Source: Pseudomonas poae (GTDB lineage Bacteria; Pseudomonadota; Gammaproteobacteria; Pseudomonadales; Pseudomonadaceae). From it: 64,000 nucleotides of DNA. A model generated the notes under the pieces. It did not search any database. It saw only the letters and a list, made by a program, of their open reading frames with translations, and was not told the origin of the DNA. The stretch is from assembly GCA_028869255.1 (NCBI GenBank), contig CP110972.1, positions 6,300,001 to 6,364,000 of the forward strand. Direction: 5' to 3'. The translations under genes were made by a program, and so were the position numbers. Positions 1 to 64,000 of this stretch are shown here, piece by piece; the first letter of the stretch is position 1; each line of letters opens with the position of its first letter.

Positions 1-940
1 CTCCCCAGTGATCGTCCAGGCTTCGGCCGGTGCCCGCAAATACGCCGGTGCGCCGTTCCTGCGTCACCTGATCCTCGCGGCAATCGAAGAATTCCCACAT
101 ATCCCGGTGTGCATGCACCAGGACCACGGCACCAGCCCGGACGTGTGCCAGCGTTCCATCCAGCTGGGCTTCAGCTCGGTGATGATGGACGGCTCCCTCG
201 GCGAAGACGGCAAGACCCCGACCGACTACGAGTACAACGTACGCGTTACCCAACAAACCGTGGCCATGGCGCACGCCTGTGGCGTATCGGTTGAAGGCGA
301 GCTGGGCTGCCTGGGTTCGCTGGAAACCGGCATGGCCGGTGAAGAAGACGGCATCGGCGCCGAAGGCGTGCTGGATCACAGCCAGATGCTGACCGACCCG
401 GAAGAAGCTGCGGACTTCGTGAAGAAGACCCAGGTTGACGCCCTGGCCATCGCCATCGGCACCAGCCACGGCGCCTACAAGTTCACCAAGCCGCCTACCG
501 GCGACGTGCTGGCCATCGACCGCATCAAGGAAATCCACAAGCGCATCCCTAACACCCACCTGGTGATGCACGGTTCTTCCTCGGTACCGCAAGAGTGGCT
601 GGCGATCATCAACCAGTACGGCGGCGACATCAAAGAAACCTACGGCGTACCGGTTGAAGAAATCGTTGAAGGCATCAAGTACGGCGTGCGCAAGGTCAAC
701 ATCGACACCGACCTGCGCCTGGCGTCCACCGGTGCGATGCGTCGCCTGATGGCCACCAACCCGAGCGAATTCGACCCGCGTAAATTCTTCGGCGCTACCG
801 TGACTGCGATGCGTGATGTCTGTATCGCGCGTTATGAAGCATTCGGTACTGCCGGTAATGGTTCGAAGATCAAGCCGATCTCGTTGGAAGCGATGTACCA
901 GCGTTACCTGAAAGGTGAATTGAACGCCAAGGTCAACTAA
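1..940 (+). CDS. fba: fructose-bisphosphate aldolase, class II (5' end outside window)
   Basis: Cytosolic glycolytic and gluconeogenic enzyme that cleaves fructose-1,6-bisphosphate to glyceraldehyde-3-phosphate and dihydroxyacetone phosphate. The frame is open from base 2, so the N-terminus is missing by roughly 40 residues compared with the usual ~354-residue class II enzyme. Zinc-site histidines are visible in CMHQDHG and VMHGSSSVP, and the substrate-loop acidic stretch EGELG..GGEED-like is present as [20 protein letters not shown]. The C-terminal KVNIDTDLR motif that binds the phosphate is intact. The gene ends 20 bases before a strong intrinsic terminator. The call is secure from near-complete resemblance to Pseudomonas Fba. 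Confidence 0.97.
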
Positions 941-958
941 GCCTCAGGCGTTAATGGA

Positions 959-985
959 AAGCCCGCAGCGATGCGGGCTTTTTTG
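959..985 (+). terminator. intrinsic terminator of fba
   Basis: Stem GCCCGC (961-966) pairs with GCGGGC (973-978) across a 6-nt loop and is followed by six T (979-984). It lies 20 bases after the fba stop. Confidence 0.9.
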
Positions 986-999
986 TGGGCGGGATTTGA

Positions 1000-1293
1000 T
1001 CAGGCGGCGTTGGGCGTATCAAAACCACGATGTTCGATCACGCGGAAAACATCACTCACGTCCTGCACAAGAATGCGTGCGGTATTGGCCACGTTGTTAA
1101 GGTCGCGCTCGGCAAAGTCCGGCAGGCTGGAGCAGGCCATCAGGGTGAGGTGTTCGAGGGCGGCGTTGAGGCGTTCGCGCAGGCAGGCGTGCAGGTCCGG
1201 CAGTGGGGCTTCGCTGTCGATCAACAGGACGGGGTGGTCGGTAGCGTTTTCGGCGCAAGGGTAGAAGCGGCGGGGCGGTGACTGTTGCGTCAT
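1000..1293 (-). CDS. small conserved Pseudomonas protein, DUF3077/DUF6124-like
   Basis: A 97-residue protein of unknown function. It has no signal peptide or membrane segment. The middle (about 25-75) is rich in leucine and alanine (DLHACLRERLNAALEHLTL), suggesting a helical bundle. It resembles in size and helical pattern the small Pseudomonas DUF3077/DUF6124 proteins, but I cannot place it firmly. The ATG at 1293 is preceded by GAGGA 8-9 bases upstream, supporting the start. It is preceded by a long leader containing a three-stem RNA (1349-1427) and a good sigma-70 promoter (1541-1569), so its expression may be controlled after transcription starts. Confidence 0.7.
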   Translation of the reverse strand: MTQQSPPRRFYPCAENATDHPVLLIDSEAPLPDLHACLRERLNAALEHLTLMACSSLPDFAERDLNNVANTARILVQDVSDVFRVIEHRGFDTPNAA

Positions 1294-1349
1294 GGCAAAT
1301 ATTCCTCGTATCTAAAAGGACTACCGCCGCTCGCTGCGAAACGAATGGG

Positions 1350-1427
1350 TGGTAGCTGTGTGCGGGTTCGCAGACCGAGGATACGAGGAACCCGGCAGAT
1401 CCGAAGATCTCCCACACACAGCCACCA
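1350..1427 (-). ncRNA. structured three-stem leader RNA upstream of small protein
   Basis: Read on the minus strand this segment folds into a closed three-way junction. The outer stem pairs 1415-1422 (CACACAGC on +) with 1355-1362, and after one A/C mismatch 1424-1427 with 1350-1353. Inside are a 7-bp hairpin (1363-1369 with 1388-1394) and a 5-bp hairpin AGATC/GATCT (1397-1401 with 1406-1410). The loop of the last is UUCG on the minus-strand transcript, an unusually stable tetraloop, which fixes the transcribed strand. The element sits within a ~240-nt 5' leader of the 97-residue gene. It is probably a cis-regulatory RNA; no ligand can be deduced. Confidence 0.55.
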
Positions 1428-1540
1428 TAAAACAGACGAAGGGCGCCGAAGCGCTCATCGTTGTATTCATGATGCTTGGTTACACACGTATCGTTAGGGC
1501 TGCGAAACCCTATCGCCGTTCAATACCGGCGACGGGGCGA

Positions 1541-1569
1541 ACTATAAGCGTGGTATTGGCTCACCGCAA
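1541..1569 (-). promoter_or_regulatory. sigma-70-like promoter of the structured leader
   Basis: On the minus strand TTGCGG (1564-1569) is followed after exactly 17 bases by TATAGT (1541-1546). Predicted start is near 1533, giving a leader of about 240 nt before the ATG at 1293. Confidence 0.55.
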
Positions 1570-1590
1570 CGGCCCTGTAGGACACCGAAC

Positions 1591-1688
1591 CCCTGTGGGA
1601 GCCGGGCTTGCCCGCGATGGCGGTGTATCAGCCAAACTATCCGCCGACTGATACGCCGCCATCGCGGGCAAGCCCGGCTCCCACAGGG
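1591..1688. repeat. REP/REPIN inverted repeat, GTGGGAGCCGGGC type
   Basis: Arms of about 32 bp (CCCTGTGGGAGCCGGGCTTG... and its complement ending CCACAGGG) flank a ~35-bp centre. It lies in the gap between the leader promoter and the downstream end of the lyase gene. Confidence 0.85.
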
Positions 1689-1751
1689 ATCGTTGGCGTG
1701 GAATGATCCCCGGGCTCGTCAGGACAATGCCTACACGATATGAGGCGATGC

Positions 1752-2416
1752 TCAGTCGTGATCAATATCCAGCTTGGCAAACGTCACCCGTGCGCCTTCC
1801 TTGCTGTTGCCACTGTTGTCCTGCACATACGCGCCGGCCTTGAAGTACAGCGGCTTGGCGCCCCATGCCGCGCCGATGCGTTCGTTCCACTCGCCGTCGG
1901 CGGCGTACACACTCAGCAGCCCGGCTTTGTTGAGGTTGATCACATAGGTGAAGGTTTTCTCCAGCGGCACATTGGAGGCGACGGTGATCACCCGCCCTTC
2001 GTCCTCATCGGGGCGCATGCGCACTTTGGCAACGATATTGCCGGTCTGGGTTTTTTCCTTGAATTGATACTCCAGCTTGATCAGTGGCTTCTGGCTGTCA
2101 TACGCGTGAATCTGCCCAATTACGATCTTGCCACTGGAGGGCACCTGGTTGACGGCCAGGGTGGCGCGCAGGAAGTTGTCGGCGTCGGCGTAGGTCCAGT
2201 TGCGCAGGCGGCCGTCGGCGTAGGTCTCGCGCAGTTCGCTGCGTGGGTAAACGGCGTTTTCGGTGCGGGTACCGGTCACGGGTGTCCAGAATTGCACGTT
2301 GCTGCCTTCGGCCTGGAAATATTGGTCCTTGAAGCCGCTAAGCAGTTTCGGGGTGTCGATGGTCGCGGGGGCGAGCCAACGGGAATGCTCAGGTTCCAGG
2401 TGGAAAGGTCGATCAT
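1752..2416 (-). pseudogene. polysaccharide lyase family 7 (alginate lyase), frameshifted near its start
   Basis: PL7 enzymes cleave alginate by beta-elimination. Diagnostic motifs are RSELRE, the QIH segment (IGQIHAYD) and the C-terminal YFKAGAYVQDN; the beta-jelly-roll length (~221 residues) fits. The long open frame begins only at 2297, but reading from the ATG at 2416 (behind AAAAAGG on the minus strand) gives MIDLSTWNLSIPVGSPP, the expected family N-terminus. Joining the two needs one extra base in a run of five C (five G at about 2367-2371 on +). This is either a disabling mutation or a sequencing error. No signal peptide is visible, so it may be a cytoplasmic oligo-alginate lyase like PA1167. 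It has no alginate gene neighbours. Confidence 0.8.
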
Positions 2417-2516
2417 GGCGTAGGCCTTTTTACAGAGGGGTGTAGGCTATGGCCCTTGGGCCAGACAGGTTCTTTATAGGCGGTCGTCACGCACTTGTTA
2501 ATTAATGCCTGGCAAA

Positions 2517-2645
2517 TGTTTGGCGTCAAAATAGTGCCAAAAAGCCATGTTGCCCATGGGGCGGGGCCTACAGGCACTGACCGTTAGTCGGCTTCCTGAA
2601 CTTTGGCGCAATGATGGCAGTGAGGTTACTTCTGATTTTTCAGAA
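2517..2645. promoter_or_regulatory. intergenic inverted repeats upstream of the GGDEF/EAL gene
   Basis: The ~310-bp gap 2417-2726 holds no gene. Two short inverted repeats are visible: TTTGGC...GCCAAA with an 11-base spacer (about 2519-2541) and TTCTGA-TTTT-TCAGAA (about 2629-2644). Both are plausible operator shapes; neither can be tied to a regulator. Confidence 0.3.
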
Positions 2646-2726
2646 CCGGGGATAGAGTGAGCCCTCAATGTTTGTCCGGATGTTCTGTCAGAAATGACCG
2701 GAATAGTCCTAAGGAAGAGACGTAGC

Positions 2727-4787
2727 ATGGAATGCGCTCCACACCACGGCGATGGCAGCTCGGTTCTTCTGGTGGTTGATGACTACCCGGAAAACTTGAT
2801 CAGCATGCGTGCGCTTTTGCAGCGTGAAGACTGGCACGTGGTGACGGCCGGCTCCGGCCTGGAAGCCCTGGAGTTGTTGCTGCTGCATGAGGTCGACCTG
2901 GTACTGCTCGACGTGATGATGCCCGGTATGGACGGCTTCGAAGTGGCCCGCCTGATGCGCGGCAGCCAGCGCACGCACATGACCCCGATCATTTTTCTGA
3001 GTGCCAATGCCCAGTCACCGGCGGCAGTGCTGGAAGGCTACGCCAGCGGCGCCATCGATTACCTGTTTAAACCCTTCGACCCGCATATTCTCAAGCCCAA
3101 GGTCCAGGCCTTGCTCGAGCATCAGCGCAATCGCCGGGCGTTGCAGCGCCTGAGCCATGACCTGGAATCCGCCCGGGCCTTTAACGCCTCGGTGCTGGAC
3201 AATGCCGCCGAGGGCATTTTGGTGGTGAGTGAGGACGGCGTGATCGAATACGCCAACCCGGCGATCTCGCGCCTGCTTAATGCCACGATCCAGGAGTTGC
3301 AGGGCCAGGAGTTTCTAGGTTTCCTGCAAAAGCCCCACGTCCCCGCCTGGCCCGGCTCGCAGATGTACGAAGGGTTTCGCAAAGGCGAGACCTGGCGCCT
3401 GCATGACGCCATCTTGCGCACCGGCCGTGGCCAGCAGGTGCCGGTGGCCTTGTCGTGCGCGCCGTTGCCGGCCGAGCAGAAGGCTATGGTGGTCACGGTG
3501 CTGGACATGTCCGAGGTGCGGCACCTGCATCAGCAGCTGGAGTTCCAGGCGGTTACCGACCCGCTGACCGGGCTGTTGAACCGACGCGGTTTCTATCAGG
3601 CGGTCGAGCACATCCTGCTGCGCAGCGAGCGCGGCGAGCCGTCACTGGTGCTGCTTTACCTGGACCTGGATGGCTTCAAACGGGTCAACGATTCGCTGGG
3701 GCATGATGCTGGCGACCGCGTGCTGCGCTGGGTCTCGGAGCAATTGCAGGGTTGCCTGGGGGCCGGCGATATCCTGGGCCGCATGGGGGGGGATGAGTTT
3801 ACCGCGTTGCTGGCGCTGGAATTCCCGGAGCAGGCGGCAAAGGTCGCGGAAAAACTGATCGAGCGCGTGTCGATCTGCCAACAGGTGGATGGGCTGGATG
3901 TGATGCTCGGCGTCAGCATCGGCATCGCGACCTTTCCGGACTGTGGTTCGGACTTGAATGGCCTGCTGCGCGCCGCCGATATCGCCATGTACGAAGCCAA
4001 GCGTGCGGGCCGTCAGCAATATCGCTATTACGATCAGGAAATGAACGGCCGCGCCCGCTCGCGGCTGATGCTGGAAGACAGTGTGCGCACAGCGATTCAA
4101 AACAAGGACTTCACGCTGGTGTACCAGCCCCAGGTGGCTCTTGCGGACGGGCGCTTGCGTGGGGTCGAAGCGCTGTTGCGCTGGCAGCATCCCAGTGTCG
4201 GTGACGTGCCACCAGGGTTGTTTTTGCCGCTGCTGGAAGAGGCGCGGCTGATCAGCCAATTGAGCGCCTGGATCTATCAGCAGGTCGCCGCCCAGCGTCA
4301 GGCATGGCAAACCACCTTCGATGCGGAGCTGGTGTTGAGCGTGAGCCTGAGCAGCAGCCAGTTCAATATGCCCAACCTGGCCAACCAGTTGGCGCAAGTG
4401 CTCGAGCGGCATGGGCTGCAGCCCCGGCAGCTGGAGGTGGAAATCGGCGAAGACTGCCTGATGAGCAACCTGGAAGATGCGGCCAAACAGCTCAATTTAC
4501 TGCGCCGGGTCGGGGTGCGTATCGCCCTGGATGACTTTGGGATGGGCTCGTGTTCCCTGGCCCATCTGCGCGATCTGGCGTTCGACACCCTCAAGCTTGA
4601 CCCACGATTGGTTGCGCGCCTGCCGGGCTCGGCGCGGGATGCGGCGATGGCGCGCAGCATTATCGAGCTGTGCGGGCATTTTGATGTGCTGGTGGTGGCC
4701 GAGGGCGTGGAAACCGCTGAGCAAGCCCAGTGGCTCAAGGCCAATGGTTGCCCGTTTATCCAGGGCCCTGGGCGGCGCAACCGTTGA
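2727..4787 (+). CDS. response regulator with PAS, GGDEF and EAL domains; C-terminus frameshifted
   Basis: Cytoplasmic cyclic-di-GMP signalling protein of 686 residues. Order: REC domain (about 9-125, phospho-acceptor Asp in LLDVMMPGMDG, Lys in FKPF), PAS (about 140-260), GGDEF (about 270-435, intact GRMGGDEF) and EAL (about 445 to end, GVEALLRW, DDFG, AEGVET). The RxxD inhibitory site before GGDEF reads GAGD, so product inhibition is probably lost. In EAL the metal-binding Asn of the NLS motif is Ser (SVSLSSSQF), which may weaken phosphodiesterase activity. The start at 2727 is preferred because AAGGAAG lies upstream; 2694 is also open. A one-base loss near 4763-4768 replaces the usual ending; restoring it extends the protein to 4831. 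Confidence 0.88.
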   Translation: MECAPHHGDGSSVLLVVDDYPENLISMRALLQREDWHVVTAGSGLEALELLLLHEVDLVLLDVMMPGMDGFEVARLMRGSQRTHMTPIIFLSANAQSPAAVLEGYASGAIDYLFKPFDPHILKPKVQALLEHQRNRRALQRLSHDLESARAFNASVLDNAAEGILVVSEDGVIEYANPAISRLLNATIQELQGQEFLGFLQKPHVPAWPGSQMYEGFRKGETWRLHDAILRTGRGQQVPVALSCAPLPAEQKAMVVTVLDMSEVRHLHQQLEFQAVTDPLTGLLNRRGFYQAVEHILLRSERGEPSLVLLYLDLDGFKRVNDSLGHDAGDRVLRWVSEQLQGCLGAGDILGRMGGDEFTALLALEFPEQAAKVAEKLIERVSICQQVDGLDVMLGVSIGIATFPDCGSDLNGLLRAADIAMYEAKRAGRQQYRYYDQEMNGRARSRLMLEDSVRTAIQNKDFTLVYQPQVALADGRLRGVEALLRWQHPSVGDVPPGLFLPLLEEARLISQLSAWIYQQVAAQRQAWQTTFDAELVLSVSLSSSQFNMPNLANQLAQVLERHGLQPRQLEVEIGEDCLMSNLEDAAKQLNLLRRVGVRIALDDFGMGSCSLAHLRDLAFDTLKLDPRLVARLPGSARDAAMARSIIELCGHFDVLVVAEGVETAEQAQWLKANGCPFIQGPGRRNR

Positions 4788-4873
4788 TGGCCGAGGAAAT
4801 CGCCGACTGGTCACGCGCCCGCCTGCGCTGAATTCGCTACACTGGCGCCCATTCGAACCCTGTTGCAGACCCC

Positions 4874-5374
4874 ATGACCGCGCTGAAATACCTCCAGGCC
4901 TACCCCGCTGCCCTTCAGGAGCAAGTGCGCCAACTGATCGCCAAGGACCAGTTGGGCGCCTACCTGGACCAGCGTTATCCTGAACGCCACGCCGTGCAGA
5001 GCGACAAAGCGCTGTATGCCTACGCATTGGCCTTGAAACAGGAACACCTGCGCAACGCGCCGGCCATCGACAAGGTGCTGTTCGATAACCGCCTGGACCT
5101 GACCCACCGCGCCCTGGGCCTGCACACCACGATTTCCCGGGTGCAGGGCGGCAACCTCAAAGCCAAGAAAGAGATCCGTATCGCCGCGTTGTTCAAGGAG
5201 GCCGCGCCGGAATTTCTGCGCATGATCGTGGTGCATGAGCTGGCGCACTTCAAGGAATCGGACCACAACAAGGCGTTCTACAAACTCTGCGACTACATGA
5301 TGCCCGGCTACCATCAGGTGGAATTCGACCTGCGGGTGTACCTCACGTATCGCGACCTGCAGGGCAAGCCCTGA
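4874..5374 (+). CDS. YgjP-like M48-type zinc metallopeptidase
   Basis: A 166-residue protein with the gluzincin-type motif VHELAHFKE followed by a downstream HNKAFY histidine, the pattern of the YgjP/WLM group of predicted zinc peptidases. Length and motif position in the C-terminal half fit that family. There is no signal peptide, so it acts in the cytoplasm. The substrate is unknown. It lies 43 bases after the (repaired) end of the GGDEF/EAL gene and 18 bases before a wHTH gene on the same strand, so these two probably share a transcript. Confidence 0.85.
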   Translation: MTALKYLQAYPAALQEQVRQLIAKDQLGAYLDQRYPERHAVQSDKALYAYALALKQEHLRNAPAIDKVLFDNRLDLTHRALGLHTTISRVQGGNLKAKKEIRIAALFKEAAPEFLRMIVVHELAHFKESDHNKAFYKLCDYMMPGYHQVEFDLRVYLTYRDLQGKP

Positions 5375-5392
5375 CCGCACAAGGCGACCACC

Positions 5393-5689
5393 ATGGATGT
5401 GAGCAAGACCAAAAGCAGCTTTTACCGCCGCCTGTACGTGGCCTACCTGATCGACAGCGGCCACGCCAACAGTGTGCCGGCGCTGACCGATGCCACCGGC
5501 ATGCCCCGGCGCACGGCACAGGACACGATTGCGGCGTTGGCCGACCTGGACATCGTGTGTGAGTTCGAGCAGCAAGACGGTGCCCGCAACCATGCGGGGC
5601 ACTATCGGATTCGTGACTGGGGGGCGATTGACCGGCGCTGGATCGAGGCTAATCTGGCGGCGATCAAGCACGTCCTGGACTACCCCTGA
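5393..5689 (+). CDS. winged helix-turn-helix protein
   Basis: A 98-residue basic protein whose residues 25-60 (ALTDATGMPRRTAQDTIAAL) look like the recognition helices of a small winged-helix DNA-binding domain, ending in a beta hairpin-like GHYRIRDWG. Such proteins are widespread in fluorescent pseudomonads next to the YgjP-type gene. Its target is unknown. It starts 18 bases after the metallopeptidase stop, implying co-transcription. Confidence 0.75.
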   Translation: MDVSKTKSSFYRRLYVAYLIDSGHANSVPALTDATGMPRRTAQDTIAALADLDIVCEFEQQDGARNHAGHYRIRDWGAIDRRWIEANLAAIKHVLDYP

Positions 5690-5697
5690 AGGCTTCA

Positions 5698-5828
5698 TGT
5701 GGCGAGCGAGCTTGCTCGCGTTGGGCTGCGCAGCAGCCCCAAACCAGGCGCCTGGTAATGCCTGGCACAGTGCGTTGGCCCCAATGGGGCCGCTTCGCGG
5801 CCCAACGCGAGCAAGCTCGCTCGCCACA
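5698..5828. repeat. REP/REPIN inverted repeat, GTGGCGAGCGAGC type
   Basis: Arms TGTGGCGAGCGAGCTTGCTC... and its complement, with a centre that contains a second small inverted repeat (CCAGGC..GCCTGG). It separates convergent genes. Confidence 0.85.
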
Positions 5829-5854
5829 GAGGGCCTCAGTTGTCGGGAGATTGA

Positions 5855-6307
5855 TTAAATCCGGCGCATACCGATGTGTGGAATGTCATCCTCCAGGTAT
5901 TCCTCACCCGCCACCACAAACCCGTACCGCCCGTAATACCCCTGCAGGTGCGCCTGGGCTGACAGAAAGATCGGCGTTTCGGGCCAGATTTTTTCAATCT
6001 GCTTAAGCGCCTCGTTCATCATCTGATGCCCCAGCCCGGTGCCGCGTGCCACCGGCGCGACGATCACCCGGCCGATCACCACATCGCCGCCCTGGGATTG
6101 CGGGTCCAGCAGGCGCAGGTACGCCACCAATTCATTGTCTTGCCAGGCCATCAAGTGGTGGGTGTCGCCGGACAGGTCCTGCCCGTCGAGGTCCTGATAC
6201 AGGCATTTCTGTTCCACCACAAAGACCTCGTTGCGCAGGCGCAAAATGGCATAGAGCTGCTCCTTGCCCAGGTCATCGTGATGTTTGCAAACCCAATCGA
6301 CTGCCAT
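5855..6307 (-). CDS. elaA: ElaA-family GNAT N-acetyltransferase
   Basis: A 150-residue cytoplasmic GNAT protein. The N-terminal LRNEVFVVEQ and central VIGRVIVAPVARGTGLGHQM (acetyl-CoA binding R/Q-x-x-G-x-G/A loop) are the ElaA signature, and YYGRYGF near the end completes the fold. The acceptor substrate of this family is not established. It is a single gene convergent with the wHTH gene, with a REP between them. The start at 6307 gives full family length. Confidence 0.88.
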   Translation of the reverse strand: MAVDWVCKHHDDLGKEQLYAILRLRNEVFVVEQKCLYQDLDGQDLSGDTHHLMAWQDNELVAYLRLLDPQSQGGDVVIGRVIVAPVARGTGLGHQMMNEALKQIEKIWPETPIFLSAQAHLQGYYGRYGFVVAGEEYLEDDIPHIGMRRI

Positions 6308-6509
6308 GCTGTGTTCTCGCGTAAATGTCTGTTGCCGATAGTAAGCGTGGCGGGCAACGCTGTCTAAAATCAGCTATTTTTGTGAGTGAAATCAATTTGC
6401 CATCATTGTGTGGGTTCGCCACCCGTTTCTTTGTGTAATCTGAGCTACTGTTAACACCTCAGGTGCCGCCTGAGTTAAGGCCACCGCCTGCCTGCCAAGG
6501 ACTTTGAGC

Positions 6510-7247
6510 ATGCCGCGATTCTCTCGTGCCGTTGCTTTGATTGGAGTGTTATTGCTGGCCCAGCCTGCTGTCGCACAGCGTTTGCGCCTGGTAGCGGATG
6601 CGTGGCCACCCTTTACCGATTCCACCCTGATCAATGGCGGCCTGGCCACCGACATTGTCAGCACGGCCCTGGCTCGTGCGGGCTACGCCAGTGATTTCGA
6701 GCAGGTGCCCTGGGCCCGGGCGCTGATGGGCGTTGGCGACGGGCGCTATGACGTGCTGATCAACGCCTGGTACGACGATGCACGTACGCAGCTGGGCCAG
6801 TTCTCCAGCGAATACCTGCTTAACCGCGTGCGGTTCATCAAGCGGCGTGACGACCCCATCGAATTCCAGAACCTTGCGCAATTGCACGATGCCCCCATCG
6901 CGGTGGTGCGCGGGTATGCGTATTCGGCGGCCTTCGATGCGGATGCGCAGTTGCAGAAAGTCCCTGTGCATAACTTCGCCATGGCCGTGCGCATGCTCGC
7001 GGCGCAGCGGGTGCGGCTGACGCTGGAGGATGAATATGTGGCGCGCTATTACCTGGCGCGTGAATCGGCGCGGGTGCGCAATGCGGTGGAGTTTTTACCC
7101 ACACCGCTGAGCGAAAACAGCCTGCATATTCTGGTCAGCCTGAAGAACCCACAGCACGAACAGATCGTCGCCAGCTTCGATCGTGAGATTGCCAGGATGA
7201 AGGAGGACGGCAGTTATCAGCGGTTGATGAAGCAGCATGGGATGTAG
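6510..7247 (+). CDS. periplasmic solute-binding protein, bacterial family 3
   Basis: A ~245-residue secreted protein with a clear signal peptide (about 1-23, hydrophobic AVALIGVLLLAQPAVAQ) and an SBP family 3 core: LVADAWPPFT near the mature N-terminus and GDGRYDVLINAWYDDAR, as in amino-acid-type binding proteins. No ABC permease or ATPase is nearby, so it may be an orphan binding protein or serve a distant transporter. The ATG at 6510 is chosen because AAGG lies 9 bases upstream; a TTG at 6504 is in frame but less well placed. Confidence 0.82.
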   Translation: MPRFSRAVALIGVLLLAQPAVAQRLRLVADAWPPFTDSTLINGGLATDIVSTALARAGYASDFEQVPWARALMGVGDGRYDVLINAWYDDARTQLGQFSSEYLLNRVRFIKRRDDPIEFQNLAQLHDAPIAVVRGYAYSAAFDADAQLQKVPVHNFAMAVRMLAAQRVRLTLEDEYVARYYLARESARVRNAVEFLPTPLSENSLHILVSLKNPQHEQIVASFDREIARMKEDGSYQRLMKQHGM

Positions 7248-7262
7248 GGTTGTTAGGGGCCC

Positions 7263-7337
7263 CATCGCAGGCAAGCCAGCTCCCACACTTGAAGGTATTC
7301 GCAATTCAAAAATGTGGGAGCTGGCTTGCCTGCGATG
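7263..7337. repeat. REP doublet, short-spacer form, GTGGGAGCTGGC type
   Basis: ATCGCAGGCAAGCCAGCTCCC and its complement are separated by ~20 bp containing GTATTCGCAATTCAAAA. It lies between convergent genes. Confidence 0.85.
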
Positions 7338-7342
7338 GCGAT

Positions 7343-9526
7343 TCAAGCCGCGCTGGTGTCCTTGATCAGATGCGCCGCCAACGTCCTGAGCGGCCCCAAC
7401 TGCCGGCAAATCAATGCCAACTGTGTCTGCACCAACCGTTGGCCTTCATCAATCTCATCCGGCATCTGTTCCAGGTCCGCCGCCAGGGCTTCCTCGGCAT
7501 CGCTCTGGATCGCAATCGGCTGTTTGTTCGCCAGCCCCGTGGCGATTTCATCAATGCTCGCCGCCAGGCTATTCCCGGCGCCGTCGATCAGGTGCTCGCG
7601 CACCTCGGCCGGCAGTTGGGTTTCGCGGTGCGCGCCCAGGCCGGACAAGTAGCTGAGCAAGGTGTGGGACAACACCAGGAAGCGGAACCCCACGTCCGCT
7701 TCCTTACGGAAGTGCCCCGGCTCCATCAGCATATTCGCCAGCGTGGTGGACAGCGCCGCATCGGCGTTGTGCGCGTTGCGCCGGGCCAGGCGATAGGCCA
7801 GGTCATCGCTCTTGCCGGCGGCGTATTGCTGCATGATTTGTCGCAGGTAGATGCTGTTGCAGGTCAGGGTGTTGGCCAGCACTTTGTTCAGGCGTCGGCC
7901 TTGCCAGTCCGGCAGGAAGAGGAACACCGCCAGGCCCGCGATCAGGCTGCCGAGCAAGGTATCGAACAGGCGCGGCAGGAACAGCCCGTAGCCATCGCCC
8001 ACCTGGTTGAAGCAGAACAGCACCATCAGGGTGATCGCGGCCGTGGCCAGGGTGTAGCGGGTGGTGCGGTTGATAAAGAACACCAGGCCGGCGGCGATGG
8101 CGAACATCGATTGCACCAGCGGGCTTGGGAACAGGTCGAACAGCGCCCAGGCCACGGTCAGGCCGATGGCGGTGCCGATAATCCGCTGGCCGAGCTTGCG
8201 CCGGGTCGCGCCGTAGTTCGGTTGGCACACAAACAGCGTGGTGAGGATGATCCAGTAACCCTGCGACGCGTGGATCGCGTGCAGGGTGCCGTAACCCACG
8301 GTCAGCGCCAGGGCCAGGCGCAAGGCGTGACGGAACAGCAATGAGGTCGGCGTCAACTGCGTACGCAGGCGGGTCCACATTTCCTTGAGGTTGCGCGGGG
8401 CGCGGTCCAGCAGGTTGCTGTCGGTGGCATCGGCCAGGGCGTCGGGGTTGCTGGCGTCGCCGAGCAGGCGGTCAAGGGTCGACAGGTTGGCCGCCAGGGC
8501 GCGCAACGAGCGCAGCAGGCCGCGCCAGGCCGGGTTGCTCTGGATGCGCAGGTGTTCCAGCGAGGCGTTCAGGTCGCCCAGGGCTTCGGCGAAGCTGTCG
8601 TCATAAATGAACGGCTGGCGCAGCTGGATCGACTCGCCCAGGGTCTGGCACGCCTTGCCTTGCTGGCGCAGCAGCCGCTGGCAGCGGAACAGCACATCGC
8701 TGTGGAAGAAGGCGTCGGCCAGTGCGTTGTAGGGGTAATGGGAGGAACTGGCGCGCTCATGGATGTCCTGGGCCAGGAAGTACAGCTTCAGGTAGCGGCT
8801 GACCTTCGAGCCTGGGCGACCATTGCCTACGCGGTGCAGGATGATTTCCTTCGCGGCATTCAGCGCCGCCACCACGCGGCCGTTCTGCTGGGCCAGTTCC
8901 AGGCGGCGTGCTTCCACATCCAGCTGGCGGATCGGCTCGAACAGCGACGACTTGAGCTTGAGGTAACGCCCCAACTCGCGGAACAACCGCGCCAGGCTCT
9001 GCTGCACCGGCTGATTGGAAAACAACGCCTGCCACAGCACCGAGAGCACCCCATACCAGGCGGCGCCGGCCACCAGCAGCAGGGGTTCGTGCCAGAAGTC
9101 CGAGACCGCGCCGCCGCGCTGGTCCACGCCGATCATGGTGTACACCGAGAGGATCAGTGTCGCCGAGGCAATCGCGCCATAGCGCTCGCCCAGCGCCCCG
9201 AGCATGGTCAGGCAGAAACTGGCCAGGGCCAGGGCGATCGCAAAGATCCAGGGGTAAGGGAACAGCAGCTCCACCGACAGCGCGGCGATGCTGAAACACA
9301 CCAGTGTCACCGCCAGGGCATTCAGGCGGCCTTGCCAGCTGTCATCGGTCTCGGCCAGGGCGCTGGCGATAATCCCCAGGAACAACGGGATCAGCAGCGT
9401 CATTTCATCCTGATACCAGCACAGCGCCATGCTGCCGGTGAGGGCGATGAATACCCGTACGCTGTAACTGAATTTATCCAGCGCCCACAGGCGCCGCATG
9501 GACTGCTTGAACGAGGTCGATGACAT
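7343..9526 (-). CDS. yccS: YccS/YhfK-family inner-membrane protein (FUSC domain)
   Basis: A 727-residue protein with two hydrophobic blocks (about 20-150 and 395-520), each with several membrane helices, and a long soluble region between and after them. This duplicated layout is that of YccS, a fusaric-acid-resistance (FUSC) relative. Its transport substrate is not established. The motif IILTTLFVCQPNYGATRRKLGQR in the second block is typical of the family. It is a single gene flanked by REP elements on both sides. Confidence 0.88.
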   Translation of the reverse strand: MSSTSFKQSMRRLWALDKFSYSVRVFIALTGSMALCWYQDEMTLLIPLFLGIIASALAETDDSWQGRLNALAVTLVCFSIAALSVELLFPYPWIFAIALALASFCLTMLGALGERYGAIASATLILSVYTMIGVDQRGGAVSDFWHEPLLLVAGAAWYGVLSVLWQALFSNQPVQQSLARLFRELGRYLKLKSSLFEPIRQLDVEARRLELAQQNGRVVAALNAAKEIILHRVGNGRPGSKVSRYLKLYFLAQDIHERASSSHYPYNALADAFFHSDVLFRCQRLLRQQGKACQTLGESIQLRQPFIYDDSFAEALGDLNASLEHLRIQSNPAWRGLLRSLRALAANLSTLDRLLGDASNPDALADATDSNLLDRAPRNLKEMWTRLRTQLTPTSLLFRHALRLALALTVGYGTLHAIHASQGYWIILTTLFVCQPNYGATRRKLGQRIIGTAIGLTVAWALFDLFPSPLVQSMFAIAAGLVFFINRTTRYTLATAAITLMVLFCFNQVGDGYGLFLPRLFDTLLGSLIAGLAVFLFLPDWQGRRLNKVLANTLTCNSIYLRQIMQQYAAGKSDDLAYRLARRNAHNADAALSTTLANMLMEPGHFRKEADVGFRFLVLSHTLLSYLSGLGAHRETQLPAEVREHLIDGAGNSLAASIDEIATGLANKQPIAIQSDAEEALAADLEQMPDEIDEGQRLVQTQLALICRQLGPLRTLAAHLIKDTSAA

Positions 9527-9652
9527 GAAGTCTGGAGTCTTCCGGGACGATGCCGTTAAATTGAGCTATCAAGGACGTCACGGCAAGCGTGGCGATCACA
9601 TCCAGCAGCGAAATTTATTCCCGCCACTGTCTACAGACCACCACAAAACTAG

Positions 9653-9724
9653 TGTGGGAGCTGGCTTGCCTGCGATAGCGATGTTGGATTCACTACCGCT
9701 ATCGCAGGCAAGCCAGCTCCCACA
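9653..9724. repeat. REPIN inverted repeat, GTGGGAGCTGGC type
   Basis: TGTGGGAGCTGGCTTGCCTG... and its complement flank about 20 bp. It lies between the flavoprotein end and the yccS start. Confidence 0.85.
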
Positions 9725-9754
9725 GGGAATTACACTTCAAGTTTGAGGTTTGTA

Positions 9755-10933
9755 TCAGGCGTATTGCGCGGCCGCGTAGCCGGAAGCCCACGCCCACTGG
9801 AAATTGAACCCGCCGAGGTGACCGGTCACATCCAGCACTTCGCCGATAAAGTACAAACCAGGGCTTTTCAGCGATTCCATGGTCTTGGACGACACTTCCC
9901 GCGTGTCCACCCCGCCCAATGTCACCTCCGCCGTGCGGTAACCCTCGGTGCCCGCCGGCACCAGTTGCCAGCTCGCCAGTTTTTGCGCGATATCGGCCAC
10001 TTCGGCGTGGGTGTACTGCTTCATCGGCTTGGACGCGAACCAGGTCTCCGCCAGCAGATTGGCCATCTTCTTGGTGAAGATCTCGCCCAGCAGGGTTTTC
10101 AACTCGCTGTTAGGGCGTTCGACCTGTTGCTGTTGCAGCCAGGTGTGCGCGTCGTGGTCGGGCAGCAGGTTGATTTCAAGCGTGTCGCCGGGTTCCCAGT
10201 ATGAGGAAATCTGCAAAATCGCCGGGCCGCTGAGGCCACGGTGGGTAAACAGGATGTTTTCGCGAAAGCTCTGGTTGTTGCAGCTGACCAGGCAATCGAC
10301 CGAGGTGCCGGACAGCTCGCCACACACTTCCTTGAGCTGGTCGGTGATGGTGAACGGCACCAGCCCGGCGCGGGTCGGCAGCAGTTCATGGCCGAACTGC
10401 TTGGCCACCTGGTAACCAAAACCGGTAGCGCCGAGCGTAGGAATTGACAGGCCACCGGTGGCAATCACCAGCGATTCGCAGCGCAGTTCACCCAGGGTAG
10501 TCTGCAACTGATAGCCGCCGTCGACTTTGGCGATTTCCTCGATCGAGGTGTCCAGGTGCAGGCTTACGCCGGTCTGGATGCACTCGTCCAGCAGCATGCC
10601 GAGGATGTCGCTGGATTTGTTATCGCAGAACAGCTGGCCGAGTTTCTTCTCGTGGTACGGCACGCCGTGCTTGGCCACCAGCCCGATAAAATCCCATTGG
10701 GTATAGCGCGCCAGGGCCGACTTGCAGAAGTGCGCATTGTGCGAGAGGAAGTTGGCCGGCTCGGTGTACATATTGGTGAAATTGCAGCGGCCACCGCCCG
10801 ACATCAGGATCTTTTTGCCGGCCTTGTTCGCATGGTCGATCAACATCACCTTGCGCCCCCGCCCAGCGGCGGTCAGCGCGCACATCAAGCCTGCGGCGCC
10901 GGCGCCAATGATCACAACTTCGGTCGAGCGCAA
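9755..10933 (-). CDS. HI0933/YhiN-family FAD-dependent oxidoreductase
   Basis: A ~392-residue cytoplasmic flavoprotein. The N-terminal dinucleotide fold VVIIGAGAAGLMCA and the family hallmark SGGGRCNFTN are both present, with a second GATGFG-like segment and the closing GG..FQWAWASG. The reaction catalysed by this family is not established. The frame is open to a TTG at 10951, but the TTG at 10933 (reading MRSTEVV) has GAGGA just upstream and gives the usual family N-terminus, so it is chosen. Confidence 0.85.
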   Translation of the reverse strand: MRSTEVVIIGAGAAGLMCALTAAGRGRKVMLIDHANKAGKKILMSGGGRCNFTNMYTEPANFLSHNAHFCKSALARYTQWDFIGLVAKHGVPYHEKKLGQLFCDNKSSDILGMLLDECIQTGVSLHLDTSIEEIAKVDGGYQLQTTLGELRCESLVIATGGLSIPTLGATGFGYQVAKQFGHELLPTRAGLVPFTITDQLKEVCGELSGTSVDCLVSCNNQSFRENILFTHRGLSGPAILQISSYWEPGDTLEINLLPDHDAHTWLQQQQVERPNSELKTLLGEIFTKKMANLLAETWFASKPMKQYTHAEVADIAQKLASWQLVPAGTEGYRTAEVTLGGVDTREVSSKTMESLKSPGLYFIGEVLDVTGHLGGFNFQWAWASGYAAAQYA

Positions 10934-10975
10934 AACGGTGTCCTCATACAAATTCTGAATTGGAATACAGTTAAA

Positions 10976-11065
10976 TGTGGGAGCGGGCTTGCTCGCGAAT
11001 GCGGTGTATCAGTCGACAGATTCGGTGACTGACACTCCGTATTCGCGAGCAAGCCCGCTCCCACA
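10976..11065. repeat. REPIN inverted repeat, GTGGGAGCGGGC type
   Basis: TGTGGGAGCGGGCTTGCTCG... and its complement flank a ~40-bp imperfectly palindromic centre (TCAGTCGACAG..GTGACTGA). It lies between dbpA and the flavoprotein gene. Confidence 0.85.
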
Positions 11066-11094
11066 TTTTTTGATCTCTGTATAGCTTGAGATCT

Positions 11095-12480
11095 TTACAG
11101 GATCCGCACGCGCAACGAACGGCCTTTGATCTTGCCGTCGTTCAAACGCTGCAACGCCTGCTTGGCGATGCCGCGTTCCACGGCCACGAAGGCCTGGAAG
11201 TCGAAGATCGCGATCTTGCCGACCTGGGCACCCGGGATGCCGGCTTCACCGGTCAACGCGCCGAGGATGTCGCCCGGGCGAACCTTGTCTTTACGGCCGG
11301 CGGCGATGCACAGGGTGCTCATCTGCGGCAACAACGGGCCACCGCTTTGCGGCTTGAGGTTGTCCAGTTGGTCCCAGTTCAGCGGCGACTTCTGCAGTTG
11401 CTCGATGGCCTGGGCGCGATGCGCTTCGGACGGTGCCACCAGGCTGATCGCGATACCGGTCTCACCGGCACGGCCGGTACGGCCTACACGGTGGATGTGG
11501 ATTTCCGAATCGCGGGCCAGTTCGACGTTGATCACCATGTCCAGCGAGTCAATGTCCAGGCCACGGGCGGCGACGTCGGTGGCCACCAGTACGGAGGTGC
11601 TACGGTTGGCGAACATCGCCAGCACCTGGTCACGGTCGCGTTGTTCCAGGTCGCCATGCAGGCCAACCGCGGAAATGCCCTTGGCAGTCAGGTGATCCAC
11701 GGTTTCCTGCACTTGCTGCTTGGTAAAGCAGAAGGCCACGCAGGAAGCCGGACGGAAGTGCGCCAGGACCTTGGTCACCGCGTCCATGCGCTCTTCCGGG
11801 GAAATCTCGTAGAAACGCTGCTCGATCTGGTCGTCGGAGTGGAAGGCTTCGGCCTTCACTTGCTGCGGCGCACGCATGAACTTGGACGCCAGCTGCTTGA
11901 TGCTCACCGGGTAGGTGGCCGAGAACAGCAGGGTCTGGCGACGGGCCGGGGTCTTGCTGATGATGTCTTCGATGGCGTCGTAGAAACCCATGTCGAGCAT
12001 GCGGTCGGCTTCATCGAGGATCAGCGTGTTCAAGCCGTCCAGCACCAGCGAACCTTTGCGCAGGTGCTGCTGGATGCGGCCCGGGGTGCCGACGATGACG
12101 TGGGCGCCATGCTCCAGCGAGGCGATCTGCGGGCCCAGGGACACGCCGCCGCACAGGGTCAGCACCTTGATGTTGTCTTCGGCGCGGGCCAGGCGGCGGA
12201 TTTCCTTGGCCACCTGGTCGGCCAGCTCGCGGGTCGGGCACATGACCAGGGCCTGGCAGCCGAAATAGCGCGGGTTGATCGGGTTCAGCAGGCCGATGCC
12301 GAAGGCGGCGGTCTTGCCGCTGCCGGTCTTGGCCTGGGCAATCAGGTCCAGCCCCTTGAGGATCACCGGCAAGCTTTGCGCCTGGATCTGCGTCATCTCG
12401 ACATAACCCAGCGAGTCGAGGTTAGCCAGCATGGCGGCGGAGAGCGGCAAAGTATTAAAAGCGGTGGCGATGGTAGTCAC
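11095..12480 (-). CDS. dbpA: ATP-dependent RNA helicase DbpA
   Basis: DEAD-box helicase of about 461 residues that acts in 50S ribosome assembly by binding hairpin 92 of 23S rRNA. Motifs in order: Q motif (EMTQIQAQSLP), AKTGSGKT, PTRELA, GTPGR, DEAD, SAT, and HRVGRTGR. The C-terminal ~75 residues (RKDKVRPGDILGALTG..) form the DbpA-type RNA-recognition domain that gives specificity. The frame is open to 12501, but the GTG at 12480 yields MTTIATAFNTLPLS, the normal family start. It is a single gene. Confidence 0.95.
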   Translation of the reverse strand: MTTIATAFNTLPLSAAMLANLDSLGYVEMTQIQAQSLPVILKGLDLIAQAKTGSGKTAAFGIGLLNPINPRYFGCQALVMCPTRELADQVAKEIRRLARAEDNIKVLTLCGGVSLGPQIASLEHGAHVIVGTPGRIQQHLRKGSLVLDGLNTLILDEADRMLDMGFYDAIEDIISKTPARRQTLLFSATYPVSIKQLASKFMRAPQQVKAEAFHSDDQIEQRFYEISPEERMDAVTKVLAHFRPASCVAFCFTKQQVQETVDHLTAKGISAVGLHGDLEQRDRDQVLAMFANRSTSVLVATDVAARGLDIDSLDMVINVELARDSEIHIHRVGRTGRAGETGIAISLVAPSEAHRAQAIEQLQKSPLNWDQLDNLKPQSGGPLLPQMSTLCIAAGRKDKVRPGDILGALTGEAGIPGAQVGKIAIFDFQAFVAVERGIAKQALQRLNDGKIKGRSLRVRIL

Positions 12481-12630
12481 GGGACTGGCTCTGCAAAACA
12501 AAATGTCGCGCAGTGTAGCAGGCCCCCTAGGGTTTCTTTGTATGTTCTCGACGAGGAGTAGAGGGGCCGCCTCAAGTTATCAGCTTCAAGCCGCAAGCCT
12601 GAGGCTAATAACTTGGGGCTTGCAGCTGCT

Positions 12631-14058
12631 TCAATGCTCAATGTCGTGCTCACGACTGACCACGCGTTTGCCGTCTTTTGGCGACAATTGCAGGAAGATC
12701 GCCGCCGCCAGCATCGCCATGATGCCCACGGTGAGGAAGGTCAGCTGGAAGGCGCCGAGCACGCTGTCCACCCCGTCATTGCCCGCCTCAGCGGTGAACC
12801 CGCCCAGCAGTGCACCGGCGCAGGCCACCCCCAGGCTCAGGGACAATTGCGCCACCACCGAGAGCAGACTGTTGCCGCTGCTGGCCTGGGCGTCGTCGAG
12901 GTCAATCAGGGTGACGGTGTTCATCGCGGTAAATTGCAGCGAGTTGATCGCCCCCAGGATCGCCAGCATGCACAGCAGCAGCGGGTAGGGCGTGTGCTCG
13001 CTGACCAAGCCCATACTGGCCAGCATGATGCCCAGCGCCAGGGTGTTGCCGGTCAGCACAATGCGGTAGCCCAGGCGTTCGATCAGTGGCCGTGCAATGG
13101 ACTTGGCAAACATCGCCGCCGCCGCCAGGGGCAGCATGCTCATGCCGGCTTCCGAGGGTGAATAACCCAGCGCCACCTGCAGCAGCAGCGGCACCAGAAA
13201 CGGCAGCGCGCCACTGCCCAGGCGCGCAAACAGGTTGCCGAGGATGCCCACCGCAAAGGTGCGGGTCTTGAACAGCACCGGCGAAAACAGCGGGTTATCG
13301 ATATGCCCGGCACGCAGCCAGTACGCCGCCAGGCACGCCAGCCCACCGAACAGCAGCAACATCACCCGCAGGTGCGGCAGGTGCAGTTCGCCCAGGCCCT
13401 CCATGGCGATGGTGATCAGCACCATCGCCGCGCCGAACAGCACAAACCCCACACTGTCAAACCGCGTCCGCTCGCTGCCGCGCAGGTCGGGAATCAGTTT
13501 CCACACGGCGTAGCAGCCGATCATGCCCACGGGCAGGTTGATCAGGAAGATCCAGTGCCAGGTCAGGTATTGCACCATCCAGCCGCCCATGGTCGGGCCG
13601 AGCAACGGGCCGAGCAGCCCGGGGATGGTGATAAAACCCATGATCCGCACCAGTTCGGAGCGGGGGTAGGCGCGCAGTACCACGAGCCGGCCGACCGGCA
13701 GCATCAGCGCACCGCCCAGGCCCTGGATCACCCGTGCGCCGACCAGCATCGTGAGGCTGCTGGACAAGGCACACAGCAAGGAGCCGATGCTGAACAGCAT
13801 GATCGCGCCGAAGAAGATTTTTTTGGTGCCGAAGCGGTCAGCGACCCAGCCCGACGCCGGGATCAGCAAGGCCACGGTGAGCATGTAGGCGATCACCACC
13901 CCTTGCATGCGCAGTGGGTTTTCCGCCAGGTCTCGGGCCATGGCCGGCAGTGCCGTGTTGAGAATCGTCCCATCCAGCGACTGCATAAAGAAGGCAATCG
14001 CGACCACCCAGGGCAGCCAGCGGGCGGTCTTGGCATCGAGGGGGGCACGATTGGGCAT
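12631..14058 (-). CDS. mdtD: MdtD-like multidrug MFS transporter (DHA2, 14 TM)
   Basis: A 475-residue inner-membrane drug/H+ antiporter of the major facilitator superfamily. Helix 1 carries QSLDGTILNTALPAMA, the DHA2 motif D1, and the loop after helix 2 carries GWVADRFGTKK (motif A). Motif C follows as GLLGPLLGPTMGGWM. About 14 hydrophobic segments are countable. The closest named relative is MdtD/YegB. AAGG precedes the ATG. No regulator or membrane-fusion partner is adjacent, so a full tripartite pump is not encoded here. Confidence 0.85.
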   Translation of the reverse strand: MPNRAPLDAKTARWLPWVVAIAFFMQSLDGTILNTALPAMARDLAENPLRMQGVVIAYMLTVALLIPASGWVADRFGTKKIFFGAIMLFSIGSLLCALSSSLTMLVGARVIQGLGGALMLPVGRLVVLRAYPRSELVRIMGFITIPGLLGPLLGPTMGGWMVQYLTWHWIFLINLPVGMIGCYAVWKLIPDLRGSERTRFDSVGFVLFGAAMVLITIAMEGLGELHLPHLRVMLLLFGGLACLAAYWLRAGHIDNPLFSPVLFKTRTFAVGILGNLFARLGSGALPFLVPLLLQVALGYSPSEAGMSMLPLAAAAMFAKSIARPLIERLGYRIVLTGNTLALGIMLASMGLVSEHTPYPLLLCMLAILGAINSLQFTAMNTVTLIDLDDAQASSGNSLLSVVAQLSLSLGVACAGALLGGFTAEAGNDGVDSVLGAFQLTFLTVGIMAMLAAAIFLQLSPKDGKRVVSREHDIEH

Positions 14059-14094
14059 GGGTTACCTTTTTGTTAGCAGGCTATGTGTCGGCGA

Positions 14095-14986
14095 TTATGC
14101 GCCATTCGTCGCTCCTTTTCCCACAGGCTGTTCGTCTAATTCCGACACCGTTGCGTGCTCGCCCACCAGGAAATCCAACAACGCACGGTGCACCGCCAGG
14201 GCCGCCTCGCGGGACTCCAGGTCCAGCAGATGACCGGTGTGTTCGGCCACGGCAAAGCTGCTGCGGCCTACGTATTGTTTGAACAGCTGGGCATCGGCGG
14301 CGGGGGTGTATTCGTCCAGCGTACCGTTGAGGAAGTGCACCGGGGTTTCAATCCGGGTGAGCGCCGGCAGGTAGTTGCCATCGCCCAGGGCCAGTACCTC
14401 GGTGGATATGAAAGCGCGCCTGGCGGTACTCGGTGGTGGCCATGTTCGACAGGTGGCGATGGTTATTGCGCTTGAGGCGCGGCGACAAGTATTTGCCGAC
14501 GGTCTCGTTGAGCAGATGGCCGACGGCGGATTTGTCATCGGCCTCGATCAGCACGCGCACGCGCTCCACATAATCGAGCATGGCCTGGTTGAGGTTGGGT
14601 GCCAGGGCCATCACCACCGAGCTTTCGATGGACGGCGGGTTGTGCGCCAGGGTCAGCAACGTGGAGATGCCGCCCCAGGAGGCCGATACCAGATGGTTGA
14701 CCTGAAAGCGCTCCACCAGCGCCCGCAGGATCTGCACTTCGTCGTCCTTGGTCACCAGGTCGAGGTCGGTATTGTGTTCGCGTGAATAGCCGGAGAACGG
14801 CAAATCGAACAGCAGCACATTGAAGTGCTCGGCCAGGCATTTGCTGGTGCGGGCAAAGGAGCGTGTGGTGGACAGCGCGCCATTGACCATCAGCACGGTT
14901 TTTTTTTGCGGGTCTGTACCCAGTTGCTCAACATGAACGTTGTAGTGCTTGAACAGCTTCTCTATGACAAAACTTCCATGGTTCAT
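14095..14986 (-). pseudogene. RhlA-like alpha/beta hydrolase, frameshifted
   Basis: The protein resembles RhlA, which joins two 3-hydroxyacyl chains into the lipid part of rhamnolipids, and PhaG. Motifs: [30 protein letters not shown], and the nucleophile region VSASWGGIS (Ser in the elbow). The upstream frame (14986 to 14348) breaks after [11 protein letters not shown]; the downstream frame continues with [18 protein letters not shown] and HTGHLLDLESREAAL. Removing one C (about 14402-14406) restores a ~296-residue family-length protein. The GGAGCG ribosome site supports the 14986 start. No rhlB is adjacent. Whether the gene is broken or misread cannot be decided here. Confidence 0.78.
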
Positions 14987-15169
14987 GTCAACGCTCCAGC
15001 TTGCCCTTCCCGGGCAAGGTCGTGCTCTGGTTGGTAGGGTGGCGGGATGCCACTAACCCTTATAGCGAGGTTTTTTGCGGGCGACAACAGGCCGTGGGGA
15101 GAGCCGTTTGATATGAGATTTAGCGGTAGGAAGGGGCGAGGCGAGGCGTCTGAAAACAACACAAGACAA

Positions 15170-15256
15170 TGTGGGAGCTGGCTTGCCTGCGATGCAGACA
15201 CCTCGGTGTATCAGTTACACCGCAGTGATGCCATCGCAGGCAAGCCAGCTCCCACA
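15170..15256. repeat. REPIN inverted repeat, GTGGGAGCTGGC type
   Basis: TGTGGGAGCTGGCTTGCCTG... and its complement flank a centre of about 40 bp containing an imperfect palindrome. It lies downstream of the TldE-like gene. Confidence 0.85.
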
Positions 15257-15271
15257 CGGGAGTAGCGGTGC

Positions 15272-16588
15272 TTATAAGGTGAGGGTAAGGCGTTTTACCA
15301 GGGCGCCCGGCAGCAGATTGGACGCGGTGTTGCGCTGGCCGTACGTGCTGGCCGACAGCAGCAGTTCCCGATCAGCGGTCAGTGCTTCCAGCTGCGAACC
15401 CAGCAGTTGGTAGACGCTGTCATCGAAGCGCATGGTGCTGACCGGTGCCTTGATCACGCCGTCTTCCACCCAGAACGTGGCGAAGCGCGTCATGCCGGTC
15501 AGCCGCGCTGCGGGCAGGTCGGAGTAGTTCAGGTACCACAGGTTACTGATGTAGAGCCCGGTGCCCAGTTGCTTGAGGATATCGGCCTGGGCCAGCTCGC
15601 CCGCCGCCATCTGCAAGGCGCTGGGGGACTCGTCGCTGCTGGCGCCGTTGGCGCTTAGGCCATATTCGGCGGCGCTGCGCGAATTCACCAGTTGGCCGCA
15701 GGCAGTGCCGGCATTGATCAGCGTCACATCGTTGCGCGGGTAGCCTTCGCTGGAGAACGCCTGGCTCAGGGAACCGCTGATCTGTTCTTTCACCGTCACC
15801 AGCGGGCTGAGGTGCTGCTCACCGGCGTACAGCCGCTGCAAGGCGCTGCCTTTGCTGGCGATGGCCTGGGCGGAAAACCCACCCCAGGTGATGATGCTGA
15901 TGATCTCTTCCAGCGCGGCCGGTGCCAGGTAGGCGCGGTATTCCCCGGGCGCCAGTGTGTGCAATGGGCGGCCGAGGAATTCCAACTGTTCGCGGGCCAG
16001 CTGGAAGCGGCGGGCGAACTCGACGCTGTTCCATTCATCACCGGCGTAGCTGGCTTTCACCGCCTCGCCATTGGCGTGGAACAGGCTGAAATCGAAGTTG
16101 AAGCTGTTGGCCTGATGCCAGCCGAACGCCCCGTTCGAGCTGGCAAAGCCACGGCTGATAGGGCCTGCGGCATAGAAACCGACCAGGTCGACACCCTCTG
16201 CCGCCTGGCTGATTTCCTCGAGTACCTGGGCCAGTTCGGGCAGCGGTCGAGCCTGTTCGTTGTGGCTTTGCCAGGCGTTGTGGTTAAGCAACAGGTACGG
16301 GTCATGGGGCAGCAGCGGCAAGGTTTCGCGCAGTTGCTGCAAGCCGTCGGCGAGGCGCTGGCGGTCCAGCTCGGGCTCACCGGCGAGGGTGATGCCGAGG
16401 TCGGCATGGCGCCCGTCGTTGATCAGCTTCAGGGTGAGGCTGGCCTGCTGCACCTGGCCGGCCTGGCGCACCTTGGCGTGGTTCAAGCGTACGAATTCGG
16501 AGGACTCGTCCGCGTAGCCGAGGTGAAATTGTTCCTTGTCGGTGATGGCCTGCTTGAGCCACTCCACCAATGCCTTGAAATTCTGCAT
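15272..16588 (-). CDS. TldE/PmbA-like protein (metal-free partner of TldD)
   Basis: A 438-residue TldD/PmbA-family protein. It has the family ending (TRFATFWVEDGVIKAPVSTMRF) and the GLYISNLWYLNY segment but no HExxxH motif, as expected for the non-catalytic TldE-type half of a TldD/E protease pair. It overlaps the upstream tldD-like gene by one base, so the two are translationally coupled. It is probably a paralogue of the canonical pmbA, which normally lies elsewhere with yjgA. The substrate is unknown. Confidence 0.83.
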   Translation of the reverse strand: MQNFKALVEWLKQAITDKEQFHLGYADESSEFVRLNHAKVRQAGQVQQASLTLKLINDGRHADLGITLAGEPELDRQRLADGLQQLRETLPLLPHDPYLLLNHNAWQSHNEQARPLPELAQVLEEISQAAEGVDLVGFYAAGPISRGFASSNGAFGWHQANSFNFDFSLFHANGEAVKASYAGDEWNSVEFARRFQLAREQLEFLGRPLHTLAPGEYRAYLAPAALEEIISIITWGGFSAQAIASKGSALQRLYAGEQHLSPLVTVKEQISGSLSQAFSSEGYPRNDVTLINAGTACGQLVNSRSAAEYGLSANGASSDESPSALQMAAGELAQADILKQLGTGLYISNLWYLNYSDLPAARLTGMTRFATFWVEDGVIKAPVSTMRFDDSVYQLLGSQLEALTADRELLLSASTYGQRNTASNLLPGALVKRLTLTL

Positions 16589-18030
16589 CAGGCATCTCCC
16601 CCAAATACGTCAACGTTGCTGAATACGCAGGCCGGCGATGCATGGCCTACGCGGATCACCTGGTTGGGTTCGCCTTTGCCGCAGTTCGGCGTGCCCAGTA
16701 CCTTGAAGGTGCTGGCGTCGCCCACCGCGCTGAGGTTGCGCCAGAACTGCGCGGAAATCGCCCGGTAGTTGGGGTTTTTCACCACGCCCTTCAGCTCACC
16801 GTTTTCAATCAGTTGGCCCCATTCGCAGCCGAACTGGAATTTATTACGCGCATCGTCAATGGACCACGAACGGTTGGTCGACATCAGGATGCCGTTTTCG
16901 ATACCGCCAATCAGTTGCGCCAGGCTCTGGTCGCCGGCCTCGATATTCAGGTTGGCCATGCGGTCGATCGGTGGGCGGTTCCAACTGCTGGCGCGGCTGT
17001 TGGCCACCCCGCTCATGCCCGAGCGAAATTGCGACAACGCACCGCCCAAAGGCTTGAGCAGCAGCCCCTCGCGGATCAGGAACTGCTTGCTGGCGTGGGT
17101 GCCATCGTCGTCATGGCTGTAGCTGGCGAGTTGTTCGGGGATGTCCGGGTCGAACGTCACATTGAGCAGTTTGGAGCCATATTGCAGGTGGCCGAAGTCC
17201 TCGGCCTTGACGAAGCTGGTGCCGGCGTAATTGCGCTCATCGCCCAGGATGCGATCCAGCTCCAGCGGGTGGCCGATGGATTCGTGGATCTGCAGGATCA
17301 TCTGATCGGGCATCAGCAGCAGGTCACGTGTGCCCTGGGGGGTGTTCGGTGCGAGCAGCAGTTGCAGGGCTTCGTCAGCGATGCGCGGCGCGGCGCCGAC
17401 CAGGCCGAAGCGGTTGATCACGTCAAACCCGCCTTGCTGGCCGAAGTTGCTGCCGCCCAGGGTACGCGATTGGCTGTCGTTGCCGTCGTAGGCCGTGACA
17501 TTCACGCCGGGGAACACAAAGCGCTGGGCCTGGCGCAATTCGGCGCCGGCACTGTTGAGGTAGATCTGTTCCACGTGTGTCAGGCCGAGGCTGACTTCCC
17601 AGTTCACCAGGCGCTCGTCCTGGGGCACGGCGGCTGATTCGTCGCCGAGCAATTGGTAGCAGTCGCTCAAGGACGGAAAGGTTTGCTCAAGGTTGGGGGA
17701 CAGGTAGTCGGCGACGTCGCTGGACACCTGTTGATCGCGCAGGTCGAGCAAGGCATGGGGCTTGATCAGGCGCGCTTGCTGTTCGGCACGCTCGAGTGCG
17801 GCTTGCAGGCCGCGCAGGGAAATATCGTGGGTCGCGGCGTAGGCTTCCACGCCGTTGACACGCACGGTGAGCATCGCGCCTTCGTCGTGGTTCAGGTGTG
17901 GCGGTTCGGCGACGTTTTTGCGCACCGACAGGTACTGGCCGGATTCGCGCAGGTAACGCAGGGAGAAGAAATCGGCGGTGGTGCGCAGGGCACTGAACTG
18001 TTTCTTGAGTGTGGCGTGGTAGTCGAACAT
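16588..18030 (-). CDS. TldD-like zinc metalloprotease
   Basis: A 480-residue cytoplasmic protein with the TldD active-site motif HESIGHPLE (HExxxH) near residue 254 and the downstream Cys-containing LGTPNCGKGEPNQ segment that supplies a further metal ligand in this family. TldD/E pairs degrade unfolded peptides and mature microcin B17 and the PqqA-like or CcdA peptides in enterics. AAGGAAGG precedes the ATG at 18030. With the TldE-like gene it forms a two-gene operon distinct from the housekeeping tldD. The biological target is not deducible from its neighbours. Confidence 0.85.
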   Translation of the reverse strand: MFDYHATLKKQFSALRTTADFFSLRYLRESGQYLSVRKNVAEPPHLNHDEGAMLTVRVNGVEAYAATHDISLRGLQAALERAEQQARLIKPHALLDLRDQQVSSDVADYLSPNLEQTFPSLSDCYQLLGDESAAVPQDERLVNWEVSLGLTHVEQIYLNSAGAELRQAQRFVFPGVNVTAYDGNDSQSRTLGGSNFGQQGGFDVINRFGLVGAAPRIADEALQLLLAPNTPQGTRDLLLMPDQMILQIHESIGHPLELDRILGDERNYAGTSFVKAEDFGHLQYGSKLLNVTFDPDIPEQLASYSHDDDGTHASKQFLIREGLLLKPLGGALSQFRSGMSGVANSRASSWNRPPIDRMANLNIEAGDQSLAQLIGGIENGILMSTNRSWSIDDARNKFQFGCEWGQLIENGELKGVVKNPNYRAISAQFWRNLSAVGDASTFKVLGTPNCGKGEPNQVIRVGHASPACVFSNVDVFGGDA

Positions 18031-18153
18031 GGGGCCTTCCTTGTGGGCGGCTCAGCGCGGGCAGGCAAACAGAGTAGGCCCGGGCTTGGAGCTGATCAAG
18101 GAGAGGCAACCATTTGTATTGAAGGGGCTTGCTGTCTGTGGCGAACGCGCTTT

Positions 18154-18248
18154 TGTGGCGAGCGGGCTTGCCCGCGTCGGAGAGCGAAGCGCTCCCAAGA
18201 TTTTTGGGGCCGCTACGCAGTCCAACGCGGGCAAGCCCGCTCGCCACA
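18154..18248. repeat. REPIN inverted repeat, GTGGCGAGCGGGC type
   Basis: TGTGGCGAGCGGGCTTGCCC... and its complement flank about 45 bp. It ends the bet operon side and separates it from tldD. Confidence 0.85.
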
Positions 18249-18259
18249 AAGTGTTTCAG

Positions 18260-19963
18260 TTATTGCGCGGTCGGGCCCACTTCACGCATCGGCTTGCCAC
18301 GCACCGGCGCATCGCCTGCCACGTAGTAGTCGGCGGTGCTGCGTGGCAGCGGCTGGCGGCCACGGATCTTGTCGGCGATTTTCTCGGCGATCATGATCGT
18401 CGGCGCGTTCAGGTTGCCGGTGGTGATGATCGGCATGATCGACGCATCCACCACACGCAGACCCTGCATGCCATGCACGCGGCCTTCGCCATCCACGACG
18501 GCCATCTCGTCGGTGCCCATTTTGCAGGAGCACGACGGGTGGAACGCGGTTTCGGCGTGTTCGCGGATAAACTTGTCGAGTTGCTCATCGGTTTGCACTT
18601 CAATACCTGGGCTGATTTCGCGGCCACGGTATTGATCCAGCGCCGGCTGCTGCATGATTTCACGGGTCAGGCGGATGCCGTCGCGAAATTCCTGCCAGTC
18701 CTGCTCGGTGGCCATGTAGTTGAAGAGGATGCTCGGGTAGTCCCGTGGGTTCTTCGACTTCAGTTGCACGCGGCCACGGCTTGGCGAACGCATGGAGCCC
18801 ATGTGTGCCTGGAAACCGTGCTCTTTCACACCATTGCTGCCGTTGTAGTTAATCGCCACTGGCAGGAAGTGGTACTGGATGTTCGGCCATTCGAATTCCG
18901 GGCGCGAACGGATAAAACCGCCGGCTTCGAACTGGTTGCTGGCGCCGATACCGGTACCGTTGAACAGCCACTCGGCACCGATCGCCGGCTGGTTGTACCA
19001 GAGCAGCGACGGGTACAGCGACACCGGTTGGGTGCAGGCGTATTGCAGGTACAGCTCGAGGTGGTCCTGCAGGTTTTCGCCGACGCCCGGCAGGTCGTGG
19101 ACCACCGGGATGTCGAGGCTTTCCAGCAGTTTGGCCGGGCCCACACCGGAGCGTTGCAGCAGCTGCGGCGATGCGATGGCGCCGCTGCACACCAGGACTT
19201 CCTTACGGGCGCGGGCTTCAACGCGCTCTTCGGCGGCGCCGATCAGGTAACGCACGCCAACCGCACGCTTGCCTTCGAACAACACTTTGTCGGTAAGGGC
19301 GTGGGTGACGATGGTCAGGGTCGAACGCTTTTTAGCGGTGTCCAGATAACCGCGTGCGGTGCTGGCGCGACGGCCGTTCGGCGTGACGGTACGGTCCATC
19401 GGGCCAAAGCCTTCCTGCTGGTAGCCGTTCAAGTCTTCGGTGCGCGGGTAACCGGCCTGTACGCCGGCTTCAACCATGGCGTGGAACAGCGGGTTGTTGC
19501 CGGCTTTTGGCGTGGTCACGCTGACCGGGCCATCGCCGCCGTGCCAATCGTTCGGGCCGATGTCACGGGTTTCGGCCTTGCGGAAATACGGCAGGCAGTC
19601 GAGGTAGGTCCAGTTTTCCAGACCCGGTAGTTTCGACCAGTTGTCGTAGTCCATGGCGTTGCCACGGATGTAGCACATGCCGTTGATCAGCGAGGAACCG
19701 CCCAGGCCCTTGCCGCGACCGCATTCCATCCGGCGGCCGTCCATGTGTGGCTCAGGGTCGGTTTCGTAGGCCCAGTTGTAGCGGCGGCCTTGCAGCGGGA
19801 ACGCCAGGGCGGCCGGCATTTGGGTACGGAAGTCGAGGCGGTAGTCCGGGCCACCGGCTTCCAGCAGCAAAACGGTGACGCCTTCGTCTTCGGTCAGACG
19901 GGTCGCCAGGGTGTTACCGGCGGAGCCGGCACCCACAATGATGTAATCGTATTCTTGGGACAT
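18260..19963 (-). CDS. betA: choline dehydrogenase
   Basis: A 567-residue GMC-family flavoenzyme that oxidises choline to betaine aldehyde, passing electrons to the respiratory chain. The FAD fold [17 protein letters not shown] begins at residue 6. GMC signatures follow ([13 protein letters not shown] and [16 protein letters not shown]), and the catalytic His region [10 protein letters not shown] is near residue 465. GAGGGTG precedes the ATG. It is the last gene of betIBA, all on the minus strand, with a REP between betB and betA that could lower betA mRNA relative to betB. BetI should repress it in the absence of choline. Confidence 0.96.
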
Positions 19964-20001
19964 AAATGCACCCTCTTTGAAGTGTGGTCAGGTCGGGCCT
20001 C

Positions 20002-20073
20002 ATCGGGGGCAAGCCCCCTCCCACATTTGAAGGCATTCACAATTCAAAATGTGGGAGGGGGCTCGCCCCCGAT
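20002..20073. repeat. REP doublet inside betIBA, GTGGGAGGGGGC type
   Basis: ATCGGGGGCAAGCCCCCTCC and its complement, separated by ~20 bp (TTTGAAGGCATTCACAATTC-like). It lies in the betB-betA gap. Confidence 0.85.
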
Positions 20074-20106
20074 GGCGGCCTCACAGGCAATACAAGGCCC
20101 GGGTTC

Positions 20107-21579
20107 TTAGAACACTGAGGCGTAATCGCCCAGCTCAACCTGTACCGATTTGATGCGGGTGAAGTTGTTCAGCGAGCTGATGCCGTTCTCACGGCCCACA
20201 CCGGATTGCTTGTAGCCGCCAACTGGCATCTTGGCGTCGGACTCGCCCCAGGCGTTGATCCAGCAGATACCCGCTTCCAACTGATGAATCACGCGGTGGG
20301 CGCGGTTCAGGTCTTTGGTCACAAGGCCGGCAGCCAGGCCGAAGTCGGTGTCGTTGGCGCGGCGGATCACTTCTTCCTCGGTCTCGTAAGTGAGGATGCT
20401 CATCACCGGGCCGAAGATTTCTTCACGGACGATGGTCATCTCGTCGGTGCAATCGGTGAACACGGTCGGAGCCACGTAGGCGCCTTTGGCGAATTCGCCA
20501 TCGGTCAGACGGTCGCCGCCGCACAGCACGCGGGCGCCTTGTTCTTTGCCTTGGGCGATGTAGCCGAGCACGCTTTCCATGTGGGCGAAGCTGACCAGCG
20601 GGCCGAAGTTGGTGTTCTCATCCTGCGGGTTGCCGACGCGAATGCGCGCAACACGCTCAACGATCTTGGCTTCGAAAGCCGCTTGCAGGTGCTTGGGCAC
20701 GAACACGCGAGTGCCGTTGGTGCAGACCTGGCCGGAGCTGTAGAAGTTGGCCATCATCGCGATGTCGGCGGCGCGATCCAGGTCGGCGTCTTCGAACACG
20801 ATCAGCGGCGACTTGCCGCCCAGTTCCATGGTCACTTCTTTGAGCGACGAGCTGGAAGCGCTGGCCATGACTTTTTTGCCGGTGTCGGTGCCGCCGGTGA
20901 ACGAGACTTTCTCGATGCGCGGGTGCTCGGTCAGCCAGGTGCCGACCTCACGACCGCTGCCGGTCAGTACGTTGAACACACCTGCTGGAACGCCGGCTTC
21001 GGTGTAGATCTCGGCCAGTTTCAGGGTGGTCAGCGAGGTCACTTCGCTCGGCTTGAAGATCATCGCGTTACCGGCAGCCAGGGCCGGAGCGGATTTCCAC
21101 AGGGCGATCTGGATCGGGTAGTTCCACGCGCCGATACCGGCCACCACGCCCAGCGGCTCGCGGCGGGTGTAGACGAACGAAGTGTCGCGCAACGGGATCT
21201 GCTCGCCTTCGATGGCCGGCACCAGGCCTGCGTAGTATTCCAGCACGTCGGCGCCGGTGACGATGTCGACGTATTGGGTTTCGGAGAATGCTTTACCGGT
21301 GTCCAGGGTTTCCAGGGCGGCCAGTTCATCGTTGCGTTCGCGCAGGATGTCGACGGCACGACGCAGGATGCGCGAACGCTCCATGGCGGTCATCGCGGCC
21401 CAGATTTTCTGGCCTTTTTCAGCGCTGACCACGGCACGTTCAACGTCTTCCTTGGTAGCGCGTTGCACTTGGGCGAGAACTTCACCGTTAGCCGGGTTGA
21501 TGGCTTCGAAGGTGGCATCGCTGCCAGCGTCGCTGTAGCCGCCGTCAATGTAGAGTTTTTGCAGGTCGAAACGGGCCAT
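20107..21579 (-). CDS. betB: betaine aldehyde dehydrogenase
   Basis: A 490-residue NAD(P)-dependent aldehyde dehydrogenase that converts betaine aldehyde to glycine betaine. The active-site cysteine lies in [15 protein letters not shown], the general-base glutamate in MELGGKSP, and the Asn in [13 protein letters not shown]. The frame is open to 21648, but the ATG at 21579 has GAGGA four bases upstream of CTTT and gives [13 protein letters not shown], the known 490-residue form. It lies between betI and betA in one operon. Confidence 0.96.
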
Positions 21580-21688
21580 AAAGTCCTCGCAAGTGCATAA
21601 GTGGTTGGCGTTACCCGCCGAAAGTGAGCCATAAGGGTGTGGCAACACTGAGCGGCAGACGTTCAGGGGTTGAGCATTTATAAGGGCT

Positions 21689-22282
21689 CTAACTCACCTG
21701 CTTGGCCAATTGGAAATCCATGTATTCGTAAGCGATCCGTTGCGCCTGCTTCGTGTCGAAAGCGTCTCCCGACAGAGCGCCGCGCAACCATAAACCGTCG
21801 ATCAGGGCCGCCAGGCCTCGGGCTGCTTTGCGTGCGTGCGGCAGCGGTAGCACTCGGCGGAACTGGCAGCACAGGTTGGAATACAGACGTTGATCGTTGA
21901 TCCGCTGCAACCTGTGCAATGACGGGTGATGCATGCTGGTGGCCCAGAAGGCCAGCCAGGTTTTCATTGCCGGTCCGTTGACCTGGCTGGCGTCGAAGTT
22001 GCCCTCGATGATCACCTGAAGATGTGCCCGTGGGCTGTCGTCCGTAAGCGCCAGCCGGCGTTCGTGGACGTTCTCGATCAGCACATTCATCAAGTACCGC
22101 ATCGTTGCGGCGATCAGGCCGTTCTTGTCCTGAAAGTAGTGACTGATGATGCCGTTCGAAACGCCAGCCAAACGAGCGATCAGCGCAATGCTGGCATCCC
22201 CCATTCCGACCTGATCGATGGCCGTTAGCGTGGCTTCGATCAACTGCTGGCGGCGTATGGGTTGCATACCGACCTTGGGCAT
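21689..22282 (-). CDS. betI: choline-responsive TetR-family repressor BetI
   Basis: A 197-residue TetR repressor. Residues 9-60 form the helix-turn-helix ([20 protein letters not shown]), and the C-terminal domain binds choline. It represses the bet genes until choline is present. An AAGGAGAGG ribosome site precedes the ATG at 22282. It is the first gene of betIBA and lies 70 bases from a perfect palindromic operator shared with divergent betT. Confidence 0.95.
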
Positions 22283-22351
22283 GTAGCACCTCTCCTTAGG
22301 CCTGCGACGGGCGATGAACGTTCGTCGACTTGGTGGCCAGTCTATTTTGTT

Positions 22352-22371
22352 TTGATTGAGCGTTCAATCAA
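22352..22371. promoter_or_regulatory. probable BetI operator
   Basis: TTGATTGA (22352-22359) and TCAATCAA (22364-22371) are perfect inverted 8-bp arms around GCGT, located between betI and betT. This is the size and shape of a TetR-family operator and resembles published BetI boxes as I recall them. Confidence 0.7.
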
Positions 22372-22498
22372 CAAAGAATAAGCTCTGCGACAAATGGTCG
22401 CTGCCTACAGGTATTTCCTACGTGTGGGCGGTGACATCTGACACCTGCAAAAACCCTTGAAACAGGCCGTATCAGGGCCTGGCCACCGTTTCGGCGGG

Positions 22499-22533
22499 TT
22501 CAGGAATTTTCGGGGTGTCTTTATAACACCCGT
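22499..22533 (+). promoter_or_regulatory. possible betT promoter with overlapping palindrome
   Basis: TTCAGG and TATAAC are spaced by 17 bases (22499-22504, 22522-22527). An inverted repeat GGGTGT..ACACCC overlaps the -10 region. The -35 match is weak. Confidence 0.35.
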
Positions 22534-22614
22534 CCGTCGACTGCCGAAAAATCGATGTCCCGGGATAACCGTTGCCTTGTGTTTCTCTCTCGCACTGCCC
22601 GGAGCATCTGCGCC

Positions 22615-24606
22615 ATGAGTTCTGCCTCTCTTATAAAGACCCCGCCGGAAAAGGTACGGGTTAACGGTTGGGTGTTTTACACCTCCACCGCGCTGATTCT
22701 GTTGTTGACCGCCATTCTGATCATCGCCCCGCAGGAGGCCGGGCGCATGCTCGGTGTTGCACAAGCCTGGCTTTCCAAAAGCTTCGGCTGGTACTACATG
22801 GTGGTCATCGCTGCTTACCTGGTGTTCGTGGTGGGCCTGGCGTTTTCGTCCTACGGCAAGTTGAAACTGGGCAGCAAGGACGACACCCCGGACTTCAGCT
22901 ACGGCGCCTGGGCCGGCATGCTGTTCTCGTCGGGTATCGGCATTTCGCTGCTGTACTTCGGTGCTTCCGAGCCTCTGGACCACTACTTCAACCCACCCGA
23001 AGGCGCAGCCGCCAGCAATGGCGCGGCACGCCAGGCGCTGCAACTGACCTTCCTGCACTGGGGCCTGCACGGCTGGGCGATCTACGCGTTGGTTGGCCTG
23101 GCCGTGGCGTACTTCGCGTACCGGCATAACCAGCCGCTGGCCTTGCGTTCGGCGTTGTACCCGCTGGTGGGCGAGCGTTGGGTGAAGGGCGCGGCCGGGC
23201 ATGCGGTGGACGGCTTCGGCATGTTCGTGACCCTGCTGGGCCTGGTGACCAACCTGGGGATTGGTTCGATGCAAGTGTCGTCCGGGCTGGAAAACCTGTT
23301 CGGCATGCAGCACAGCAACACCAACTTGCTGATCGTGATCATCGTGATGAGCACCGTGGCGACCATCGCCGCCGTGTCGGGGGTGGAGAACGGCATTCGC
23401 CGCCTGTCCAACCTCAACATTGTGCTGTTCAGTGGCTTGCTGATCTTTGTGCTGTTGTTTGGCCCGACCTTGCACCTGCTCAACGGCCTGGTGCAGAACA
23501 CCGGTGACTACCTCAACGGCATCATCCTGAAAACCTTCGACCTGTACGTGTATGAAGGCGACGCCGACAAGACCGAGCGCTGGATGGGCCTGTGGACGCT
23601 GTTCTACTGGGCCTGGTGGATTTCCTGGGCGCCATTCGTGGGCATGTTCATCGCGCGTATTTCCCGTGGTCGCACGGTGCGTGAACTGGTAGCCGGCGTG
23701 TTGCTGATCCCGCTGGGCTTTACCCTGGCGTGGCTGTCGATCTTCGGTAACTCGGCCCTGGACCTGGTGCTCAACCACGGTGCGGTGGAGTTGGGCAAGA
23801 CGGCGTTGGAACAGCCTTCCATGGCGATCTACCAATTGCTTGAGCATTACCCGGCGTCGAAAATCGTCATCGGTGTGTCGATCTTTGTGGGCTTCGTGCT
23901 GTTCCTGACCCCGGCGGATTCCGGCGCGGTGATGATGGCGAATCTTTCCTGCAAGGGCGGCAACGTGGATGAAGATGCGCCGCACTGGCTGCGGATCTTC
24001 TGGTCGGCGGTGATCACCCTGGTGACCATCGGCCTGCTGTTTGCCGGTAACTTCGAAGCCATGCAAACCATGGTGGTGCTGGCGGGGCTGCCGTTCTCGG
24101 TGGTGCTTGTTTTCTTTATGTTCGGTTTGCACAAGGCGATGCGCCAGGATGTGGCGATCGAGCTTGAGCAGGCGCAATTGGCCGAGCGTGGTCGCCGTGG
24201 TTTCAGCGAGCGCCTGACCGCGCTCGACCTGCAACCGAGCCAGGGCACCGTGCAGCGTTTTATGGACAAGCATGTAACGCCGGCGCTTGAAGAAGCCGCC
24301 ACTGCATTGCGTGATCAGGGACTGGAAGTGCAGACGCTGCTCGGTAAATCCAAGCGCTGTATCGGCGTGCGGATCGAGATGGAAGAGGGCAACCCGTTTG
24401 TCTACGAAGTGAGCCTGGATGCTTATTCGTCGGCACCGAGCGACTTGCCTGAGGAAGAGCGCACGCGCTACTACCGCGCCGAGGTGTACCTGCACAACGG
24501 GCCTCAGGAGTACGACCTGATGGGCTTCACCCAGGAGCAGATCACCCGGGACGTGCTCGATCAGTTTGAAAGCCATCGGCAGCTCCTTGGCCGTGTCTAT
24601 AGCTGA
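22615..24606 (+). CDS. betT: BCCT-family high-affinity choline transporter BetT
   Basis: A 663-residue inner-membrane secondary transporter with about 12 helices in the first 510 residues and a ~150-residue cytoplasmic C-terminal domain typical of BetT. The BCCT signature region is visible as WTLFYWAWWISWAPFVGMFIA (family motif W..FYWAWW.SW.PF.G.F.A), and the choline-binding segment GMLFSSGIGISLLYFGASEPL precedes it. The C-terminal domain probably senses osmotic state. The ATG at 22615 is behind GGAG. It is divergent from betIBA over a BetI-like operator, so choline should induce it. Confidence 0.95.
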   Translation: MSSASLIKTPPEKVRVNGWVFYTSTALILLLTAILIIAPQEAGRMLGVAQAWLSKSFGWYYMVVIAAYLVFVVGLAFSSYGKLKLGSKDDTPDFSYGAWAGMLFSSGIGISLLYFGASEPLDHYFNPPEGAAASNGAARQALQLTFLHWGLHGWAIYALVGLAVAYFAYRHNQPLALRSALYPLVGERWVKGAAGHAVDGFGMFVTLLGLVTNLGIGSMQVSSGLENLFGMQHSNTNLLIVIIVMSTVATIAAVSGVENGIRRLSNLNIVLFSGLLIFVLLFGPTLHLLNGLVQNTGDYLNGIILKTFDLYVYEGDADKTERWMGLWTLFYWAWWISWAPFVGMFIARISRGRTVRELVAGVLLIPLGFTLAWLSIFGNSALDLVLNHGAVELGKTALEQPSMAIYQLLEHYPASKIVIGVSIFVGFVLFLTPADSGAVMMANLSCKGGNVDEDAPHWLRIFWSAVITLVTIGLLFAGNFEAMQTMVVLAGLPFSVVLVFFMFGLHKAMRQDVAIELEQAQLAERGRRGFSERLTALDLQPSQGTVQRFMDKHVTPALEEAATALRDQGLEVQTLLGKSKRCIGVRIEMEEGNPFVYEVSLDAYSSAPSDLPEEERTRYYRAEVYLHNGPQEYDLMGFTQEQITRDVLDQFESHRQLLGRVYS

Positions 24607-24667
24607 TAGGTGAGCGCAGCGGCGCCCTCACTGGCGCCGCTTGTCCACTGTAGAAACAGCGATCAAA

Positions 24668-24739
24668 TGTGGGAGCTGGCTTGCCTGCGATAGCTTTAGT
24701 GAGTTCACCACCGCTATCGCAGGCAAGCCAGCTCCCACA
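24668..24739. repeat. REPIN inverted repeat, GTGGGAGCTGGC type
   Basis: TGTGGGAGCTGGC... and its complement flank ~25 bp. It lies between convergent betT and cbcV. Confidence 0.85.
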
Positions 24740-24775
24740 TTGACCCAGTTTCTCCAGTTGGATCTGTGTAGTGCC

Positions 24776-25954
24776 TTAACCCAGGTTTTTGCCTAAGAGG
24801 GCATGGTAAAGCTCACTGTCCCCCAGAATCCCCACCACCTGGTTGTTGTCATGCAACACCAGCTTGTTCCCGGTGTGATAACGAATCTGCAGCGCATCGC
24901 GCATGCCGATATTCGAATCCACCAGCGTCGGTACCCGGCCCAGACCTTCCACCGATTGCCCCGGTGCCCAGTTCTGCAGGTTCATCACCGCGCCATTCTG
25001 GCGGGCGCCCTGGATGGTGTTGCCTTCGGCCAGGTCCAGCCACGAGTCGCCACCCGGGTCCAGGCACACCGAACCATTCACACGCGTGCAGTTGTCCAGG
25101 GTGCGCATCAGGCTGCGGCCGCACAGTACGTTCAGCGGGTTGGTATGGGCGACGAAGGTGCGCACATAGTCATCCGCCGGGTTCAGCACGATCTCTTCCG
25201 GCACGCTGTACTGGATGATCTTGCCGTCTTTCATGATTGCGATACGGCTGCCGAGTTTGAGTGCTTCGTCCAGGTCGTGGCTCACGAACACAATGGTTTT
25301 GCTCAGCTTGCGTTGCAGCTCCAGCAACTCGTCCTGAAGGCCCTGGCGGATCAGCGGGTCGAGGGCGGAGAAGGGTTCGTCCATCAGCAGGATGTCGGCG
25401 TCCATCGCCAACGCACGCGCCAGGCCGACGCGTTGCTGCATGCCGCCGGACAGTTCGTCCGGCTTCTTGTTGCGCCACTGGGTCAGGCCCACCAGCTCGA
25501 GTTTTTCATCCACCAGCTTGCGTCGGTCTTTCTCCGGGCGGCCCTGCATTTCCAGGCCGAAACTGATGTTTTCGCGCACCGTCAGCCAAGGCATCAGGGC
25601 GAATTTCTGGAACACCATGGCAATGCGCTTGGTGCGCATCATTTTCAGCTCGGCAGGGGTGCAGGAGGCGATGTCGATCTGGCGCCCTTCGTGCTCCACA
25701 AACAGCTGGCCACGGCTGACAGTGTTGAGGCCGTTGATGCAGCGCAGCAGGCTGGATTTGCCGGAACCGGACAGGCCCATCAACACGCAGATCTCGCCTT
25801 TCTCAACATCCAGGCTGGCTTTTTCAACGCCGACAATCTGCCCGGTCTTTTTCAGGATCTCGTTGCGGTGCATGCCCTGGTCGAGCAGTTTGAGTGCTTC
25901 GCGCGGGTCTTTGGAGAAGATCACATCGACATTGTCGAATCGGATAATGCTCAT
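24776..25954 (-). CDS. cbcV: quaternary-amine ABC transporter ATPase CbcV/ChoV
   Basis: A 392-residue ProV-like ATPase that powers choline, betaine and carnitine uptake. Walker A is GLSGSGKSS, signature LSGGMQQR, Walker B ILLMDEP, and the His switch FVSHD. After residue ~280 it has a CBS-type regulatory tail (RTLDNCTRVN.., DALQIRYHTGNKLVLHDN). Its ATG overlaps the cbcW stop in ATGA, so the two are translationally coupled. It is the last gene of cbcXWV. Confidence 0.94.
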   Translation of the reverse strand: MSIIRFDNVDVIFSKDPREALKLLDQGMHRNEILKKTGQIVGVEKASLDVEKGEICVLMGLSGSGKSSLLRCINGLNTVSRGQLFVEHEGRQIDIASCTPAELKMMRTKRIAMVFQKFALMPWLTVRENISFGLEMQGRPEKDRRKLVDEKLELVGLTQWRNKKPDELSGGMQQRVGLARALAMDADILLMDEPFSALDPLIRQGLQDELLELQRKLSKTIVFVSHDLDEALKLGSRIAIMKDGKIIQYSVPEEIVLNPADDYVRTFVAHTNPLNVLCGRSLMRTLDNCTRVNGSVCLDPGGDSWLDLAEGNTIQGARQNGAVMNLQNWAPGQSVEGLGRVPTLVDSNIGMRDALQIRYHTGNKLVLHDNNQVVGILGDSELYHALLGKNLG

Positions 25955-26796
25955 GCATCACCCCCTACTTTGGCGTCGGGTTGTTTGCAGATGCGGTCGA
26001 GCATGATGGCCAGTAATACGATCGCCAGGCCGGCTTCGAAGCCCAGGGCGATATCGGCGGTGTTCAGCGCGTTGACCACCGGCTTGCCGAGGCCGTCAGC
26101 GCCCACCAGGGCCGCGATCACCACCATCGACAACGACAGCATGATGCATTGGGTAATGCCGGCGGCAATGCTCGGCATGGCGTGGGGCAGTTCAATGCGC
26201 GAGAGCAACTGACGGCGCGAGCAGCCAAAGGCTTTGCCGGCGTCCATCAACTCTTGCGGTACATCACGGATGCCCAGGTAGGTCAGGCGGATCGGCGCGG
26301 CAATCGCGAACACCACCGTGGAAATCAGCCCGGGCACCACACCCAGCCCGAAGAGGGTCAGGGTAGGGATGAGGTAGACGAAGGTCGGTACGGTCTGCAT
26401 CAGATCGAGCACCGGCCGCATCAGGGTGTAGAACATCGGCTTGTGCGCGGCAACAATGCCCAGCGGCACACCGATGACCACGCAGACCAGGGTGGCGAAC
26501 AACACCTGCGCGAGGGTTTCCATGGTTTCCTGCCAGTACCCCAGGTTCAGGATCAGCAGGAAGGAGGCGATGACAAAAACGGTCAGGCCCCATTTACGTT
26601 GAATAAAGTGAGCCAGCAGCGCAATCAGACCGATCAATGCCAGCGGATTGAACCAGGTCAGCGCAAACGTCACGCCGTGGATCATCGTTTCCAGGGTCGA
26701 TGCGATTGCGTCGAAGTAGTTGGCGCCGTGTTGGGTCAACCATTCGACGAAGGCAGCGATGTACTGGCCTAGTGGGATTTTCTGTTCAGTCAGCAT
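25951..26796 (-). CDS. cbcW: quaternary-amine ABC transporter permease CbcW/ChoW
   Basis: A 281-residue inner-membrane permease with 6 to 8 hydrophobic segments. The EAA-type loop that contacts the ATPase is DVPQELMDAGKAFGCSRRQL followed by IELPHAMPSIAAG. The frame is open upstream to 27081, across part of cbcX, so the ATG at 26796 giving MLTEQKIPLGQYIA, the usual family start, is chosen; a weak GGAC lies upstream. It is the middle gene of cbcXWV. Confidence 0.93.
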   Translation of the reverse strand: MLTEQKIPLGQYIAAFVEWLTQHGANYFDAIASTLETMIHGVTFALTWFNPLALIGLIALLAHFIQRKWGLTVFVIASFLLILNLGYWQETMETLAQVLFATLVCVVIGVPLGIVAAHKPMFYTLMRPVLDLMQTVPTFVYLIPTLTLFGLGVVPGLISTVVFAIAAPIRLTYLGIRDVPQELMDAGKAFGCSRRQLLSRIELPHAMPSIAAGITQCIMLSLSMVVIAALVGADGLGKPVVNALNTADIALGFEAGLAIVLLAIMLDRICKQPDAKVGGDA

Positions 26797-26861
26797 GGTA
26801 GTGAATGTCCACATGCGAAGGGAAAACATCCCGGGCCAGCGCACCGGCCCGGGGTCAGCTC

Positions 26862-27809
26862 TTACTTGGCGAGGTATTCCTTGACGGCCTCCAGACCGGG
26901 TTTGCCATCGACGGTGGTGACACCGGCAAGCCAGGTGTCGAGCACTTGCGGGTTCTTCTTCAGCCAGGCTTTCGCCGCGGCATCGGGCTTCATCTTGTCG
27001 TCCAGGACGTTGCCCATCAGGGTGCTTTCCATGTTCAGGGTGAACGACAGGTTTTTCAGCAACTGGCCCACGTTGCTGCACTCCTGGGTATAGCCCTTGC
27101 GAACGTTGGTGTAGATAGTGGCCTGGCCGTAGTTGGGGCCGAACGAGTCGTCACCGCCGGTCAGGTACTTCATCTTGAAGCGGGTGTTCATCGGGTGCGG
27201 TTCCCAGCCGAGGAACACAATGGCCTGGTCGCGCTTGGAGGCGCGTTCCACTTGCGAGAGCATCCCGGCTTCGCTCGACTCGACCACTTTGAATCCGGCG
27301 GTTTTCAGGCCGAAAGCGTCTTTGTCGATCAGCGTCTGGATGGTGCGGTTGCCGTCGTTACCCGGCTCGATGCCGTAGATTTTGCCGCCCAGCTCATCCT
27401 TGAATTTCGCGATATCGGCGAAGTCTTTCAGGCCCTTGTTGTACAGCGCTTCCGGGACGGCCAGGGTGTACTTGGCGTTTTCCAGGTTGGCGCGCACGGT
27501 TTCCACGGTGCCGGCATCACGGTACTGCTTGATGTCGTTTTCCATGGTCGGCATCCAGTTGCCGAGGAAGATATCCATGTTCTTGCCGTCGGCCAGGGAC
27601 TTGTAGGTCACTGGTACCGAAATCATCGTGGTGCGCGGCTTGTAGCCCAGGCCCTTGAGGACTTCGCTGGTGGTCGCGGTGGTGACGGTGATGTCGGTCC
27701 AGCCGACATCGGAGAAGTTGACGGTCTTGCACTGTTCCGGTTCTGCAGCGTGTGCCAGGACTGGCAGACTCAGCATGGCGGCCAACAACAACGAGGGTGA
27801 ACCTTTCAT
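26862..27809 (-). CDS. cbcX: choline/quaternary-amine-binding periplasmic protein CbcX/ChoX
   Basis: A 315-residue secreted binding protein with signal peptide (about 1-21, LLLAAMLSLPVLAHA). Aromatic residues that would form the cation-pi cage are seen in DVGWTDI, FLGNWMPTMEN, IYGIEPG and LGWEPHPMN. AGGAG precedes the ATG. It is first in cbcXWV, and its promoter region holds a striking 21-bp-spaced direct-repeat array (27960-28013), the form of operator expected for the AraC-family GbdR. It is a paralogue of caiX at 34692. Confidence 0.94.
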   Translation of the reverse strand: MKGSPSLLLAAMLSLPVLAHAAEPEQCKTVNFSDVGWTDITVTTATTSEVLKGLGYKPRTTMISVPVTYKSLADGKNMDIFLGNWMPTMENDIKQYRDAGTVETVRANLENAKYTLAVPEALYNKGLKDFADIAKFKDELGGKIYGIEPGNDGNRTIQTLIDKDAFGLKTAGFKVVESSEAGMLSQVERASKRDQAIVFLGWEPHPMNTRFKMKYLTGGDDSFGPNYGQATIYTNVRKGYTQECSNVGQLLKNLSFTLNMESTLMGNVLDDKMKPDAAAKAWLKKNPQVLDTWLAGVTTVDGKPGLEAVKEYLAK

Positions 27810-27959
27810 CTGGGTAGACTCCTGTGTCTTTTTTCTGGCGGCATTCGCCGCGCTTTATAAGTGTTGCGGTTGGGGCGTGCGTTGATGCTCTGGCACGGTG
27901 CCTTGCAAACGAGTCGAGACTGATCATGTACCAGTGAAAATCTGACGCCTACAGGGGGC

Positions 27960-28013
27960 GTCGTATCCAGTACAGGGATGGTCGTATCCAGTGTCGGTGA
28001 CGTCGCTTACAGA
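27960..28013. promoter_or_regulatory. three direct repeats at 21-bp spacing, probable GbdR operator
   Basis: GTCGTATCCAGT occurs exactly at 27960-27971 and 27981-27992, and GTCGCTTACAGA at 28002-28013 keeps the same 21-bp phase. Direct half-sites two helical turns apart are how AraC-family activators bind. The array lies ~150 bp upstream of cbcX and ~210 bp upstream of sdaB in the 415-bp gap 27810-28225, which holds no gene. Confidence 0.6.
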
Positions 28014-28225
28014 TTTTTCCAAAGGCAAAACTGCAGTTTTTGCCCATCTGCACCGCTAAAAACGGCCAAAACAGCGGATCGCACGCGGGCGACGCTGGTG
28101 AGCATGGGTGCGTCGGTGTGAGACGCCGTGAGGGCGGATAAAAGCTTGATGATGCCGCCATCTGGGCGATCTGAGCGTAGCACCTCGTTCAAGCCTGGCC
28201 GTGCTTATCGAGGAGTTCTACCGCA

Positions 28226-29602
28226 ATGGCTATCAGTGTTTTCGACCTGTTCAAGATCGGCATCGGGCCTTCTAGTTCTCACACCGTCGGCCCCATGCGC
28301 GCCGCAGCGTTATTCGTCCAGGCATTACGTGAACGTGAACTGTTGGAACAGGTCAGGCGCGTCGAAGTTCAGCTCTACGGCTCATTGTCGGCCACCGGCA
28401 TCGGTCACGGCAGCGACACCGCGACCATCATGGGCCTGATGGGCGAGTGGCCGGACGCGATTGATCCGTCGCAAATCGGCCTGCGTATCCACACCCTGCG
28501 CGAGACCGACACGCTATTGCTCGACGGCCATTTGCCGGTGCCCTTTGTCTGGGCCCGTGACATGCGCCTGCTCGACGAAAACCTGCCGTTCCACCCCAAC
28601 GCCATGACCCTGGTGGTGTTCGGCGATGACGGCGAGTTGCATCGCGACACTTACTATTCAGTCGGCGGCGGTTTTGTAGTGGATGAGGCCCAGGCGCAGA
28701 GCGGCGTGGCGGACATGGACCGCACTCAGTTGCCGTATGATTTTTCCAGCGCGGTAGAGCTGTTGCAGCTGTGCAAGACCCACAACCTGCGTGTCGCCGA
28801 GCTGATGCTGGCGAATGAAAAAGTCTGGCGTTCCGAAGAGGACATCCGCAGCGGCCTGATGAAGCTCTGGCGTGCCATGCAAGATTGCGTGGAGCAGGGC
28901 CTCAAACACGAAGGCATCCTGCCTGGCGGCCTGAACGTGCGGCGCCGCGCCGCCAAGCTGCACCGCAGTTTGCAGGAGCTTGGCAAACCGAATGTGATCG
29001 GCTCGACCTTGAGCGCGATGGAATGGGTCAACCTGTTCGCCCTGGCGGTAAACGAAGAAAACGCGGCGGGTGGGCGCATGGTCACTGCGCCTACCAATGG
29101 CGCGGCGGGGATCATCCCGGCGGTGCTGCACTACTTCATGAAGTTCAGCGAAGAAGTCACCGAAGCCAACGTGGTCGACTACCTGCTGGGTGCGGCGGCG
29201 GTGGGGATTCTGTGCAAGAAGAACGCCTCGATTTCCGGTGCCGAAGTCGGTTGCCAGGGCGAGGTGGGTTCGGCCTGTGCCATGGCGGCGGCGGGGCTGG
29301 CGGAGATTCTCGGGGCCACGCCTGAGCAGCTGTGCAACGCTGCCGAAATCGGCCTGGAACACAACCTCGGCCTCACCTGCGACCCGGTAGGCGGGTTGGT
29401 GCAAGTGCCATGCATCGAGCGCAACGCGATTGCCGCGGTGAAAGCGATCAACGCGGCGCAGATGGCACTGCGGGGGGATGGTCAGCACTTTATCTCGCTG
29501 GACCGGGTGATCCGCACCATGCGCGATACCGGCGCGGATATGCATGACAAGTACAAAGAGACTTCGCGGGGTGGGTTGGCCGTCAGCGCCGTAGAGTGCT
29601 GA
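28226..29602 (+). CDS. sdaB: L-serine ammonia-lyase (iron-sulfur)
   Basis: A 458-residue cytoplasmic enzyme that deaminates L-serine to pyruvate. It is the last step in turning the glycine/serine made here into central carbon. The N-terminal VFDLFKIGIGPSSSHTVGP is the hallmark of single-chain bacterial serine dehydratases. The [4Fe-4S] cysteines are in ILCKKNASISG, GCQGEVGSACAMA and LTCDPVGG..PC. GAGGAG precedes the ATG. It is divergent from cbcXWV over the GbdR-like repeat array and next to gbdR. Confidence 0.95.
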   Translation: MAISVFDLFKIGIGPSSSHTVGPMRAAALFVQALRERELLEQVRRVEVQLYGSLSATGIGHGSDTATIMGLMGEWPDAIDPSQIGLRIHTLRETDTLLLDGHLPVPFVWARDMRLLDENLPFHPNAMTLVVFGDDGELHRDTYYSVGGGFVVDEAQAQSGVADMDRTQLPYDFSSAVELLQLCKTHNLRVAELMLANEKVWRSEEDIRSGLMKLWRAMQDCVEQGLKHEGILPGGLNVRRRAAKLHRSLQELGKPNVIGSTLSAMEWVNLFALAVNEENAAGGRMVTAPTNGAAGIIPAVLHYFMKFSEEVTEANVVDYLLGAAAVGILCKKNASISGAEVGCQGEVGSACAMAAAGLAEILGATPEQLCNAAEIGLEHNLGLTCDPVGGLVQVPCIERNAIAAVKAINAAQMALRGDGQHFISLDRVIRTMRDTGADMHDKYKETSRGGLAVSAVEC

Positions 29603-29616
29603 CCTGATCGCTCTAC

Positions 29617-29743
29617 TGTGGCGAGCGCTTATGTGGCGAGCGGGCTTGATGTGGCGAGCGGGCTTGCCCGCGTTGGGTCGCGTAGCGGCCCCAAAAACCT
29701 GGGAGCGCTGCGCACTCCAACGCGGGCAAGCCCGCTCGCCACA
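29617..29743. repeat. REPIN with triplicated left edge, GTGGCGAGCGGGC type
   Basis: TGTGGCGAGCG occurs three times in a row (29617, 29632, 29650) before the full arm; the complement arm ends at 29743. Partial duplication of the outer arm is unusual here. Confidence 0.8.
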
Positions 29744-29810
29744 TCAGGTTGATGGGCAACATTGCTCATAAAGTGAACACCCGAACCCAAAAGCGCCACC
29801 TTTTAGCGCG

Positions 29811-29837
29811 TCGCAAACAGATAAGTAGCTCGCAAAC
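29811..29837. promoter_or_regulatory. direct repeat TCGCAAAC upstream of gbdR
   Basis: TCGCAAAC occurs at 29811-29818 and 29830-29837 (19-base spacing) with GATAAGTA between. It sits ~330 bp upstream of gbdR and shares GTCGC and GATAAGT with the gbcA/gbcB gap. The function is inferred only. Confidence 0.3.
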
Positions 29838-29929
29838 GATTTGCCCCTCGACCACCCGTCACCCGTGCGTGTGGTGACAGACTTTTCCCACGCCCTCAAA
29901 GCGCCTTCCCACAAGTGCTACCGATCTGC

Positions 29930-30136
29930 TCACACCCCGTAAGCGGGCTCACTCCCAGGCCTTTTTCGGGGCATATCCCGCACTTCCTGCGCGGGCTTAT
30001 ATAGACGCGTCATCAGGTCGTTTTCAGGAGTTATTGAATGGCCATTCAAATTTAGGCATGGCATTTGCTCTATCAATTCAAAGCCTCGCTCTGTATCAGA
30101 GACGAGCGCAATAACAAGAGCCTCGCCTGAGGCCAT
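29930..30136 (-). CDS. doubtful small ORF, 68 residues
   Basis: An open frame on the minus strand in the gap before gbdR, from the ATG at 30136 (or a TTG at 30178 that would overlap gbdR). The sequence MASGEALVIALVSDTERGF.. matches no family I know. Its base composition is lower in GC than the flanks, and it has no good ribosome site. It may be a remnant or non-coding. Confidence 0.25.
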   Translation of the reverse strand: MASGEALVIALVSDTERGFELIEQMPCLNLNGHSITPENDLMTRLYKPAQEVRDMPRKRPGSEPAYGV

Positions 30137-30164
30137 CACCCGCTTTGTGTGAGGAGATACCGCG

Positions 30165-31268
30165 ATGACGTCGTTCAACTCAGGGGCCCAACCCCAGAAC
30201 CGTGCGCCTCAATCCATCGGCTTTCTGCTGCTGGACAATTTCACGCTGATTTCCCTGGCTTCGGCAGTGGAACCGCTGCGCATGGCCAATCAGTTGTCCG
30301 GCCGCGAGCTGTATCGCTGGACCACCTTGAGCGTCGATGGCAACCAGGTGTGGGCCAGCGACGGTCTGCAAATCACCCCCGATGCCTCCATGCACAAAGC
30401 CCCGGCCCTGGACACGGTGATCGTGTGCGGCGGCGTGGGTATTCAGCGCACCGTTACCCGTGAACATGTGTCGTGGCTGCAAAGCCAGGCGCGCCAGTCC
30501 CGCCGCCTCGGCGCGGTGTGCACCGGCAGTTGGGCGCTGGCCTGCGCCGGTTTGCTCGACGGGTTTGATTGCAGCGTGCACTGGGAATGCCTGGCATCGA
30601 TGCAGGAAGCCTTCCCGCGTGTCTCGATGAGCACCCGTTTGTTCACCCTCGACCGCAACCGTTTCACCAGCTCCGGCGGCACCGCGCCGCTGGACATGAT
30701 GCTGCACCTGATCAGCCGCGATCACGGCCGTGAACTGTCGGCGGCGATCTCCGAGATGTTTGTGTACGAGCGCATCCGCAACGAACAGGATCACCAGCGC
30801 GTGCCGCTCAAGCACATGCTCGGCACCAACCAGCCGAAGCTGCAGGAAATCGTCGCGCTGATGGAAGCCAACCTCGAAGAGCCGATCGACCTGGATGAGC
30901 TGGCGGTGTACGTCGCCGTGTCGCGGCGCCAGCTGGAGCGGCTGTTCCAGAAATACCTGCACTGCTCGCCGTCGCGTTATTACCTGAAGCTGCGCCTGAT
31001 CCGTGCGCGGCAGCTGCTCAAGCAAACGCCGATGTCGATCATCGAAGTAGCGTCGGTGTGCGGGTTTGTGTCCACGCCGCACTTCTCCAAGTGCTACCGC
31101 GAATATTTCGGCATTCCGCCACGCGATGAGCGCGTAGGCTCCAACACCACCCAACAGGTGGCGATGATGCCGATTCCGCAGGCGTTGGTGTTGTCGCCGT
31201 TGTCGGGGCCAATGTCGGCGCTGAGCCAGGCCAGGAATGAGTCGACGTTTGCGAGTGTAAGGCTCTAG
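30165..31268 (+). CDS. gbdR: glycine betaine/dimethylglycine-responsive activator GbdR
   Basis: A 367-residue AraC-family activator. The N-terminal half has a DJ-1/PfpI (class I amidotransferase-like) fold (IGFLLLDNFTLISLASAVEPL; CTGSWALACAGLLDG at the nucleophile-elbow position). The C-terminal ~100 residues hold two helix-turn-helix motifs (DELAVYVAVSRRQLERLFQK and IIEVASVCGFVSTPHFSKCY). In P. aeruginosa GbdR senses glycine betaine and dimethylglycine and activates gbcAB, dgcAB, sox and cbc genes, all of which are in this window. GAGGAG precedes the ATG. Confidence 0.95.
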   Translation: MTSFNSGAQPQNRAPQSIGFLLLDNFTLISLASAVEPLRMANQLSGRELYRWTTLSVDGNQVWASDGLQITPDASMHKAPALDTVIVCGGVGIQRTVTREHVSWLQSQARQSRRLGAVCTGSWALACAGLLDGFDCSVHWECLASMQEAFPRVSMSTRLFTLDRNRFTSSGGTAPLDMMLHLISRDHGRELSAAISEMFVYERIRNEQDHQRVPLKHMLGTNQPKLQEIVALMEANLEEPIDLDELAVYVAVSRRQLERLFQKYLHCSPSRYYLKLRLIRARQLLKQTPMSIIEVASVCGFVSTPHFSKCYREYFGIPPRDERVGSNTTQQVAMMPIPQALVLSPLSGPMSALSQARNESTFASVRL

Positions 31269-31282
31269 ACCGAGTTGGCTTC

Positions 31283-31343
31283 ATCGCAGGCAAGCCAGCT
31301 CCCACATTTTGATTTGTGAATGTGGGAGCTGGCTTGCCTGCGA
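31283..31343. repeat. REP doublet, short-spacer form, GTGGGAGCTGGC type
   Basis: ATCGCAGGCAAGCCAGCTCCC and its complement separated by ~16 bp. It lies between gbdR and the convergent small gene. Confidence 0.85.
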
Positions 31344-31353
31344 AAGCGATCTA

Positions 31354-31617
31354 TCAGGCGCCAGAGTTCTGCTTGAACTGCACCAAAGCCGGCAACAACT
31401 GCTTATCGATCGCCTGCCGCACCGCCGGCAAAATCGTCGCACTGCCGGTGTACATCTGTTCCACCATGCCTTTGAGCGCCTTGGCCCGCGCTGCACTCAA
31501 ACCGCGTACCGCGCACTCGCAGGCTTGCTCGGCGGTGGCACCGCTGGACACCTCGAAACCTAGCGAGCGCAGTTGGCTCAGCAGGTCATCCTGGTCAATC
31601 AAATCCGCGTGCATCAT
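31354..31617 (-). CDS. conserved small protein of unknown function
   Basis: An 87-residue acidic and alanine-rich protein (MMHADLIDQDDLLSQLRSLGF..) with two cysteines in ACECAV. It has no signal peptide or membrane segment and matches no named family that I recognise. AGGA lies about 10 bases upstream of the ATG. It sits between gbdR and the carnitine genes, but on present evidence has no demonstrated role in either. Confidence 0.6.
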   Translation of the reverse strand: MMHADLIDQDDLLSQLRSLGFEVSSGATAEQACECAVRGLSAARAKALKGMVEQMYTGSATILPAVRQAIDKQLLPALVQFKQNSGA

Positions 31618-31737
31618 GACGTTTATCCTGGTCTAGGGAGCGGGGACTGACTTCGATTCTGGTAGGCCCCTGGCCGGTCGGCAAGGGCAGAATGCATGAA
31701 TGGCTCAGATGGCTATGAGCATGTCGTTTTCGGGTCA

Positions 31738-31867
31738 TTTACACACAGAAGTAATAGGCACACTGAATGCCAGGCACGCAGCTTGAAGGTTTGGTCACCC
31801 TCGGGATGTACGGCTCACACAAAGCGCTCTGCCCCGATCCCGTCACGGCTGGATCGGGGCTTTTTTT
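31738..31867 (+). ncRNA. candidate small RNA ending in a strong intrinsic terminator
   Basis: The ~400-bp gap 31618-32026 holds no credible gene, yet a near-ideal terminator (31831-31867) sits in it on the plus strand. The upstream plus-strand gene gbdR ends 560 bases earlier behind a REP, and the neighbouring genes run the other way. A short transcript beginning somewhere between 31640 and 31800 is the simplest explanation. A weak -35-like TTTACA lies at 31738; the 5' end is a guess. It matches no sRNA family I can recall, and no CA-rich Hfq/Crc motifs are seen. Confidence 0.4.
31831..31867 (+). terminator. orphan intrinsic terminator
   Basis: A perfect 10-bp stem GCCCCGATCC / GGATCGGGGC (31831-31840, 31851-31860) with a 10-nt loop, followed by seven T (31861-31867). 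Confidence 0.85.
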
Positions 31868-31897
31868 GCTGGGATTTGTGGTGGTTTTATCGGCCCT

Positions 31898-31961
31898 ATC
31901 GCAGGCAAGCCAGCTCCCACATTTGGAAAGCATTCCCCTGTGGGAGCTGGCTTGCCTGCGA
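31898..31961. repeat. REP doublet, short-spacer form, GTGGGAGCTGGC type
   Basis: ATCGCAGGCAAGCCAGCTCCC and its complement separated by ~18 bp (GGAAAGCATTCCCC). It lies just past the orphan terminator. Confidence 0.85.
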
Positions 31962-32026
31962 ATGTCGCTGACCTTCGGGTAAGTACGGAAATCGGCAGCA
32001 GCAGCGTTTTGCGTGGTGATGCCTTG

Positions 32027-32503
32027 TTACTTTTTGGACGGTAATCCAATCACTCGGCCGAGGAGGGCGGGGCGGGGCAGGTCGGCCTGCTCAGCGCTGA
32101 TGGCGGCGAGTTTTTCCAGCATTGCCTCGGTGAACGGCGTCGAGTGCGGCCCGGCGAGGTCGACGTGCAACAGCATCTGTTCGTTGCCCGCCAGTTCCTT
32201 CTCCTCTCCCGCCAGATGCAGGCTGTGATAGAGGTGCAGGCGCTTGGCATCGTGGGCGATCAACTGGGTGCGCACCTGCACCTGGGCGCCGAGTTTCACT
32301 TCGTGCAGGTAGTTGAGGTGCAGCTCCAGGGTGAACAGTGAGTGCCCGCTGGCTTCGCGGTTTTCACTGGTAAGGCCCAGCGTGTCCATCAGCGCGTCGG
32401 TGGCGTAGCTGAAGATCAGCAGGTAGAACGCGTCGCGCAGATGGCCGTTGTAGTCCACCCAGTCCGGTTGGACTTGGGTGGTGTAGGTCGTCAGTGCAGG
32501 CAT
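32027..32503 (-). CDS. cdhB: thioesterase, probable betainyl-CoA thioesterase CdhB
   Basis: A 158-residue hot-dog-fold thioesterase of the 4HBT/FadM type: VDYNGHLRDAFYLLIFSYATDAL gives the D-x-N-x-H acyl-CoA site, followed by LELHLNYLHEVKLGAQVQV. In carnitine catabolism CdhC releases betainyl-CoA, and this thioesterase frees glycine betaine. The frame is open to 32689, but the ATG at 32503 (behind GGAAT) gives MPALTTYTTQVQPDWVDYNG, the usual family N-terminus. It is the last gene of caiX-cdhC-cdhA-cdhB, separated from cdhA by a REP. Confidence 0.87.
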   Translation of the reverse strand: MPALTTYTTQVQPDWVDYNGHLRDAFYLLIFSYATDALMDTLGLTSENREASGHSLFTLELHLNYLHEVKLGAQVQVRTQLIAHDAKRLHLYHSLHLAGEEKELAGNEQMLLHVDLAGPHSTPFTEAMLEKLAAISAEQADLPRPALLGRVIGLPSKK

Positions 32504-32533
32504 GTCTGGATTCCGGATTATTACTCGGTCAAT

Positions 32534-32605
32534 TGTGGGAGCTGGCTTGTCTGCGATGGCGATGCAAGATTCACCACCGCTATCGCAGGCAAGCCAGCTC
32601 CCACA
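32534..32605. repeat. REPIN inverted repeat between cdhA and cdhB
   Basis: TGTGGGAGCTGGCTTGTCTG... and its near-complement flank ~25 bp; the left arm has one substitution (TTGTCTG). Confidence 0.85.
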
Positions 32606-32619
32606 GAGATCAACAGCCG

Positions 32620-33585
32620 TTATTCGGCGAAGGTCATACCGTGTTTGGCTTTGGTGGTTTTCACCGCCTCCAGCACTGCCAGCAGGCAATCATCACGATA
32701 GCGCTCCAGCGCCGAAATGCTATGTGCGCCCAATTGGTCACTGGTGCCGTCGACCACATCGTCGATCAATTTATCGGTCAACTCAGGCGCCGGCAGGTAG
32801 GTCCACGGCAACTGCAGCGCCGGGCCGAACTGCGCCATAAAGTGCCGCATCCCGGCATCACCGCCCGCGAGGGTATAAGTGAGGAAGGTGCCCATGAACG
32901 ACCAGCGCAAGCCTGCGCCAAAACGGATCGCGTCGTCGATTTCGCCGGTGGTCGCCACGCCGTCATTCACCAGGTGCAGCGCCTCCCGCCAGAGGGCTTC
33001 GAGCAGGCGGTCAGCGATAAAGCCGGGGACCTCCTTGCGCACATGCAGCGGGCGCATGCCGAGGGATTCATACACTTTGATCGCGGCCTGAATCGCTTGC
33101 GGCGCGGTGTTTTTGCCACCGACTACTTCCACCAGCGGCAGCAGGTAAACCGGGTTGAACGGGTGGCCCACCACGCAGCGCTCCGGGTGGGTAGAACCTT
33201 CGTAGAACTCGCTCGGCAACAGCCCCGAGGTGCTCGATCCAATCAACGCATTCGGCTTGGCCGCTGCGCTTATCTGGCTGTGCAATTGCAGCTTCAGCTC
33301 CAGGCGTTCCGGGGCGCTTTCCTGGATGAAGTCGGCGTCCTTTACGCACTCTTCAATCGTGGCTACAAAGCGCAGGCGGTCTTGCGATGCGCCTGGCGCC
33401 AAGCCTTGCTGTTGCAGGGCGCCCCAGGCGTTGGCCACGCGTTTGCGCAGGGCGGCTTCGGCGCCGGGCGCCGGGTCCCAGGCGACCACATCCAGGCCAT
33501 GGGCCAGGGCGCGGGACACCCAGCCGCTGCCGATCACGCCGCTGCCGAGGGCGGCGAAGGTTTTGATTTCGGTGATAAAGCTCAT
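32620..33585 (-). CDS. cdhA: L-carnitine 3-dehydrogenase
   Basis: A 321-residue NAD-dependent dehydrogenase of the 3-hydroxyacyl-CoA dehydrogenase fold that oxidises L-carnitine to 3-dehydrocarnitine. The N-terminal Rossmann motif is [16 protein letters not shown]. The catalytic His lies in [20 protein letters not shown] and the Asn region in [13 protein letters not shown] precedes the ATG. Order on the minus strand is caiX, cdhC, cdhA, cdhB with REPs in two of the gaps. Confidence 0.94.
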
Positions 33586-33615
33586 GGCAAATTCCTAAAG
33601 AGTTCGGTTAGCTCT

Positions 33616-33705
33616 TGTGGGAGCGGGCTTGCTCGCGAATGCGGTGGGTCAGTTGACGCATTCGGTGACTGATTCACCGCATTCGCGAGCAAGCCCGCTC
33701 CCACA
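33616..33705. repeat. REPIN between cdhC and cdhA, GTGGGAGCGGGC type
   Basis: TGTGGGAGCGGGCTTGCTCG... and its complement flank ~40 bp with an imperfect palindrome. Confidence 0.85.
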
Positions 33706-33730
33706 TTTTTAATTCGATTTCGGCAGGGGT

Positions 33731-34618
33731 TTAGCCGCGCTTGGTCAGGCCCATCTTCACGCGGCCTTCGGCGGGGGTCATGACCCGGGCACCCAGGCGA
33801 CTGAGGATTTCACTCGCGCGCTCCACCAACTGGCCATTGGTGGCGAGCACGCCTTTGTCCAGCCACAGGTTGTCTTCCAGCCCGACCCGCACGTTGCCGC
33901 CCAGCAGCACCGCTTGCGCCGCCATCGGCATTTGCATGCGGCCGATGCCGAAGCCGGCCCACACCGCGTCGGCGGGCAGGTTGTCGACCATGGCTTTCAT
34001 GGTGGTGGTGTCAGCCGGCGCGCCCCATGGGATGCCCAGGCACAGTTGGAACAGTGGGTTGTCGAGCAAGCCTTCCTTGATCATCTGCTTGGCGAACCAC
34101 AGGTGGCCGGTGTCGAAAATTTCCAGCTCGGCTTTAACCCCCAGCTCCTGGATACGCTTGGCGCCGGCACGCAACTGCGCCGGGGTGGACACGTAAATGG
34201 TGTCGCCATCACCGAAGTTCAGGGTGCCGCAGTCCAGGGTGCAGATTTCCGGCAGCAGCTCTTCCACGTGGGCGAGGCGGGTCAGCGGGCCGACCAGGTC
34301 GGTGTTGGGGCCGAACTCCATCGGGTGCTCGCCGCCGCCGATCTCCAGGTCGCCGCCCATGCCGGCGGTGAGGTTGACGATGATGTCGATATCCGCCTCG
34401 CGAATGCGCTCCATCACTTCACGGTACAGGGCGACGTCGCGGCTGAACTTGCCGGTCTCTGGGTCGCGCACATGGCAGTGCACCACGGTGGCGCCGGCCT
34501 TGGCGGCTTCCACGGCGGCTGCGGCGATTTGTTTGGGGGTGACCGGCACGTGCGGGCTTCTGCTGGTCGTGTCGCCAGCACCGGTGAGTGCGCAGGTGAT
34601 GATGACGTCGTGGTTCAT
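33731..34618 (-). CDS. cdhC: dehydrocarnitine cleavage enzyme CdhC (BKACE family)
   Basis: A 295-residue beta-keto acid cleavage enzyme (DUF849/BKACE). With acetyl-CoA it cleaves 3-dehydrocarnitine to acetoacetate and betainyl-CoA. The zinc ligands are in [12 protein letters not shown] (two His), with the distal Glu in GLEDNL, and [11 protein letters not shown] is at the N-terminus. AAGGAAC precedes the ATG. Co-location with cdhA and the thioesterase fixes the specificity among the many BKACE paralogues. Confidence 0.94.
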
Positions 34619-34691
34619 GAGGCGGTTCCTTACAGGCGTGGTGATGCCGTTCGCGGTCGAAAGTGGCCGCGAAACGGTGATTGAACTGGGT

Positions 34692-35636
34692 TTACTTGCT
34701 GGTCAATTGCAGGTTGGCCGCAGCCGGTTTGCCGTCGAAAGTGGTCACACCTTCGAGCCAGCGAGCCTGGTCCTGCGGGTGATCCTTGAGCCACTGCCTG
34801 GCCGATTCGAGGGCGTCTTTGTGATCCAGCAACGGCTGCATCATCCGGCTCTCGTCGGCGGCGGTGAAGGTCAGGTTGGTGAGCAACTTGTGCACGTTGG
34901 GGCACTGCTCGGCGTAGGTCGGCGAGGTGACGCTCCACACGGTGGCCATGCCCTCGTTCGGGCCCAGTGCGCCGTCGCTGCCGGTGAGGTAAGTCATGGC
35001 GACGTTGACGTTCATCGGGTGCGGCGCCCAGCCGAAGAACACCACGGCTTCCTTGCGGCGCACGGCGCGGTCGACGGCGGCGAGCATGCCGGCCTCACTG
35101 GACTCCACCAGTTGGAACTTGCCCAGGCCGAACTGGTTCTTGGCGATCATCGCCTTGATCTGCGTGTTGGCGCCCGAGCCCGGCTCGATCCCGTAGATCT
35201 TGCCGCCCAGCTCTTTTTCGAACCTGGCGATATCCGCGAAGGTTTTCAGGCCCTTGTCGGCCAGGTAGGTCGGCACGGCCAGGGTGGCGCGGGCGTCTTC
35301 CAGGCTAGGCTTGTCGAGGACTTTGACTTGTTTGGCGTCGACAAACGGGGTGATGGTCTGGGTCATCAGCGGGTTCCAGTAACCGAGGAACAAGTCCAGA
35401 CGCTGGTCGCGGATGCCGGCGAAGATGATTTGCTGGGAAGCGCTGGTCTGTTTGGTCTTGTAGCCGAGGCCGTCGAGCAACACTTGGGTCATGGCGCTGG
35501 TGGCGATCACGTCGGTCCAGTTCACCACGCCCATGCGCACGTTCTGGCAGGAGGCCGCGTCGGCAGCCAGTACGTTCGTGCTCAAGATGGCGCTGGCGCT
35601 GAGTGCGAGCACACAGCGGCTGATCAGTCGATTCAT
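34692..35636 (-). CDS. caiX: carnitine-binding periplasmic protein CaiX
   Basis: A 314-residue secreted quaternary-amine-binding protein with signal peptide (about 1-24, [17 protein letters not shown]). Cage aromatics are seen in [17 protein letters not shown] and [10 protein letters not shown]. It is paralogous to CbcX (both contain KIYGIEPG and SSEAGML), and in P. aeruginosa it uses the CbcWV core, which fits the absence of permease genes here. It is the first gene of the carnitine operon, divergent from cdhR. Confidence 0.93.
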
Positions 35637-35732
35637 GGTGGGTCCCTCGGCAGGTCGTTATTGTGGGGTCCGGCGTCTTTGTGCGCCGTGGGATCAAATT
35701 ACGCAGCTTGGGGGCCGACAAAACGCACGGCG

Positions 35733-35764
35733 GCGACCAGCTCTTGCACTGCAGCGACCTGCCC
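35733..35764. promoter_or_regulatory. direct half-sites at 21-bp spacing, possible CdhR operator
   Basis: GCGACCAGCTC (35733-35743) and GCGACCTGCCC (35754-35764) agree at 9 of 11 bases and start 21 bp apart. They lie in the 193-bp divergent region between caiX and cdhR. Confidence 0.5.
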
Positions 35765-35829
35765 CCTTGAATCCACCCGAGAACGGGAGTATCACAGTGC
35801 CACGCTGCCCGTCCGACGAGAGCGCCACC

Positions 35830-36774
35830 ATGTCCCAGGATTTCTACTTTCTGCTGATGCCGGGTTTCTCGGCCATCGGCTTTATCTCTGCCCTTGAGCC
35901 GCTGCGGGTGGCCAACCGCTTTCGTGGCGAGCTATACCGCTGGCACGTGCTGAGCGCCGATGGCGGCGCGGTGCTGGCGAGCAATGGCATGTCGGTCAAT
36001 GCCGATGCGGCGCTGGAACCGTTGAAAAAGGGCGCGACGTTATTGGTGGTCGCAGGCTTCGAACCGCTGCAGTTCGCCACACCCGCCCTGGAACACTGGC
36101 TGCGCCGTCTCGACCACGACGGCGTGACCCTCGGCGCAATCGACACCGGCGCCTGCGTGCTGGCCGAGGCGGGCCTGCTCGACGGCCACCGCCTGACCCT
36201 GCACTGGGAAGCCATCGACGCCTTCAAGGAGTCGTATCCGCACCTGAGCGTGACCCAGGAACTGTTTGAAATCGACCGCCGCCGCATCACCTGCGCCGGC
36301 GGCACCGCCTCCATCGACCTGATGCTCGACCTGATCGCCCAGGCCCACGGCCCGGACCTGGCGATCCAGGTGTCCGAACAATTCGTGCTGGGCCGCATCC
36401 GCCCGCGCAAAGACCACCAGCGCATGCAGATCGCCACGCGCTACGGCATCAACAACAAAAAACTGGTGCAAGTGATCGGCGAAATGGAGCAGCACACTGA
36501 GCCGCCCTTGAGCACCCTGGCTCTGGCCGAAGCGATCAAGGTCACGCGGCGCCAACTGGAGCGGCTGTTTCGCCTGCACCTGAACGACACCCCGAGCAAC
36601 TTCTACCTCGGCCTGCGCCTGGAGAAAGCCAGGCAGTTGCTGCGCCAGAGCGATATGAGTGTGCTGGAAGTGAGTATCGCGTGCGGGTTTGAATCGCCGT
36701 CGTATTTCACCAGGAGTTATCGGGCGCGGTTTGCGAAATGTCCGCGCGAAGATCGGCGACGGGAGGTTGTGTGA
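35830..36774 (+). CDS. cdhR: carnitine-responsive AraC-family activator CdhR
   Basis: A 314-residue regulator with the same layout as GbdR: DJ-1/PfpI-like N-terminal domain (FYFLLMPGFSAIGFISALEPL; IDTGACVLAEAGLLDG) and a C-terminal AraC DNA-binding domain (ALAEAIKVTRRQLERLFRLH and VLEVSIACGFESPSYFTRSY). CdhR activates carnitine catabolism genes in P. aeruginosa. The frame is open upstream to 35491, inside caiX on the other strand, so the ATG at 35830 reading MSQDFYFLLMPG is chosen. It is divergent from caiX. Confidence 0.93.
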   Translation: MSQDFYFLLMPGFSAIGFISALEPLRVANRFRGELYRWHVLSADGGAVLASNGMSVNADAALEPLKKGATLLVVAGFEPLQFATPALEHWLRRLDHDGVTLGAIDTGACVLAEAGLLDGHRLTLHWEAIDAFKESYPHLSVTQELFEIDRRRITCAGGTASIDLMLDLIAQAHGPDLAIQVSEQFVLGRIRPRKDHQRMQIATRYGINNKKLVQVIGEMEQHTEPPLSTLALAEAIKVTRRQLERLFRLHLNDTPSNFYLGLRLEKARQLLRQSDMSVLEVSIACGFESPSYFTRSYRARFAKCPREDRRREVV

Positions 36775-36787
36775 CGAGCAATTATAG

Positions 36788-36813
36788 TAAATTATACTCA
36801 GTACTATAATTTA
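36788..36813. promoter_or_regulatory. AT-rich inverted repeat upstream of AAA ATPase
   Basis: TAAATTATA (36788-36796) and TATAATTTA (36805-36813) are perfect inverted arms around an 8-base spacer. They sit in an ~60-bp AT-rich block that stands out from the GC-rich flanks, 30 bases before the ATPase ATG. It looks like an operator for a dimeric repressor, or a promoter with a TATAAA box at 36834. Confidence 0.5.
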
Positions 36814-36842
36814 TAGTCGTATCCATAATCGAGTATAAAACC

Positions 36843-38021
36843 ATGTCCAAGCCCAGCGGTTTTGTATTCCGCCGCCCTACTCTGGCAAGCAGCATTGCCG
36901 ACGGCCTGGTGGGGGCCGGTATTCAGGATTTCACTTCCGGCCTGTTTCTCGCGGCGCCGCGTCGCACAGGCAAAAGTACTTTTTTGCGTGAAGATCTGAT
37001 CCCGGAGTGTCAGCTCCGTGGCTGGCTTACCGTATATGTCGACCTGTGGGCGGACAAAGAGAAAGATCCGGCAGAGTTGATCGCCAGCGCTATTGCCGCA
37101 GCGTTGGTTCCCTATGAAAAGGGCATTCGCAAGCTGGCCAAAAACATTGGAATCGAAAAATTAAGCTTTCTGCGTACCCTGTCCTGGGACTTCAGCAAGC
37201 CTCAATTGCCTGTTGGCGCAACGTTGACCCAGGCCCTGGAGTTGCTCCACCGCGCGGCCGACAAACCTGTTGTCCTGGTGATTGACGAAGCACAGCACGC
37301 CCTGACCAGCGATTCAGGTATCAACGCAATGTTCGCGCTGAAGGCCGCCCGGGATCAGCTCAACCAAGGGCGTGACGAGGACGGCAGTGGTTTGCATCTG
37401 GTGTTCACCGGTTCCAATCGCGACAAGCTGGCGCATTTGGTGCTCGGCAAGAGCCAACCATTCTTCGGCTCCAGCATCACGCCGTTCCCCTTGCTCGGCA
37501 AAGAGTTCACCCAGGCTTACACCCTGCACCTCAACGCGCACTTGGCCAACACCAATCAATTCAACGCTGCCGATATTGATGAAGCGTTTGAGTTGGTCGG
37601 GCGTCGGCCCGAGATGCTGCGCACCATCATCGGTGAAGTGGCCCTGGAACTGGGCGAGGCAAGTAACCTGGGCCAGTTGCTGCACAGCCGTGCCGAGTTG
37701 CTGCGTGCCGGCGTGTGGACCGAATTCGAAAGTGCCTGGAACAACCTCACCATTCCCCAGCGTGCCGTGCTGGAAGTGATGGTGGAGCGCTCGCAGCACA
37801 ACGAACCTTTCGCGCCGTTTACCGACAGCACCCTCACGGCGGTCAGCAAGGCACTGGAGGACATGGGCAGCGAAGTGGTGCCCGGCACCCAAACCATCCA
37901 GGCCTGCATCGATGCGCTGCGCGACAAGGAACTGGTGTGGAAGTCGAGCCGGGGCGGTTATGCCCTGGAGGACAAAACCTTCGGCGATTGGCTGTTGCAC
38001 AAACGCCGTACACCGGGCTAA
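36843..38021 (+). CDS. orphan AAA-family ATPase
   Basis: A 392-residue P-loop ATPase. Walker A is APRRTGKST (about residue 38), Walker B VVLVIDEAQH (about 145), and a sensor-like VFTGSNRDKL follows. The C-terminal third (about 270-392) resembles a winged-helix tail (FTDSTLTAVSKALEDMG..ALRDKELVWKS). This is the layout of small archaeal-type or AAA_16-like NTPases, which often switch DNA or defence partners. No partner gene is adjacent. An AT-rich palindrome precedes it. It interrupts the carnitine/betaine cluster and may be an acquired gene. I cannot assign a function. Confidence 0.75.
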   Translation: MSKPSGFVFRRPTLASSIADGLVGAGIQDFTSGLFLAAPRRTGKSTFLREDLIPECQLRGWLTVYVDLWADKEKDPAELIASAIAAALVPYEKGIRKLAKNIGIEKLSFLRTLSWDFSKPQLPVGATLTQALELLHRAADKPVVLVIDEAQHALTSDSGINAMFALKAARDQLNQGRDEDGSGLHLVFTGSNRDKLAHLVLGKSQPFFGSSITPFPLLGKEFTQAYTLHLNAHLANTNQFNAADIDEAFELVGRRPEMLRTIIGEVALELGEASNLGQLLHSRAELLRAGVWTEFESAWNNLTIPQRAVLEVMVERSQHNEPFAPFTDSTLTAVSKALEDMGSEVVPGTQTIQACIDALRDKELVWKSSRGGYALEDKTFGDWLLHKRRTPG

Positions 38022-38038
38022 ACGCACCACAAATCAAA

Positions 38039-38128
38039 TGTGGGAGCGGGCTTGCTCGCGAATGCGGTGTGTCAGTCAACACATGTGCTGACTGATGCCG
38101 CGCATTCGCGAGCAAGCCCGCTCCCACA
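38039..38128. repeat. REPIN, GTGGGAGCGGGC type
   Basis: TGTGGGAGCGGGCTTGCTCG... and its complement flank a centre with TCAGTCAACACATGTGCTGACTGA-like palindrome. It lies between convergent ATPase and DUF3010 genes. Confidence 0.85.
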
Positions 38129-38145
38129 TTGAATGAGAGTGTTGT

Positions 38146-38562
38146 TTACTTCTTTACCAGCGCCGAACACGCCGCTTTGTAGGCTTCATGCTGATACTTG
38201 TTCAGCGTCGCCGGCAGATCAAAGGTGTGCTTCTTGTTCTGCGCATTGATGGTCTGCGGCGACAACAGCATCACCTCAACCCCATCCAGCAACTGAAACA
38301 CCCCTTCAATCTTGAAGGTGGTCGGGCCACCGGCGAACTCGCCTTTCTTGCTGCGTTTCTTGATCGCGATACGGGTGATGGCGTTTTCCTGCACGAACGC
38401 CTTCACCTGCGCCGCGAAGGCTTTGACATTGGCTGCCTCGTCGTCGTCTTCAAGGGCGATTTTCTTGGTGGCCAGGGCGACGTGGGTCAGCGCCGGGTTG
38501 TCGAGCGAGGCAACGGCGATAATGGCTTCGCTGCCTTTGATTTCGATGCCGCAGATGGTCAT
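38146..38562 (-). CDS. DUF3010 family protein
   Basis: A 138-residue cytoplasmic protein matching the DUF3010 pattern: MTICGIEIKGSEAIIAV at the start, a basic IAIKKRSKKGEFAGG in the middle and the ending LNKYQHEAYKAACSALVK. The N-terminal strand and GIEIKG resemble an RNase H-like fold, but that is only an impression. No function is established for the family. It is first of three minus-strand genes read in the order LprI-like, DUF3592, DUF3010. Confidence 0.82.
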   Translation of the reverse strand: MTICGIEIKGSEAIIAVASLDNPALTHVALATKKIALEDDDEAANVKAFAAQVKAFVQENAITRIAIKKRSKKGEFAGGPTTFKIEGVFQLLDGVEVMLLSPQTINAQNKKHTFDLPATLNKYQHEAYKAACSALVKK

Positions 38563-38602
38563 TCAATAACCTATTGAGAGGGAGAGGGCGCAGTCGCGGG
38601 GA

Positions 38603-39085
38603 TCAGTAATGCCGGTCTTCGTCTTTATGCCGATAGATCTGGTTCGCCGTCCAGAGCATCAGTATCAAGAACACAAGCATCAAGCCGACGCTTACGCTCA
38701 TGACGTAGAAGTTAGGCGAACTCGACTTAAAGTTCGCTGTGATGTTATGCACCGTCGGAAACCATTTCGAGTACACCACGGGGACCGGGTTGCCCACTTC
38801 GTAGCCAGGGTCTTCGACGTAGCTGCTGTTGTTCACCATACCTTCGATGCGTTGGCCCTCATGCTCGAACGCGTAATACACGTTGGTACTTGAGGCCCAG
38901 GCGCTGAGCTTTTCCAGTTGGGTGATTTGTCCGATGGTTTCTACGGGCGCCGCCTTTATCAGTGCAATAGGTGCACCCCGGCTCACGGACAAGCTCAGCA
39001 TCAGCGAGAGTATCAACGTGGCCAAAAACAACAGCGCTGCGCGCGTGTAGAGGAAATCCCTTTCCGCTTCGCGTGGGTAATACAT
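38603..39085 (-). CDS. DUF3592 membrane protein
   Basis: A 160-residue membrane protein with one helix near the N-terminus (about 17-36, AALLFLATLILSLMLSLSV) and one near the C-terminus (about 127-148, VMSVSVGLMLVFLILMLWTA). A beta-rich extracytoplasmic domain lies between (NVYYAFEHEGQRIEG.., NPVPVVYSKWFP), the DUF3592 arrangement. The role is unknown. AAAAGGAC precedes the ATG. Confidence 0.8.
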   Translation of the reverse strand: MYYPREAERDFLYTRAALLFLATLILSLMLSLSVSRGAPIALIKAAPVETIGQITQLEKLSAWASSTNVYYAFEHEGQRIEGMVNNSSYVEDPGYEVGNPVPVVYSKWFPTVHNITANFKSSSPNFYVMSVSVGLMLVFLILMLWTANQIYRHKDEDRHY

Positions 39086-39124
39086 GTGACGTCCTTTTCG
39101 ATGATTTTTAACGATTAAGCCGGC

Positions 39125-39526
39125 TTATTCCTGCCCGATCGACTCCAAAAACTCTGACCGCTCATCACTCATCCGCGCCAGGCAGTCATTCTGCGCAATC
39201 GCGTAGGCCTTGCTGCCATTCACCGCCGGGAAGGTGTCCACTGCGCAATCGGCGTCACGCAATTTTTCCCACTTCTGCTGGGCATCCTTCAGACGAGCGG
39301 TAATGTCAGCTAGTTGCGACTTGTTGCTGCCATAGGTCGACCCCATGCGTTCCAGCAAGCCCTGATAGTTGTCCTTGAGCAATTGCTCGGCGGTGGTTTT
39401 GTTATAGGTGGCGCATTCCAGGGTTTGCTTGTCGTTTTCGATGCCATCGCACGGCGTGCTGTCGGTGTCTTCGGCCGCGTGGACGCCGGTTGCGATGAGT
39501 GCCAAAGCCAGGAAAATCGATTTCAT
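39125..39526 (-). CDS. LprI-like lysozyme-inhibitor family periplasmic protein
   Basis: A 133-residue secreted protein with a signal peptide (about 1-17, MKSIFLALALIATGVHA). Four cysteines (PCDGI, ECATY, DCAVD, DCLAR) are spaced as in the LprI/DUF1311 domain, where they form disulfides. LprI-type proteins inhibit host lysozyme in mycobacteria, but most proteobacterial members are uncharacterised. It lies 40 bases upstream of the DUF3592 gene and is divergent from the dimethylglycine operon. Confidence 0.8.
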   Translation of the reverse strand: MKSIFLALALIATGVHAAEDTDSTPCDGIENDKQTLECATYNKTTAEQLLKDNYQGLLERMGSTYGSNKSQLADITARLKDAQQKWEKLRDADCAVDTFPAVNGSKAYAIAQNDCLARMSDERSEFLESIGQE

Positions 39527-39744
39527 TGCGCCGTCTCATATCAGGTGATGCGGAATTCTGGCTCAAGCGTACGACAAAGAACAGTCGCCCGTCGGACCTG
39601 TGATCACCGCCTTTGTCGTGGATTGACGCTTTCGGCAATTCCCCTGTCGTTTTTGCACCCGGCTCGGGTTGCCCCTGGGCATATGCTGGCCCCAAAGCGC
39701 CGGCAGACGATTCGGCGCATGAATCGCCAATAAGGGGACGCCTG

Positions 39745-40722
39745 ATGAGCCCAGCCGAATTGCACGCCGACAGCATCGTTATCGACGGGCTGATTATTGC
39801 CAAGTGGAACCGCGACCTGTTCGAGGACATGCGTAAAGGTGGCCTGACCGCCGCCAACTGCACCGTGTCGGTATGGGAAGGGTTCCAGGCCACGATCAAT
39901 AACATTGTCGCCAGCCAGACCCTGATCCGCGAGAACAGCGACCTGGTGATCCCGGTGAAAACCACCGCCGACATCCGCAAGGCCAAGGAGCAGGGCAAGA
40001 CCGGCATCATCTTCGGCTTCCAGAACGCCCACGCGTTTGAAGACCAACTGGGCTACGTCGAGATCTTCAAGCAGCTCGGCGTGGGCGTGGTGCAGATGTG
40101 CTACAACACCCAGAACCTGGTCGGCACCGGTTGCTACGAGCGCGACGGCGGCCTGTCGGGCTTCGGCCGCGAAGTCGTGGCCGAGATGAACCGCGTCGGG
40201 ATCATGTGCGACCTGTCCCACGTAGGCTCCAAAACCAGCGAAGAAGTCATCCTCGAATCGAAGAAGCCGGTGTGCTACTCCCACTGCCTGCCGTCCGGGC
40301 TCAAAGAGCACCCGCGCAACAAGTCCGATGAAGAACTGAAGTTCATCGCTGACCACGGCGGTTTTGTCGGTGTGACCATGTTCGCGCCGTTCCTGGCCAA
40401 GGGCATCGATTCGACCATCGACGACTACGCCGAAGCCATCGAATACACCATGAACATCGTTGGCGAAGACGCCATCGGCATTGGCACCGACTTCACCCAG
40501 GGCCATGGCCAGGATTTCTTCGAAATGCTGACCCATGACAAGGGCTACGCCCGCCGCCTGACCAGCTTCGGCAAGATCATCAACCCGCTGGGCATCCGCA
40601 CCGTGGGCGAGTTTCCCAACCTCACCGAGACCCTGCTCAAGCGCGGCCATCCCGAGCGCGTGGTGCGCAAGATCATGGGCGAAAACTGGGTCAACGTCTT
40701 GAAGGACGTCTGGGGCGAGTAA
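39745..40722 (+). CDS. M19 membrane-dipeptidase-like protein (PA5396-type) of the DMG operon
   Basis: A 325-residue TIM-barrel protein related to renal-type dipeptidases and the first gene of the dimethylglycine operon. The later metal ligands are recognisable (CDLSHVG, CYSHCLP, IGTDFTQG), but the usual N-terminal H-x-D is replaced (VIDGLIIAKWNRD) and the bridging Glu position reads GFQNAHA. A normal di-zinc dipeptidase site is therefore unlikely. The ATG at 39745 is preceded by AAGGGGA. The gene's constant place before dgcA in pseudomonads implies a betaine-related role that is not known to me. Confidence 0.85.
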   Translation: MSPAELHADSIVIDGLIIAKWNRDLFEDMRKGGLTAANCTVSVWEGFQATINNIVASQTLIRENSDLVIPVKTTADIRKAKEQGKTGIIFGFQNAHAFEDQLGYVEIFKQLGVGVVQMCYNTQNLVGTGCYERDGGLSGFGREVVAEMNRVGIMCDLSHVGSKTSEEVILESKKPVCYSHCLPSGLKEHPRNKSDEELKFIADHGGFVGVTMFAPFLAKGIDSTIDDYAEAIEYTMNIVGEDAIGIGTDFTQGHGQDFFEMLTHDKGYARRLTSFGKIINPLGIRTVGEFPNLTETLLKRGHPERVVRKIMGENWVNVLKDVWGE

Positions 40723-40778
40723 GCCACCGCACGACTGCGGAACATCATCACAACGAATTTTTCTGGAGTTAAGTTTCC

Positions 40779-41309
40779 ATGGCCAAGATCGCCCCGCAAT
40801 TGCCAATCGAAGTCGACAGCGAAACCGGTGTCTGGACCTCCGACGCCCTGCCGATGCTGTATGTGCCGCGCCACTTTTTCGTCAACAACCACATCGGTAT
40901 CGAAGAAGTGCTGGGCGCCGAAGCCTATGCCGAGATCCTCTACAAAGCCGGCTACAAATCCGCCTGGCACTGGTGTGAAAAAGAAGCCGAATGCCACGGC
41001 CTGGAAGGCGTGGCGGTGTTCGAGCACTACATGAAGCGCCTGTCGCAACGTGGCTGGGGCCTGTTCAAGATCCAGGACATCGACCTCGACAAAGGCACCG
41101 CCAGCGTCAAGCTCGAGCATTCGGCCTTCGTCTATGTGTACGGCAAGGTCGGGCGCAAAGTGGACTACATGTTCACCGGCTGGTTTGCCGGTGCCATGGA
41201 CCAGATTCTCGAGGCGCGCGGCAGCAAGCTCCGCACCGTAGCCGAGCAAGTCTACGGCGGCTCCGAAGAGGGCCATGACGACGGCCTGTTCACCGTCAAG
41301 CCGTTGTAA
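40779..41309 (+). CDS. DUF5943 protein of the DMG operon (PA5397-type)
   Basis: A 176-residue soluble protein of unknown function, second in the dimethylglycine operon, 56 bases after the dipeptidase-like gene and 16 before dgcA. The N-terminal PMLYVPRHFFVNNHIGIEEV and central WHWCEKEAECHG are conserved-looking. The helix-rich start and beta-rich end (GTASVKLEHSAFVYVYG) recall V4R-type small-molecule-binding domains, an impression only. GGAG precedes the ATG at 40779. It may be an accessory or assembly factor for DgcAB. Confidence 0.8.
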   Translation: MAKIAPQLPIEVDSETGVWTSDALPMLYVPRHFFVNNHIGIEEVLGAEAYAEILYKAGYKSAWHWCEKEAECHGLEGVAVFEHYMKRLSQRGWGLFKIQDIDLDKGTASVKLEHSAFVYVYGKVGRKVDYMFTGWFAGAMDQILEARGSKLRTVAEQVYGGSEEGHDDGLFTVKPL

Positions 41310-41325
41310 GTCGAGGAACCCTGCC

Positions 41326-43385
41326 ATGGCTTTCGAAGCAATGTTCGCGCCGATCCAGATCGGCAAACTGACCATTCGCAACCGCGTGCTCAGTACCGCC
41401 CACGCCGAGGTGTATGCCACCGACGGCGGCATGACCACCGACCGCTATGTGAAGTACTACGAAGAGAAAGCCAAGGGCGGGATCGGCCTGGCGATCTGCG
41501 GCGGGTCTTCCAGCGTGGCCATCGACAGCCCGCAAGGCTGGTGGAAATCGGTGAACCTGGCGGATGACCGGATCATCCCGCACTTCCAGAACCTGGCCGA
41601 TGCGATGCACAAGCATGGCGCCAAGATCATGATCCAGATTACCCACATGGGCCGCCGCTCGCGTTGGGACGGCGAGCATTGGCCGACCCTGCTGTCGCCC
41701 TCGGGCATCCGCGAGCCGGTGCACCGTGCGACCTGCAAAACCATCGAGCCGGAAGAAATCTGGCGGGTGATCGGCAACTACGCAACCGCTGCGGCCCGCG
41801 CCAAGGCCGGTGGCCTGGACGGCGTGGAACTGTCGGCGGTGCACCAGCACATGATCGACCAGTTCTGGAGCCCTCGCGTCAACAAACGCACGGATGAATG
41901 GGGCGGCAGCTTCGAGAACCGCATGCGCTTCGGCCTGGAAGTGCTGAAGGCCGTGCGGGCTGAAGTGGGGCCTGACTTTTGCGTCGGCATCCGTTTGTGC
42001 GGTGACGAGTTCCACCCGGACGGCCTGTCCCACGAGGACATGAAACAGATCGCCAAGTACTACGACGACACCGGCATGCTCGATTTTATCGGCGTGGTCG
42101 GCTCGGGTTGCGACACCCACAACACCCTGGCCAACGTAATCCCGAACATGAGTTACCCACCGGAGCCGTTTTTGCACCTGGCCGCCGGCATCAAGGAAGT
42201 GGTCAAGGCCCCGGTGCTGCACGCGCAGAACATCAAGGACCCGAACCAGGCCACGCGCATTCTGGAAGGCGGCTATGTGGACATGGTCGGCATGACCCGT
42301 GCGCACATCGCCGACCCGCACCTGATCGCCAAGATCAAGATGGGCCAGATCGACCAGATCAAGCAGTGCGTCGGCGCCAACTACTGCATCGACCGCCAGT
42401 ACCAGGGGCTGGACGTGCTGTGCATCCAGAACGCCGCGACCTCGCGTGAATACATGGGCGTGCCGCACATCATCGAGAAATCCACCGGGCCCAAGCGCAA
42501 AGTCGTGGTGGTGGGTGCCGGGCCTGCCGGGATGGAAGCCGCACGCGTGGCCGCCGAGCGGGGCCATGACGTGACCCTGTTCGAGAAAAAGAGTTTATCG
42601 GTGGGCAAATCACCACCGCCTCCAAAGCCCCGCAACGCGACCAGATTGCCGGGATCACTCGCTGGTTCCAGCTGGAGCTGGCGCGGCTGAACGTCGACCT
42701 GCGCCTGGGTGTGGCGGCGAATGCCGATGCAATCCTCGACCTGCGCCCCGATGTGGTGGTGCTGGCGGTGGGTGGGCACCCGTTCCTGGAGCAGAACGAA
42801 CACTGGGGCGCGGCAGAGGGCTTGGTGGTCAGCAGTTGGGACGTGCTCGACGGCAAAGTCGCGCCGGGCAAAAACGTACTGGTGTACGACACCATCTGCG
42901 AGTTCACCGGCATGTCGGTGGCGGACTTTTTGGCGGACAAGGGCAGCCAGGTCGAGATCGTCACCGACGATATCAAGCCGGGTGTGGCCGTGGGCGGTAC
43001 GTCGTTCCCGACTTACTACCGCAGCATGTACCCCAAGGAAGTGATCATGACCGGCGACATGATGCTGGAAAAGGTCTACCGCGAAGGCGACAAGCTGGTA
43101 GCGGTGCTGGAGAACGAATACACCGGCGCCAAAGAGGAGCGGGTGGTGGACCAGGTGGTGGTCGAGAACGGCGTGCGTCCGGATGAAGAAATCTATTACG
43201 CACTGAAGGGCGCATCGCGCAACAAGGGCCAGATGGACATCGAAGCCTTGTTCGCGATCAAGCCGCAGCCGTGCTTGAGCGAGCCGGGTGACGGGTACTT
43301 GCTGTTCCGCATCGGTGACTGTGTGGCGCAGCGTAATACCCACGCTGCGATCTATGACGCCCTGCGCCTGTGCAAGGATTTCTGA
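41326..43385 (+). pseudogene. dgcA: dimethylglycine demethylase flavin subunit DgcA, one-base frameshift
   Basis: Old-yellow-enzyme/trimethylamine-dehydrogenase-type flavoprotein that demethylates N,N-dimethylglycine to sarcosine. The N-terminal FMN barrel begins MAFEAMFAPIQIGKLTIRNR; a Cys cluster for [4Fe-4S] follows around CVGANYCIDRQY and LCIQNAATS. The C-terminal half has a dinucleotide fold (VVVGAGPAGMEAARVAAERG). The first frame stops at 42690. Adding one A to the run AAAAA (42586-42590) changes EKKSLSVGK to EKKEFIGGQITTASKAPQR and restores a 686-residue protein ending at 43385, the length I recall for PA5398. A sequencing error is likely, since the whole pathway is otherwise intact. 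Confidence 0.9.
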
Positions 43386-43452
43386 CCCGACACCGAACCA
43401 ATGTGGACTCGGTCTGAATGTGGGAACTGATCAGTGTGGTAGCTAGCTTTTC

Positions 43453-43538
43453 TGTGGGAGTCGGGCTTGCCCGCGATGCAGGCAACTCGGTCTAGAGAAA
43501 GACCGCGCTGATGCCATCGCAGGCAAGCCAGCTCCCAC
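43453..43538. repeat. hybrid REP element between dgcA and dgcB
   Basis: The left arm is GTGGGAGTCGGGCTTGCCCGCGAT, and the right arm ATCGCAGGCAAGCCAGCTCCC is of a different subtype, so the two pair imperfectly. It occupies the 218-bp dgcA-dgcB gap. Confidence 0.75.
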
Positions 43539-43603
43539 ACAAGCCAGGTCCCACATTGAACCGGTTCCCATACAAGACCTGTGTGGTCTGTGGGAGCTTC
43601 ACC

Positions 43604-45547
43604 ATGTTGAACACCTTGCTGCCTATTCTATTGTTTGCCGCCCTGGGCCTCGCTGTCCTCGGCGCCCTGCGCCGGGTAAACATGTGGCGCCGCGGCCGCG
43701 CCTCCAAGGTCGACCTGCTGGGCGGCCTGCTGGCCATGCCCAAGCGTTACATGGTCGACCTGCACCACGTGGTCGCCCGCGACAAATATATCGCCAACAC
43801 CCACGTCGCCACGGCCCTGGGCTTTGTGCTGTCGGCGCTGCTGGCAATTCTGGTGCACGGTTTCGGCCTGCATAACCGTGTCCTCGGCTATGCGCTGCTA
43901 CTGGCTTCGGTGCTGATGTTTGTCGGCGCCACCTTCGTGTATCTGCGTCGGCGCAACCCGCCGTCACGCCTGTCGAAAGGCCCGTGGATGCGCCTGCCGA
44001 AAAGCCTGATGGCCTTCTCGGTGAGCTTCTTTGTGGTGACCTTGCCGGTAGCCGGGATTCTGCCGGCTGACTTCGGCGGCTGGCTGCTCGCGGCATTGTT
44101 GAGTGTGGGCGTGTTGTGGGGCGTGTCCGAGATGTTCTTCGGCATGACCTGGGGCGGCCCGATGAAACACGCGTTCGCCGGTGCTTTGCACCTGGCCTGG
44201 CACCGTCGCGCCGAACGCTTCGGCGGTGGCCGTTCCACGGGCCTGAAGCCGCTGGACCTCAGCGATAAAACCGCACCATTGGGCGTTGAAAAACCCAAGG
44301 ATTTCACCTGGAACCAACTGCTCGGTTTCGACGCCTGCGTGCAGTGCGGCAAGTGCGAAGCCGCGTGCCCGGCGTTCGCCGCCGGCCAGCCGCTGAACCC
44401 GAAAAAGCTGATCCAGGACATGGTGGTCGGCCTGGCCGGCGGCACCGATGCCAAGTTTGCCGGCAGCCCGTATCCCGGCAAACCGGTGGGCGAACACAGT
44501 GGCAACCCGCACCAGCCGATCGTCAACGGCCTGGTTGACGCCGAAACCCTGTGGTCCTGCACCACCTGCCGCGCCTGCGTGGAAGAGTGCCCGATGATGA
44601 TCGAGCACGTGGACGCCATCGTCGATATGCGCCGTCACCTCACCCTGGAAAAAGGCGCGACGCCGAACAAGGGCGCCGAAGTCCTGGAAAACCTGATCGC
44701 CACCGACAATCCAGGCGGCTTTGCTCCGGGTGGTCGGCTGAACTGGGCGGCGGATTTGAACCTGCCGTTGCTCAGTGAAAAAGGCAGCTGCGAAGTGCTG
44801 TTCTGGGTCGGCGATGGTGCCTTCGACATGCGCAACCAGCGCACCCTGCGTGCGTTCGTCAAAGTGCTCAAAGCCGCCAAGGTCGACTTCGCCGTGCTCG
44901 GCCTGGAAGAGCGCGACAGCGGCGACGTTGCCCGCCGTCTGGGCGATGAAGCCACCTTCCAGCTGTTGGCCACGCGCAATATCCAGACCCTGGCCAAGTA
45001 CAGCTTCAAGCGCATCGTTACGTGCGACCCCCACAGTTTCCATGTGCTGAAAAACGAGTACGGGGCGTTCAACGGTGAGTATGTGGTGCAGCATCACAGC
45101 ACCTTTATGGCGGAGCTGATTGGCGACGGCGCACTGAACCTGGGCCAGCACAAAGGCAACAGCGTGACCTATCACGACCCGTGCTATTTAGGCCGTTACA
45201 ACGGCGAATACGAAGCGCCGCGCCAAGTGCTGCGGGCGTTGGGGATCGAGGTCAAGGAGATGCAACGCTCGGGCTTTCGTTCGCGCTGCTGTGGTGGCGG
45301 TGGCGGCGCGCCGATTACCGACATCCCCGGCAAGCAACGTATCCCGGACATGCGCATGGAAGACATCCGCGAAACCGGTGCCGAGTTGGTGGCCGTGGGT
45401 TGCCCGCAGTGCACCGCGATGCTCGAAGGCGTGGTCGAACCGCGCCCGCTGATCAAGGACATCGCTGAGCTTGTGGCCGACGCGTTGCTCGAAGACGCCA
45501 CGCCAGTGAAAGCGCCCATCAAGCGTGAACCTGCGGAGGTGCATTAA
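43604..45547 (+). CDS. dgcB: dimethylglycine demethylase iron-sulfur subunit DgcB
   Basis: A 647-residue membrane-anchored electron carrier. About four hydrophobic helices occupy residues 1-190. Then come two ferredoxin-type [4Fe-4S] motifs (CVQCGKCEAACP and CTTCRACVEECP) and two HdrD/CCG-type cysteine-rich domains (HDPCYLGRYNGEYEAPR and RSRCCGGGGGAP; CPQCTAML). It carries electrons from DgcA through the Etf partner to the quinone pool. The frame is open to 43511, but the ATG at 43604 gives MLNTLLPILLFAALGLAVLG, a plausible membrane N-terminus. Its last base overlaps the etfA start region. Confidence 0.93.
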   Translation: MLNTLLPILLFAALGLAVLGALRRVNMWRRGRASKVDLLGGLLAMPKRYMVDLHHVVARDKYIANTHVATALGFVLSALLAILVHGFGLHNRVLGYALLLASVLMFVGATFVYLRRRNPPSRLSKGPWMRLPKSLMAFSVSFFVVTLPVAGILPADFGGWLLAALLSVGVLWGVSEMFFGMTWGGPMKHAFAGALHLAWHRRAERFGGGRSTGLKPLDLSDKTAPLGVEKPKDFTWNQLLGFDACVQCGKCEAACPAFAAGQPLNPKKLIQDMVVGLAGGTDAKFAGSPYPGKPVGEHSGNPHQPIVNGLVDAETLWSCTTCRACVEECPMMIEHVDAIVDMRRHLTLEKGATPNKGAEVLENLIATDNPGGFAPGGRLNWAADLNLPLLSEKGSCEVLFWVGDGAFDMRNQRTLRAFVKVLKAAKVDFAVLGLEERDSGDVARRLGDEATFQLLATRNIQTLAKYSFKRIVTCDPHSFHVLKNEYGAFNGEYVVQHHSTFMAELIGDGALNLGQHKGNSVTYHDPCYLGRYNGEYEAPRQVLRALGIEVKEMQRSGFRSRCCGGGGGAPITDIPGKQRIPDMRMEDIRETGAELVAVGCPQCTAMLEGVVEPRPLIKDIAELVADALLEDATPVKAPIKREPAEVH

Positions 45548-46766
45548 TGAGCGAGATTATCCGCCGCGACCCACGGGCCGAATGGATCGCCCGTAACCGC
45601 TTGCATCCGCTGCATGCGGCGATGCAGCCGGCAGTCCACAGCTGGATGGGACCGAATGGCATCCTGCGCAAAAACGTGCACGGCGTCGGTTTTATCGGCC
45701 CCAACGGCATCAAGCGTATCGACCGCAGCGGCGCCCAGCAGGGCGGCGCGGCCAAGCGCACGGCGGCGGTGCAAGTGCAGTTGCCGCTGCATCAGGTGCC
45801 GGCGCCAGCGTTCTATATCAACGTGGTGCCGGACATGGTCGGCGGCCGCCTGAGCAGCCACGACCGCGATTTGCTCGGCTTGGCACGGCAACTGGCGGGC
45901 AGCGACGGCGCAGTGCTGGCGGTGGTGTTTGGTGAGCATAAGGAAAGCGCGTTTGCCACGGCTGGGGTCGACCGTCTGCTGGTGCTGGAAGGCCATGAGT
46001 TCGAAGGTTATGCACCGGAGCAACGCGTTCAGGGCCTGCGCGCTGTGGATAACCAGTTCAACCCGCGTCACTGGTTGCTGCCCGATAGCCGCAGCGGGGG
46101 GGCGAGCTGGGTCGACGTTTTGCCGCGAGCCTTAAAGAGCGCCCAGCCACCCGGGTGTGGCAGATCAAGGGAGAGGAGTGCATCGGCCGTGCCGGTGCGG
46201 GCCAGGAGGATTTGGCGCGGCCGCTGCCACGCCTGATTCTGGCCGCCGCTGAATGTGCCGAGCCGGTCAGCGATACACGTCACGAAGTATTGCCCGTGGA
46301 GTTATCCACAGCCCTGGCTCGTAGCCTGCCGCGTATCGAGGATCTTGGTGCAGTGGCGGTGGACCCGGCGGCCATTCCCATGGCCGAGGCGGAGTTTATT
46401 TTCTCCGGCGGCAATGGCGTGAAGGACTGGGCCCTGTTCCACCAGACCGCCGCCGCCCTGGGCGCCACCGAAGGCGCCTCGCGGGTGGCGGTGGACGATG
46501 GCTTTATGGCGCGCGATCGCCAGGTCGGCGCCAGCGGCACCTGGGTGACTGCACGGGTTTACGTGGCCGTGGGGATTTCCGGGGCGATCCAGCATCTGCA
46601 AGGCATCGGTGCCTGCGACAAGGTGGTGGCGATCAACCTCGACCCGGGCTGCGACATGATCAAGCGTGCTGACTTGTCGGTAATCGGCGACAGCGCCGCG
46701 ATTCTGCAAGCCTTGATCGATGCGGTGCAGGTTTACCGCAACGGCGCCAAGCGCGATGCTGCTTAA
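45547..46766 (+). pseudogene. etfA: electron-transfer flavoprotein alpha subunit of the DMG operon, one-base frameshift
   Basis: An EtfA paralogue of ~406 residues dedicated to dimethylglycine demethylation. An unusual N-terminal extension (MSEIIRRDPRAEWIARNRL..) precedes the domain. The C-terminal FAD domain reads VAVGISGAIQHLQGIG and INLDPGCDMIKRADLSVIGD. The first frame breaks after LLPDSRSGG and would end at 46236. One more G in the run of seven G (46096-46102) gives GGELGRRFAASLKERPATRVWQ.. and leads into the second frame to 46766. As with dgcA, an indel error is the likely cause. Its start abuts the dgcB stop. Confidence 0.88.
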
Positions 46767-46776
46767 GGATATGGCC

Positions 46777-47547
46777 ATGACGACGACTGTAATCAGCCTG
46801 GTCTCCATCGGCGCCCACCCGACTTCCGGGCGCCCGCGCCGTGCGGAGCAGGATGCCCGCGCCGTGGAACTGGGCCTGCAAATGGCTGGGGATAAGTTGC
46901 AGGTGCTGCACGCCGGCGACATTAACGAACCGACGTTGCGCAGCTACCTGGGCATGGGCTTGCCGCAATTGCAGGTGCTGGAACAGCCGGCCGGCGCTGA
47001 TGCCTTGCCGGTGCTCAGTGACTACTTGCGCGAGGCGGGTGCCCAGGTGGTGCTTACCGGCAGCCAGGCGGAAACCGGCGAAGGCTCGGGCATGTTGCCG
47101 TTCCTGCTGGCCGAGCAATTGGGCTGGCCGTTGATTGTGGGCCTGGCGCAAGTGGAGTCTATCGAGGGCGGCGTGGCGCACGTGCTGCAGGCCCTGCCTC
47201 GCGGGCAGCGGCGCCGCTTGAAGGTGCGCCTGCCGTTTCTGGCAACGGTGGATAACGCCGCGCCCAAACCCCGGCAAAGCGCCTACGGGCCTGCACAGCG
47301 CGGGGAGTTGGCGGCCCATGAAGTGCAAATTGAGCCGGACGCATTATTCACCGACGCGCTGCTGCAACCGGCCAAGCCACGCCCCAAGCGCCTCAAGGTG
47401 ATCAAGGCCAAGAGCGGCGCTGACCGCATGAAGGCCGCAACGGCCAAGGCCAGCGGTGGCGGCGGGCAGGTGCTTAAGGGGCTCAGCCCGGAGGCGGGCG
47501 CCGAGGCCATTCTCAAGCTGCTGATAGAAGAGGGCGTAGTACGCTGA
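46777..47547 (+). CDS. etfB: electron-transfer flavoprotein beta subunit of the DMG operon
   Basis: A ~256-residue EtfB-type protein. It has an adenine-nucleotide alpha-hydrolase fold (SLVSIGAHPTSGRPRRAEQDA; VLTGSQAETGEGSGMLPFLLAEQLGWP). The C-terminal ~90 residues are basic (AKPRPKRLKVIKAKSGADRMK) and probably wrap onto the alpha subunit. It is the last gene of the operon, 10 bases after etfA. AAGGA (46765-46769) supports the ATG at 46777 over 46771. It is clearly diverged from the housekeeping EtfB, as expected for a pathway-specific ETF. Confidence 0.88.
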   Translation: MTTTVISLVSIGAHPTSGRPRRAEQDARAVELGLQMAGDKLQVLHAGDINEPTLRSYLGMGLPQLQVLEQPAGADALPVLSDYLREAGAQVVLTGSQAETGEGSGMLPFLLAEQLGWPLIVGLAQVESIEGGVAHVLQALPRGQRRRLKVRLPFLATVDNAAPKPRQSAYGPAQRGELAAHEVQIEPDALFTDALLQPAKPRPKRLKVIKAKSGADRMKAATAKASGGGGQVLKGLSPEAGAEAILKLLIEEGVVR

Positions 47548-47554
47548 TTCAAAG

Positions 47555-47578
47555 TGTGGGAGCGGGCCTGCTCCCACA
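47555..47578. terminator. REP-derived hairpin after etfB
   Basis: TGTGGGAGC (47555-47563) pairs perfectly with GCTCCCACA (47570-47578) around GGGCCT. It looks like a collapsed REP doublet and may stabilise or end the DMG operon transcript; there is no T-run. Confidence 0.5.
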
Positions 47579-47601
47579 TTGGATCTGCAGTGTTTGCGGG
47601 C

Positions 47602-48284
47602 TTACCCACAATCCCTGTTGACCCGTCTGTGGATAACCTGTTCGCGGTTGTCCACAGCCCCGTTAAATCAAGCCCTGCAGCCCTCTGTACGAAAAACAAC
47701 CAGCCTAACTGACGGTTTTTCCTGGGTTTTTCCATGGGCAAGAGCATTTTTCGGAGCAGACTTGCCCCCAAAGTCTGTTGGCGCTTCTGTGGATAAGATG
47801 TTCGCTATCGGCTACAGGCCTTATAAACAAAGGCTTTCAGTGTGTTGGTTGAAATTTGATCAATCGCACCTTGTGGCGATGAAAATCCCCACGAGAACCT
47901 TGATTTTCAAGGTGTTGAGGCGGTTTTCCACAAACAACCTAAAGTTGCCCCCAAAGTCTGTTGGTGGATATGTGGATAACATGTTCGCTAGCGGCTGCAG
48001 GCCCTATAAACAAAGGCTTGCGTAGATATGATCAAAATATGATCAATCGCCCCGGGTATGGGTTTTTTCCACGGAGCATGAGGTTTTCCACAGTGCGTCA
48101 TGCAGTTGCCCACAAACTCTGTGGTTGGTTCTGTGGATAAGATGTTGGTGCTGGGCCACAAGCGACGCAGCGCAAGGCTTTCAGAGAGTTGTACAAAAAA
48201 TGTGCAGTGACCATTATTGCGATAGGGAATAGCCCCAAGTTCATTTGGATCTAAATGCCGGGTTTGACAGTGCTGTTTTCCACA
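47602..48284. repeat. DnaA-box cluster in four tandem imperfect repeats (candidate DnaA-titration or replication-control locus)
   Basis: The 1 kb gap 47548-48551 carries no credible gene. It holds four exact DnaA boxes TGTGGATAA (47628-47636, 47788-47796, 47971-47979, 48132-48140) and five one-mismatch boxes: TTACCCACA (47602), TTGTCCACA (47648) and TTTTCCACA (47934, 48084, 48276). The exact boxes recur every 160-183 bp because the region is built of four ~170-bp imperfect repeats. Each begins like CTTGCCCCCAAAGTCTGTTGG, then the box, then GATGTTCGC; two share TATAAACAAAGGCTT. An inverted repeat ACCTTGA-TTT-TCAAGGT lies at 47897-47913. Confidence 0.7.
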
Positions 48285-48355
48285 ACTTCACTGTGACTCC
48301 ATAACACGCATTGCAAGGATGCTGGTGCGATCTCGTCATATCCAAGGAGTTATGG

Positions 48356-48442
48356 ATGATGCGCCACTTCCCCCACGCCGGTCTGTTTACCCCCCCGCCT
48401 GAAGCACCGAGTTCGCCCTTTCTCAAGTGGCGGATGTTGTAG
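48356..48442 (+). CDS. possible 28-residue peptide
   Basis: AAGGAG lies 6 bases before the ATG at 48356, which opens a 28-codon frame (MMRHFPHAGLFTPPPEAPSS.., ending TAG). It lies between the DnaA-box cluster and the tandem paralogues. Only the ribosome site supports it; chance is possible. Confidence 0.2.
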   Translation: MMRHFPHAGLFTPPPEAPSSPFLKWRML

Positions 48443-48551
48443 GTCGTTCAAACCCTTTGAGCCCGTAACCGCCTGAAGATTGCCTTCGGGCGAGGCTCGC
48501 CCGCGCAACACTGTTGTTGTATCTCACCTATGAAAAACAAGGAGTTCCCTC

Positions 48552-49325
48552 ATGGGGTCTATTACCGAACATGGAAAACTGTTGGCTTGGGTTCAAGCGC
48601 TGGATGTTCCGAAGCCTTCGGCTTCTGCCGTCCGCAAAAAGTCTGCCGTACGGCGTGCCGCCAGCGGTGACGATGATGGCGCAGCAGTGGTCAGAGGCAG
48701 CGTCACCTCGTTTGTCACCGGCCTGACGCCACAGGCGCGTGACGATGTGCAAAACAGCACACTGTTGATGCAACTGGCGGCGGATAAAAAGTACAACCCC
48801 GATACGCAGCGTGAAGAGTGGTTCAAGTTCTACACCGATGGTCTGGCCAACCTGGGTTGGGGGCGGGTGTCGTCGTTCTATCAGGACTACAAGCCGAGCA
48901 ATACCAACGTCACCATGGACCAGGTGGTGCTGGAGATTGTGAGTGCGGTGGTCAGCTCCCAGAGCGCGCTGTACAAGATCACCGAAAAAACCTTCGAGGC
49001 GCTGAAGAACAACCCGGCTAACAAGGATGCGCTGAAGTTGTTCGATACCAGCACCACGCGCAACAATATCGGCACCTTCCAGATCCTGCCGGTCATGCAG
49101 GACAAGGACGGCAACGTGGTCATGGTGCTGACCACCGTCAACGCCAGCACCACCGTGCAAAAGGGCAGTTTCCTGTTCTGGAGCTGGAGCAAGACGGATG
49201 CCTGGATGTATCGGGCGGCGCAGCAAACCGTCCTCAACGAAAATGTCTACGCCACCGTGCGCCAGGCGGTAATCAACAAGCTCGGCAAGAACGCCGAAGA
49301 CTTTATTGATGGTCTGGATATTTAA
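48552..49325 (+). CDS. uncharacterised Pseudomonas protein, tandem paralogue 1
   Basis: A 257-residue soluble protein with no signal peptide. A basic, low-complexity N-terminal tail (about 20-45) is followed by a globular domain. The segment STLLMQLAADKKYNPDTQ..EEWFKFYTDGLANLGW (about 69-105) is shared with the next gene (SNLLCQLAADKKF..AAWLDFYRTSLGKVFW). Both also share SV/VLEI- and V/IRQ..I.[ND]KLG segments near the C-terminus. CAAGGAGT stands before both ATGs. I recall similar tandem hypothetical proteins in other plant-associated pseudomonads but know of no function. The pair is flanked by the DnaA-box cluster and a bidirectional terminator. Confidence 0.75.
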   Translation: MGSITEHGKLLAWVQALDVPKPSASAVRKKSAVRRAASGDDDGAAVVRGSVTSFVTGLTPQARDDVQNSTLLMQLAADKKYNPDTQREEWFKFYTDGLANLGWGRVSSFYQDYKPSNTNVTMDQVVLEIVSAVVSSQSALYKITEKTFEALKNNPANKDALKLFDTSTTRNNIGTFQILPVMQDKDGNVVMVLTTVNASTTVQKGSFLFWSWSKTDAWMYRAAQQTVLNENVYATVRQAVINKLGKNAEDFIDGLDI

Positions 49326-49397
49326 CTGAACCGAATGGGAGCCCGGCGCCTGGCGTCGGGTGTTCCCTTTTGTTTACTGGCTCAAGGAGTATGAGCG

Positions 49398-50177
49398 ATG
49401 AGTTTGCTTGCCCCAGAAGTGTATGTAGTTTCGGGCAACCTGATATCGGCGGCGCCCTCGGTCGCGAGCCCCACCGTGCTGGACGATATGCTCGATTCCA
49501 ACCTGTTATGCCAACTGGCGGCCGACAAGAAGTTTGGCTCGCGATTTATTGATCCGGCGGCCTGGCTGGACTTTTATCGCACTTCCCTCGGCAAGGTGTT
49601 CTGGAAAATCAGCAACTCCCATACGGTCAGTTATCCCGTGCCGCCGCTGATTCGCTCGGTGAGTGTGATGGGCATACTGGAGCAGACGTTTTTCAAAGCA
49701 CTGGATCGGGACCTTCGGCATCAGCTCGAAGCGGATATCGAACTGTTGATGGAACAGCCCATCACCAGCCCGGGGTCTCTGCTGTTTAATGCCAAGAGCC
49801 ATGTTCAATTTACAAAAGATGTCCGCTCAAGTTTCGATACGCCGTGCGAGTCGGTGATCAATCTGCAGATCAGTGTGGCCCACGACGATACGGCGGTTTC
49901 GGTGTGCAGTGTTTACTTCAAGACAGCGGAGCCGGTGGGCCACGATCTGTTCAATCAGAAGTTCAAGGTTCGGGAGTTGCTGGGCAATATCAGCGTGAGT
50001 TCTTTCGACGCGAATTTGCTGGAAACCAGTTACGAAGGCATCCGTCAGCAAATCAAGGACAAGTTGGGCGCCGCCAACATTCGTGAAAACATCTGGTTGA
50101 TCGCGGACCGCCCCGTTGCCCTGCAAGGCACGCCCCACGCAGGTGCCCGGCAGTTTCTCGAAGCCTTGGAGATCTGA
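49398..50177 (+). CDS. uncharacterised Pseudomonas protein, tandem paralogue 2
   Basis: A 259-residue soluble protein, paralogous to the product at 48552 but diverged (roughly a quarter to a third identical by eye over the core). It has a shorter N-terminal tail (about 1-30). The core has QLAADKKFGSRF, FYRTSLGKVFWKISNSH and a C-terminal IRQQIKDKLG, then an extra tail ending RQFLEALEI, matching the paralogue's DFIDGLDI. CAAGGAGT precedes the ATG. It starts 72 bases after the first gene, so they form an operon. The role is unknown. Confidence 0.75.
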   Translation: MSLLAPEVYVVSGNLISAAPSVASPTVLDDMLDSNLLCQLAADKKFGSRFIDPAAWLDFYRTSLGKVFWKISNSHTVSYPVPPLIRSVSVMGILEQTFFKALDRDLRHQLEADIELLMEQPITSPGSLLFNAKSHVQFTKDVRSSFDTPCESVINLQISVAHDDTAVSVCSVYFKTAEPVGHDLFNQKFKVRELLGNISVSSFDANLLETSYEGIRQQIKDKLGAANIRENIWLIADRPVALQGTPHAGARQFLEALEI

Positions 50178-50189
50178 TCCGCCAGGCGC

Positions 50190-50217
50190 AAAAAAAGGGT
50201 GCATGCACCCTTTTTTC
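50190..50217. terminator. bidirectional intrinsic terminator
   Basis: GGGTGC/GCACCC around an AT centre (50197-50210), flanked by A7 on one side and T6 on the other. It can end both the paralogue operon (+) and gbcA (-). Confidence 0.9.
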
Positions 50218-50231
50218 GATCATTCGGCACT

Positions 50232-51527
50232 TCAGCCTTGAACCGGCACACCCTTGAGGTAAGGCGCCGGTGCCGCGCCCAGGTTGTTCAACATCCGCTC
50301 GCTGTACCAATCCACAAAGTTCACCACACCGAACTCATACGTCTTGGAATACGGGCCAGGCTGGTAAGCCGTGGAGTTGATACCGCGCTGGTTCTCTTCG
50401 GCCAGGCGACGGTCCTGGTCATTGGTGGCGTCCCACACTTTGCGCATGCGCTCTACATCGTAGTCCACACCCTCTACCGCGTCCTTGTGCACGATCCACT
50501 TGGTGGTGACCATGGTTTCCTGCGCGCTGATCGGCCACACGGTGAACACAATGATGTGGTCGCCCATGCAGTGGTTCCACGAGTGCGGCAGGTGCAGGAT
50601 GCGCATCGAGCCCAGGTCCGGGTTCTTGATGCGGCCCATCAGTTTGGCGCAGCCTTGTTTGCCGTCCATGGTCATCGACACGGTGCCCTTGAGCAGCGGC
50701 ATGCGCACGATACGGTTGCGCAGGCCGAAGCTGGCGTGAGCGTAGGGAATCTTCTCCGCGTCCCAGGCGGCGGCCGAGGCGGCTACGTGGTCCTTGAACG
50801 CCTGGTCGGCGCGTGGGTCGGTCACGTCGTCCCATTCCAGCAGGGTTTTCAACAGCTCCGGGTGCGACGCGTTGCAGTGGTAGCACTCGCGGTTGTTTTC
50901 CAGCACCAGTTTCCAGTTGGCTTTTTCGAACAAGGTGGTCTGGATCGCCACCTTGGTGTTTTCCATGTCGTAGGGTTCCATGTAGTGGTTCAGCGTCGAC
51001 AGGAAATCATCGATGGCCGGCGGGTTCTCCGCCAGGCTGATAAAGATATAGCCGCCGGCGGTCTTCACGTTCACAGGCTTGAGGCCGTACTGCTTCATGT
51101 CGAAGTCGGCACCCATCTCGGTGCCGGCGAACAGCAGGCGCCCGTCCAGCTCGTAGGTCCACTGGTGGTAGTGGCACACCAGTTTGGCAACCTTGCCCTT
51201 GTCGCTGGTGCACAGGCGTGAACCGCGGTGGCGGCACACGTTGTGGAACGCATGCACCACGCCTTCGGCGCCACGGATCACGATGATCGGGTTCTTGCCC
51301 ACTTGCAGGGTCAGGTAGTTGCCCTTGGTGGGAATCTCGCAAGTCATGCCGGCGATCAACCACTCTTTCTGGAAGATCTCCTGCATGTCGATATCAAACA
51401 GCCGCTCGTCAGAGTAGAACGGCTGCGGCAGCGAAAACGTGCGCTCGCGCTCTTGCAGCATTTGCGCGGTGGCCTTGCGTGCGGGTTCCAGCGGATCGCC
51501 CAAGCTTAAGGTTGCGGTGACGTCCAT
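50232..51527 (-). CDS. gbcA: glycine betaine monooxygenase oxygenase subunit GbcA
   Basis: A 431-residue Rieske non-haem iron oxygenase that demethylates glycine betaine to dimethylglycine, releasing formaldehyde. The Rieske cluster motif is CRHRGSRLC...CHYHQW (about 100-125). The mononuclear-iron facial triad lies around ENNRECYHCNASHPELL. The frame is open to 51590, but the ATG at 51527 (GAGGA with 8-base spacing) gives MDVTATLSLGDPLEPARKAT, the family start. It is divergent from the reductase gene gbcB; both should be GbdR-activated. Confidence 0.95.
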   Translation of the reverse strand: MDVTATLSLGDPLEPARKATAQMLQERERTFSLPQPFYSDERLFDIDMQEIFQKEWLIAGMTCEIPTKGNYLTLQVGKNPIIVIRGAEGVVHAFHNVCRHRGSRLCTSDKGKVAKLVCHYHQWTYELDGRLLFAGTEMGADFDMKQYGLKPVNVKTAGGYIFISLAENPPAIDDFLSTLNHYMEPYDMENTKVAIQTTLFEKANWKLVLENNRECYHCNASHPELLKTLLEWDDVTDPRADQAFKDHVAASAAAWDAEKIPYAHASFGLRNRIVRMPLLKGTVSMTMDGKQGCAKLMGRIKNPDLGSMRILHLPHSWNHCMGDHIIVFTVWPISAQETMVTTKWIVHKDAVEGVDYDVERMRKVWDATNDQDRRLAEENQRGINSTAYQPGPYSKTYEFGVVNFVDWYSERMLNNLGAAPAPYLKGVPVQG

Positions 51528-51555
51528 CGTGTGTGTCCTCATGGCCATTCTGTGT

Positions 51556-51742
51556 GGCCGCGATAAGTGGCTAATCAGGTTTTGCAGCAAGGCGTAAAGA
51601 AAGCGTCGTTGTTGGGAGCGAGTGTGGGGCCGCCGATGCGCCGAACCTTATCCATGAGCGACATGGCCCACTCTGATCCCGACGCGCAACCCCCGTGGTA
51701 TGGGGGCTGGTCGCGATAAGTATGTGAATGTCGCAGATAGGT
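51556..51742. promoter_or_regulatory. GRYCGCGATAAGT repeats between gbcA and gbcB
   Basis: GGCCGCGATAAGT (51556-51568) and GGTCGCGATAAGT (51709-51721) agree at 12 of 13 bases. After the second, GTCGCAGATAGG (51730-51741) repeats the GTCGC and GATA blocks 20-21 bp further, again the spacing of AraC half-sites. Probable GbdR control region, by inference. Confidence 0.45.
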
Positions 51743-51809
51743 AAATGGGCGGTTCTCGCGTTACGCAGAATCGCCACCATCAGGCCGATATACGGCTGCG
51801 GAGAACAGC

Positions 51810-52910
51810 ATGTCCAACAGCTTCCTGAATCCGGTAACCACCCAGACCTGGGCCAATGGTCGGCACATCGTCCGTTGCGTCAAAGTCATCCAGGAAACCT
51901 GGGATGTGCGCACCTTCTGCTTCATGGCCGACCAGCCGATCCTGTTCTTTTTCAAGCCGGGGCAGTTCGTCACCCTGGAGCTGGAAATCGACGGTCAGCC
52001 GATCATGCGTTCCTACACCATTTCCAGTTCGCCGTCGGTGCCGTACAGCTTTTCGGTGACGATCAAGCGTGTGCCGGGCGGGAAGGTGTCCAACTGGCTG
52101 CACGATACCCTTCACGAAGGCCAGGAGCTGGCGGTGCACGGGCCGGTCGGGCTGTTCAATGCCATCGATTTCAGCAACCCGAAGGTGCTGTACCTCAGTG
52201 GCGGCGTGGGTATCACGCCGGTGATGTCCATGGCGCGTTGGTATTACGACACCAACGCGAATGTCGACATGACATTTATCCACAGCGCCCGCTCGCCCAA
52301 AGACATCATCTATCACCGCGAGCTGGAGCACATGGCGTCGCGGATCGACAACTTCAGCCTGCACCTGATTTGCGAGAAGCATGGCCTGGGCGAACCCTGG
52401 GCCGGTTATCGCGGTTACCTGAACCACAAGATGCTGGAACTGATGGTGCCGGACTTCCTGGAGCGCGAAGTGTTCTGCTGCGGCCCCACGCCGTACATGA
52501 ACGCGGTAAAGCGCCTGCTGGAAGCGGCCGGTTTCGACATGGCGCGCTACCACGAGGAGTCCTTTGGCGCCACGCCGCCGGAAGCGCGTGCGGATGCGGT
52601 GGAGCAAGCCGAGCAAGCTGCCGACGCGCCGGAAATCGACCTGGCGGATCTGCACCAGGTGGAATTTATTGCCTCGGGGAAAAGTATCCGCGTGGCACCG
52701 GGCGAAACCGTGCACGCCGCCGCCGCCAAACTTGGCCTGTTGATCCCGAAAGCCTGCGGCATGGGCATTTGCGGTACGTGCAAGGTGATGAAGCTGGGCG
52801 GGGAGGTCGAGATGGACCACAACGGCGGGATCACCGAGGAAGACGAAGCCGAAGGCTACATCCTGTCGTGCTGCAGCGTGCCGAAGGGCGACGTGCGCAT
52901 CGAGTTCTGA
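51810..52910 (+). CDS. gbcB: glycine betaine monooxygenase reductase subunit GbcB
   Basis: A 366-residue ferredoxin-NAD(P) reductase that feeds electrons to GbcA. The FAD motif RSYTISSSPS (about 67-76), NAD-binding GGVGITPVMSMAR and CGPTPYM are present. A plant-type [2Fe-2S] domain at the C-terminus has CGMGICGTCKVMK and a distal SCC. Two acidic/alanine segments (EQAEQAADAPE) form the linker. The ATG at 51810 has GAGAAC upstream. It is divergent from gbcA. Confidence 0.95.
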   Translation: MSNSFLNPVTTQTWANGRHIVRCVKVIQETWDVRTFCFMADQPILFFFKPGQFVTLELEIDGQPIMRSYTISSSPSVPYSFSVTIKRVPGGKVSNWLHDTLHEGQELAVHGPVGLFNAIDFSNPKVLYLSGGVGITPVMSMARWYYDTNANVDMTFIHSARSPKDIIYHRELEHMASRIDNFSLHLICEKHGLGEPWAGYRGYLNHKMLELMVPDFLEREVFCCGPTPYMNAVKRLLEAAGFDMARYHEESFGATPPEARADAVEQAEQAADAPEIDLADLHQVEFIASGKSIRVAPGETVHAAAAKLGLLIPKACGMGICGTCKVMKLGGEVEMDHNGGITEEDEAEGYILSCCSVPKGDVRIEF

Positions 52911-52941
52911 TCGAGCACTCTCTCAAGCGGGCAGGGCCCAA

Positions 52942-53031
52942 TGTGGGAGCGGGCTTGCTCGCGAAAGCGATGTATCAGTCAACATCGTCAGTGACTGACA
53001 CGCCGCTTTCGCGAGCAAGCCCGCTCCCACA
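52942..53031. repeat. REPIN, GTGGGAGCGGGC type
   Basis: TGTGGGAGCGGGCTTGCTCG... and its complement flank a centre of ~38 bp. It lies between convergent gbcB and ltaE. Confidence 0.85.
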
Positions 53032-53068
53032 ATTTGCTCGGTGAACATCAGTGATGGCTGGGTAGCTG

Positions 53069-54109
53069 TCAGGCGCCCATCACTTCGCGAATATCCGCCG
53101 CCAATTCGCGCACGCGCTCTTCCTCGGTGTCCCACGCACACATGAAGCGTGCGCCGCCTTTGCCGATGAAGGTGTAGAAGCGCCAGCCCTTGGCCGTCAA
53201 CGCTTCGATGGCGGCTTCCGAGAGTTGCAGGAACACGCCGTTGGCTTGTACCGGGAACATCAATTCCACGCCAGGAATATCCGCCACCAGGCTGCTCAGC
53301 AATTGTGCGCAGCTGTTGGCGTGGCGTGCGTGTTTGAGCCAGGCGTCGTTTTCCAGCAGGCCCACCCACGGCGCGGACAGGAAGCGCATTTTCGAGGCCA
53401 ATTGGCCGGCCTGTTTGCAGCGGTAGTCGAAGTCTTCAGCCAGCTTGTGGTTGAAGAACAGGATCGCCTCACCCACCGCCATGCCGTTTTTAGTGCCGCC
53501 AAAACACAGCACATCCACCCCGGCTTTCCAGGTCAGGTCGGCCGGCGAGCAGCCGAGGAACGCGCAGGCGTTGGAGAAGCGTGCGCCGTCCATGTGCAGG
53601 TTCAGCCCCAGTTCCTTGCAGGTCACGCTGATGGCGCGGATTTCTTCCGGGGTGTACACGCTGCCGACTTCAGTGGCTTGGGTCAGGGTCACCACGCGTG
53701 GCTTGGGGTAGTGGATATCCTGACGCTTGAGGGCGATCTCGCGGATCGAGTCCGGGGTCAGCTTGCCGTTTTCGGTGCGGGCGACGAGCAGCTTGGAGCC
53801 GTTGGAGAAAAACTCCGGCGCGCCGCATTCGTCGGTTTCGACGTGGGCGGTTTCCGAGCAAATCACGCTATGGTAGCTCTGGCACAGCGAGGACAGCGCC
53901 AGGGAGTTGGCGGCCGTACCGTTGAAGGCGAAGAACACTTCGCAGTCGGTTTCGAACAGGTTGCGGAAACCGTCGGCGGCGCGGTGGGTCCATTCATCAT
54001 CGCCGTAGGCGCGTTGATGGCCCTGGTTGGCTTGTTCCATGGCGGCCCAGGCTTCCGGGCAGATGCCGGAATAATTGTCGCTGGCGAATTGTTGGCTCTT
54101 GTCGGTCAT
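53069..54109 (-). CDS. ltaE: low-specificity L-threonine aldolase
   Basis: A 346-residue PLP enzyme that cleaves L-threonine/allo-threonine to glycine and acetaldehyde, a second glycine route next to SoxBDAG. The aldolase motif HMDGARFSNA and the PLP lysine context CFGGTKNGMAVG are present, with ASDNYSGICPEAWAAM at the start. The frame is open to 54418; the ATG at 54109 (AGGAAT upstream) gives MTDKSQQFASDNYSG, the usual family start. It is divergent from the TraX-like gene. Confidence 0.93.
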   Translation of the reverse strand: MTDKSQQFASDNYSGICPEAWAAMEQANQGHQRAYGDDEWTHRAADGFRNLFETDCEVFFAFNGTAANSLALSSLCQSYHSVICSETAHVETDECGAPEFFSNGSKLLVARTENGKLTPDSIREIALKRQDIHYPKPRVVTLTQATEVGSVYTPEEIRAISVTCKELGLNLHMDGARFSNACAFLGCSPADLTWKAGVDVLCFGGTKNGMAVGEAILFFNHKLAEDFDYRCKQAGQLASKMRFLSAPWVGLLENDAWLKHARHANSCAQLLSSLVADIPGVELMFPVQANGVFLQLSEAAIEALTAKGWRFYTFIGKGGARFMCAWDTEEERVRELAADIREVMGA

Positions 54110-54199
54110 GGCCCATTCCTGTGGTCGATGTTGGTGCGCACTGTAACCAAGATTGCCGGGCGTGCGCACGCACTGTAAATGCAAAGTCACTGGGGAATT

Positions 54200-54928
54200 A
54201 TGCACGGTACTGAAACGATTCCTGTCGGACGCGTCCGCGATGGCGCCCTGGATTTGCTCAAGTGGCTGGCGCTGCTGAGCATGGTGCTGGACCACTTGCG
54301 TTATGTCGGTGTGAGCCTGGACGGCCTGTACGTGCCGGGGCGCCTGGCGTTCCCGTGGTTTTGCCTGGCGATTGCGGCCAATTTGCACCGGGTCGCCCAT
54401 GCACCGGTGACCGGCCAATGGCGCTACCTGGGCTGGTTGCTGCTGTTCAGTGTGATCAGCGAAGTGCCCTATCGGATGTTTATCGACGATGCCGATACGT
54501 TGAACGTGTTACCGACCTTGGCGCTGGGCTTGCTGGTTGCCAGAGGATGGCAGCAAAAGGCGCTTTTTGATCGAGGATTGGCGGTGATCGCCCTGGTAGC
54601 AGGGGCTGTATTTTCCACGCATCTGATGTTCGGTTTTTTTGGTGTGTTAATGCCGCTGGCAATGCTGTTGGTGTTCAGCCGCCCATGGTATTTCAGCGTG
54701 TTGCCGGGTTTGGTGTGTGTCGCTGCGAATCAATGGCAGATTTTGCTCAGCAGCGGCACGCTCGTGGCGATATTGGGATTAGCCGCATGCCTGATCGCGC
54801 CATTGGCAGGATTGGTCTTGTTGCGACATGGGCAAAACGTCTCGCCACCGGCCATGCGCCGCTGGGCCTACACCCTCTATCCCGTGCATTTCCTGTTGCT
54901 GCTACTCGTGCGCCAGATCATCGCCTAA
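54200..54928 (+). CDS. TraX-family membrane protein
   Basis: A ~242-residue integral membrane protein with about eight hydrophobic segments. The N-terminal DLLKWLALLSMVLDHLRYVG and RLAFPWFCLAIAANLHR match the TraX family, named for F-pilin acetylation in conjugation; chromosomal copies like this have no conjugation neighbours and an unknown substrate. The frame is open from 54179, but GGGGAA precedes the ATG at 54200, which is preferred; this is not certain. It sits between ltaE and glyA, as in other pseudomonads. Confidence 0.82.
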   Translation: MHGTETIPVGRVRDGALDLLKWLALLSMVLDHLRYVGVSLDGLYVPGRLAFPWFCLAIAANLHRVAHAPVTGQWRYLGWLLLFSVISEVPYRMFIDDADTLNVLPTLALGLLVARGWQQKALFDRGLAVIALVAGAVFSTHLMFGFFGVLMPLAMLLVFSRPWYFSVLPGLVCVAANQWQILLSSGTLVAILGLAACLIAPLAGLVLLRHGQNVSPPAMRRWAYTLYPVHFLLLLLVRQIIA

Positions 54929-54933
54929 CCCCC

Positions 54934-55023
54934 TGTGGGAGCGGGCTTGCTCGCGAATGCGGTGGGTCAGCTTGCACATGTGTTGGCTGGCCCACCGCCT
55001 TCGCGAGCAAGCCCGCTCCCACA
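54934..55023. repeat. REPIN, GTGGGAGCGGGC type
   Basis: TGTGGGAGCGGGCTTGCTCG... and its complement flank a centre with GGTGGGTC..GGCCCACC. It lies between the TraX-like gene and the glyA promoter. Confidence 0.85.
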
Positions 55024-55165
55024 TTTGTTTCGTGTCGCTCATGGAATGTCGTAAACGCACCTTTGCGTGGCGTCCGTAGGCATTTGACCTGCCGGCGCCA
55101 GCCCTACCATCGCATCAAAGGGCCCTGCACGGGCCTCAACAATACGAAAGGCTGGGAGAGACGCG

Positions 55166-56419
<1,254 letters not shown>

Positions 56420-56441
56420 GCGCGGTTTTGGAGTAATGACT

Positions 56442-57692
56442 ATGCAACGCTACTCGGGCTTCGGCCTCTTCAAGCACTCACTCAGCCACCACGAAAACTG
56501 GCAGAAGATGTGGCGCACGCCGACCCCTAAAAAGGTCTACGACGTGGTTATCGTCGGCGGCGGCGGGCATGGTCTGGCGACCGCCTATTACCTGGCCAAA
56601 GAGCACGGCATCACCAACGTCGCCGTGGTCGAGAAAGGCTGGCTGGGCGGCGGTAACACTGCGCGCAATACCACTATCGTGCGTTCCAACTACCTGTGGG
56701 ACGAGTCGGCGCACCTGTACGAACATGCGATGAAACTCTGGGAGGGTTTGTCCCAGGATTTGAACTACAACGTGATGTTCTCCCAGCGCGGCGTCTACAA
56801 CTTGTGCCACACCTTGCAGGACATCCGTGATTCCGAGCGTCGCGTCAGCGCCAACCGCCTCAACGGTGTGGACGGCGAACTGCTGAATGCCAAGCAAGTG
56901 GCCGACGAAATTCCCTACCTCGACTGCTCGAAAAACACCCGTTACCCGGTACTCGGCGCCACCGTGCAACGGCGCGGCGGCGTGGCCCGTCACGATGCCG
57001 TGGCCTGGGGCTTTGCCCGCGCCGCCGACGCCCTCGGCGTGGACCTGATCCAGCAGACCGAAGTGATCGGCTTTCGCAAGGAAAACGGCGTGTGCATCGG
57101 CGTGGAAACCAACAAGGGCTTTATCGGCGCCAAGCGCGTCGGTGTGGTCACGGCCGGTAACTCGGGCCATATGGCCTCGCTGGCGGGCTTTCGCCTGCCG
57201 ATCGAATCCCACCCGCTGCAAGCGTTGGTGTCGGAGCCGATCAAGCCGATTATCGACAGCGTGATCATGTCCAACGCCGTGCACGGTTACATCAGCCAGT
57301 CCGACAAGGGCGACCTGGTGATCGGCGCCGGTATCGACGGCTACAACGGCTACGGCCAGCGCGGCTCGTACCCGGTGATCGAACACACCATCCAGGCCAT
57401 CGTCGAGATGTTCCCGGTGCTGTCGCGCGTGCGCATGAATCGCCAATGGGGCGGCATCGTCGACACCACGCCGGATGCGTGCCCGATCATCTCCAAGACT
57501 CCGGTGCCGAACATGTTCTTCAACTGCGGTTGGGGCACCGGTGGCTTCAAGGCCACGCCGGGCTCAGGCAACGTGTTTGCCGCAAGCCTGGCCAAGGGCG
57601 AAATGCACCCATTGGCCGCGCCATTCTCCATCGACCGTTTCCACAACGGTGCGCTCATCGACGAACACGGCGCTGCGGCCGTCGCCCACTAA
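56442..57692 (+). CDS. soxB: sarcosine oxidase beta subunit
   Basis: A 416-residue subunit of heterotetrameric sarcosine oxidase that carries the dehydrogenase FAD and covalent FMN. The FAD motif [17 protein letters not shown] is near residue 33. [15 protein letters not shown] (about 175-190) holds the histidine expected to bind FMN covalently, by comparison with known enzymes. GGAG has 8-base spacing to the ATG at 56442; an in-frame ATG at 56436 is too close to it. Second gene of the operon. Confidence 0.95.
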
Positions 57693-57707
57693 CAGGAGAA
57701 ACTCCTT

Positions 57708-58010
57708 ATGTTGCATATCTTCTGTCCTCACTGTGGCGAACTGCGCTCCGAAGAGGAATTCCACGCCTCCGGCCAAGCGCACATCCCGCGCCCGCTGGAC
57801 CCGAATGCCTGCACCGATGAAGAGTGGGGCGACTACATGTTCTTTCGCGACAACCCGCGTGGCCTGCACCACGAACTGTGGATTCACGCCGCCGGTTGCC
57901 GCCAGTATTTCAACGCGACCCGTGACACCCTGACCTACGAAATTCTTGAAACCTACAAGATTGGCAGCAAGCCGCAATTCACCGCCAAGGCTTCTGGAGA
58001 GAAGGTATGA
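57708..58010 (+). CDS. soxD: sarcosine oxidase delta subunit
   Basis: A 100-residue zinc-binding subunit. C6 and C9 in FCPHCGEL, and the later HAAGC (about H60, C64), form the expected Zn site. It braces the alpha and beta chains of the oxidase. AGGAG precedes the ATG at 9-base spacing, and its stop overlaps the soxA start by ATGA, so soxD and soxA are coupled. Confidence 0.95.
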   Translation: MLHIFCPHCGELRSEEEFHASGQAHIPRPLDPNACTDEEWGDYMFFRDNPRGLHHELWIHAAGCRQYFNATRDTLTYEILETYKIGSKPQFTAKASGEKV

Positions 58011-61000
58011 GCCAGATCAATCGCCTGTCCAACGGTGGTCGCATCGACCGTAACAAGGTCCTGACGTTTACCTTCAACGGCCAGAGTTACAAAGGCTTTG
58101 AGGGCGACACTCTGGCCGCCGCCTTGCTGGCCAACGGTGTCGACATCATCGGCCGCAGCTTCAAATATTCGCGCCCACGCGGCATCTTTGCCGCAGGTGC
58201 TGAAGAGCCGAACGCGGTGCTGCAGATCGGCGCCACCGAAGCCACCCAGATTCCCAACGTGCGCGCCACGCAACAGGCGCTGTACCAGGGTTTGGTCGCC
58301 ACCAGCACCAACGGCTGGCCGAACGTCAACAATGACGTGATGGGCATTCTGGGCAAGGTTGGCGGCAAGCTGATGCCGCCGGGTTTCTACTACAAAACCT
58401 TCATGTACCCGCAGTCGTTCTGGATGACGTACGAGAAGTACATCCGCAAGGCTGCCGGGCTTGGTCGCTCGCCGACCGAGAACGACCCGGACACCTACGA
58501 CAACTTCAACCGTCACTGCGACGTGCTGGTGGTGGGCGCAGGCCCTGCCGGTTTGGCCGCTGCACTGGCGGCGGCGCGCAGCGGTGCCCGTGTGATCCTC
58601 GCCGACGAGCAGGAAGAGTTCGGCGGCTCCTTGCTCGATTCACGCGAAAGCCTCGACGGCAAGCCCGCGACCGAGTGGGTCGCCAGTGTAATTGCCGAAT
58701 TGAAAGCCCTGCCGGACGTGGTGCTGCTGCCCCGCGCCACCGTCAACGGCTATCACGACCATAACTTCCTGACCATTCACGAGCGCCTTACCGATCACCT
58801 CGGCGACCGTGCGCCGATTGGGGTGGTGCGTCAGCGTATCCACCGCGTACGTGCCAAGCGCGTAGTATTGGCCACCGGTGCCTGCGAGCGCCCGCTGGTG
58901 TACGGCAATAACGATGTGCCGGGCAACATGCTGGCGGGAGCAGTCTCCACTTACGTACGCCGTTATGGCGTGGCGCCAGGCAAAAAACTGGTGCTGTCGA
59001 CCAACAATGATCACGCCTACCGCGTGGCTCTGGACTGGTTCGACGCGGGCCTGCAAGTGGTGGCCGTGGCTGACGCCCGCCACAACCCACGTGGCGCGCT
59101 GGTGGAAGAAGCCCGCGCCAAAGGTATCCGCATCCTCACCGGCAGCGCCGTGATCGAAGCCCGCGGCAGCAAGCACGTCACTGGCGCCCGCGTGGCCGCC
59201 ATCGACGTCAAAGCCCATAAAGTCACCAGCCCAGGCGAGTGGCTGGAGTGCGACCTGGTCGCCAGTTCCGGTGGCTACAGCCCGGTGGTTCACCTGGCCT
59301 CGCACTTGGGCGGCAAGCCGACCTGGCGTGAAGATATCCTCGGTTTTGTACCGGGCGAAGCACCGCAAAAACGCGTGTGCGTGGGCGGTATCAACGGCGT
59401 CTACGGCCTTGGCGATTCCCTGGCGGATGGTTTTGAAGGTGGCGTGCGCGCCGCCAGCGAAGGCGGTTTTGCACCGGTGGAAGGCACCTTGCCGAAAGCC
59501 TTGAGCCGCCTGGAGGAGCCGACGCTGGCGCTGTTCCAGGTGCCCCACGAAAAAGCCACTGCACGCGCACCGAAGCAATTTGTCGACCTGCAAAACGACG
59601 TGACCGCCGCCGCCATCGAACTGGCGACCCGTGAAGGTTTCGAGTCGGTCGAGCACGTCAAACGCTACACCGCGCTGGGCTTCGGCACCGACCAGGGCAA
59701 ACTGGGTAACGTCAACGGCCTGGCCATCGCCGCCCGTTCGCTGAACGTGACCATCCCGCAGATGGGCACCACCATGTTCCGCCCCAACTACACGCCGGTC
59801 ACTTTCGGCGCAGTGGCGGGCCGTCACTGTGGGCACATCTTCGAGCCGGTGCGCTACACCGCCCTGCAAGCCTGGCACGTGAAAAATGGCGCCGAGTTTG
59901 AAGACGTCGGCCAGTGGAAACGCCCATGGTATTTCCCACGCAACGGTGAAGACCTGCACGCCGCGGTAAAACGCGAATGCCTGGCCGTGCGCGATAGCGT
60001 TGGCCTGCTGGATGCCTCCACCCTCGGCAAAATCGACATTCAAGGCCCGGATGCCCGCGAGTTCCTCAACCGCATCTACAGCAACGCCTGGACCAAACTC
60101 GACGTGGGCAAGGCGCGCTACGGCCTGATGTGCAAGGAAGACGGCATGGTCTTCGACGACGGCGTAACCGCCTGCCTCGCTGATAACCACTTCCTGATGA
60201 CCACCACCACCGGCGGCGCCGCCCGCGTATTGCAGTGGCTGGAAATCTACCAACAGACCGAATGGCCGGACCTCAAGGTGTACTTCACCTCGGTCACCGA
60301 CCACTGGGCGACCATGACCCTGTCCGGCCCCAACAGCCGCAAGCTGCTGGCGGAAGTTACCGACATCGACCTGGACAAGGACGGCTTCCCGTTCATGACC
60401 TGGAAGGAAGGCCTGGTCGGCGGTGTACCGGCGCGGGTGTTCCGTATTTCGTTTACCGGTGAGCTGTCGTATGAAGTCAACGTGCAGGCCGACTACGCCA
60501 TGGGCGTGCTGGAGCAAATCGTCGAGGCCGGCAAAAAGTACAACCTGACACCGTACGGCACCGAAACCATGCACGTACTGCGGGCCGAGAAGGGCTTCAT
60601 TATCGTCGGCCAGGACACCGACGGCTCGATGACCCCGGACGACCTGAACATGGGCTGGTGCGTAGGCCGCACCAAACCGTTCTCGTGGATCGGCTGGCGC
60701 GGGATGAACCGTGAAGACTGCGTGCGTGAGGAGCGCAAGCAGCTTGTGGGGCTCAAGCCGATTGATCCGACAGTGTGGCTGCCGGAAGGCGCGCAGCTGG
60801 TGTTTGACGCCAAGCAAACGATTCCGATGAAGATGGTCGGCCACGTCACCTCAAGCTATGCGCATAACTCGCTGGGCTATTCGTTTGCGATGGCGGTGGT
60901 GAAGGGCGGCTTGAAGCGCATCGGCGAGCGAGTGTTTTCACCGCAGGCGGATGGCAGCGTGATCGAAGCGCAGATTGTGTCTTCGGTGTTCTTTGACCCG

Positions 61001-61024
61001 AAAGGTGAGCGGCAGAACATCTGA
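58007..61024 (+). CDS. soxA: sarcosine oxidase alpha subunit
   Basis: A 1005-residue subunit. It has an N-terminal [2Fe-2S]-like/pre-domain (about 20-110), an NAD-binding Rossmann region (VLVVGAGPAGLAAALAAARSG near 173) with a second dinucleotide motif around KKLVLSTNNDHAY, and a C-terminal GcvT-like THF domain (from about 590, GSMTPDDLNMGWCVGR). The GcvT domain passes the sarcosine methyl to THF as 5,10-methylene-THF; without folate, formaldehyde is released. It is coupled to soxD by a 4-base overlap. A REP separates it from soxG. Confidence 0.96.
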   Translation: MSQINRLSNGGRIDRNKVLTFTFNGQSYKGFEGDTLAAALLANGVDIIGRSFKYSRPRGIFAAGAEEPNAVLQIGATEATQIPNVRATQQALYQGLVATSTNGWPNVNNDVMGILGKVGGKLMPPGFYYKTFMYPQSFWMTYEKYIRKAAGLGRSPTENDPDTYDNFNRHCDVLVVGAGPAGLAAALAAARSGARVILADEQEEFGGSLLDSRESLDGKPATEWVASVIAELKALPDVVLLPRATVNGYHDHNFLTIHERLTDHLGDRAPIGVVRQRIHRVRAKRVVLATGACERPLVYGNNDVPGNMLAGAVSTYVRRYGVAPGKKLVLSTNNDHAYRVALDWFDAGLQVVAVADARHNPRGALVEEARAKGIRILTGSAVIEARGSKHVTGARVAAIDVKAHKVTSPGEWLECDLVASSGGYSPVVHLASHLGGKPTWREDILGFVPGEAPQKRVCVGGINGVYGLGDSLADGFEGGVRAASEGGFAPVEGTLPKALSRLEEPTLALFQVPHEKATARAPKQFVDLQNDVTAAAIELATREGFESVEHVKRYTALGFGTDQGKLGNVNGLAIAARSLNVTIPQMGTTMFRPNYTPVTFGAVAGRHCGHIFEPVRYTALQAWHVKNGAEFEDVGQWKRPWYFPRNGEDLHAAVKRECLAVRDSVGLLDASTLGKIDIQGPDAREFLNRIYSNAWTKLDVGKARYGLMCKEDGMVFDDGVTACLADNHFLMTTTTGGAARVLQWLEIYQQTEWPDLKVYFTSVTDHWATMTLSGPNSRKLLAEVTDIDLDKDGFPFMTWKEGLVGGVPARVFRISFTGELSYEVNVQADYAMGVLEQIVEAGKKYNLTPYGTETMHVLRAEKGFIIVGQDTDGSMTPDDLNMGWCVGRTKPFSWIGWRGMNREDCVREERKQLVGLKPIDPTVWLPEGAQLVFDAKQTIPMKMVGHVTSSYAHNSLGYSFAMAVVKGGLKRIGERVFSPQADGSVIEAQIVSSVFFDPKGERQNI

Positions 61025-61041
61025 TAGACCGAGTCGCGGCC

Positions 61042-61106
61042 TTCGCGAGCAAGCCCGCTCCCACAGGGGAATGCATTCCAAATGTGGGAGCGGGCTTGCT
61101 CGCGAA
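61042..61106. repeat. REP doublet between soxA and soxG, GTGGGAGCGGGC type
   Basis: TTCGCGAGCAAGCCCGCTCCC and its complement separated by ~16 bp (GGGGAATGCATTCCAA). It is the short-spacer form, inside the operon. Confidence 0.85.
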
Positions 61107-61146
61107 GACGCCAGTAGCCGCACAACAGAATTAGGAAAGGTGCTTT

Positions 61147-61779
61147 ATGACAGCAGCCAATGTGTACCAACAACGCCCCACCACCGGCGCCAAGGCCGAG
61201 TCGTCGCTGCACCATGCCGACCTCGCCAGCCTGGTCGGCAAGGGCCGCAAAAACGCCGGCGTGACCGTGCGCGAAAAGAAACTCCTGGGCCACCTGACCC
61301 TTCGTGGCGATGGCCACGATGCAGCGTTCGCCGCCGGCGTGCACAAGGCCCTCGGCATCGAGTTGCCCGGCGCCTTGCAGGTGATCGTCAAAGGCGAAAC
61401 CAGCCTGCAATGGCTCGGCCCGGATGAGTGGCTGCTGATCGTGCCAAGCGGGGAAGAATTCGCCGCCGAACAAAACCTGCGGGCCGCCCTGGGCGACCTG
61501 CATATCCAGATCGTCAACGTCAGTGGCGGCCAGCAGATCCTCGAACTCAGCGGCCCGAACGTGCGCGATGTGCTGATGAAATCCACCAGCTACGACGTGC
61601 ACCCCAACACCTTCCCGGTGGGCAAGGCGGTGGGCACGGTGTTCGCCAAGTCGCAACTGGTGATCCGCCACACGGCTGAAGACACCTGGGAGCTGGTGAT
61701 TCGCCGCAGCTTCTCGGATTACTGGTGGTTGTGGCTGCAGGATGCCTCGGCCGAATTTGGCCTGAGCGTCCAAGCCTGA
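61147..61779 (+). CDS. soxG: sarcosine oxidase gamma subunit
   Basis: A 210-residue small subunit with the GcvT-like fold of this family (LKQ..SLQWLGPDEWLLIVPSGEE and ILELSGPNVRDVLMKSTSYDVHP). It completes the heterotetramer alpha-beta-gamma-delta. AGGAAAGG precedes the ATG. It lies 122 bases after soxA, across a REP. Confidence 0.94.
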   Translation: MTAANVYQQRPTTGAKAESSLHHADLASLVGKGRKNAGVTVREKKLLGHLTLRGDGHDAAFAAGVHKALGIELPGALQVIVKGETSLQWLGPDEWLLIVPSGEEFAAEQNLRAALGDLHIQIVNVSGGQQILELSGPNVRDVLMKSTSYDVHPNTFPVGKAVGTVFAKSQLVIRHTAEDTWELVIRRSFSDYWWLWLQDASAEFGLSVQA

Positions 61780-61805
61780 CCCGGCATTTGTGATGAGGGG
61801 GCTGT

Positions 61806-61916
61806 TGTGGCGAGGGGGCTTGCCCCCGTTGGATCGCGCAGCGGTCCCAATGAAAGAACCGCTTGGCTGATTTCAGGGCTGCTTCGCAGCCCAACGGGGG
61901 CAAGCCCCTCGCCACA
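61806..61916. repeat. REPIN between soxG and purU, GTGGCGAGGGGGC type
   Basis: TGTGGCGAGGGGGCTTGCCC... and its complement flank ~55 bp with a further palindrome (GCAGCGG..CCGC). It lies inside the one-carbon gene run. Confidence 0.85.
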
Positions 61917-61935
61917 AAGGCATGAGGATTCGATT

Positions 61936-62793
61936 ATGAGCCGCGCACCCGATACATGGATTTTGACTGCCGACTGCCCCAGCGTGCTCGGCACGGTGGA
62001 CGCGGTCACCCGCTACCTGTTCGAGCAGGGCTGCTATGTCACCGAGCACCACTCGTTCGATGACCGCCTCTCGGGCCGGTTTTTTATTCGCGTGGAATTC
62101 CGCCAGCCCGACGGTTTTGATGAGCAGGCGTTCCGCGATGGGCTGGCCACTCGCGGCGAAGCCTTTGGCATGATCTTCGAGCTGACGGCGCCGAACTACC
62201 GGCCAAAAGTGGTGATCATGGTCTCCAAGGCCGATCACTGCCTCAACGACCTGCTGTACCGCCAGCGCATCGGCCAATTGTCGATGGACGTGGTGGCGGT
62301 GGTGTCCAACCACCCCGATTTGAAACCGTTGGCCGACTGGCACCAGATTCCCTACTACCATTTCCCCCTGGACCCCAACGACAAACCGTCCCAGGAGCGT
62401 CAGGTGTGGCAAGTGGTGGAAGACACCGGCGCCGAACTGGTGATCCTTGCGCGCTACATGCAAGTGCTGTCGCCGGAGCTGTGTCGCAAACTGGATGGCA
62501 AGGCGATCAATATCCATCACTCGCTGTTGCCGGGGTTCAAGGGTGCCAAGCCGTATCACCAGGCCTACAACAAGGGCGTGAAACTGGTGGGGGCGACCGC
62601 GCATTACATCAACAACGACCTGGACGAAGGCCCGATTATCGCCCAGGGTGTGGAGGTGGTGGATCACAGCCACTATCCCGAGGACTTGATCGCCAAGGGG
62701 CGGGATATCGAAGGGCTGACATTGGCCCGGGCGGTGGGGTATCACATTGAGCGGCGGGTGTTTTTGAACGCCAATCGCACGGTCGTTCTTTAG
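61936..62793 (+). CDS. purU: formyltetrahydrofolate deformylase
   Basis: A 285-residue enzyme that hydrolyses 10-formyl-THF to THF and formate. The N-terminal ACT domain (about 6-85, ILTADCPSVLGTVDAVTRYL) senses metabolites. The C-terminal formyltransferase fold has the N-H-D active site seen in INIHHSLLPGFKG and DLDEGPII. It recycles THF loaded with methyl groups by sarcosine oxidase. The ATG at 61936 is chosen over upstream in-frame REP sequence. It is PurU2 by context. Confidence 0.93.
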   Translation: MSRAPDTWILTADCPSVLGTVDAVTRYLFEQGCYVTEHHSFDDRLSGRFFIRVEFRQPDGFDEQAFRDGLATRGEAFGMIFELTAPNYRPKVVIMVSKADHCLNDLLYRQRIGQLSMDVVAVVSNHPDLKPLADWHQIPYYHFPLDPNDKPSQERQVWQVVEDTGAELVILARYMQVLSPELCRKLDGKAINIHHSLLPGFKGAKPYHQAYNKGVKLVGATAHYINNDLDEGPIIAQGVEVVDHSHYPEDLIAKGRDIEGLTLARAVGYHIERRVFLNANRTVVL

Positions 62794-62798
62794 ATCGC

Positions 62799-62864
62799 CA
62801 TCGCAGGCAAGCCAGCTCCCACAGGGTAATACATTCCAAATGTGGGAGCTGGCTTGCCTGCGAT
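62799..62864. repeat. REP doublet between purU and fdhA, GTGGGAGCTGGC type
   Basis: CATCGCAGGCAAGCCAGCTC and its complement separated by ~18 bp (GGGTAATACATTCCAA), the short-spacer form. Confidence 0.85.
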
Positions 62865-62967
62865 GAGGCCATCAGCAACAACGCAAAAACAGCATCTGTA
62901 CCCGAGCACTTTACGCGCCGCCTGCCTGGGCGACGCGGTTCCATAAAAACAACAGCGAGGTGAAAGC

Positions 62968-64000
62968 ATGTCTGGTAATCGTGGTGTCGTGTATCTCGGC
63001 AACGGCAAGGTCGAAGTACAGAAAATCGACTATCCCAAAATGCAGGACCCCCGTGGCAGGAAGATTGAGCACGGCGTCATCCTGCGCGTGGTCTCCACCA
63101 ACATCTGCGGCTCCGACCAACACATGGTGCGCGGCCGCACTACTGCCCAGACCGGCCTGGTGCTGGGGCATGAAATCACCGGCGAAGTCATCGAGAAGGG
63201 CAGCGACGTCGAAAACCTGAAAATCGGCGATCTGGTCTCGGTGCCGTTCAACGTGGCGTGCGGCCGCTGCCGCTCCTGCAAAGAGCAACACACCGGCGTG
63301 TGCCTCACCGTCAACCCGGCCCGTGCCGGTGGCGCCTACGGCTACGTCGACATGGGCGACTGGACTGGCGGCCAGGCCGAGTACGTGCTGGTGCCGTACG
63401 CCGACTTCAACCTGCTGAAACTGCCGGACCGCGACAAGGCCATGGAGAAAATCCGCGACCTGACCTGCCTCTCCGACATCCTCCCCACCGGCTATCACGG
63501 TGCCGTTACCGCCGGCGTCGGCCCAGGCAGCACCGTGTACATCGCGGGTGCCGGCCCGGTCGGTCTGGCCGCTGCGGCTTCCGCACGCCTGCTCGGCGCG
63601 GCGGTGGTGATCATCGGCGACGTCAACCCAGTGCGACTGGCCCACGCCAAGGCCCAGGGTTTTGAAATTGCCGACCTGTCCAAGGACACCCCATTGCACG
63701 AACAGATCGCCGCGTTACTCGGCGAGCCGGAAGTCGACTGCGCCGTCGACGCCGTAGGCTTTGAAGCCCGTGGTCACGGCCATGAAGGCGCCAAGGCGGA
63801 GGCCCCGGCCACCGTCCTCAACTCGCTGATGGGCGTGGTGCGCGTGGCGGGCAAGATCGGCATCCCCGGCCTGTACGTGACCGAAGACCCGGGCGCGGTC
63901 GACGCGGCGGCGAAAATGGGCAGCCTGAGCATTCGCTTTGGTTTGGGCTGGGCGAAATCCCACAGCTTCCACACCGGGCAAACCCCGGTGATGAAGTACA
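62968..64000 (+). CDS. fdhA: glutathione-independent formaldehyde dehydrogenase (3' end outside window)
   Basis: A zinc-dependent alcohol dehydrogenase-type enzyme that oxidises formaldehyde to formate with NAD, without glutathione. The first 344 residues are present. The catalytic zinc region is NICGSDQH, the structural zinc cysteines are in CGRCRSCKEQHTGVC, and the NAD fold is YIAGAGPVGLAAAASA. AGGTGA precedes the ATG. It disposes of formaldehyde from GbcA and sarcosine oxidation. The gene runs off the window with no stop. Confidence 0.95.
   Translation, partial: MSGNRGVVYLGNGKVEVQKIDYPKMQDPRGRKIEHGVILRVVSTNICGSDQHMVRGRTTAQTGLVLGHEITGEVIEKGSDVENLKIGDLVSVPFNVACGRCRSCKEQHTGVCLTVNPARAGGAYGYVDMGDWTGGQAEYVLVPYADFNLLKLPDRDKAMEKIRDLTCLSDILPTGYHGAVTAGVGPGSTVYIAGAGPVGLAAAASARLLGAAVVIIGDVNPVRLAHAKAQGFEIADLSKDTPLHEQIAALLGEPEVDCAVDAVGFEARGHGHEGAKAEAPATVLNSLMGVVRVAGKIGIPGLYVTEDPGAVDAAAKMGSLSIRFGLGWAKSHSFHTGQTPVMKY

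Follow-up and report, generated by a model that had tools for sequence, protein, structure and literature searches.

The array and its neighbourhood

The Pseudomonas poae genome is a single contig of 6,797,314 bases, and the stretch analysed here (the window) comprises its bases 6,300,001–6,364,000, 64,000 nucleotides in all; features of the array are given in window coordinates and other loci as genome positions. An array of DnaA boxes follows etfA (46720..47547, + strand), an ETF-domain gene that forms its upstream neighbour and points toward it. The ancestral neighbour on the far side is a Rieske oxygenase gene, presumably gbcA, at 50232..51590 on the − strand. Since this gene lies on the opposite strand to etfA, the array has convergent ancestral neighbours, neither of which is read outward from it. 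Between the array and the Rieske gene lie two ORFs (48552–49325 and 49398–50177) with no Pfam or NCBIfam match. The etfA–Rieske gap seems to be an insertion hot spot, because the arrays of other species sit several kilobases from etfA yet beside the Rieske gene. Regulation of an apparent 340-aa ORF downstream (50199) was considered and dismissed, this ORF being antisense to the Rieske oxygenase gene.

The GC content of the array is 48%, compared with 59–62% in its surroundings. An earlier sequence-only reading had described the stretch as gene-free, and this is upheld: the chance ORFs examined in 47548–48551 match nothing in Pfam or NCBIfam, and 72 of the 73 arrays lack a frame that is open from the first to the last strong box (one array has such a frame). 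Being intergenic and conserved, the array might act as a promoter region, a small RNA or a terminator for its neighbours, and DnaA can act as a transcription factor; however, the ancestral arrangement puts it downstream of the two convergent genes. A sigma-70 match is absent from 47400–48700, terminator-like matches number one against 1.9 in shuffles, and a sample of 50 of 285 repeat units gave no consensus RNA fold on either strand. We regard a promoter, RNA or terminator role as very remote. A known RNA element was also sought and discarded, with no Rfam match in 46000–50000.

Four repeats share one core

Exact DnaA boxes lie on the − strand at 47628, 47788, 47971 and 48132, with spacings of 160, 183 and 161 bp, and boxes with one mismatch lie on the + strand at 47602, 47648, 47924, 48084 and 48276, reproducing the four exact boxes 160–183 bp apart and the five weaker ones first reported. 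At ≤1 mismatch the window holds 22 boxes, against 6.4 ± 2.3 in 100 shuffles (maximum 12). The four imperfect repeats of the sequence-only reading were likewise recovered as direct repeats starting at 47602, 47762, 47945 and 48106, repeats 1, 3 and 4 being 61, 82 and 65% identical to repeat 2. Its shared motifs stood in part. GATGTTCGC, said to be common to the repeats, is exact in repeat 2 only, the others carrying CCTGTTCGC, CATGTTCGC and GATGTTGGT; for the second motif, TCTGTGGATAA, repeat 3 instead has ATATGTGGATAA; and TATAAACAAAGGCTT is indeed common to two repeats, 2 and 3.

Each repeat contains a core made up of box I (+), 5 nt, a weak box II (−), 3 nt and an exact box III (−). Core 1 (47602..47636, + strand, as are all four) consists of box I TTACCCACA (+), box II TGTTGACCC (−, 4 mismatches) and box III TGTGGATAA (−). 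Box III is identical in the remaining cores, where it is preceded by TTGCCCCCA and TGTTGGCGC (5 mismatches) in core 2 (47762..47796), TTGCCCCCA and TGTTGGTGG (4 mismatches) in core 3 (47945..47979), and TTGCCCACA and TGTGGTTGG (3 mismatches) in core 4 (48106..48140). Box I of repeats 2–4, at −26 from the strong box, has 2–3 mismatches and was absent from the list of boxes first drawn up.

A unit HMM, built from 285 units with the window's own four included, places the repeat units on the + strand at 47599..47709 (E 3.5e-22), 47759..47869, 47943..48050 and 48103..48210. Extra boxes, all on the + strand, lie 20 bp after unit 1 box III, start to start (TTGTCCACA, 47648..47656), 47 bp before unit 3 box III (TTTTCCACA, 47924..47932), 48 bp before unit 4 box III (TTTTCCACA, 48084..48092) and beyond unit 4 (TTTTCCACA, 48276..48284). 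Exact matches to the Fis consensus start at +59 from box III in unit 3 (GATCAAAATATGATC, 48030..48044) and unit 4 (GTACAAAAAATGTGC, 48191..48205), and a one-mismatch site takes the same place in unit 2 (GGTTGAAATTTGATC, 47847..47861); unit 1 has no Fis consensus at +59 even at ≤1 mismatch. Between core and Fis site there is also a conserved dyad of CTGCAGGCC..GGCTTTCAG type (47810–47850 and 47993–48030), and as single-stranded DNA it gave two folds with a stability no better than shuffles. A gapped pattern search for close box pairs returned three pairs, none within the array.

Box density and relation to oriC

The genome contains 146 exact DnaA boxes, and four within 1 kb occur only at the array and at oriC (5,818,220–5,818,484, where the four lie in <0.3 kb). 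Across the 6.8-Mb genome no kilobase holds more exact boxes than the array and oriC, which tie for first place, and windows of three come next. The count of rival clusters proposed in the sequence-only reading thus left only oriC equal to the array for exact boxes genome-wide; at ≤1 mismatch, ranked within 5.80–6.797 Mb, the array has nine boxes, a cluster upstream of mnmG eight and oriC six. The mnmG-upstream cluster (5,826,255–5,827,250) combines its eight boxes with AT-rich DNA ~8 kb from oriC and might be the second replicating fragment described for Pseudomonas.

A dnaA domain is encoded at 5.817 Mb, and the array is therefore ~530 kb from the origin. The array resembles the Pseudomonas oriC (dnaA–rpmH) in its four exact boxes and differs in having no dnaA nearby, in its distance and in showing no skew switch, in agreement with the sequence-only reading, which held it unlikely to be oriC itself. 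A second replication origin would fit the DnaA boxes and the AT-richer DNA, and passages of PMC4403523 describe a second autonomously replicating fragment in P. aeruginosa; against this stand the 530 kb to dnaA and a GC skew of one sign in 10/10 bins of 5.8–6.8 Mb, and we consider its probability almost negligible. A plasmid origin was also rejected, with no similar DNA among 72,556 plasmid records.

Exact boxes drop steeply away from oriC, with 43 within 200 kb on both arms, then 14–18 in each 200-kb step out to 1.2 Mb, 9 in the step ending at 1.4 Mb and 0–3 per step beyond. This origin-proximal gradient, together with the density of the array, favours passive titration, whereby the array, duplicated early, would soak up free DnaA as a sink and involve no nucleotide chemistry. 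Passages of PMC12371093 report titration of E. coli DnaA by origin-proximal boxes, which we count in favour of such a sink.

The array is conserved in the genus

Relatives were chosen by EtfA similarity (best 80 of 463; the closest are all titled Pseudomonas). At least three copies of a box-plus-TGTT motif lie within 3.8 kb at 59 of the 80 EtfA loci, 51 of these having four, and five loci that end within 220 bases of etfA were left out as not assessable. For the 16 remaining loci, with L028 left out, 14 of 15 whole genomes carry 3–4 clustered copies elsewhere, and a whole-genome search of the last, L070, found no array. All 13 displaced arrays that were read adjoin the Rieske gene, a placement made with the antisense translation of that gene as query. 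Loss of the boxes from close relatives with the flanking gene retained, which had been named as a point to check, is thus rare: the array is present in 73 of 74 assessable named relatives.

A wider survey of 149 genus genomes (own included), in which copies per strand stand in for clustering and places are those among the matches listed, found the 17-base motif at ≤1 mismatch in 125, leaving 24 without it. At least three copies on one strand were counted in 99 genomes and at least four in 82. We searched 34 genomes for etfA (the 24 motif-free ones and 10 with one or two copies) and found it in 27; the ~1.5 kb after etfA is free of boxes at ≤1 mismatch in 20 of these, contains one in 4 and three or more in 3. 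The motif occurs in 65 of 148 genomes of a family sample, mostly as one or two copies outside the genus.

Fixed core geometry and helical spacing

Box I, of TTGCCCMCA type, lies exactly 26 bp before the strong box in 156/156 pattern pairs and has ≤3 mismatches to the DnaA box in 282/285 units. The box II slot, 12 bp before the strong box, begins TGT in 282/285 units, yet has 3–6 mismatches in 283/285; slot 4 and some single-core loci come closer to consensus. When offsets were ranked, −26 held the top box-like site in slots 1, 2 and 4 and the third in slot 3; the box II offset came 6th in slot 1, outside the top nine in slot 2, 9th in slot 3 and 2nd in slot 4.

The box II slot is strongly kept in slots 2–3, though poor as a box. 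This could mean that the repeats mainly bind another protein, for example in chromosome folding or segregation, with DnaA secondary or absent, and much of the conserved 110-bp unit is indeed non-box (the box II slot, the dyad and TGATCA). But every unit is anchored by a DnaA box with a second box-like site at −26, and we consider a principal role for another protein highly improbable.

The spacers were compared with alternatives. Among 208 spacer pairs, (5,3) was commonest in 1 Mb of the own genome at ≤6 mismatches (5 matches vs a mean of 0.15) and still led with the array masked (3 vs 0.12). It also led at six loci of a sister genus, g12, with 30 matches at ≤7 mismatches against a mean of 0.6, (15,3) having 17. 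At ≤7 mismatches over the same 1 Mb, (5,3) gave 6 matches and (3,5) gave 5; inside the own array box matches leave the split of the 8 spacer bases unfixed, with 5 matches for (8,0) and 4 for (5,3).

Successive strong boxes in 65 arrays are 149–150, 160–161, 171–172, 180–183 or 192–193 bp apart, with no values between. Placed on a tree, 52 four-copy arrays give a best period of 10.7 bp and require at least 12 ladder-step changes, 6, 4 and 2 in the three gaps; one- or two-base spacing changes occur too. The observed concentration of spacings was reached by 0/5000 random draws of distinct values, ancestry not entering the draws. Boxes of sequence TTTTCCACA also keep to steps, lying 46–48 bp (55 cases) or 57–58 bp (12) before a strong box, and 26 bp once. 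This helical ladder would be independent evolutionary evidence for the cores acting as one nucleoprotein complex.

Matches to the published Fis consensus average 1.97 per array, where shuffles give 0.56; a count this high is reached in 11% of individual shuffles. In the 115 bp searched from each strong box, 134 of 138 exact matches start at +59 or +60. By slots 1–4 of the four-copy arrays, exact matches number 9, 34, 46 and 29 of 64 units (118/256). The consensus matches are thus striking in position, not in number. The six g12 loci carry 4–8 exact Fis matches against 1.0–1.6 in shuffles. The exact IHF consensus WATCAANNNNTTR is not enriched, at 0.014 per array compared with 0.032 in shuffles; allowing one mismatch gives 1.01 per array compared with 0.65, scattered over several offsets, and three of the six g12 loci have one exact match.

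A passive sink has no need of a fixed 26-bp partner site, a constant Fis place or helical-turn spacing, all of which argue against titration, and the degeneracy of box II, which matters less to a sink, speaks for it. We return to titration below with the isolated cores.

Comparison with DARS1, DARS2 and datA of E. coli

In passages of PMC10380432 and PMC8682772 the mark of a DARS is that boxes I and II are opposed and that the spacing of I, II and III is equal between loci. We located both loci in E. coli MG1655 by position and box pattern: DARS1 (813,107) reads TTATCCACT-5-TGTGGATAA-3-TGTGTATTA and DARS2 (2,969,135) TTATTCACC-5-TGTGGATAG-3-TGTGAAGAA. The Pseudomonas array has the same orientation and the same 5- and 3-nt spacers, with box II weak in the genus. 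It shares with DARS1 (bioD–uvrB, 101 bp) the opposition of box I to II and III and the intergenic setting; DARS1 differs in having one core and other neighbours, and its affinity order is reversed, box II being exact and III weak. The core geometry of DARS2 (rppH–mutH region, 455 bp) is identical to that of the array, and DARS2 has Fis sites beside its core in the passages of the papers that describe it, as the array has Fis-consensus sites. In contrast, DARS2 has one core where the array has four, and it requires IHF as well; because the exact IHF site is not enriched in the arrays, we do not class the Pseudomonas array as a DARS2. Neither DARS1 nor DARS2 matches the unit HMM at E≤0.01. In setting the array agrees with a DARS, being intergenic and at a conserved distance from oriC.

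E. coli datA is likewise a cluster of boxes in noncoding DNA, roughly 0.5 Mb from oriC. A datA-like array would promote hydrolysis of DnaA-bound ATP after initiation. In keeping with this, the array is noncoding, has clustered boxes and lies ~0.5 Mb from oriC, its phasing implies ordered DnaA assembly, one-mismatch IHF sites are slightly above shuffles and half of the g12 loci have the exact site. The box layout of datA is nevertheless different, with no array-type triple at ≤7 mismatches and one at 8, and datA depends on IHF, whose exact site is below the shuffled frequency in the arrays. Minimal datA requires boxes 2, 3 and 7 and an IHF site in the passages of PMC5742627 that define it, and the array lacks this combination. 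We judge a datA-like role quite improbable.

Related cores elsewhere on the chromosome and in other genera

The cluster of the sequence-only reading is real, and it is not alone: related cores lie at other conserved places. At ≤2 mismatches the core pattern matches nine places in the own genome, four of them the array cores; a pair lies on the other arm (5,193,905/5,194,270) and single cores at 6,385,371 and 6,637,605. The unit HMM matches the 5.194-Mb pair (E 8e-18 and 3e-7), the 6.637-Mb core (2e-12) and the 6.385-Mb core (4e-7, two matches). A further core-pattern match lies at 1,930,482–1,930,516, ~2.9 Mb from dnaA; it is letter-identical in at least 4 of 18 other genomes (G017, G032, G135 and G209), and also in G132.

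All 18 further genomes match the core pattern. Read backwards, the pattern has no match in the own genome, the 18 (among the matches listed) or 195 genomes of the order. Distances were tabulated for 11 genomes (own and 10 others), leaving out G032, G081, G095, G209, G264 and three g12 genomes; one of them, G003, has no array. In 8 of the 10 array-bearing genomes the array lies 467–575 kb from oriC on the same arm, and the other two carry it on the opposite one, 357 and 541 kb away. Those eight genomes have further cores at 510–612 and 820–990 kb on the arm of the array and at 623–868 kb on the other, and three of them a core beyond 2.6 Mb. The unit HMM found nothing in reversed sequence and did not match two G003 loci.

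The sister genus g12, which would include P. aeruginosa, has six loci with 8, 7, 8, 8, 6 and 8 cores, mostly as 113- or 124-bp pairs; box II has 2–5 mismatches, and the unit HMM matches these arrays with E down to 4e-16. A seventh g12 locus, L135, carries a different array and was left out of the counts. At L130, the sole g12 locus examined for setting, a thioesterase gene and a PCu(A)C gene flank the array and converge on it. In five g12 genomes the array is 37–49 kb from dnaA (four assume circular contigs). Among loci of other genera, L138 has four clear cores, L137, L139 and L140 partial ones only, and L141 none.

In a survey of 195 genomes across the order, 67 carry the core pattern at ≤1 mismatch. 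Other families account for 186 of the genomes surveyed and for 58 of those that match, 49 of which match once. We read 28 such loci, supplied by 27 of these 58 genomes. At 23 of the loci no open frame of 100 aa covers the core, and the unit model matches 20 at E≤0.01 (a comparison made with no reversed control), 8 near full length. That these single cores are oriC was considered and set aside: when ORFs from the own oriC region were compared with the 28 loci by tblastn, the sole match was of ParA type, in L216, in a search that a short RpmH could escape. The core thus looks older than the array.

Isolated single cores that retain the array geometry are likewise not expected of a sink. Titration is a serious rival all the same, because box II is degenerate and the DARS function of the array is putative, and we rate it as possible but unlikely.

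A candidate tandem DARS-type locus

Our preferred reading is that the array may be a conserved cis-acting DnaA-control locus of four DARS-type cores, serving DnaA reactivation, and we judge the case for it evenly balanced. For it speak a core geometry identical to that of E. coli DARS1 and DARS2 and a convergent noncoding setting, here and at L130; against it count the degenerate box II, the lack of exact IHF enrichment and the 24 of 149 genus genomes that are motif-free. The initial label of 'datA/DARS-like' is retained in its DARS half, for a conserved noncoding cluster distinct from oriC and with DARS core geometry, and dropped in its datA half, where the layout differs and exact IHF is unenriched. 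The array is a putative DARS-like variant and not a proven DARS; it agrees in geometry, setting and position but not in IHF.

In the mechanism we propose for a DARS-type array, DnaA, probably ADP-DnaA, would occupy boxes I and II head to head, with box III stabilising the complex. Fis would bend or bridge each unit, and the four cores would stack on one helix face. As at E. coli DARS, ADP would be loosened and DnaA would reload ATP, so that ATP-DnaA rises before the next initiation, and the ~0.5-Mb distance from oriC would set the time at which the dose of the array doubles. The genome also encodes a second DnaA-domain protein, of 243 aa (766,933–767,370), which is probably Hda; as it fits Hda, we infer that ADP-DnaA would be made.

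More tentatively, at somewhat less than an even prospect, the array may belong to a chromosome-wide DARS-type family: a helically phased array of four cores (six to eight in g12) with single and paired cores at conserved distances on both replichores, grown from a single core kept in other families of the order, and relying on Fis, with IHF used little or not at all.

DARS is reported in passages of PMC4245941 and PMC5742627 to be conserved in related beta- and gamma-proteobacteria. The titles and abstracts searched, and the main text of the E. coli DnaA papers, contain no report of DARS or datA in Pseudomonas, most subscription literature and the DARS2 species supplement lying outside this scope; the same literature gives no account of how Pseudomonas DnaA is reset. 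A compact array with natural copy-number and spacing variants and losses makes that question directly testable. The array may help to time chromosome replication and, if the proposed family is real, DARS would be an ancient, copy-number-tunable device and not something peculiar to E. coli and its close relatives.
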